A stretch of DNA of 32,228 nt from Actinomycetes bacterium. GTDB lineage: Bacteria > Actinomycetota > Acidimicrobiia > Acidimicrobiales > JAJZXF01. The stretch is from positions 1-32,228 of the forward strand of contig JAJZXF010000023.1 in NCBI GenBank assembly GCA_021802485.1, in the 5' to 3' direction. Below the pieces are notes generated by a model that was given only the letters and a program-made list of their open reading frames with translations, was not told the origin of the DNA and did no database searches. A program made the translations under genes and the position numbers. Positions 1 through 32,228 of the stretch are shown one piece after another (within the stretch, counting starts at the first letter, position 1; every line of letters begins with the position of its first letter).

Positions 1-57
1 CTCGACCAGGTAGTAGTAGGTGTGCCCGCTGACCTTCTTGGAGATGATTGAAGCCAT
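1..57 (-). CDS. IS1634-like transposase, 5' end only
   Basis: Nineteen codons read leftwards from an ATG at 57 and run off the window edge. They begin MASIISKKVSG and continue HTYYYLVE. This closely resembles the start of IS1634-type (IS4 superfamily, DDE) transposases, which commonly open MASIISKK followed by a YYY-V-E stretch. AT-rich DNA lies directly upstream (60-90), as is common at such element ends, and a 7-bp inverted repeat (99-105 with 116-122) may belong to the terminal region. The far end of the element and any target duplication are outside the window, so completeness cannot be judged. Family assignment rests on the N-terminus only. Confidence 0.6.
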   Translation of the reverse strand, partial: MASIISKKVSGHTYYYLVE

Positions 58-165
58 ATATTAGGTAATACACTATTTTACGACAAATCGCGAGCCTTTG
101 ACCAGGACAAACGCGCTGGTCAGGGGGTTATTTCGAAGAAAGTTCTGAGCCGGTCTGAGAGCAGC

Positions 166-327
166 TCAATCAGCTAGCCCGGAAAGTCCCGCTAGGTACA
201 ACCCGCAGCCAGTCACGAGAAGTAGAAATGCAGCAAGCGCAAGGAACCAGGGCCATCGCTGTGGCCACGATCGCCGTATAGCTGCAAGGATGCGAGCAGC
301 GTCCGTGGTGTTAGTGGTAGTGCTCAT
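166..327 (-). CDS. Small single-span membrane protein (53 aa)
   Basis: A short reading frame on the minus strand starts at ATG 327 and stops at TGA 166. A perfect Shine-Dalgarno AGGAGG (335-340) sits 7 nt upstream of the ATG, which is the best argument that it is real. The product starts MSTTTNTTDAARIL. It then has a basic and tryptophan-rich stretch (RRSWPQRWPW, residues 18-27) and one hydrophobic segment (about residues 28-50) containing VTGCG. That pattern fits a membrane microprotein with a short cytoplasmic N-terminus. No family is recognised. It lies just upstream of the IS1634-like element, facing the same way, and may originally have been longer if the element cut its 3' end. Confidence 0.5.
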   Translation of the reverse strand: MSTTTNTTDAARILAAIRRSWPQRWPWFLALAAFLLLVTGCGLYLAGLSGLAD

Positions 328-698
328 CGGGGAACCTCCTGGGTGTGAATATTACGCGGGCAGCCGGGGGCGTGCTCGACTCGCGGGCGATCCTGTCGCA
401 GAAGCCGAGACAGCCCGGTCAAGAGGCGTGCGGCATTGCGCTTGCCGACCCGGGACCACCAGAAGCCGTGAAGGCCGGCGACGGGCACTGGCGATAGCAC
501 GACTTGGATTACCGGACGCGCTGTTCGCTATCCCACATCCCGGATCGAAGGTGCGGCCAGATCGCGAGCCTATAGGGGCGAAGGGGACTGCAGCGTGCAG
601 GTGGGCGAGGTCCTGGCCTTCAGGCAGGCTTTCCAGGTGGGTCGGTGTGGAAAGTTGGGTGTCGGATACATTGATAGACTAGAGCACGGAGGCTACAC
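328..698. other. Intergenic, no convincing gene
   Basis: About 370 bp between the divergent 53-aa gene and the coiled-coil gene. An open frame (290-682, plus) crosses it but is arginine-rich, has no ribosome binding site and no recognisable domain, so it is not called. The stretch should contain both divergent promoters. I see no consensus -35/-10 pair that I would defend. Confidence 0.4.
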
Positions 699-1151
699 AT
701 GATTGCTGTTACTTGGAGCGCTCTTGGCATCTTGACCGCGGTGAGCTTCTCGTTCATTGCCATAGTTCGGGCGGACCTTGCCCGCATGCGCACGGAGCTG
801 AAAGCTGAGATCGTCGGGCTTCGCACGGAGCTGAAAGCGGACATCGTCGGACTCGATGGCAAGATCGCAGGTCTCGATACGAAGATCGAGTCAGTCCGCA
901 CGGAGCTGAAGGGTGAGATCGTCGGGCTTCGCACGGAGCTGAAAGCGGACATCGTCGGACTCGATACGAAGATCGAGTCAGTCCGCACGGAGCTGAAAGC
1001 TGAGATGGGACGCGCAGAGGATCGCCTGGGGGCGAGGATCGACAAGCTCGATGAGACCACCGGACGGATTGACACTCGCCTCGGCCAGACGAACGAGCGC
1101 ATCGACGCACTCTACCGCCACCTCGCAGTCCCAGAGGGCCAGCCTGCCTGA
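699..1151 (+). CDS. Membrane-anchored coiled-coil repeat protein
   Basis: A 150-aa protein starting at ATG 699, with GGAGG at 688-692 placed 6 nt upstream. Residues 3-23 form one hydrophobic segment (an uncleaved anchor). The rest is charged and strongly predicted to be coiled coil: 11-residue units of the type RTELKAEIVGL alternate with 7-residue units of the type DTKIESV. Residues 31-66 are repeated at 67-95 with one heptad missing. The C-terminal third (about 100-143) continues as a non-identical heptad pattern ending in YRHLAVPE. Similar short anchored coiled-coil proteins are widespread in actinobacteria and have no established function. It may scaffold or sense at the membrane, but nothing nearby indicates a partner. 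Confidence 0.8.
   Translation: MIAVTWSALGILTAVSFSFIAIVRADLARMRTELKAEIVGLRTELKADIVGLDGKIAGLDTKIESVRTELKGEIVGLRTELKADIVGLDTKIESVRTELKAEMGRAEDRLGARIDKLDETTGRIDTRLGQTNERIDALYRHLAVPEGQPA
789..1010 (+). repeat. In-frame tandem repeats in the coiled-coil gene
   Basis: A 108-bp unit (789-896, residues 31-66) is followed by an 87-bp copy (897-983) that lacks 21 bp, exactly one heptad, and then by a third partial copy. Both the 33-bp (hendecad) and 21-bp (heptad) sub-units are nearly identical at DNA level. All differences keep frame. Confidence 0.85.
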
Positions 1152-2064
1152 CTGGCATCCTTTCCGAGCCCAGCGGTAGCAGCGAGTGTCTTGCTTGTTG
1201 AGCGTCACGGGATCCACTGCAGGGCTGTTAGAGGTGACGGGGAGCTAGCCGAAAGCGCCGACATCGTCCCGGCCACGAGGAGTGTTCCGCATCGCGTGTA
1301 CGCGTTTCCCCCCGGGGCGATACAGCGAGCAAACTGCGTCCCGGCGTATGGCTGTACGAGGCGTGTTCAGCGGGGTGGGGCGATGTGGCTGAAGAGCCCC
1401 GCCGATGGCCACCTGAAAAGCTTCAATCTCGAATGCCATACGACGGTCTTGTCTGGCAACCCACGTGCACACGCTGGCCCCCTGGCACTCCGTTGCGCCG
1501 GCTCACCCAGCGCCTCCCGCTCCCGCCTCGAAGGAGCTTGTCTGTGCAATATGGATGAGCAACGGGTCAGGGCAGCGGTCCGTGTTCGAGCATCGCGACG
1601 CCCGAACCAGAACAGATCGTCTTGTCGGCTCCAACCACGTGCTCGAAGGGCTCTGTGCACTTTCGAACAGCGTGTCGCGAGACGCGCTCGATGCAGCCGT
1701 AATGTGTCGTAGCCGCAGGTGAGGGCTCTGTAAGTTTGCTGGAGTCAGGGCTCGACAAGTACCTTACGGGCGTTTTCCACAGGAGTCCCAATGTCCCCTT
1801 GCGGCGACGTCGCGAGGCTCGGAAACCCGCAGGGCAGAGCGCTTAGCGCTTCTTATTTCCGGTTCAGGTTCGGGTAGAACCCACGAGACCGCAGCTTTGT
1901 GTCGTAGCCGCAGCCCACAGGGTGTGGAGCACTGTCTGAACGAGAGGTTTGCAAGCTCTTGTGCAGGTTTCTCGAAGGGTTGGACACGCGGAGCCTCGTG
2001 AAACCGAAGCTTTGTGTCGTAGCCGCAGGTGAGAGATGTATTTGGCACATAGGGCGAAAACAGC
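1152..2064. other. 0.9 kb without a supported gene; three motif copies
   Basis: Several overlapping frames of similar length on both strands cross this stretch. None has a ribosome binding site or protein family, so I call no gene. What stands out is a motif repeated three times in the same orientation (separate entry). There is also a palindromic AGCGCT-T-AGCGCT at 1838-1850 followed by a T-rich stretch, which could act as a weak terminator. The region may be decayed mobile-element DNA. Confidence 0.45.
1703..2033 (+). repeat. Three copies of TGTGTCGTAGCCGCAG motif
   Basis: The 16-mer TGTGTCGTAGCCGCAG occurs at 1703-1718, 1898-1913 and 2013-2028. Copies 1 and 3 continue identically for GTGAG (21 bp in all). 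Copies 2 and 3 share AGCTT just upstream. Start-to-start spacings are 195 and 115 bp, so this is neither a CRISPR array nor regular iterons. The last copy ends about 30 bp before the WhiB-like start, so an operator role is possible but unproven. Confidence 0.7.
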
Positions 2065-2661
2065 GTGGATACGTCATGCATGAACACCTCATCTGTGAAC
2101 TCATGCTGGAAGGACCAAGCGCTCTGTGCTGGGACCGACACCAACGACTGGGTGAGCTCTGCTCCGGGCAATACCCAAAGGGTCCGGGCTCGAAAGACAA
2201 TATGTGCTACTTGTCCGGTAACAGAGCGCTGTCTCGATGAGGCACTAGCAAAGCCGGAGTGGTCCCTTGGTATCTGGGCTGGCACCAGTGTGAACGAACG
2301 AGCGGGGATAGCCCGGACGATGCGGGCGGTCATCGCCTCTGGCACAGACATCCGAGACGATGTCATCTGGGACCGGTTCAATGCCGATGTGGGACTCACC
2401 CGTGACGTCGAGACAGCGGTCGAGGCACCAGAGCGGCTTGCAGGACTCCTTGGTTCAAGGCACAAGCTCTCCGTCGTTGCAGCTGCAGCTCTCCTCGCGC
2501 GCCACGACGAGGCAATTGCAACACGAATCGCCGCGCGATGTGACCAGCCGGAGTGGCTGCTGCGCGCAGCAGCCCGCATCGGCGCATCGTCGCATCGAGC
2601 TGCTAGACGTCGCGCTAACGCTTCGCGGATGCGAAAGGTGCGTGGCCGCGTAGCAGCGTAA
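2065..2661 (+). CDS. WhiB-like Fe-S transcriptional regulator
   Basis: A 198-aa protein. The N-terminal half carries the Wbl signature: W15-x-x-x-A-L-C21-A-G-x-D, then C47-x2-C50-x5-C56 within CATCPVTERC, then G69-I-W-A-G-T. The usual turn is G-[IV]-W-G-G, so one glycine is replaced by alanine. The four cysteines would bind a [4Fe-4S] cluster that senses oxygen, NO or redox state. Residues about 85-198 are an unusual extension rich in alanine and arginine, ending in a basic tail. Known Wbl proteins are mostly 80-140 aa and act with the primary sigma factor. The start could be GTG 2065 or ATG 2080; neither has a strong ribosome site. Wbl genes are common on actinobacterial phages and plasmids, which suits this accessory setting. 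Confidence 0.8.
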   Translation: MDTSCMNTSSVNSCWKDQALCAGTDTNDWVSSAPGNTQRVRARKTICATCPVTERCLDEALAKPEWSLGIWAGTSVNERAGIARTMRAVIASGTDIRDDVIWDRFNADVGLTRDVETAVEAPERLAGLLGSRHKLSVVAAAALLARHDEAIATRIAARCDQPEWLLRAAARIGASSHRAARRRANASRMRKVRGRVAA

Positions 2662-2896
2662 TGGCCAGGGCGCTACGCCGTATCGGCGAACAGAGCGGCC
2701 ATCGCTGGCGTGGAGGAGCTGCGGTAGCTGGGGGTCGGACCGGAGTGCGAGACACGCACGCGAGCGATGCAATTTCGTGTGAGGTGTGCTGGTTACAATG
2801 CCTACAGACGACTCTCGCTCCCCCCGTTGCAGCCAGAGTGGGCCGGTAGCTTGGGTCAAAGAAGCTGAAGACCCTACCGTCAAAGGCGAGGAGCGG
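2662..2896. other. Intergenic stretch between convergent genes
   Basis: About 235 bp between the WhiB-like stop and the end of the secreted repeat protein. A possible stem (2648-2654 with 2672-2678, GCGTAGC/GCTACGC) spans the WhiB-like stop codon. A 62-codon frame starting in a TAATG overlap (2661) has no recognisable features and is not called. Confidence 0.35.
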
Positions 2897-4816
2897 TCAC
2901 CCGATGCCAGCGACTATGCGCGCGTTCAGAGGCTTTCCACCCATGGAGCCGTTGAAGCTCGCGTTGCCGAAGGTGAATACCCCACCGTCAGAAGCGATCA
3001 TCCAGTAGCCTCCCATGTTGACACCAGGAGTGATGGCCACTACCGGTGCGTTCAAGGGCTTTCCACCCATGGAGCCCAAGAACGGGGCATCGAACGCGAA
3101 TACCCCTCCATCTTGAGCAACCATCCAGTAGCCTCCTGTCGTCGAATCCGCAGCGATGCCTACGATCGGCTTGTTGAGGGACTTGCCACCCATGGAGCCA
3201 TAGAAGCCCGCATTGCCGAAGCTGAAGATGCCACCGTCTTGGGCGACCATCCAGTAGCCTTTGCCGTCTGGGGTGGACGCGATGCCAACGATTGGTGCGT
3301 TGAGCCGCTTGCCACCCATGGAGCCATAGAACTTCGCATCACCGAAGGCGAAGATGCCTCCGTCTGCTGCGACCTCCCAGTAGCCAGCGCCATCCGGAGT
3401 AGCAGCGATGCCAACGATCGGTGCGTTGAGCGGCTTGCCACCCATCGAGCCATAGAAGTGCGCGTCACCGAAGCTGAAGATGCCACCGTCTCTAGCTACT
3501 TCCCAGTAGCCAGCGCCATCGGGAGTAGCAGCGACGCCCACAATCGGTGCGTTCAACGGCTTGCCACCCATCGAGCCATAGAAGCGAGCGTTGCCGAAGC
3601 TGAAGATGCCTCCGTCAGCAGCGGCAAGTGAATAGCCTTGCGGAGATTGGAGAATGATCCCGCCGTTCCCGTCATACGCTGCGGTGCCGCCGACTGCGAC
3701 GCAGTCCGAGGCGGAAAAGCACGACACGCCGATAAGGGACTCTGCACTGCTTGGCACGTTCTCACTTGTCCAGTTAGCACCTCCGTTCGTGGTAACAAGG
3801 GCGGCACCCGCGGTACCCCCATCCACGGTGACACAGTCTGATACCGATACGCACGATACGCTTTCAAGCGCGAGCACGCTCTTTGGCACGTTCTCGCTCG
3901 TCCAGGTCACACCCCCGTTCGTGGTTGCAAGGATGACACCGCCACTGCCGCTCGAGCCGACCGCGATGCAGTCCAACGGGGTGGAACAGGAGACTCCGCC
4001 GACCCATTTCACGCCACCTGGCACGTTCTCGCTCGTCCAAGTAGCACCGCCGTTGGTCGTGGCAACGACATCACCATCACTGCTGGTGGCAGAAGGAGTG
4101 TAGCCGACAGCGACGCAGTCCAAGGGTGTCGCACACGAGACGGTGGAGAGATAGGAGAGGTTGCTCGGCACACTCTGGTTCGTCCAGATCACACCACCGT
4201 CAGTGGTCGCGATGATGACACCGCCACTGTCGCTCGAGCCGACCGCGATGCAGTCCAAGGGGGTGGAACAGGAGACGCCTGCGAGTGAGCCGCTGTTACC
4301 GACGGAGACGCTACTCGGCACGTTCTGGCTAGTCCAGGTGGCGCCCCCGTTCGTGGTCGTGTAGATCAAACCAGAATAGTCGGAATACCCCAAGGGGGCG
4401 GTGTGCACAGAGTAGCCAACGATAACGCAGTCTTTCGTATTCGCACAGGATACACCGGTGTAGTACACCGAGAGCGGGAATGATCCAAACTGGTCTCGGC
4501 TACCCTGGGTTATCCAGTGTGAGCCGCCGTCCGTGGTTATAGCGTCGTAGTAGGTGTTGTTGTTGTATCCGACAGCGATGCACTCCAGGGCGCTCGGACA
4601 CGAGATGTCGTATAACGTGCCCAATGTTGGAAACGAGCCAGGCTGCACGGTCCATGTCGCTCGGGTACTCGCTGATGCGGGCGTTATAGCTATCACGACA
4701 CCAGCGAGTGTTGTCAGCAGCACCAGAGCGGCCAGTGCTAGACGGGTTACAGACCTCCTTGCTCCGTCGCTACAATGAGCCAAGCGCCATGACCGTGGAC
4801 GCCTCAGTTTTCGTTG
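2897..4816 (-). CDS. Secreted double-repeat protein: Cys-pair propeller plus GYW repeats
   Basis: A 639-aa exported protein if started at ATG 4816, which has AAAGGG 8 nt upstream. A longer frame begins at ATG 4879 in an ATGA overlap with the upstream gene, but it would add 21 residues ahead of an already long signal peptide. The signal peptide is basic, then LALAALVLLTTLAG, with likely cleavage after TPASA. Next come seven blades, each with a cysteine pair (SC-x5-C, usually followed by xAVG) and, in the first six, an Asp-box-like T-[TD/TN]-GG-x-x-W motif, typical of sortilin/YCF48/BNR-type beta-propellers. Then follow six 42-residue repeats, GYW-x-V-A-x-DGGIF-x-FG through to FYGSMGGK. No catalytic residues are recognisable. 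It probably acts as a surface binding or structural protein. It shares its architecture with its upstream neighbour. Confidence 0.85.
   Translation of the reverse strand, partial: QRKLRRPRSWRLAHCSDGARRSVTRLALAALVLLTTLAGVVIAITPASASTRATWTVQPGSFPTLGTLYDISCPSALECIAVGYNNNTYYDAITTDGGSHWITQGSRDQFGSFPLSVYYTGVSCANTKDCVIVGYSVHTAPLGYSDYSGLIYTTTNGGATWTSQNVPSSVSVGNSGSLAGVSCSTPLDCIAVGSSDSGGVIIATTDGGVIWTNQSVPSNLSYLSTVSCATPLDCVAVGYTPSATSSDGDVVATTNGGATWTSENVPGGVKWVGGVSCSTPLDCIAVGSSGSGGVILATTNGGVTWTSENVPKSVLALESVSCVSVSDCVTVDGGTAGAALVTTNGGANWTSENVPSSAESLIGVSCFSASDCVAVGGTAAYDGNGGIILQSPQGYSLAAADGGIFSFGNARFYGSMGGKPLNAPIVGVAATPDGAGYWEVARDGGIFSFGDAHFYGSMGGKPLNAPIVGIAATPDGAGYWEVAADGGIFAFGDAKFYGSMGGKRLNAPIVGIASTPDGKGYWMVAQDGGIFSFGNAGFYGSMGGKSLNKPIVGIAADSTTGGYWMVAQDGGVFAFDAPFLGSMGGKPLNAPVVAITPGVNMGGYWMIASDGGVFTFGNASFNGSMGGKPLNARIVAGIG
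2900..3637 (-). repeat. Six tandem 126-bp units encoding GYW repeats
   Basis: The 3' end of the gene consists of six units of about 126 bp (42 codons each; the first, fifth and last are slightly short). On the plus strand each contains TTGCCACCCAT or a near variant, the complement of the G-G-K core. Units two and three are the most alike. The final unit is degenerate at its end (RIVAGIG). Confidence 0.85.
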
Positions 4817-4875
4817 CATCACCGCTGCCCTTTGTGAGCATTCAGGCACGAAATGTCCGGTATATGCGGTTGGTC

Positions 4876-7800
4876 TCATGGCGACACCGGCACTTCACTA
4901 CTAGCTGCCATCCCGACGACCGGAGCGTTCAGGTGCTTTCCGCCCATCGATCCGTAGAAGTGTGCGTCGAGGTAAGCGAAGATGCCTCCGTCTGAGGCGA
5001 CCTCCCAGTATCCAAAGCCATCCGAGGTGGATGCGATGCCTACGATCGGAGCGTTCAGTGGCTTTGCACCCATAGAGCCGTAGAAGCCAGCGTCACCGAA
5101 GGCGAAGATGCCTCCGTCTGAGGCGACCTCCCAGTATCCTCCGCCATCAGGGGTGGAGGTGATGCCTACAACCGGTTTGTTGAGCGGCTTACCGCCCATA
5201 GAGCCGTAGAAGCCAGCGTCACCGAAGGCGAAGATGCCTCCGTCTGAGGCGACCTCCCAGTATCCTCCGCCATCCGGGGTGGAGGTGATGCCTACAACCG
5301 GTTTGTTGAGCGGCTTTCCGCCCATCGATCCGTAGAAGCCGGCGTCGCCGAAGGCGAAGATGCCTCCGTCTGCTGCTACCTCCCAGTAGCCCTTGCCATC
5401 AGGCGTTGCAGCGATGCCAACGACTGGCGCCTTCAAGGTCTTTCCGCCCATCGAACCGTAGAAGCCGGCGTCGCCGAAGGCGAAGATGCCTCCGTCTGCT
5501 GCGACCTCCCAATATCCCTTGCCATCAGGCGTTGCAGCGATGCCAACGACTGGCGCCTTTAAGGTCTTTCCGCCCATCGAGCCGTAGAACTGCGCGCCGC
5601 CGAATGGGAAGATGCCGCCGTCTGCTGCGACCTCCCAGTAGCCCGTGGAACACTTATCCGGAGCGACCACGCAGTTCATCGGCAACATCGCAAACTGAAC
5701 ATGGCCAGTGGCGCCTCCACTATTGGGCGCGTTGTACGTACCACGTTGGAAGTAGCTGAAGACGAGGTTGGTGTTGCCCGTAGGGTCGAGTTCAGGGTGG
5801 AGCAGATAGTCATAGCACGAAGTGGCAAACACCGTTGGCGAGCACCCTGGGATCACTGCGCTCGTGGTGAGCGTGAACGGACCCCACGGATCCGAGGCGA
5901 CAGCGAACTGCACCTCTCCCGAATAAGGACCGCCAACGGGCTGGTAGACCATGATGTACTCGGTGCCGTTCTGGGTGGGGACTTTCGACACCGAGAAGGT
6001 CCCACCACCGATCACCGCCTGTTGTGCTGTTGTGGCAGAACTAAATGGAGGGATTGGGCAGGTGGCCAGGATGGGAGTTGCCTCCGCGCCATTGGTGGTC
6101 CACGATGCAGAGCTGGCAATGGGAGTGGACGGGCAAATCGACGTGGAACCGGTAGGGGGCGGTGTGTCGTAGTACTTGTAGTTCGCTGCGCAAGCCCATA
6201 CCGGAAAGCTCGTACCGCAAACTGACGTGTTGACGGTGGTTGTTCCCGTGGTTGTGCCCTTTGGGCTGAGTGACAGGTTGATCCTCGCCAGATAGACGTA
6301 ATGGGACCAGTTGCCGACTGGCGTGTATATGTATAGGTGGTTCTCGTTGGGGCCCAGGACTGCACCGGATGCGAAGCCATCCTGCGGGGTCGCCGGGCTG
6401 CTGGTGTCACACTTCGCGATGCCAGGACCACTACAGTTGAGCTCTTGAGGACTGGATGAGGGGAAGGGGAACAGGTTGTCATATATCGATGACGGCTGGT
6501 TCGTTGTAGACCCTGTGACGTTGACCTCGCCAACCCCGACAGAGGGACTCCACGTCGTCTCCAAGTTCATGTCGAAGCTCCAGCCGAGAGGAGCGGCCGT
6601 CCCGTTGCTCAGGAACACGATGTCGGAGTACGTGGCGTCTGTGCCGAGCTTGATCTGGGGGATGCACCAGTGCTGGTAGTAGTCAAGGACCTTGTTCGAC
6701 TGCGTAAGGCTTGCGCTATAGCCGCTAAGGAATGCTCCCACAGGCCGCGTCATGAGGCCAGCGGTCCAGCGCATGCACTGGTAATGGGTCGTCGTCAACG
6801 GCTGGGATCCCGGCACGATCACGAAGCCCGCGGAGCTGAGATTCGCACAGTCGGCCGGCCGATTGCTCCCGGCCAGGTCATACGCTGTCAGCTCGTTCGC
6901 AGAGATCATGCAGTAGTCAGTCAGGGGTATGGGCGTTTCACCCTTTGTTTTTGCGTCCGTGTCACGGAGAGGGCTCGCGTCGTTGTCACTGTCATTATCC
7001 GGGTCGTATGATGGCGCTACCCCCATCTCCAGGAGATTCTGAGCGCTGATAGTGACACTTGGCACCGTTAGCTTGTTCGCGGTCGCCCAAGCGGAGAGTG
7101 TGCTGGTGCCCTTTGGCCCTTCGCTCGGCAGGAAAGGACACGGTTGGCTGGGCGCAATCGGGCTTGCAAGACCACTCGAAGTTTCCCCAACGGTCGAATA
7201 TGGGCAGGGGTACGGCCACGAAGGCTTAGACAAGGTGCCCGTATTCACGTCCTCAGTGAGGAGCGGAAGCTGCGGGGACACCGAAGGTCCAGGGAGCGGG
7301 TCCTGCACCGCAGCGGTGCCGCTCGGCGTGAAGTGGTATACATTTTGCTTGGTGCCGGAAGGTGGGGACGGGGACGTGATCAGTCCGAAGTCGTGTGTGA
7401 TGGTGTCACAGAAGACCCATAGGTCCGCACGGGTCGTGGTCGTCGTGGTCGTTGGGATATTGACCCGCGAGCTTTGGCCACAGTCGCGGTCGACGTTGCG
7501 GGCATTGTAGTACTGCGCGGGCAATAGGAGTTCCGATGTGTAGGAGAACCCGTTGGTCGGGTTGCCGATGAGGGTCGCCTGCACTGGTGGCGCTCCGGTG
7601 CCATAGCTTGCCATTGGCACCGCGAGCGGGGTCACCTGGTATACCGCTGCACCAGCAAGTGAGAACCCGTTCGCGTTTAGCGCTGTGACGCTCACCTGGT
7701 ATGTGGTTGCGTTGATGGCATCTGGGACCTGGTACTGAGCCCCGAGCGATACCGAGGTGCTGAGCGTCGTGCACAGCGCTCCTGTGGTTCCGCAGCTCTC

Positions 7801-9591
7801 AGCGCCGGCGATCGCAGCCTGGAGCCCGTGAGATGATCCGATAAGCCCGCCTGCCTTGCAGGTCGTAGTCGTTGGCGCACAGCTCACGCTGTCGAAACCA
7901 AGTACGGAGTTCGCCTGTGTGGCTACGTTCTCAGGCTGCCAAATCGCCCCGTTGTCAGAGGTCCCTTCGAGCACGGGTGCCACCACCGAGCTTGAACCGA
8001 TAGAAGAGCCTGCGACGTAGCAGGTGCTCGCAGTAGCACACGAGACGCTATAGAGGAATGCATGTGCGTATGTTCCAAGGCCTGCGATCGGGTTCTCCTG
8101 TGCCCAGGTGACACCAGCGTTGCTCGTCTGCCATGCGGTCGAGGTCTGAGCACCGAGGAAGCTCGTGCCGATAGCTGTGCACGACACAGTGCTCGCACAC
8201 GATATTCCGCTCGGGATCTCCAGTGCGCCAGGGCCCTCAGCAGGCCCCATAGCGTTAGCGTTCCAGGTAGCGCCTGCATTCGTGGTGGTGACGCTCATCG
8301 GCGCAAGCCCAAGTGAAGTGAGTGACACATCTGCCTTGACTCCTACGAATGTACAGGTGCTCACTGACGCGCACGAGATGGCGTTGCCTGTGATGAGCGG
8401 GACGAGCAGGCTCACGATCCCCGCTGGCGGAGCACCTTTGGTGCTCTGCCATGTCGCGCCAGCGTCAGTGGACTCCACGACCTCCGATGAGGCTATGCCG
8501 ACAAGTCCTACAGCGAAGCAGGTGCTCGAAGATGCTACACACGAGATGCCACCGAGCGATTCGAGGCTCGATGGCACGGACGCTGCCTTCCAGGTCGCGC
8601 CAGCGTCGGATGTGTAGAAGATCTCCGGCTTTACGGACAGGCTGAGCTTTGCTGGGAACCCACCTGCAACGCACGAGGTCGCGCTTGTACACGACACGCT
8701 CGTCAGGATCATCCCTGGAGCAGATGGGAACGGCACCTCGTTCCAGGTAGCGCCTGCGTTGTTCGTCGCTACGACATATGGCACATAGGACAGCAACGAC
8801 GAGCCTCCGATCGTCGCAGTTGCGCCGACTGCGATGCACGAGGTTGGGCTCGCACAGGATATGTGGAGTATGAAGCTGTCTTGTGCTCCAGTGAGCTCCA
8901 TCTGCCATGCGCCGCTTGGCACCGGCGTAGACTGTGTTCCCGGAGGATAAAGAAGGCAGTATCCCTGAAAGCCGATCAGGCACCCGAGCGAGGCGCCCGA
9001 GATCTCCGGAGTACTTGGAGGGACCGGGTTCGCTGTGATCTTGTAACCGGTGATCGGAGATCCGCCATCGTTCGCTGGAGGATTGAAACTGACGAGGATC
9101 CTCTGGTCCCGTGCGGACGCTACGACGTCTCGTGGTGCGCTCGGCGCCCCGGTAGCACTTGAGACCATAGCTTCACTCGATGGCTGCGACGACACTCCGA
9201 ACCCGAAGCTGTTCAGTGCCGTGACCGTGAAGGTATAGCTCGTAGCGTCAGAGAGCCCCGTCACGACAGTGCTCGTTGCAGAAGGCGATGCGATGAGCCC
9301 GCCACACGATGAGGACGAGGATGAAGATGAGTATGGGCATGCGGGAGATGGCGTGATGAAGTACGCGGTTATCGGCTCAGCACCTTGTGGTGGGGCAATC
9401 CAGGTGACCGTGGCGCTGCCAGCTGATCCGGTTGCCTGGACGTCATATGGCACACCCGGTGCTCCAACGGTAGTGCTATGAGACAAGAGCAAGGAGCGAG
9501 CGCTCCGATGAGGTGTCGAATGGGTATGCTCAGACGCGGCTGCGACCACAGGTACAGCAGTTACGATGACCACAGCTGAAGCTGCAAGCAC
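4876..9591 (-). CDS. Giant secreted multidomain repeat protein, putatively phase variable
   Basis: A 1,571-codon frame from GTG 9591. Order: truncated-looking signal segment (about 1-20); fibronectin type III domain (about 45-145); first half of a second FN3 (about 148-200); seven Cys-pair propeller blades (about 240-595) with NAGATW-like Asp boxes; the rest of FN3 (about 600-657, ATTYQVSVTALN); a 650-residue middle region whose end (HPEL, then LVFSYF) resembles DUF4185/GH43-like five-bladed propellers, a tentative match; and six GYW repeats (1317-1571). The frame is open upstream to TGA at 9669 and encodes RRARLRRSGLG, a proper signal-peptide N-region, but has no start codon there except rare CTG. 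An ATG with ideal GGAGG at 9670 is one frame off because of the (AG)9 tract. It is likely an adhesin-like or polysaccharide-binding surface protein; no function is proven. Confidence 0.85.
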   Translation of the reverse strand: MLAASAVVIVTAVPVVAAASEHTHSTPHRSARSLLLSHSTTVGAPGVPYDVQATGSAGSATVTWIAPPQGAEPITAYFITPSPACPYSSSSSSSSCGGLIASPSATSTVVTGLSDATSYTFTVTALNSFGFGVSSQPSSEAMVSSATGAPSAPRDVVASARDQRILVSFNPPANDGGSPITGYKITANPVPPSTPEISGASLGCLIGFQGYCLLYPPGTQSTPVPSGAWQMELTGAQDSFILHISCASPTSCIAVGATATIGGSSLLSYVPYVVATNNAGATWNEVPFPSAPGMILTSVSCTSATSCVAGGFPAKLSLSVKPEIFYTSDAGATWKAASVPSSLESLGGISCVASSSTCFAVGLVGIASSEVVESTDAGATWQSTKGAPPAGIVSLLVPLITGNAISCASVSTCTFVGVKADVSLTSLGLAPMSVTTTNAGATWNANAMGPAEGPGALEIPSGISCASTVSCTAIGTSFLGAQTSTAWQTSNAGVTWAQENPIAGLGTYAHAFLYSVSCATASTCYVAGSSIGSSSVVAPVLEGTSDNGAIWQPENVATQANSVLGFDSVSCAPTTTTCKAGGLIGSSHGLQAAIAGAESCGTTGALCTTLSTSVSLGAQYQVPDAINATTYQVSVTALNANGFSLAGAAVYQVTPLAVPMASYGTGAPPVQATLIGNPTNGFSYTSELLLPAQYYNARNVDRDCGQSSRVNIPTTTTTTTRADLWVFCDTITHDFGLITSPSPPSGTKQNVYHFTPSGTAAVQDPLPGPSVSPQLPLLTEDVNTGTLSKPSWPYPCPYSTVGETSSGLASPIAPSQPCPFLPSEGPKGTSTLSAWATANKLTVPSVTISAQNLLEMGVAPSYDPDNDSDNDASPLRDTDAKTKGETPIPLTDYCMISANELTAYDLAGSNRPADCANLSSAGFVIVPGSQPLTTTHYQCMRWTAGLMTRPVGAFLSGYSASLTQSNKVLDYYQHWCIPQIKLGTDATYSDIVFLSNGTAAPLGWSFDMNLETTWSPSVGVGEVNVTGSTTNQPSSIYDNLFPFPSSSPQELNCSGPGIAKCDTSSPATPQDGFASGAVLGPNENHLYIYTPVGNWSHYVYLARINLSLSPKGTTTGTTTVNTSVCGTSFPVWACAANYKYYDTPPPTGSTSICPSTPIASSASWTTNGAEATPILATCPIPPFSSATTAQQAVIGGGTFSVSKVPTQNGTEYIMVYQPVGGPYSGEVQFAVASDPWGPFTLTTSAVIPGCSPTVFATSCYDYLLHPELDPTGNTNLVFSYFQRGTYNAPNSGGATGHVQFAMLPMNCVVAPDKCSTGYWEVAADGGIFPFGGAQFYGSMGGKTLKAPVVGIAATPDGKGYWEVAADGGIFAFGDAGFYGSMGGKTLKAPVVGIAATPDGKGYWEVAADGGIFAFGDAGFYGSMGGKPLNKPVVGITSTPDGGGYWEVASDGGIFAFGDAGFYGSMGGKPLNKPVVGITSTPDGGGYWEVASDGGIFAFGDAGFYGSMGAKPLNAPIVGIASTSDGFGYWEVASDGGIFAYLDAHFYGSMGGKHLNAPVVGMAASSEVPVSP
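4879..5643 (-). repeat. Six tandem 126-bp units, near-identical
   Basis: Six 42-codon units. At DNA level units 1-2, 2-3 and 3-4 share long identical stretches (for example around 5090-5130, 5215-5255 and 5465-5490 on the plus strand, GAAGATGCCTCCGTCTG in each). Such near-identity predicts unit gain or loss by recombination, and recombination with the similar array at 2.9-3.6 kb. Confidence 0.88.
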
Positions 9592-9636
9592 CCCGAGGAG
9601 CCCGAGCCCGGACCTCCGCAGCCTTGCACGCCTTAA

Positions 9637-9654
9637 CTCTCTCTCTCTCTCTCT
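9637..9654 (-). repeat. (AG)9 dinucleotide microsatellite at gene start
   Basis: Nine perfect CT units on the plus strand (AG on the coding strand) lie between the ATG at 9670 and the signal-peptide-coding sequence. In the present length the ATG frame ends at 9530, and the long frame has only an internal GTG. Ten or seven units would join them. This is the only dinucleotide tract of this size that I see in the window. Confidence 0.9.
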
Positions 9655-9667
9655 CCAAAGAGCCTGT

Positions 9668-9681
9668 CATCGCCCGCCTCC
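9668..9681 (-). promoter_or_regulatory. Ribosome binding site and ATG, out of frame with the giant gene
   Basis: On the minus strand GGAGG (9677-9681) is followed by a 6-nt spacer and ATG (9668-9670), an optimal actinobacterial initiation site. The frame runs MTGSLERERER and then leaves the long frame through the AG tract. The alternative, GTG 9591, has its nearest GGAGG 12 nt away, which is further than usual. Confidence 0.75.
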
Positions 9682-10129
9682 AATCGCACCCTGATATGGC
9701 TGTGGGCCACAGCATAGCAAGCACGTACTGGCATGTCCACGCATTTCCAAAGCAGCACATGACGTCGACGCCCCACACGCGGGCCCGCATTGCCAGCCCC
9801 TTCTCCCCGCCGACGCGGCGCACCGCCGGTGCGCCGATCCGCTGGCCGGATCGCACGGAGCGACAACGGGACGCGTGGGCGTTGCCGTCTGTGCGAGCGA
9901 GGTGCGCGACAGATCCGCCGTATGGCAGTTGCGGTTGAGCTTTCCAGGTGGGCACAGCTCCGTGGATCGCCCACCAATGGGGAGCAACCCCCCTGAAAAG
10001 CCTCGTTAGCAAGCACGAGCCCAGTGCCCCCCCCACCTCCCCGCACCGCACCGCCGCTGCGCCGAACCGGACCGGTCGGACCGCGGAGCACCGGACCGGG
10101 TGCCGGGCGTGTGGGTGCGCAAGGTGCCT

Positions 10130-10161
10130 CCATGCAAGACCGGCTTGCCGGTCTTGCATGG
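10130..10161. repeat. Perfect 15-bp-arm palindrome
   Basis: CCATGCAAGACCGGC (10130-10144) is the exact reverse complement of 10147-10161, with only TT between. There is no T-run on either side, so it is a poor intrinsic terminator. It is better read as a protein-binding dyad, a recombination or transfer site, or a cruciform. Confidence 0.85.
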
Positions 10162-10203
10162 GCGTCCGGGAGCAGGAGCAGCGTGCAGGGGAGCAGTGCC
10201 GTG

Positions 10204-10226
10204 CACTCAGCCTTCAGGGCTGAGTG
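10204..10226. repeat. Hairpin upstream of the DUF932 remnant
   Basis: CACTCAGCC (10204-10212) pairs perfectly with GGCTGAGTG (10218-10226) over a 5-nt loop TTCAG. No T-run follows. Confidence 0.7.
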
Positions 10227-10357
10227 ATGGTGAGCGTGTAGGAGGCCTGGCTGCCGCTATAGCGACGGCCAGGTGGTGCGTATCAGGTGCTTGGGCAAGG
10301 GAGTGTCCCATATGCCGGAACCGTTCCGGCAGGTAATAGACCAAGGAAGGAACACCC

Positions 10358-10642
10358 ATGTCCCATGAACTTGAAATCAGAGATGGCATTGCGAGTTTCG
10401 TATCCGCACGCAAGCCTGCCTGGCACGGTCTCGGAACGATTGTCGCAGATGCGATGACGAGCGCTGAGGCGCTTGAGCTCTCCCGAGCGGACTACACGGT
10501 GTCTGTAATGCCGCTGTTCGCCTTTGATGGCACACGTGCGGTGCGGGTCCCTGACAAGGTGGCGACGACACGGCGCATCGACGCTTCGGCTGAGGTGCTC
10601 GGAGTTGTCGGGAGTGTTGAGCAGAGGCAAGTCCACGTGTGA
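10358..10642 (+). pseudogene. Truncated DUF932 phage/plasmid-like protein
   Basis: The 94-aa frame begins MSHELEIRDGIASFVSARKPAWHGLGTIV, preceded by AAGGAAGGA about 8 nt upstream. It continues with features of the DUF932 / TIGR03299 phage-plasmid family: MTSAEALELSR, a hydrophobic VMPLFAFDG, VPDKVATTRR and VLGVVGS. Family members usually run past 300 residues and continue after VLGVVGS with a conserved tail. Here the sequence switches to EQRQVHV and stops. About two thirds of the protein is therefore missing, and nothing in the following 300 bp restores it. The intact start and ribosome site mean a short product may still be made. It is probably the scar of an integrated plasmid or conjugative element. 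Confidence 0.75.
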
Positions 10643-10945
10643 CAGCACCCGAGCAAAGGACCGAAGACCCCAGATAGCTCGCTGTCGAGCAGAGCTGGAG
10701 TACGCGAAGAGCCAGCAGGAAGCGATCCGAGCACAAGGAAACTCAAAGGCTAACAAGGCGCGAGGCCTCAGGAAACCCAGGAAACCAGCCTACTTGGCTC
10801 CTTGGAAGTCCCAAGGGCCAATCGATATTGAATTCACGCTCGCCAACAAGATCAATTGCCGATTTCTCCTAAAGCATCATCCTAGACATGCCGATGTCCT
10901 CGAAACACCACCGATTGGACGAGCAACGCAAGGAGGCAACGCACC
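10643..10945. other. Stretch downstream of the DUF932 break, no gene called
   Basis: About 300 bp. One frame (10524-10949, plus) passes through and encodes a lysine/arginine-rich segment (SKANKARGLRKPRKP) that I cannot assign. It lacks a ribosome site and overlaps the remnant in another frame. It may be debris left by the deletion that removed the DUF932 C-terminus. Confidence 0.35.
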
Positions 10946-11323
10946 TTGAGGAAGTTACTAGTGTTTGCAGCGACCGCAGTCACAGCGGTCGGGCTTAGCG
11001 CATGTCAGTTTACTTCCGGCACCGGACTTTACGCGATCACCCAGACCCTGCCGGGAAACACCCCTACACTTGCACTCTTAGTGTACGGACATCCGAACAC
11101 CTCGTGCACAGCAACACTGGGTCTCACATCGAGCACCAGCGCACCAACTGGTGTCACGAAGACGACTAGCGCCCAGGGGCTAGCGTTCTGGACCCTGCCG
11201 TTCGCACAACGCACTGGGAAAGAGACATGGACCGTTACCTGCGCCGGGGGCGCAAACGCTACAGGTACTGTCCGACCCCCCAGGAAGCACAGAGGTGGCG
11301 GCGACGATCACGGGGATCACTGA
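10946..11323 (+). CDS. Secreted lipoprotein, His-rich C-terminus
   Basis: A 125-aa protein from TTG 10946, with AAGGAGG about 9 nt upstream. The N-terminus MRKLLVFAATAVTAVGLSAC is a lipoprotein signal peptide: positive start, hydrophobic core, and lipobox L-S-A-C with the lipidated cysteine at residue 20. The mature part is small, Thr/Ser/Gly-rich, and has two more cysteines (near residues 53 and 98: NTSCTATL and TVTCAGG) that could form a disulfide in an immunoglobulin-like beta fold. The tail is basic, then glycine, aspartate and histidine-rich (RKHRGGGDDHGDH), possibly metal binding. No family is recognised. It is followed by a strong hairpin and is convergent with the membrane protein downstream. 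Confidence 0.8.
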   Translation: MRKLLVFAATAVTAVGLSACQFTSGTGLYAITQTLPGNTPTLALLVYGHPNTSCTATLGLTSSTSAPTGVTKTTSAQGLAFWTLPFAQRTGKETWTVTCAGGANATGTVRPPRKHRGGGDDHGDH

Positions 11324-11336
11324 TACGCCAACCCAT

Positions 11337-11372
11337 CGACCGGATCAGTCTGCACACAGGCTGATCCGGTCG
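11337..11372. terminator. Hairpin between convergent genes
   Basis: CGACCGGATCAG (11337-11348) pairs perfectly with CTGATCCGGTCG (11361-11372) over a 12-nt loop, 14 nt after the lipoprotein stop. It lacks a U-tract, as is common for actinobacterial terminators. Being symmetric, it could stop transcription from both sides. Confidence 0.7.
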
Positions 11373-11477
11373 CCCGCGTGCCCAATCTGATTGGAGCCCG
11401 TGGTGACCGGAGTTAGCGCAAACCGCGAATAAGTGTGCGCCGCCGGGACTGTCGACTTCAGCCATCAGCGACGTCAA

Positions 11478-12800
11478 TCAGATAAACACAACCTGGTGGA
11501 CCACTACCGGTAGCCAAGCCAGGGCGACAAGGACGGCAACGGGCCCAAGACGCTTGCGTGACTCGAACAAGACCAGGATCGCAAACAGGTACGTCTCCGA
11601 GAAGCTCCTGAAATCCGCTTGACCGTTCCATATTCCATACGCGAGCGAGACGCTCAAACACACCAAGAGTACGAAGGCAAGGCGCTCATTGGGCCGGGCA
11701 GTAGTTTCACGCCAGACTGTGTCTGCTAGCGCTATCACGACGATCAAGATCACCGCCTGCTCCACCCACAGGTCGGCAGCGGGAGCCGGCAAAGACGTGA
11801 ACCAATGGACTGCAGCGCGTCCCATGGCCACGAAGGGCAGCCCAAGGTTCGATGCCAGATCGCTGGCGACGGGAGTTGGCGAGAAAAGGCTAACCAGTCC
11901 CTGCCATCCGACAAATACCACTCCAGGTAGCACCCAGGCCAGATCGGCGACGCTCGGTAACTCCCTTCTTCGAGCAAGCCCCACGATGCGTAGGATCCCG
12001 TAGGCAAAGACCACCAGTACCGGCGTTTCCCGTGTAAGCACCGCTGCCGACAGAACGACCGCGGCAAGAATCCAACGGCGCTCTCGCAAGGCAACAACGC
12101 CCCCCAAGGTGAACGCGGCAGTCACAATCTCCGCGGTGTCGCGAGACAGGCTGAAAGGAAAGCCGAAATAACCCACCATCAACAGACCCCAGGCTGAGTG
12201 CCTTCCGGCCTGGCGAGCAAGCAAAGCCCCAACATAAGCCACTGCGCCAATTGAGACGAGATTAACGCCAATTAGTGACCAAGGCACAAGAAGGTGGATG
12301 CCACCGAGGGAAGCAAGCCAGGCAATTGCAGGGTAACCGATACGCTGGAAGCGGTAGGAGGCATCGATGCGAATTCCAAACGCCCTACGCGAGAAGTTGG
12401 CAGGGTCCAGAGCAATCCGGTAGAAGAACTGCCCGTCATAGCCGGTTCCAGGGAACACTCGAATGCCATGGGGCACCAAGCTAGGGTTGGCCAGATCCCT
12501 GCCCGCCACCACGAAGTCGCCCGGTTGCCCGTGTGCAGCAAGAGCAAGGCGTGCAACAACGATGAGAATGCCGGCACACAATGCCAATAAAGAAACTCGC
12601 GTAGGCGAGCCGGCCCACACGCTCCATTGGCGAACCATCACTCTAGCGACGCGTTGCCATGTGGCCTTTGCTTGCCACGAGCTGCGGGGTGCACGAACGA
12701 AGGGTTCGTCCCCACTATCTCTCAAGACCTCTGATCTCGGATATCCTCTGCTCTGCTGTGGCGAAGAATCCGCGGTCGGAGCGACGTTTTCGGTCGTCAT
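11478..12800 (-). CDS. Polytopic membrane protein, GT-C glycosyltransferase-like
   Basis: A 440-aa protein from ATG 12800, with GGAAG about 10 nt upstream. Residues 1-60 are a hydrophilic, basic cytoplasmic N-terminus. About nine or ten hydrophobic segments follow, from residue 68 to the C-terminus. After the first span, a likely extracytoplasmic loop carries GTGYDGQFFYRIALDP (119-133) and later RIGYPAIAWLAS (153-164). These motifs recur in uncharacterised actinobacterial relatives of polyprenol-phosphate-dependent mannosyl/arabinosyltransferases (GT-C fold, DUF2029-like). The acidic residue in YDGQ would be the candidate catalytic or metal-contact position. Role is inferred as transfer of a sugar to a cell-envelope acceptor. 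It stands alone between a terminator hairpin and the PIN/TRAM gene. Confidence 0.7.
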   Translation of the reverse strand: MTTENVAPTADSSPQQSRGYPRSEVLRDSGDEPFVRAPRSSWQAKATWQRVARVMVRQWSVWAGSPTRVSLLALCAGILIVVARLALAAHGQPGDFVVAGRDLANPSLVPHGIRVFPGTGYDGQFFYRIALDPANFSRRAFGIRIDASYRFQRIGYPAIAWLASLGGIHLLVPWSLIGVNLVSIGAVAYVGALLARQAGRHSAWGLLMVGYFGFPFSLSRDTAEIVTAAFTLGGVVALRERRWILAAVVLSAAVLTRETPVLVVFAYGILRIVGLARRRELPSVADLAWVLPGVVFVGWQGLVSLFSPTPVASDLASNLGLPFVAMGRAAVHWFTSLPAPAADLWVEQAVILIVVIALADTVWRETTARPNERLAFVLLVCLSVSLAYGIWNGQADFRSFSETYLFAILVLFESRKRLGPVAVLVALAWLPVVVHQVVFI

Positions 12801-13087
12801 CCTACGGTCGCTTCCAGGCAGAAACCTCCATCAATGCTCTGCGGACATCGAGCACCGAACAGATGCTCCCATCACCCAGCCCGAGTCCCATCTGAGTAAT
12901 TAACATCGCGGACAGATGAGAGCTGGGTGAGAACGGGGTTAGGACTGCGTTATGAACACAAGATAATCAGCCTTGGGCATTTTCAGCGGAACAAGAGCAA
13001 GAAGGTGTGCTGTCGGAGCACGTCGGGACGCTCTGACCCTGACAGCGCTTTCAAGAAATGCCAGCGCGGGAAGGTCCTGTTGGACCG
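12801..13087. other. Intergenic region between two minus-strand genes
   Basis: About 290 bp. It carries the inverted repeat described at 12872-12930 and an AT-richer patch (12895-12905, 12950-12968) that may hold the promoter of the membrane protein. No gene is seen. Confidence 0.4.
12872..12930. terminator. Long interrupted hairpin
   Basis: TCACCCAGC (12872-12880) pairs with GCTGGGTGA (12922-12930), and the inner CATCTG (12889-12894) pairs with CAGATG (12913-12918). The loop contains AGTAATTAAC. It lies 160 bp downstream of the PIN/TRAM gene and 70 bp upstream of the membrane-protein start. It may end the former transcript or regulate the latter. Confidence 0.55.
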
Positions 13088-14335
13088 TTAACCAGCTTGG
13101 GTGGTCTCAATCGCGTCGGGAGCATCGCCGTGCGATGTCTCCTGGTGGACCTCAACAGCTACCGCACGCGACGGAGAGACACCGCCAGTTCTGACCGCTC
13201 GAGCGGATGGGCCTGTGCCAACATCGCCGGAGCTGGCGGAGGCGCCACTGGCCGGGCCCTCGGTGCCCTGCGTCTGGCTGCTGCTTTCACCAGGCCGCGG
13301 CGAGAGTAAGCTCGCAAAGACCAGCACACCCTGGGTGGTTTGCCTCGTCGATGCCACCACCACTTGGACCCCGTTCTGCCCGATCGCATGATCTGCGTCA
13401 TTCACGACCACCATATCGCCGTCGGGAAGGTAGCCGATGGCTTGCCTGGATTGGCGGCCAGGCCTCACAAGATCCACCGTCAGGTGCTCGCCGGGAAGGT
13501 GCTCCGGCGACAGGCTGGATGAAAGCCGTCTTAGATCCAGCACTGGTGAGCCATGTTTTTCCACAATCGATGCGACCTCTCCAGAGCACGTGATCAAGCG
13601 CGTACCCAAGCGCTCTGCTAGCACGGCCACCTTCTCGTTCACGCCTTCGACCTCAGGCACCTCTTCCACTGCAATGCGCACCTCGATCCCCTCCATCCGA
13701 AGGGCATCAAGCGACTCAAGACCGCGCTTTGCCCTCCGGGACGACACCGGATCCGGTCCAGCGGCTATGGTCTCCACTTGATCGAGAACGAACTGCGGCA
13801 GGACCAACGAGCGCGGCAGAAGGCCCGCTCGTCCCAGAATGAGCAGGTACTTATCCATGAGCGCCGAGGAGTCCAGCAGAGCCGATTCCCCCGAGGGCAC
13901 TTCGGTCCTATGCGACAACCTTCTGGAGAGATTCAGCGTCTCCACAAACTGCTCGCCCTTGCTAGCCCCAAAGCGCGCCGCCAGGACGGCCATGACCCAA
14001 CAGAGCGCAGCAAGGCTCGGATAGTCAATTGGTGAATGTACGAGTCCAAGCAACGGAAGACCCGCAACCAACGCCACGAGCAGGCCCAACGCCCCAGTCA
14101 ATGAGGCCGCGAACACCTCTGCGGGTGGAACATCCCGCAACTTCCGCGTGACCATGCCAATACCACGATCCAGCGTCCGCCCCACGACCCCTCCAGCCAC
14201 GTACGTAACGAAAGCTCCGAGGGTCGCACCAATCACAGGGGCGATCGAGGTCACACTGATCTCCCTGCCAATCTGGAGACCCGCGATGACCCCGATGAGG
14301 ACCACCAGCAATCTGAACCCCTCAACAAATACCAC
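13088..14335 (-). CDS. YacL-like PIN/TRAM membrane protein, degenerate active site
   Basis: A 415-aa protein from GTG 14335 (GGGG 7 nt upstream; first membrane span starts within ten residues, as in the family). The frame stays open to GTG 14422. Layout: four hydrophobic spans; a PIN domain starting LLDSSALMDKY; and a TRAM-like beta domain (LPGEHLTVDLV to GYLPDGDMVVV). A low-complexity Ser/Pro tail of about 70 residues follows. The order matches YacL-type PIN/TRAM proteins, linked elsewhere to RNA cleavage or DNA repair contexts. The first PIN aspartate is kept, but the family's VD-x-KLV is VNEKVAV, and the VTND motif is ITCSGE, so conserved acidic residues are missing. Nuclease activity is therefore doubtful. 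Confidence 0.85.
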   Translation of the reverse strand: MVFVEGFRLLVVLIGVIAGLQIGREISVTSIAPVIGATLGAFVTYVAGGVVGRTLDRGIGMVTRKLRDVPPAEVFAASLTGALGLLVALVAGLPLLGLVHSPIDYPSLAALCWVMAVLAARFGASKGEQFVETLNLSRRLSHRTEVPSGESALLDSSALMDKYLLILGRAGLLPRSLVLPQFVLDQVETIAAGPDPVSSRRAKRGLESLDALRMEGIEVRIAVEEVPEVEGVNEKVAVLAERLGTRLITCSGEVASIVEKHGSPVLDLRRLSSSLSPEHLPGEHLTVDLVRPGRQSRQAIGYLPDGDMVVVNDADHAIGQNGVQVVVASTRQTTQGVLVFASLLSPRPGESSSQTQGTEGPASGASASSGDVGTGPSARAVRTGGVSPSRAVAVEVHQETSHGDAPDAIETTQAG

Positions 14336-15057
14336 TTGCAAACCCCGATTCCCGCGCACCGTTGGCCATCCTGCCCTCTGGCCAACGCAAGCCAAGGCTA
14401 ACGCTGTCCCAACCACCGGCACCGATTGATCTCACGTCGCCTATATGCTCCAGACTCTTTACGAACCTCCAGCTATGCTCGAAGTTTCACGGCAAACAGC
14501 CATCTGCTGCCGCGTACTCGTCAGTGCGTCAATAGCGCCTGCCCGATCACACCACAGCGTCACTCGAGACAATCTAGCTCATCTCGCGACTCCTTCTGCG
14601 ATCACTCCAGCCAGCGTGTACATCGAACGACGAGATGCCCCACGTCATCACGTCCAACGTCATCGCGTCCAACGACGCCGTGCTGTGGTGTCTACCGCAA
14701 CGGCACCTTGTGCTCATCGTGGTCCAGTAAGCACAAGGTGCACATCGCCAAGCTCTTGGACATCGCGCCCTTACAAGCGTCGGGCGGCGAGATCATCCGA
14801 GCTGCTCTTGCAAGCACAAGTTCACCCTGGAACTCCACCCATAAGGTGCCAGAAAGGCTGCGCTGCAAGACGACAAGGTCATGGCTCGAGCATCTCCAAG
14901 CAAGGGGCAAGTAGCAGTGAGATTGATCGGTGCTTGGAGCGCTATGTCGCGCGATTGCTCGACGGCACCACAGGACAACACTTCTATCGCCCTTGCCAAC
15001 AGGCCATTTGCGTCGGCCAACATGAGAAACGGGCCGCAGTTCGCTATCTTTCATGAG
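14336..15057. other. Intergenic region, hairpin, no supported gene
   Basis: About 0.7 kb between divergent genes. A 15-bp near-repeat (GTCATCACGTCCAAC / GTCATCGCGTCCAAC, about 14644-14673) sits inside a 31-codon frame MPHVITSNVI that ends in the next hairpin; I do not call it. The N-terminal extension of the crotonase frame (14881-15057) shows no family similarity and is treated as untranslated. Confidence 0.4.
14703..14741. repeat. 12-bp-arm inverted repeat
   Basis: GCACCTTGTGCT (14703-14714) pairs perfectly with AGCACAAGGTGC (14730-14741) over a 15-nt loop. No T-run follows. It could be a terminator or a leftover of a mobile element. Confidence 0.7.
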
Positions 15058-15846
15058 GTGAGCACTGACACCATTCTCCTCAGCCGACACTCAGGCATCG
15101 TGGAGGTAACCCTCAATCGTCCCCAGAAAAAGAATGCTGCCAACCAGCAGATGTGGAAGGAGTTGCTTCAAGCCTTCAACGAAGTGTCGCAAAGCGCTGA
15201 GGACCGAGTGGTCATCCTGTCTGGCGCACAGGGCGCATTTTGCTCCGGCGCGGATTTGAGCGATTCCGAGAGCATGCCTGCCACCGGGCGCGAGCATCAA
15301 CTAGTTCGCATGCGTGTGCTGGCCAAAGTCGCTCTTGCTCTACATCGACTGCCACAGCCGACCATTGCAAAGGTCGACGGTGTAGCCGCTGGAGCTGGTG
15401 CTGGACTGGCACTCGGCTGCGACCTCGTCGTGGCATCAGACCGAGCGCGCTTCTCCCAAATCTTCTCCAAGCGGGGCCTTTCGCTCGACTGTGGCTCATC
15501 ATGGCTGCTGCCTCGCATGATCGGGCTACACAGAGCGAAGGAACTCGCATTTTTTGCAGACATGATCACAGCCAGCGAAGCAGAACGGTTCGGCTTCGTT
15601 AACAAGGTTGTAGACACCAAAGATCTTGACGATTTTGTAAACGGTTGGGCACTACGCCTCGCGAGCGGTCCACCGCTAGCTCTCTCGATGACCAAACACA
15701 TGCTGAATGACTCCATGGGGCTAACCATGGAGGAGGCGCTCGAACAAGAGGCGCGGAGCCAGTGCGTGAACTTCTCAACCGAGGATACTTCTGAGGCTCT
15801 AAAGGCTTTCACTGAGAAACGCGATCCTACGTTCACCGGCCACTAG
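15058..15846 (+). CDS. Enoyl-CoA hydratase/isomerase (crotonase family)
   Basis: About 262 aa if started at GTG 15058 (STDTILLSRHSGIVEVTLNRP follows at once, the usual family start). ATG 15022 and the open frame from 14881 are alternatives. Crotonase features in order: N-terminal LNRPQKKNA; oxyanion-hole loop AFCSGADLSD; GVAAGAGAGLALGCDL forming the second oxyanion glycine; FSKRGLSLDCGSSWLLPR, where the family's catalytic glutamate region carries aspartate; and ITASEAERFGFVNKVV. That pattern is nearest to PaaG-like isomerases/hydratases rather than classical short-chain enoyl-CoA hydratase. Expected role: hydration or isomerisation of an enoyl- or aromatic acyl-CoA in the cytosol. No other beta-oxidation or phenylacetate gene lies nearby, so the substrate is open. 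Its last four codons are part of a 50-bp duplication. Confidence 0.88.
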   Translation: MSTDTILLSRHSGIVEVTLNRPQKKNAANQQMWKELLQAFNEVSQSAEDRVVILSGAQGAFCSGADLSDSESMPATGREHQLVRMRVLAKVALALHRLPQPTIAKVDGVAAGAGAGLALGCDLVVASDRARFSQIFSKRGLSLDCGSSWLLPRMIGLHRAKELAFFADMITASEAERFGFVNKVVDTKDLDDFVNGWALRLASGPPLALSMTKHMLNDSMGLTMEEALEQEARSQCVNFSTEDTSEALKAFTEKRDPTFTGH

Positions 15847-15958
15847 GGAAGCCACCAGTTCTGGTTTGCACCACACTTCGCGATCTCGAAGGGCGCCGTG
15901 ACCCACAGACCGGCCACTAGGGAAGCCACCAGTTCTGGTTTGCACCACACTTCGCGAT
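15835..15958. repeat. 50-bp perfect direct repeat (74-bp period)
   Basis: 15835-15884 is repeated without mismatch at 15909-15958. The first copy begins with the last codons and stop of the crotonase gene (ACC GGC CAC TAG), so the second copy is a duplicate of that gene end. Each copy holds a small dyad, ACCAGTTCTGGT. It looks like a tandem duplication or the scar of an insertion at the gene's 3' end. Confidence 0.9.
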
Positions 15959-16046
15959 AGCCAGATTCACGCTTAGCAACCAAGGGCGACGTGCGTTCAC
16001 CAGCGATTTCCCACCGCATCCGCATAGTTCATCGCAACACGATAAA

Positions 16047-16157
16047 CTAGGGGATCGCCATCCCGATTAGCTCGAAGGATTCCTGCTGGGTGGGCGTTGG
16101 ACCGGTGAGCTGATCGAACATGGCCAGCAACACGTCACGAACCCACGTGATAGCACG
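16047..16157 (-). pseudogene. Decayed C-terminal ORF fragment
   Basis: On the minus strand an open stretch between stops at 16158 and 16047 encodes RAITWVRDVLLAMFDQLTG followed by PTPTQQESFELIGMAIP. It reads like a genuine protein C-terminus (amphipathic helices, no low-complexity bias) but has no start or upstream domain. It lies 90 bp from the 50-bp repeat. A decayed transposase is my guess, but the family is not recognised. Confidence 0.3.
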
Positions 16158-16252
16158 CTACCCTTTTCGCGTAGCTACACGCTACAGCTGACCACCGTCC
16201 GGTCCGACAATAGAGTTCGGTGCTAATCGACCAAGCCTGCATCCGGCAACCG

Positions 16253-16266
16253 AGCCCACTTGGGCT
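16253..16266. promoter_or_regulatory. Dyad upstream of the flavoprotein gene
   Basis: AGCCCA-CT-TGGGCT is a perfect 6-bp-arm inverted repeat ending about 20 nt before the AAAGGAG ribosome site of the flavoprotein gene. It could be a repressor site or a 5'-UTR hairpin. A 14-bp dyad can also arise by chance in GC-rich DNA. Confidence 0.35.
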
Positions 16267-16295
16267 GTCCTTGGCTGGTCAGAAAGGAGTCCGTT

Positions 16296-17597
16296 ATGGG
16301 GCATAGGATTGTAGTACTCGGAGGCGGGACCGGAGGCACACTCGTAGCAAACCGTCTCTGGCGCTCATACGCCCACAGCGAACAGGTAGAGATCACCGTG
16401 GTCGACTCGAATGATCGTCACGTCTACCAGCCCGCACTGCTCTTCGTTCCGTTCGGTCTGGCAAGCCTCGACGAGATTGTGAGGCCACGCTCGAAACAGC
16501 TGCACAGCGGCATCAACTACGAGATGAGCGCCGTTGATCATGTGGACCTCCCCGCCAACCGCGTCCATCTCGCAAATGGCCGCGAGATCGACTACGACGT
16601 CCTTGTGGTCGCGACTGGCGCAGTATTGCAGCCCGAAGAGACCCCAGGCATGACAGGACCCGGCTGGATGCAGAAGGTCTTCACGTTTTACTCGCCCGAA
16701 GGCGCAGGCGCTCTAGAAGGAGCGCTTGCGACATTCAGCTCGGGACACATCGTGGTGAACCCCATCGATATGCCGATCAAGTGCCCGGTTGCGCCCCTCG
16801 AATTCTGCTTCCTCGCAGATTGGTACTTCAAAGAACGTGGCGTACGAGACCAGGTGCAAATCTCCTACGTGACGCCTCTAGACGGCGCGTTCACAATGCC
16901 AACAAGCTCGCGAATGCTCGGAAACATGCTCGCGGAAAAAAATATCGAGCTCGTAAGCGAGTTCAACACAGGCGAGGTCGACGGCAAGGAGGGGCGCCTG
17001 ATCAGCTACGACGGCCGCGAACTTCCCTTCGACCTCGCAGTCGTGATACCGCTGCACGCGGGCGCGGATTACGTCGGGCGCTCCCCGGGGCTCGGGGATC
17101 AGTTGAACTTCGTTCCGAGTGACGAGCACACCCTTCAGTCCAAGGCGAGACCCAACGTTTTCGTCATCGGGGACGCAGCAAACGTTCCCACGTCGAAAGC
17201 AGGCTCCGTAACCCACTTCGAAGGAGAGGTGCTTGCCGCTAATGTCCGGGCGTTCCTTGCGGGCGAAGAGCTTGCTGCGTCCTTCGATGGACATTCGAAC
17301 TGCTTTATCGAAGCCGGGTTCTCCAAGGCGCTCCTCATTGACTTCAACTATGACACCGAGCCATTGCCTGGGCGATTCCCGGCGAAGATCGGCGTACCGC
17401 TGTTGAAGGAGTCTCGGCTGAACCACTTAGGAAAGCTGATGTTCCAGTGGTTCTACTGGCACGTGCTTCTTCCTGGCCGCGACATCCCCGGATTGGGCTC
17501 AGGTATGCCGCACGCAGGCAAGCTAGAGGCTCCAGGCGACGGCACGGACGAACAGAACGAAAGCGACGAAAAGGAGGTGCATTCAAATGCCGGTTAA
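16296..17597 (+). CDS. Sulfide:quinone oxidoreductase-like flavoprotein
   Basis: 433 aa from ATG 16296, with AAAGGAG 8 nt upstream. The N-terminal Rossmann loop is VVLGGGTGGTLVANRL (FAD). VLVVATGAV (102-110) and FVIGDAANVPTSKAGS (289-304, FAD-binding ATG and GD motifs) complete the two-dinucleotide-binding fold. The protein has only three cysteines: C163 (KCPVAP), C171 and C336 (SNCFIEAG). C163 and C336 sit where the two cysteines that carry the polysulfide in sulfide:quinone reductases sit; the third, N-terminal cysteine of classical enzymes is absent. An amphipathic C-terminus (MFQWFYWHVLLPG) fits monotopic membrane binding. Expected role: oxidise sulfide to sulfane sulfur and pass electrons to quinone. 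It overlaps the next gene by 11 bp. Confidence 0.83.
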   Translation: MGHRIVVLGGGTGGTLVANRLWRSYAHSEQVEITVVDSNDRHVYQPALLFVPFGLASLDEIVRPRSKQLHSGINYEMSAVDHVDLPANRVHLANGREIDYDVLVVATGAVLQPEETPGMTGPGWMQKVFTFYSPEGAGALEGALATFSSGHIVVNPIDMPIKCPVAPLEFCFLADWYFKERGVRDQVQISYVTPLDGAFTMPTSSRMLGNMLAEKNIELVSEFNTGEVDGKEGRLISYDGRELPFDLAVVIPLHAGADYVGRSPGLGDQLNFVPSDEHTLQSKARPNVFVIGDAANVPTSKAGSVTHFEGEVLAANVRAFLAGEELAASFDGHSNCFIEAGFSKALLIDFNYDTEPLPGRFPAKIGVPLLKESRLNHLGKLMFQWFYWHVLLPGRDIPGLGSGMPHAGKLEAPGDGTDEQNESDEKEVHSNAG

Positions 17598-17904
17598 GAG
17601 CTATGCCGGAGCACAGGTCGATGTTGAAGAGGACGGATTCTTCGTCCATCCGGAGCAGTGGTCACAGGATATGGCGCCGGAAATTGCGAGGGAATCTGGG
17701 GTTCCTGAGTTGACAGAGCGCCACTGGGAGGTTGTTAGTTTCATGCGCAAGGAGTACCTTGCGAGCGGCGACAGCCCGAGCGTTCGCCTCCTCGGCAAGG
17801 CATCGGGCGTGCCTGTAAAAGAGCTGTACCAGCTATTCCCAAAGGGCCCAGCGAAGCTTGCAGCAAAGATCGCGGGCATTCCGAAGCCGCGCAGCTGCAT
17901 CTAG
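17587..17904 (+). CDS. TusE/DsrC-like sulfur carrier, single C-terminal cysteine
   Basis: 105 aa from ATG 17587; AAGGAGGT lies inside the end of the flavoprotein gene, 7-8 nt upstream, so translation is probably coupled. Family landmarks: DVEEDGFFVHPEQW near the start, LTERHWEVVSFMRKEY, SVRLLGKASG, and the flexible C-terminal arm GPAKLAAKIAGIPKPRSCI. The penultimate cysteine C104 (CysA) is present. The second cysteine of true DsrC, 11 residues earlier, is alanine (A93). It therefore should carry sulfur as a persulfide on one cysteine, as TusE does, and cannot form the DsrC intramolecular disulfide or trisulfide. Next to SQR and DsrE2 homologues it is probably a sulfane-sulfur relay, not a tRNA-thiolation protein; no TusBCD is seen. 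Confidence 0.88.
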   Translation: MPVKSYAGAQVDVEEDGFFVHPEQWSQDMAPEIARESGVPELTERHWEVVSFMRKEYLASGDSPSVRLLGKASGVPVKELYQLFPKGPAKLAAKIAGIPKPRSCI

Positions 17905-17934
17905 CGGGCCACTTGTCGAGAGAGGAGAACCCCA

Positions 17935-18402
17935 ATGGACAAGACTATCGAGAAGGTATCCGTCATCATCTCAAAGGGATCACTGGCGGAAATATACCCC
18001 GGGCTGATCATGGCGAACGGTGCCAGGGCCGAAGGCATCGAGGCCAACTTGTTCTTCACCTTCTTTGGGCTCGACGCTGTCAACAAGAAGCGGCAGGCAC
18101 ATATCAAGCTTTCAACCGTCGGCAACCCGGGTCTCCATTTGGCAACATGGCTCGGAAGCTTTCCGGGTGTATCAAGCGTCATGACCCGCTATATGGAGCA
18201 CACCATGGGAGCTGCTGACATACCCTCTATCCCCGAGTTCATCGAGATGATCGCAGACACCGGTGCAGGCCTGTACGGATGCAAGGCATCTGTGGACCTG
18301 TTCAAGCTGACCAAGGATGACCTCATTGATCAGGTCGAAGAGATCATCACCGTTGGCGAGTTCTACGAGAAGGCTGCGGGCGGGCAGATCATCTTCACCT
18401 GA
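17935..18402 (+). CDS. DsrE2-like DsrE/F family sulfurtransferase
   Basis: 155 aa from ATG 17935, preceded by GAGAGGAGAA about 7 nt upstream and 30 bp after the TusE-like gene. It has the DsrE fold pattern: a first strand KVSVIISKG, AEIYPGLIMANGARAEG, a hydrophobic strand ANLFFTFFGLDAV, and a conserved cysteine in GLYGCKASVDLF (C116, the only cysteine). The size and the GxYGCxxS motif point to the DsrE2 type, known in sulfur oxidisers beside TusA, rhodanese and sHdr or SQR genes, where the cysteine accepts sulfane sulfur. Some members are membrane proteins; this one has at most one weak hydrophobic stretch (38-46). It is likely the third step in a relay from the SQR-like enzyme. Its stop is 10 bp from the convergent yraN-like gene, with no clear terminator. 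Confidence 0.83.
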   Translation: MDKTIEKVSVIISKGSLAEIYPGLIMANGARAEGIEANLFFTFFGLDAVNKKRQAHIKLSTVGNPGLHLATWLGSFPGVSSVMTRYMEHTMGAADIPSIPEFIEMIADTGAGLYGCKASVDLFKLTKDDLIDQVEEIITVGEFYEKAAGGQIIFT

Positions 18403-18412
18403 TCCACTCCCG

Positions 18413-18796
18413 TCAGAACGCTCCCTCTAGCACCTCGACCTCGCTATTCATCACTGAGGCGACGTCGAAGCGGATCCCGCTCGGTCGCGCCCTGGTCTCC
18501 TCTTCGAGCCAGCGCCCCGCAAGGAACCGCAGCCTCTGGCGCTTCTCGCGAGTCACCGCTTCAAGCGGATCACCTAAGGCGTCCGATGAGCGTGCCTGCA
18601 CCGCGCAAAAGATGATCTCTCGCCCACGACGCAAGACAAGGTCGATCTCTCCCTGCCTGCAAACCCAGTTGCGAGACAGCACCTCGTAGCCGGCACCCTC
18701 ATACCAGCGAGCAGTAGCATCCTCAGCTTGGCTAGCAGGTCCCCGCGAATCCGACCCATCATTCAAACGGTCGCCGCCTTCACCAACGTCGCTCAA
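18413..18796 (-). CDS. YraN/UPF0102 family protein, altered catalytic motif
   Basis: 127 aa from ATG 18796, last gene of the translation block. UPF0102 features: AEDATARWYEGAGYEVLSRNW, GEIDLVLRRG (endonuclease-fold aspartate) and, later, K-x-x-RLRFLAGRWL and IRFDVASV near the end. Members are Holliday-junction-resolvase-like (PD-(D/E)xK fold), with the E-x-K pair in a conserved FVEVKxR motif. Here that motif is FCAVQARSS: glutamate is alanine and lysine is glutamine. The fold is probably intact but nuclease chemistry is doubtful. In many genomes rnhB and often lepB sit between rplS and yraN; neither is present in the 120-bp gap here. Confidence 0.85.
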   Translation of the reverse strand: MSDVGEGGDRLNDGSDSRGPASQAEDATARWYEGAGYEVLSRNWVCRQGEIDLVLRRGREIIFCAVQARSSDALGDPLEAVTREKRQRLRFLAGRWLEEETRARPSGIRFDVASVMNSEVEVLEGAF

Positions 18797-18917
18797 GTCA
18801 AACCTCTGCGGCGTCCAGAGCGTCGTCCTCCCCGCTGTTGCAGCGATACCGGGACAAGCGAAGGCCGTAGCCCGCCAGCGAAAGACCGGCCAAGGACTTT
18901 GGTGGTCCGACGGGTCA

Positions 18918-19268
18918 CTATCGTTGGGCGCGCTTCTCTTTGATCTTTGCTGCCTTGCCTACCCTGTCGCGCAAGTAGTAGAGCTTCGCACGCCTCACCG
19001 CACCGTGTGTGACAACCTCTATCTTCGCGACCGTCGGTGCATGGACCGGGAAGGTGCGCTCCACGCCTACGCCGAAGCTCAGCTTTCTCACGGTGAAGGT
19101 CTCGCGAACCCCTGAACCCTGCCTACGTATGACGGGGCCTTGGAAGACCTGCACGCGTTCGCGAGTGCCCTCTACGACCCTCACGTGAACCCGGACGGTA
19201 TCTCCTGGGCGGAAATCGGGCACGCCTTCTTTCAGGCTGTCGCGATCAATTATGTCTGTGGGGTTCAC
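18918..19268 (-). CDS. rplS: Large ribosomal subunit protein bL19
   Basis: 116 aa, normal length for the family, from GTG 19268 with AAGGA 9 nt upstream. Contains the typical [44 protein letters not shown] and [20 protein letters not shown]. It sits at the 30S-50S interface. Gap to the upstream trmD is about 80 bp, consistent with one transcript. Confidence 0.97.
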
Positions 19269-19350
19269 TGCGAAAGATCCTTTCTGGAGCTGACTGCGTC
19301 TGCAGCACGACCGTCGGGGCCATTGAGCCCGTAGGGCGCGGGGCGAGCGG

Positions 19351-20121
19351 TTACGGCTCGTTCTTCCCCGGTAACTCTTCAGAATAGCCGTGCTCGCGCA
19401 ACAGGCGCACCTCGCCTTCCGTCAGACCCCCGCGGGCCTCGATCAAATCCGACCTCATCCTTATCGTTCGAGCCAGCGACTCAGCCTGGCGCCATCGCGC
19501 CACCCTGCGATGATCACCCGATAAGAGCACCTCTGGGACCGCCCAACCCCTGAACTCCGCTGGCCGCGTGTACTGCGGGTACTCGAGGAGGCCATTGGTG
19601 AACGTCTCCTCGATGCTTGATGCCTCGTTCCCCATCACCCCAGGGACCAGGCGGGCTACTGCTTCGATCACGACAAGCGCAGCCGCTTCGCCGCCAGCGA
19701 GGATGTAGTCTCCCGTAGAGATTTCTCCATCGACCAGGTGGTCTGCAACCCTTTGGTCTACACCCTCATAGCGCCCACACAGCAAGGAAAACCCTCCGGA
19801 TGCACCAGATTCCAGCGCCGCGAGATCCTTCGCCATGGGTTGATCAAAACGGCGCCCGGCAGGGCCAAGCAGGAGCAGCGGTCTCGGCGGATCACAGCTC
19901 TGCACAGCGTCGAAGATCGGTCCTGGAGCGAGCAGCATTCCCGCCCCTCCCCCGAAAGGGGCATCATCGACTGAACGCCGAGGATCAACAGCGCAACTTC
20001 TCAGGTCGTGCACGCTCACGGTCACAAGCCCTGACGAACGCGCCTTGCCGAGAAGCCCGTGGCAACAGAACTGCTCGATGGCCGACGGAAATATCGAAAA
20101 GACGTCTATGCGCACCCGCAT
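19351..20121 (-). CDS. trmD: tRNA (guanine-37-N1)-methyltransferase
   Basis: 256 aa from ATG 20121, preceded by GGGGA; the open frame extends 20 codons further but the family begins [17 protein letters not shown] trefoil-knot features: [47 protein letters not shown] and [15 protein letters not shown]. It methylates G37 of tRNAs with S-adenosylmethionine and prevents +1 frameshifting. Conserved rpsP-khpA-rimM-trmD-rplS order. Confidence 0.97.
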
Positions 20122-20200
20122 AGCTCCCCGATGAACTTCACACGCCAAGCAGGCGAGCCCCGCGCAACACGGCCACGACACGCAAGGATATGGGCCGCAC

Positions 20201-20797
20201 TCACGTGCATGCCTCGAAGAAGCCGTTCGGAAGGTCTACCACCAGCGCCGCTCTGCCTTCATTTCCACTTGGGGGAGTCTCGCACCCACCCCGGGCGGTC
20301 TCCGCGGGCTCCGATAGAAAAACGAGCGGGATCACGGCACCGCTGTCCAGCACAAGCAGGTCGCTCGCGGGATTCGCCTCCAGAGCTACCACGCGACCCA
20401 GAGCGAGCCCAGCGAGATCGTGCACCTCACGCCCGACCAGATCGTGCACCCAAAGTGTCCCTGGCGCATCCATTGGCGCCGCCATGAGAACGCACCCCTG
20501 CAGCAAAGAGGCAGCGTCCCGGTCCGAGATGCCCTTGAAAAGCACTGCCCAGCGCGTGCCGTGCGCTCTCGAGCGCACCACCTCCAGCTCGATCTCAGAC
20601 TCCATTTCGATCTCAGGCTCGACACTTGGCACTACCCCGCGATCACGATCCCCGGCCTCGAGTGCACTCCGATCATGATCAAGCTGCGCCTTGCTCGCAG
20701 TCAGGATCGACCCCTCATCGAGGCGCTCGGTGCGATTGGTGGTCAGCGAGACGAGCACCTCTCCGTGAAGACCCAACGGCCGCGCTACCCACCCCAC
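20201..20797 (-). CDS. rimM: Ribosome maturation factor RimM
   Basis: 198 aa from GTG 20797 with AAGGA 5 nt upstream; the only other in-frame options to the preceding stop are rare codons. N-terminal RimM barrel starts VARPLGLHGEVLVSL, and the PRC-barrel domain holds LWVHDLVGREVHD, LGRVVALEANPASDLLVL and ends LVVDLPNGFFE. Between them is an acidic insert (about residues 40-72, with a Glu-Ile repeat pattern EPEIEMESEIELE) not typical of the family, and a second insert before the final strand. It assists 16S rRNA processing with ribosomal protein uS19. Confidence 0.93.
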   Translation of the reverse strand: MGWVARPLGLHGEVLVSLTTNRTERLDEGSILTASKAQLDHDRSALEAGDRDRGVVPSVEPEIEMESEIELEVVRSRAHGTRWAVLFKGISDRDAASLLQGCVLMAAPMDAPGTLWVHDLVGREVHDLAGLALGRVVALEANPASDLLVLDSGAVIPLVFLSEPAETARGGCETPPSGNEGRAALVVDLPNGFFEACT

Positions 20798-20876
20798 GGC
20801 AATCCTTGCTGGCCGCGACCACTCGGAACCGTCGCCGGAGCCGTTCAGCAGGTCCGCCAGCTCCCGGGAAGCATCG

Positions 20877-21227
20877 TCAATCGCTTACGATCTCTACTGG
20901 AGCCGCTACACCGTCACGCGCTCCAGCGGCACCAACCACCGTGCGAATGGCCTTTGCCACGCGGCCCTGCCTGCCAATGACCCGCCCTACGTCGTCAGGA
21001 CCGACATGAAGGCGCAATTGCACCTCCCTCTTGCCCTCACGCGCCTCGACAACCACTGCACCAGGATCTTCGGTGATGCTCTGCGCGACGAATTCGAGAA
21101 CTGACCTTGCAGTCGCGCCGACGACCCGGTTGCCAGCGTCATCGTCCTCGCCGACCTCGCTTGGCCCGGAGGCGATAACGTTCCCGTTGGGTTCTAAAGA
21201 GCCCGCCGCCTTATCGTCGACGCTCAC
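20877..21227 (-). CDS. khpA: KH-domain RNA-binding protein KhpA
   Basis: 116 aa when started at GTG 21227, whose GTGA overlaps the rpsP stop; GGAGG lies about 6 nt upstream, inside rpsP. The longer open frame runs within rpsP and is not used. Residues 1-40 are an acidic, low-complexity extension. The remaining 75 are a single type-II KH domain: SVLEFVAQSITEDP, then VGRVIGRQGRVAKAIRTVV with the GxxG loop GRQG. KhpA (YlqC/UPF0109) pairs with KhpB in Gram-positives to bind sRNAs and mRNAs and influence cell division. Between rpsP and rimM is its usual position. Confidence 0.93.
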   Translation of the reverse strand: MSVDDKAAGSLEPNGNVIASGPSEVGEDDDAGNRVVGATARSVLEFVAQSITEDPGAVVVEAREGKREVQLRLHVGPDDVGRVIGRQGRVAKAIRTVVGAAGARDGVAAPVEIVSD

Positions 21228-21517
21228 CTGGACACCTCCGCACCGCTGGATCGGAGCTCCGCGATTGCCCCTGAGGCCTCGAGCAGCCTCCCTACTGTCT
21301 CGGTTGGCTTGGCTCCCTGCTGAAGCCACTTGATCGCCTTGGCGTTGTCGATCGCTATCACAGCATCCTGATCGGTCGAGGACCTCCCCCTCGGTGCATA
21401 CGTGCCGACAATCTCGAGGAAACGGCCATCACGGGGGAAGCGAACGTCAGCAGCGACGACCCGGTAAGAAGGTTGCTTTTTCTTGCCCACTCTCATGAGG
21501 CGAAGTTTTACGGCCAT
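21224..21517 (-). CDS. rpsP: Small ribosomal subunit protein bS16
   Basis: 97 aa from ATG 21517 (MAVKLRLMRVGKKKQPSYRVV, the standard family start); AAAGG lies 11 nt upstream. Contains RDGRFLEIVGTYAPR and the C-terminal KAIKWLQQGAKPTETVGRLL. First gene of the ribosomal part of the block, 72 bp after ffh, and overlapping khpA by 4 bp. Confidence 0.97.
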   Translation of the reverse strand: MAVKLRLMRVGKKKQPSYRVVAADVRFPRDGRFLEIVGTYAPRGRSSTDQDAVIAIDNAKAIKWLQQGAKPTETVGRLLEASGAIAELRSSGAEVSR

Positions 21518-21589
21518 GTAGTTAAATACCTTTCCTTTCCATCTGTTATTCTGCCCGAACTCGTCGGTTCGGGCCAAGTTTGTACCTGT

Positions 21590-23095
21590 TCACCAGCCGC
21601 GCTTTGGCCAGGCAACCGGCAACTTGCCTGCCTTGCCCAGCCGGGTCAGCTCCCCAAGGCTCTGAGCATCTCCCAGATTCCCGACCGTTCCAGGATCGTC
21701 AAGCTGCCCGGGACCTCCAGCGGAGGGCTTTTGGACACCTGAAGACCCGCGCGGCGTGACGCGACCTCCCTTGCGCTTCTTTGCCTTCGGGCCCCTAGCG
21801 GGCGGCTTGCCCACCACTCCCAGCTGCTTCTGCATCATCTGCTGAGCCTCTTTGAACTGCTTTAGCAGGTTGCTCACGTCACCTGGAGCGTTACCGCTAC
21901 CACTTGCTATGCGCAGCCGCCTCGAACCATCGATGATCGCGGGATTCCTCCGCTCAGCTGGGGTCATGGAGCGAATGATCGCCTCAACCCTCGCGAGGTC
22001 GCCCTCGTCCACCTTCGCGTCCTTGAGCTCCTTCGGAACACCTGGTAGCAGTCCTATGATGCCAGAGAGCGGGCCCATCTTCTTGATCTGCTGCATCTGC
22101 TGGAGAAAGTCGTCGAGATCGAAATGCCCACGGCGGAGCTTCGCTACCGTACTCTCCGCGACGTCGCGATCAATTTCGCGCTCCGCAGCCTCGACCAAAG
22201 AAAGAATGTCCCCCATCCCAAGGATGCGACCCGCCATCCGATCCGGGTGGAATGCGTCAAAGTCCGCGATCCGCTCACCCGTCGATGCGAAGGCTATAGG
22301 GCACCCTACGACCTCCTTGACCGACAGCGCCGCGCCACCTCTTGCATCGCCGTCAAGTTTGGTCAAAATGACGCCATCGAGGCGCACGGCAGCGTGAAAC
22401 GCCTCAGCGGTAGTCACCGCGTCCTGGCCAGTCATCGCATCTACTACAAGGAACGTGTACGCCGGGTTAAGTACGGATGCCATGCGAGATATCTCGTCCA
22501 TCAGCGCCGCATCCACCGTAAGGCGGCCCGCAGTATCGACCACGAGCACGTCCCTGCCTAGCCGCCTCGCCTCCCTTACGCCATTTTCCGCGGTCGCGAC
22601 CGGATCATGTGGCTCGCTGAACACACCCACCCCCACCTCGGAAGCGAGCACGCGCAGTTGCTCCACCGCGGCCGGGCGCTGGAGATCCGCTCCGACCAGG
22701 AGAGGGTTCCTCCCCTGCTGCTTGAACCACCGCGCGAGCTTCGCAGCTGCGGTGGTCTTCCCCGAGCCCTGAAGACCCGCCAGCAGCACCACTGTGGGGG
22801 GAGTTGCTGCATACCTGATACGGAGCGTCTCGCCACCGAGGACTTGCACCAACTCCTCGTTGACCGCCTTCACCACCTGCTGAGCAGGAGAGAGACTCTT
22901 CGAGAGCTCGGCTTCACGACACTTCTCCGCAACCCTCGCGACGATCGCTCTCGCAACGCCGAAGTTCACATCGGCTTCGATCAGGGCGTCACGAACCTCC
23001 CCAAGAGCCTCTGCGATCATCGCGTCGCTAAGGCGACCCCTGCTCCGGAGCCGAGCAAATATCCCGTCAAATTTCTCTGAAAGCGCCTCGAACAT
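21590..23095 (-). CDS. ffh: Signal recognition particle protein Ffh
   Basis: 501 aa from ATG 23095. N domain helices (1-90) lead into the GTPase: P-loop GLQGSGKTT (107-115), GADLQRPAAVEQL, DTAGR, TKLDGDARGGAALS and GCPIAFASTGE. The methionine-rich M domain follows (FDLDDFLQQMQQIKKMGPLSGIIGLLPG to the RRLRIASGSG signature that binds 4.5S RNA). A Gly/Lys-rich tail of about 60 residues ends WPKRGW. It targets nascent membrane proteins to FtsY. Confidence 0.98.
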   Translation of the reverse strand: MFEALSEKFDGIFARLRSRGRLSDAMIAEALGEVRDALIEADVNFGVARAIVARVAEKCREAELSKSLSPAQQVVKAVNEELVQVLGGETLRIRYAATPPTVVLLAGLQGSGKTTAAAKLARWFKQQGRNPLLVGADLQRPAAVEQLRVLASEVGVGVFSEPHDPVATAENGVREARRLGRDVLVVDTAGRLTVDAALMDEISRMASVLNPAYTFLVVDAMTGQDAVTTAEAFHAAVRLDGVILTKLDGDARGGAALSVKEVVGCPIAFASTGERIADFDAFHPDRMAGRILGMGDILSLVEAAEREIDRDVAESTVAKLRRGHFDLDDFLQQMQQIKKMGPLSGIIGLLPGVPKELKDAKVDEGDLARVEAIIRSMTPAERRNPAIIDGSRRLRIASGSGNAPGDVSNLLKQFKEAQQMMQKQLGVVGKPPARGPKAKKRKGGRVTPRGSSGVQKPSAGGPGQLDDPGTVGNLGDAQSLGELTRLGKAGKLPVAWPKRGW

Positions 23096-23159
23096 GAGAA
23101 CACCAGGCTACATCATGATTCACCGGTCGCTGTTCAGCGAGGCGCTGGCCACTAGCTGC

Positions 23160-24353
23160 TCAGTGCAGTATCGCCCCTACGAAACCCTCGGGATCGAACT
23201 GCACTAGATCAGCGGGCCCTTCTCCCAGCCCCACCAGCTTCACCGGGATGCCGAGTTCCTCCTGAATAGCCACCACTATCCCGCCCTTTGCTGTGCCATC
23301 CAGCTTCGTTAGAACCACGCCGGTCACACCAATAGCCTCAGCGAACTCACGCGCCTGAGCAAGGCCATTCTGGCCTGTCGTCGCGTCTACAACCAGGAGA
23401 ACCTCGGTCACCTTCCCTGGCGGGCGCTCCGCTACACGACGGATCTTCTTCAGCTCCTCCATCAAATTCGACTTTGTATGCAGACGCCCGGCGGTATCTG
23501 CAAGCACGAGATGGTTCCCCTGCGCTCCTGCGTGCTGGACGGCATCGAAGATCACCGCGCTCGGATCGCCTCCTTGCACTCCACGCACGAATCCCGCATT
23601 GCAGCGCTTGGCCCACAACTCCAGTTGATCGGTCGCAGCTGCCCTGAAGGTGTCCCCCGCCGCTATCACCACCTGGCGGCCGTTCGCGACCTCACGCGTA
23701 GCGACCTTTCCGATCGTGGTCGTCTTCCCCACGCCGTTTACTCCCACGAAGAGCCATACGTTCGTACAACCGGGCTCGAAGGATAGCGGAGCACCACTCG
23801 CATGCCTGTGCAGTGTGGAGCTCATCTGAACTTCGAGGGCCGCAATCAGATCCGCAGGCGTCGAGATCGAACCGCCTGCCACCTGCTCACGCAACCCCGC
23901 GAGCAACTCCCGGGTCGTTTTCAACCCCACGTCAGCACGGACGAGAGCCTCTTCAAGCTCCTGCCAGGTGTCCACTGATATGGATCCTCTGGCAAGCATC
24001 AAGCCCGCATATGAGGCAAACATCCTACGGGCCGCTCCAAGGCGATCCCGGATGCTGGGAGGCTCGGAGGGGAGCTCAACTCCGCCAGCGGTCACCTCGG
24101 TCGCCCCTTGAGGACCAGGCGCCTCCGCTAGCCCCACACCCGAAGATCCCGCGGATCCAACGCCCGCTTCGCGAACGGCTCCTCGGCTACCTGGGTCGCT
24201 CAGGCCAGCATCCCGACGTCCATCCACCTGACGTCGGGATGCCCTAGCGTGCCCGCGTGAGACGACGATCACCGTTGCGAGCATCAATACCGCAACAACG
24301 GCAACCAGTGCGATTATCAATGAAACCATCGTGCGACCATCACCGAGTACCAT
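23160..24353 (-). CDS. ftsY: Signal recognition particle receptor FtsY
   Basis: 397 aa from ATG 24353; ATG 24329 (MVSLIIALVAVVAVLM) is equally plausible. An N-terminal transmembrane helix (about 9-32) anchors it, a feature of actinobacterial FtsY. A basic and then Gly/Ser-rich linker runs to about residue 98, then the N domain and the GTPase: GVNGVGKTTTIGK (204-216), DTFRAAATDQL, DTAGRLHTKSNLMEELKK, DATTGQNGLAQAR, TKLDGTAKGGI. The C-terminus (GLGEGPADLVQFDPEGFVGAIL) is complete. It receives Ffh-ribosome complexes at the membrane. It lies 64 bp upstream of ffh on the same strand. The smc gene often found upstream is absent here. Confidence 0.98.
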   Translation of the reverse strand: MVLGDGRTMVSLIIALVAVVAVLMLATVIVVSRGHARASRRQVDGRRDAGLSDPGSRGAVREAGVGSAGSSGVGLAEAPGPQGATEVTAGGVELPSEPPSIRDRLGAARRMFASYAGLMLARGSISVDTWQELEEALVRADVGLKTTRELLAGLREQVAGGSISTPADLIAALEVQMSSTLHRHASGAPLSFEPGCTNVWLFVGVNGVGKTTTIGKVATREVANGRQVVIAAGDTFRAAATDQLELWAKRCNAGFVRGVQGGDPSAVIFDAVQHAGAQGNHLVLADTAGRLHTKSNLMEELKKIRRVAERPPGKVTEVLLVVDATTGQNGLAQAREFAEAIGVTGVVLTKLDGTAKGGIVVAIQEELGIPVKLVGLGEGPADLVQFDPEGFVGAILH

Positions 24354-24659
24354 AGCTGGACTTGACGCCGGCCAGGAGAACTCGACCGCACCGCCTGGGC
24401 AGCAAGCGATAGCCCATGCAATGTGCGCGGCATAAGGACTAGATGCGCAAGTCCAGTTCGGATTTCATCGACAAGGCCAGACGGCTCGTGGTGGGTAGGC
24501 GCGAGCAAGCAACCTTGGTTCTCTCGGGTAATGGGTTATCTCGAGCTATGGGCTCTGTGGAGCTGTCTGTTTTCTTGAGTCATCTGAGATGGTCCGAGAC
24601 CAGGAGATCCCTCATCGTGGTGGGACGAAGAACAGCCAGAGTATTTTCGTCGTGGCTTC
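24354..24659. other. Intergenic region between gltD and ftsY
   Basis: About 300 bp. It should hold the promoter of the ftsY block. A plus-strand frame from ATG 24443 (with AAGGA 4 nt upstream) encodes MRKSSSDFIDKARRLVVG and about 60 more plausible residues, but then runs 480 bp antisense through gltD. No family is recognised, so it is not called. Confidence 0.4.
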
Positions 24660-26177
24660 TCAGCGCATCGCCAGGCGCCCGGGGACGATCGGGGCTGGCA
24701 ATGCAGTTGATCCCATCAGGTGCCGATCGACTGCCGCGGCTGCTGAGCGCCCTTCTGCAATTGCCCAGACCACCAGGCTCTGGCCCCGAACCGAGTCGCC
24801 ACACGCAAAGACATTTTCAACGCTGGTCTCCCATGAGGCGCTCACCCCAATGCTCCCCCGGCCGGTCAGCTCCACACCCAGGTCGGCCACGACGCCCTTT
24901 GGCTCCGGACCGACAAAGCCAAGAGCGAGGAGCACGAGGTCGCACTCCAGTTCCGACTCTGTGTGAGCAAGGGCCTCGAACGACATGCCTCCTTTGCCAC
25001 TGGGCACCATCCTTACCTGCCTGTACCCGATTGCGCGGACCCTTTCCAAGGAATCGCCGAGAAACTCGGTGGTCTCGACCGAAAAGATCCGCTCGCCGCC
25101 TTCCTCGTGAGCAGCGGACGTCCTCAAGATCACTGGCCAGGTAGGCCACGGGTTCGCGCTGCTTCGAGACAACGGTGGCTGTTCGAGGATCTCGAACTGG
25201 TACACCGATAGCGCCCCCTGGCGATGAGCAGTGCCCAGGCAGTCCGCGCCCGTATCACCCCCGCCGATGATCACGACCCGCCTTGAACGCGCAGAGATCG
25301 GCGACTCCGAGATCGCACCTTCCTGGACAAGGTTCGCCGGCCTAAGGTACTCCATTGCCAAATGGATCCCATCGAGCTCCCGTCCCGGCACCGCGAGGTC
25401 ACGCCCCACCGTGGAGCCAAGCGACAGCACGACAGCATCGAACTCTTCGATCACCTTCGCAGTGGGAATGCGTACGACATCCGATGCCCGTGGACCCAAG
25501 GGAGCCATCCCTGACTCAGATCCGCTGCCAATCTCGGTATTAGTTAGAAAAACAGTTCCCTCTGCCTCCATCTGGGAAAGACGGCGATCCAGGACCCACT
25601 TTTCGAGCTTGAACTCGGGTATGCCATAGCGCAGCAGCCCTCCCGGACGCTCAGCCCTCTCGTAGACCACAACCTCATGGCCGGCTCGAGTCAACTGCTG
25701 CGCGCAGGCAAGACCTGCTGGCCCCGATCCGACCACCGCAACCCGCTTCGAGGTCGAGCGTGGAGCGCGTACCGGGCGCACGGACCCATTGGAATGGGCC
25801 CACTCTGCGATCTCGAACTCCACCTGTTTTATGGTCACCGGATCAGACGCAATGCCGAGAACACAGGACTCCTCACACGGAGCGGGACACAACCGCCCGG
25901 TCAGCTCCGGAAAGTTGTTGGTCGCATGCAGGCGCTCTGCTGCGATGGGCCAATCCCCGCGGTACACAAGATCGTTCCACTCCGGAATCAGATTCCCGAG
26001 CGGGCAGCCATCGTGGCAGAACGGTATGCCGCAGTCCATGCACCTTGACGCCTGAACACGGAGGCTCTCCTCTGGGAATGGTTCGTACACCTCGCGCCAG
26101 TCGCGCACGCGCAACGTGACGTCGCGCCTGCGAGGAGTCTCGCGGCCGTGCTTCAAGAAACCGGTTCGATCACCCAC
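24660..26177 (-). CDS. gltD: Glutamate synthase small subunit
   Basis: 505 aa from GTG 26177, overlapping the gltB stop by 8 bp (coupled); the product begins [15 protein letters not shown], the normal family start. N-terminal cysteines C46-x2-C49-x4-C54-x3-C58 and a second set in CPAPCEESC bind [4Fe-4S] clusters. Then FAD loop [22 protein letters not shown] loop [21 protein letters not shown] and terminal FAD motif [18 protein letters not shown]. It passes electrons from NADPH to GltB for glutamine-dependent glutamate synthesis. Confidence 0.97.
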
Positions 26178-29100
26178 GGGCAACCGCCATGACCGCATCC
26201 TCAACGGACACCCCGTCCGCAAGTGCTCGCTCCGTCGCGTCAAGGACCCGCCTGTACTCCGTGGGCATGACCTTAACGATACTGCCCAGGCTCTCCTCCC
26301 AACGCGAGAGGAGTCCCGCAGCCACCTCTGATCCGGTCAGATCAGCGTGACGCTTTACAATCGAGTGCAACCACTCCATATCATCGGTATCCAGCTCTTC
26401 GAGGAACACCATGTCGGTGTTCAGATGCTCGAGGAAACCCTTTCCCCGATCATCTGGGCAGTACACAAACGCAACCCCTCCCGACATGCCTGCACCAAAG
26501 TTCCTTCCGCAGGGTCCGAGCACCACAACTCGCCCGCCGGTCATGTACTCGCACCCATGGTCACCAACCCCCTCCACGACAGCGCTTGCTCCCGAATTGC
26601 GTACGCAAAACCTCTCGCCTACCTGGCCGCGTATGAAGACCTCACCGCTGGTTGCTCCGTAAAGTATGACGTTTCCAGCGATCACGTTGTCTTCTGCGCG
26701 AAAACGCGATCCAGCGGGCGGGCACACCACGATCCTCCCGCCAGAGAGACCCTTCGCCAGGTAGTCGTTTGCGTCTCCTCTCAGCTTCATGGTGATCCCC
26801 CTTGGCAGGAACGCACCGAAGCTCTGGCCTGCGGAACCGGTGAACTTGAGACTGATCGTCTCGTCCGCGAGGCCCGCGCCACCGTAACGCCGGGTGACTT
26901 CGTAACCGAGCATCGTGCCAACAGTCCGGTTCACGTTTCGGATTGGCATCTCGACCTCCACCGGTTCGGCCCGCTCCAAGGCAGGAGCGCAGGCTTCGAT
27001 CAAGCGTACGTCAAGTGCCTTGTCGAGGCCGTGGTCCTGAGAATGTACGTTCCTCCTCGGGGCTTCTCGGGGAACATCGGGCTCAAACAGGATTGGGGTG
27101 AGATCAAGCCCTGCCGCCTTCCAGTGGTCAATTGCTGGCTGGACATCGAGAAGATCGAGACGCCCGACGGCTTCTTCCAAAGACCTGAGCCCGAGCGCCG
27201 CGAGGTGCTCGCGCACTTCGGCTGCTATGAAGCGGAAGAAGTTCACAACGTGTTCGGGACGGCCAGTGAAGCGCTTTCGCAGCTCAGGGTTCTGGGTCGC
27301 GATACCAACAGGGCAGGTGTCAAGATGGCAGACCCTCATCATGACGCATCCCATGACAACGAGCGGGGCAGTCGCAAAGCCAAACTCCTCGGCCCCGAGA
27401 AGGGCGGCTACGACCACATCCCTGCCCGTCTTCATCTGGCCGTCAACCTGGACCACAATCCGACCTCGTAATCCATTTGCGAGCAGGATCTGCTGGGTCT
27501 CCGCCAACCCGAGCTCCCAGGGCGCCCCGGCATGCTTGATGGAGCTGAGCGGCGACGCACCAGTTCCTCCGTCATTGCCGGATATCAACACGACATCTGC
27601 GTGAGCCTTCGCAACGCCTGCGGCAACGGTGCCGACCCCAACCTCTGACACCAGCTTCACGTGAATACGAGCACGGGGATTGGAACACTTCAAGTCATAG
27701 ATCAGCTGTGCAAGATCTTCGATGGAGTAGATATCGTGATGTGGAGGCGGCGAGATGAGGCCCACGCCCGGGGTAGCGTGGCGTGTCCTCGCGATCCACG
27801 GATAGACCTTATGCCCAGGCAACTGACCTCCTTCGCCTGGCTTCGCACCCTGGGAGATCTTGATCTGAAGGTCATCAGCACTCACCAGGTACTCGCTTGT
27901 TACCCCAAAACGGGCCGAGGCCACTTGCTTGATCGCGCTGCGTCTCGAGTCACCATTCGGATCCGCCAGGTAGCGCTCGGGGTCTTCGCCGCCCTCGCCT
28001 GTGTTCGACTTGCCGCCGATCCTGTTCATAGCAACAGCAAGCGTCTCGTGCGCCTCAGCGGAGATAGACCCGTACGACATCGCGCCCGTAGCAAACCTAC
28101 GCACGATCTCATCCACAGGTTCAACCTCTTCGATCGGGACTGGGGCTTGGGCACCCTCTCGAAAGCGAAGCAGTCCCCTCAAGGTCGCGAGGTTCACCGA
28201 CTGAGCGTCCACGGCACGCGTGTACTCCTTGAAGGTCTCATAGCTACCGGTGCGCGTCGAATGCTGCAGCTTGAAGACGCTCAACGGGTTGAACAGGTGG
28301 TACTCGCCCTCCCTGCGCCAGGAGTACTCGCCGCCCACCTCGAGCTCACGATGAGCAAGCTCGGCCGTCCTTGGGAAATGAGCGAGCGTGTGGCGCTCGG
28401 CAACCTCAGCGGCTATAACATCAAGGCCTACCCCCCCGAGACGGCTCGCGGTGCCCGCGAAGTACTCCTCCACGAGACCCCTATCCAAGCCGATCGCCTC
28501 GAACACCTGGGCGCCGATATACGACGCCACAGTCGAGATCCCCATCTTCGACATGATCTTCAGCACGCCCTTTGACGCGGCTTTTACGTAGTTGGCAACA
28601 GCACTCGTAGCGTCACTTACCAGTAGCTCGCCTCTCAGGCACATATCCTCGATCGACTCAACTGCAAGGTATGGGTTCACCGCCGATGCCCCGTAACCGA
28701 GAAGGAGCGCCATGTGATGCACCTCCCTCGCGTCACCGCTCTCGACTACAAGGGCAACCCTCGTGCGCGTCTTCTCCCGTACCAGGTGATGATGCACCGC
28801 AGAGGTTAGCAACAGCGAGGGTATCGGGGCGAGGGTGACCGAGCTGTTGCGATCGGAAAGGATGATGATGTTCGCACCCGCGGCTATCGCCCGGCTGATC
28901 TTCGATCTGACCTCCTCGATCGCGGCGTGCAGCGCCTCGCCTCCCCCCGCGAGCTCGTAAAGCCCATCGATGGTGAAGCCCTTGTACCCGGGCGTCTCAG
29001 AGTTCTCGTTCACATACATGAGCTTCGCGAGGTCATCGTTTCCAATAACCGGACCGTTCAAGATGATGCGCCTACATGACTCCTCGCGAGGATCTAACAG

Positions 29101-30789
29101 ATTGGCGCCGGGGCCAATAGCAGTCCGGGTTGAGGTGACCAGCTCCTCGCGGATCGCGTCAAGGGGCGGGTTGGTCACCTGGGCAAACAGCTGCGTGAAG
29201 TAGTCATAAAGGAGCCTCGGTCGCCTCGACAGCACAGCTGGAGGGGTATCGGAACCCATGGAACCGATGGGCTCAGCTCCGTTCGCTGCCATCGGCGAGA
29301 GGATGGACCTCAGATCCTCGGAGGTGTACCCAAATAGCCGCTGGTGAGCGACGATGGACGCGTGCTTTGGGGTGAGCATGACGCGCGATGGCAGCGAGCT
29401 GATCGCCTCCTGGCAACGGTCCAGCCACTCCCCGTAGGGGTGCTCAGCCGCCAGCGAGGCCTTGATCTCTTCGTCCTCGACTATCCGACCAAGCGAGAGA
29501 TCTACGAGGAACATGCGTCCCGGCTGGAGCCGGCCTTTGCGCACCACCCTCTCAGGATCGATGTCGAGCACGCCAACCTCTGAGGACATGACCACGAGGC
29601 CGTCTGACGTCACCCAGTAGCGCGCCGGACGAAGGCCGTTACGATCGAGTACTGCACCGACGACCGTGCCATCTGTGAAGGCCACTGCCGCAGGGCCGTC
29701 CCACGGCTCCATCAAGGAGGCGTGATACCGGTAGAAGTCCCGCCGCTTCGGATCCATCAACTGGTTGTTCTCCCAGGCCTCTGGGATCATCATGAGCACC
29801 GAGTGCGGGAGGGATCTCCCGCCCATGTGCAGCAACTCCAACACCTCGTCAAAGGAGGCCGAGTCACTCGCCCCTGGCGTGCACACAGGGAAGATCCTCT
29901 GGAGCCCCGGGCCAATGAGCTCGCTCGAAAGCAAGGCCTCACGCGCCCGCATCCAGTTCCGGTTCCCTGCAAGCGTATTGATCTCGCCGTTGTGCGCGAG
30001 GTAGCGGTAGGGGTGTGCGAGCGGCCAGGAGGGGAACGTGTTCGTTGAGAACCTGGAGTGCACCAGCGCCACAGCGCTCACGAAGCGTTCGTCGCCCAGG
30101 TCCGGGTAGAACGCCTCCAGCTGCTCAGCGGTCAGCATCCCCTTGTAGACGATGGTCCGGGTCGACAAGCTCGGAAAGTAAATCCCCGCGAGCTCTCGCT
30201 CTGCACGCTTGCGAAGCACGAACGACGCACGCTCGAGCGCGTCACCAGATAGCCGGACCGCTCCACCGGTGCCGCTATCTCCTCGGGCACCAGAAGCTGC
30301 GCTGGTCACCCCCCCAGCCACAAACACCTGCGAGATCTTCGGCATCGCCTTTCGGGCGGTTGCTCCAAGCATTGATGGATCCACAGGCACGTCCCGCCAG
30401 CCGAGCACGACAAGGTTCTCCTCAGATGCGAGCTGCTCGAAGCTTCTGCGAGTTCGCGCAACATCGCCACCAGAGCCGTCCAGGAAAGCTAGACCAGTTG
30501 CATACGACCCCTGATCTGGCAGTTCGAAGCCCGCTACCTCTACGAAGAGATCGTGTGGCAGCTGAACAAGGATCCCCGCGCCATCTCCGGAGTTCGCCTC
30601 ACTTCCAAGAGCCCCGCGATGGGCAAGGTTCTCTAGCGCGATCAGGCCATCGCGAACCAGCCTGTGGCTGCTTCGTCCCGACAACTCAGCGAGGAACGCT
30701 ATCCCGCAGGAGTCGTGTTCCATCTCAGGGCTGTACAGGCCAGCTCTTGTTGAGACAGTTCTATTAGGGGTAGCGCCAGTTGCGCTCAT
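26170..30789 (-). CDS. gltB: Glutamate synthase large subunit
   Basis: 1,539 aa from ATG 30789 (GGAGA 7 nt upstream). The frame stays open to ATG 30825, but family start and ribosome site favour 30789. Domains: class II glutamine amidotransferase whose mature N-terminus is Cys28 in [10 protein letters not shown] after propeptide removal; central domain; FMN-binding synthase domain ([44 protein letters not shown]); 3Fe-4S cysteines C-x5-C-x4-C in [15 protein letters not shown]; and the C-terminal beta-helix ([21 protein letters not shown] region). It makes glutamate from glutamine and 2-oxoglutarate. Confidence 0.98.
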
Positions 30790-30886
30790 CGGTATCGTCT
30801 CCGGGTTCAAACTTTGGTAGTGCACCGCGATGCATAGCTGCCACGGTACTTGGTTGCAGAAAAGAAGCTGCCTGCCCGGGACGACG

Positions 30887-30913
30887 TTGGCCCTGCTGCA
30901 GTGACCCTATAAT
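30887..30913 (+). promoter_or_regulatory. thiO promoter giving a likely leaderless mRNA
   Basis: A perfect -10 TATAAT lies at 30908-30913. The best -35 is TTGGCC (30887-30892) with a short 15-bp spacer. Transcription would begin at about 30920-30923, at or just before the GTG at 30923. No Shine-Dalgarno precedes that GTG. Confidence 0.65.
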
Positions 30914-30922
30914 ACAGCTTCA

Positions 30923-32080
30923 GTGACACATGCTGACACACTCGTGGTGGGTGGAGGGATTATAGGTCTCGCAACTGCGTTTCGCGCTCGTGTGAGCGGG
31001 CTTTCAGTCACACTCTTAGACCCCTCTCCTGCTCAGGGCACCTCCCGCGTCGCTGCTGGGATGCTTGCGCCGGTCTCGGAGCTCCACTACGGAGAAGAGC
31101 GCCTGCTCGAGATGAACATCGCATCGGCTCAGCTGTATCCGTCTTTCGTCGCCGAACTCGAAGACGCAAGCGGGCGCAACGTCGGCTATAGGCGATGCGG
31201 GACCTTGATCGTCGCAGTAGACCCCGGTGACAAGGACATCCTGGTAGAGCTATGCGACTACCAGAGATCCTTTGGCCTCGAAGCGACATGGCTCGACTCG
31301 CGCGACTGCCGCAGTGAGGAACCGTTCCTTGCTCCTCGGATACAGGGCGGCATCCTCGCCAGTAGCGACCACCAGGTCGACACACGCAAGCTCCTTGACG
31401 CTCTCCTCGCCGCAGTCATCAACGCAGGTGTTCGTGTGCTGCACGAGCCGGCAGCAGAGCTCCTCGTTCAACACGATCGGATCGAAGGCGTTCGCTTGGA
31501 AAACGATGACACGCTACGAGCTGCAAGCGTCGTCCTCGCTGCAGGTTGCTGGTCAGGAACGCTAGCTGGCATACCTTCAAGGCTCGCTCCACCCGTAAGG
31601 CCAGTGAAAGGACAGATACTTCGCCTGAGGGGTCCAGCAGATACCACTTACCTCACCCACACGCTACGGGGCGTGGTGAACGGATCTCCTGTATACATAG
31701 TGCCGCGAGGCGACGGTCGCATGGTCGTTGGCGCGACCTCAGAAGAGCGTGGCTTTGACACCGCAGTTACAGCGGGAGCAGTGCATGACATACTCCGCGA
31801 CGCTAGGCAGCTCCTGCCCCAGATCAACGAGCTGGAGCTAATAGAGGTAAAAGCAGGGCTTCGACCTGGCTCGCCTGACAACGCCCCGCTTGTCGGTGAC
31901 AGCGGCCTCGACGGGCTCGTGTTCGCAACCGGTCACCAGCGAAACGGCATCTTGTTGACCCCGCTCACCGCTTATGCAGTTGTCTCGTGCCTTACCAGCG
32001 AGACGCAATCCGACGCATCGATCACGAACATGCTCGAGTACTGCTCACCCGCACGCATGAACCTTGCAATGAAACCGTGA
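30923..32080 (+). CDS. thiO: Glycine oxidase ThiO-like FAD enzyme
   Basis: 385 aa from GTG 30923. DAO-type fold: FAD loop TLVVGGGIIGLATAFRA (7-23), SRVAAGMLAPVSEL typical of ThiO, SVVLAAGCWSG, RPVKGQILRLRG, VYIVPRGDGRMVVGATSEE, and the C-terminal GLRPGSPDNAPLVG with GLVFATGHQRNGILLTPLTA. It oxidises glycine to iminoglycine (dehydroglycine), which ThiG uses for the thiazole of thiamine. ThiS/ThiG normally follow; here an IS607-like gene starts 64 bp later, so they are elsewhere or beyond the element. Divergent from gltB with a 133-bp shared upstream region. Confidence 0.93.
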   Translation: MTHADTLVVGGGIIGLATAFRARVSGLSVTLLDPSPAQGTSRVAAGMLAPVSELHYGEERLLEMNIASAQLYPSFVAELEDASGRNVGYRRCGTLIVAVDPGDKDILVELCDYQRSFGLEATWLDSRDCRSEEPFLAPRIQGGILASSDHQVDTRKLLDALLAAVINAGVRVLHEPAAELLVQHDRIEGVRLENDDTLRAASVVLAAGCWSGTLAGIPSRLAPPVRPVKGQILRLRGPADTTYLTHTLRGVVNGSPVYIVPRGDGRMVVGATSEERGFDTAVTAGAVHDILRDARQLLPQINELELIEVKAGLRPGSPDNAPLVGDSGLDGLVFATGHQRNGILLTPLTAYAVVSCLTSETQSDASITNMLEYCSPARMNLAMKP

Positions 32081-32144
32081 GGGTTACCAACTGCCGGCCA
32101 ACGAGTGCCCACCAGTGCTCGTACAGGTGTGCTAGTACGTGGGT

Positions 32145-32228
32145 GTGAACTTGTCTGACTGGGCCTCTATGGTGGGCGTGAGCAAGCACACGGCGTATCG
32201 CTGGTGGCGCGACGGCACCCTACCCGTC
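32145..32228 (+). CDS. tnpA: IS607-type serine recombinase, 5' end
   Basis: Twenty-eight codons from GTG 32145 to the window edge: MNLSDWASMVGVSKHTAYRW followed by WRDGTLPV. This is the MerR-like helix-turn-helix that opens IS607-family transposases (serine resolvase type), which usually read as a short 'DWA..GVS..TAYRWW..G.LPVP' start. The catalytic serine domain and any tnpB lie outside the window. IS607 elements lack terminal inverted repeats, so the left boundary (between 32081 and 32144) cannot be fixed. Confidence 0.75.
   Translation, partial: MNLSDWASMVGVSKHTAYRWWRDGTLPV

Follow-up and report, generated by a model that had tools for sequence, protein, structure and literature searches.

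A WhiB-like Gene with a Long C-terminal Extension Preceded by Three Copies of a Locus-specific Motif

The WhiB-like gene and its core

The window, the whole 32,228-nucleotide stretch of DNA analysed here, carries near its left end an open reading frame on the + strand that begins at a GTG at 2065 or an ATG at 2080 and ends at 2661, and three exact copies of TGTGTCGTAGCCGCAG, all on the + strand, lie ahead of it. The contig itself opens with a segment (1-196) that recurs with 99% identity on two other contigs, at the start of C151 and some 940 bases short of the end of C49, and in which, by eye, a transposase gene starts on the minus strand. A coiled-coil gene (699-1151) is duplicated together with its flanks on contig C97 (L082 1686-2659), the two coiled-coil proteins measuring 150 and 172 aa and differing in the number of internal repeats. 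To the right, 2897-9591 holds two large genes for proteins with repeated units, and repeat DNA around 2911-2997 has matches at about 50 genomic sites. A candidate RNA element at 2845-2876 on the minus strand matches an Rfam lncRNA family at 20.5 bits against a cut-off of 60 and was rejected as a chance match.

The first-pass annotation described the product of the open reading frame as a WhiB-like regulator, and on sequence grounds it is indeed a true Wbl protein. Pfam Whib (PF02467) matches residues 15-80 of the 198 residues of the longer form (E 8.7e-15), which places the WhiB core at 2107-2304 on the + strand, and the cysteines at residues 16, 42, 45 and 51 (counted from ATG 2080) follow the Wbl pattern C-Xn-C-X2-C-X5-C. 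Matches in the PDB are headed by WhiB (8dy9, E 3.5e-8; 8dy7), followed by WhiB3 and WhiB1; all four cysteines, W10 and W66 are retained. The whole protein has no match among the NCBIfam models and matches PHROG 472 over residues 10-179, a span reaching past the core.

The turn of the protein had also been noted there, and comparison with 33 other Wbl rows shows it to be unusual. It reads GIWAG (residues 64-68 from ATG 2080), a form seen in none of the 33, of which 31 have G[VI]WGG; four of the comparison Wbls come from the same genome and 29 from relatives, and two rows (L002 and L004) represent one gene, so that 32 distinct genes were compared. Relative to G[V/I]WGG, the first glycine, the isoleucine, the tryptophan and the last glycine are retained and the fourth position is alanine.

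The residues through which WhiB1 contacts sigma region 4, W3, F17, F18 and W60, correspond by distance from the first cysteine to W10, W24, V25 and W66, such that three of the four positions are aromatic and that of F18 is occupied by valine. An intact paralog on contig C38 has phenylalanine and isoleucine at the positions of the two adjacent aromatics. Single alanine changes of F31, F32 or W76 in WhiB3 (F17, F18 and W60 of WhiB1) abolish sigma binding, according to the available text of PMC10245118. Since the second adjacent aromatic is lost in both proteins, sigma binding by this Wbl is plausible from its sequence and not assured.

The GC3 of the gene is 0.61 versus 0.70-0.71 in the host genes gltB and ffh, and in codon scoring of the WhiB core the correct frame ranks only second best of six.

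The C-terminal extension and its family

Beyond the core, a C-terminal extension of 111 residues occupies 2326-2658 on the + strand. The first-pass annotation contrasted a long extension with other Wbls that end soon after the turn, and the lengths agree: 125 residues follow the GIWAG turn here and 103 aa follow it in the C38 paralog, whereas the tail after the turn has a median of 17 residues in the 33 other Wbls, with 30 or fewer in 32 of them and 101 in one (L026, from genome G030), the values for L002, L003, L038 and L041 being approximate by a few residues. The extension closes with a tail that is basic, as had also been proposed, with 11 K/R and no D/E in its last 33 residues. An RGR lies near its end (residues 188-190) and is followed by valine, as judged by eye; the AT-hook RGRP of the WhiB7/WblC subclass is absent from the tail.

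Searched alone, the extension matches no Pfam family and no PHROG. LRV repeats (PF01816), suspected by eye, were rejected, with none found by hmmscan of the extension; the genome has four LRV matches at E≤10, none of them at the Wbl gene. The structure prediction suggested in the first-pass annotation yielded an all-helical model of low confidence: single-sequence AlphaFold places helices in the extension with pLDDT mostly 45-60, and mean pLDDT was 50.8 and 52.4 in the two models.

Five copies of the Wbl/extension family were found in the genome by sequence comparison. The paralog on contig C38 (3272-3793, 173 aa) is intact, with 54% identity overall and 60% in the extension; it keeps the same frame through the extension and ends about 15 residues earlier, without the last part of the tail including the RGR. 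The other three are truncated, partial or frameshifted: that on contig C23 is truncated soon after the turn, 47 core codons are left on contig C109, and contig C140 has the extension alone, frameshifted and running into the contig end. No more than about 400 bases separate the C23, C109 and C140 copies from a contig end, and contig C38 is only 4.3 kb long. This is the pattern expected when repeats interrupt assembly, and the assembly may conceal additional copies.

We note that the truncated C23 copy (L044 100-455) is bordered by 20-bp direct repeats (85%), and that its truncation point runs into sequence that by eye resembles GTGTGCGACA-AACGTAGGT. Similar sequence is also found on C97 (L082, about 2834) next to a transposase-like gene, and at the C23 truncation it is possibly an insertion-sequence end.

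Codon scoring puts the true frame of the extension best of six here, and second of six for the extension of C38. Over 79 codons of the extension compared with C38, dN is 0.306 and dS 0.595 (dN/dS 0.51), and the 33 replacements compare with a mean of 40.6 under random placement (p 0.01, 2000 trials); over 114 codons, dN is 0.255 and dS 0.821 (dN/dS 0.31). By these measures the extension looks coding and is under a constraint that is real but weak. One reading of such a family is that the Wbl gene, left over from a small expansion, is in decay and looks intact only because it has so far taken few mutations. Three truncated or frameshifted copies out of five, the low GC3 and the weakness of the constraint on the extension all fit this picture, which we nonetheless judge unlikely in view of the full open reading frame both here and in C38 and of the dN/dS over the 114 codons.

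A strong match to the extension was found nowhere outside its own genome among 395 class, 396 phylum and 397 order genomes, three overlapping samples that include that genome and in which 11 first-look candidates per genome were scored. Weak matches to a model of the extension occur in 11 class and six phylum genomes, 18 in all, at E 1.3e-4 to 0.01 and 16-23 bits; on their scores we take them as noise. At 11 of these 18 loci no Wbl was seen in the frame read on the + strand at 1501 only, a strand that may be wrong for some. The sole other genome of the genus found (G001, 89% complete) has no match to the extension.

Against 58 other genomes the whole protein gives at least eight matches that continue past residue 100 (E 3.8e-12 to 2.3e-6); among the matches listed these are two each in G009 and G039 and one each in G012, G023, G029 and G041, and since all eight contain a stop codon they were read as core matches running on by chance. 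Phages (94 records) and plasmids (five records) also give matches, none of which covers 80% of the query, and among the matches listed 20 phage and five plasmid rows cover residues 3-95 only, which is the core. Scans of the genome contigs and a protein scan of viral contigs confirmed no relative. The extension has been found so far in one genome only, and the protein is most likely a lineage-specific Wbl.

The upstream motif and its surroundings

The three direct motif copies reported ahead of the gene by the first-pass annotation are confirmed by exact sequence matches on the + strand starting at 1703, 1898 and 2013. Copy 1 consists of the 16-bp core (1703-1718) within 21 bp, to 1723, that are identical in copy 3; copy 2 spans 1885-1913 (core 1898-1913) and copy 3 spans 2000-2028 (core 2013-2028), the two being 93% identical over 29 bp. 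Copy 3 matches copy 2 in its left flank and copy 1 in its right, and outside the core the flanks of the three diverge fast. The motif is GC-rich and its exact copies are spread over, and packed into, 326 bp. The last of them had been placed about 30 bp from the start of the gene, a distance that must be corrected to 36 bp for GTG 2065 or 51 bp for ATG 2080.

With up to three mismatches, a loose setting at which two of 100 shuffles also contained three sites, the window has three motif sites versus 0.36 expected. No word above 9 bp occurred three times in any of 2000 simulated 401-bp sequences from a first-order Markov model. The first-pass annotation had called for a genome search and named a scattered repeat family as the alternative; in the 2,857,561 bases (2.86 Mb) of the 152 contigs, at two or fewer mismatches, there are three sites, all exact and all at the Wbl gene (the reversed control gives five), and no site of a genome-wide interspersed repeat beyond this locus. 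Such confinement supports a locus-specific element. Sites with one mismatch, one each, are present in four of 58 other genomes, for which the reversed control gives more, and exact matches in three stretches of viral contigs, again one each, are taken as chance.

A dispersed repeat of 87-94 bp, recognised by similarity within the genome, occupies 1774-1867 (+), between motif copies 1 and 2. Eight more full or partial copies of it reach E 1e-16 or better elsewhere in the genome, five of them with 94-99% identity and three weaker or partial; the repeat has sharp ends and contains GC-rich hairpins, and its size suggests a REP- or MITE-like element. With the repeat subtracted, the spacing of motif copies 1 and 2 is about 101 bp, similar to the 115 bp that separate copy 2 from copy 3. 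Further to the left, the interval 550-1595 except for 1335-1463 is duplicated on contig C97 (86% and 83%), where similarity stops 108 bp before copy 1 and gives way to other DNA. A mobile carrier of the Wbl gene was considered and rejected, the C97 duplication ending before both motif and gene.

These features bear on the chief rival to a regulatory role, namely that the motif copies are only what short local duplications or mobile DNA deposited as debris in a repeat-rich, rearranged region. An intervening dispersed repeat, a neighbouring duplication that stops so near copy 1, and a third copy that combines the left flank of the second with the right flank of the first are all features that such a history could leave behind. 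The motif, however, unlike the dispersed repeat, has no other copy in the genome, and its core is 100% identical where the flanks are not; we accordingly rate this explanation as improbable, if the least improbable of the rivals.

Two further observations concern the interval adjoining the gene. Scanning 1600-2900 revealed no sigma-70-type promoter, but the scan has little power, as shuffles average only 0.2. A possible upstream open reading frame of 15 codons (2036-2083, +), noticed by eye, starts 7 bp after copy 3, and its TGA overlaps ATG 2080 as ATGA; it is a possible leader peptide. In the 800 bp upstream of the family members on C38 and C23, the best motif matches have six and five mismatches, respectively, no better than in shuffles.

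A candidate operator and comparison with known Wbl proteins

The analysis itself shows a WhiB core, an extension behind it that is under weak coding constraint, and a motif unique in the genome. The reading that we favor, and to which we give an even chance, is that the gene encodes a functional, lineage-restricted Wbl Fe-S regulator with a basic, mostly helical C-terminal domain of about 110 residues added to its core, and that the three upstream copies are sites for one sequence-specific DNA-binding factor controlling the gene. Three such sites are the best explanation for identical cores with diverged flanks at a single place in the genome, immediately ahead of a regulator gene, and an intact C38 paralog that keeps its frame, the dN/dS of 0.31 and the constraint on the extension all count for a functional regulator. 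On the other side stand the low GC3, the second-best codon scores of the WhiB core and of the C38 extension, the valine at the F18 position, the lack of the motif upstream of the paralog, and the promoter search, weak as it was. In the mechanism envisaged, the four cysteines of the core would ligate a [4Fe-4S] cluster and the core would dock on the principal sigma factor, the basic extension might contact DNA or pair with a second molecule, and the three identical words would form the operator array of the Wbl gene.

Autoregulation or the binding of a partner had been suggested in the first-pass annotation. The locus-specific motif upholds the suggestion in part; with C38 and C23 lacking the motif in their upstream 800 bp, the Wbl protein's own role is only that of a candidate. 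In the direct version, its C-terminal domain would bind the three copies and control its own gene. A basic tail with 11 K/R and no D/E in 33 residues, a motif found at this gene only, and an RGR near the end, by eye similar to the DNA-contacting motifs of WhiB7 and WhiB3 in the available text of PMC10245118, are consistent with this proposal, and WhiB7 provides a precedent (PMC3905903, as far as its available text goes). The intact C38 paralog, with an extension 60% identical, has no motif upstream, which speaks against a shared target, although it also lacks the RGR tail end; moreover, no fold or known DNA-binding domain is recognised in the extension. We therefore consider direct autoregulation doubtful, and its stronger form, in which a Wbl has gained a sequence-specific DNA-binding domain, unrecognised by the libraries searched, and uses it to read a three-copy operator ahead of its gene, to be quite a long shot.

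The way in which Wbl proteins locate their targets on DNA is a matter of continuing debate. The available portion of a 2018 review describes them as seemingly partner-dependent, with the AT-hook of WhiB7 as the only recognised DNA-binding motif (PMC6282962), and a 2023 paper, likewise in its available portion, reports an arginine-rich DNA-binding motif in WhiB3 (PMC10245118). A DNA-binding domain belonging to the Wbl protein itself would, if true, go against the view that site choice comes from a partner protein, and the combination of a large built-in extension with a unique, countable candidate operator offers a simple case for testing how a Wbl chooses its DNA.

Among the papers listed in literature searches, neither titles nor the opening lines of abstracts pointed to a Wbl with an extension of comparable length. 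Phage-borne and order-level Wbls (PHROG 1333, PHROG 472, and L026 in G030) share the same core, and the 101-residue tail of L026 is by eye different in sequence from the extension here. WhiD of Streptomyces venezuelae likewise extends further at its C-terminus than its closest Wbl relative, and this extension causes dimerisation according to the available text of PMC7363131. The S. venezuelae protein exceeds S. coelicolor WhiD by 18 residues and has one additional predicted helix, in contrast to about 110 residues here. WhiB7/WblC (Wbl class V) also joins a WhiB core to a C-terminal basic module, and is described as activating its own promoter in the available text of PMC3905903. In WhiB7 that module is a short RGRP AT-hook, which binds A/T-rich sequence adjacent to the -35, whereas the present protein combines about 110 residues, containing RGR but no RGRP, with a GC-rich motif in three spread copies.
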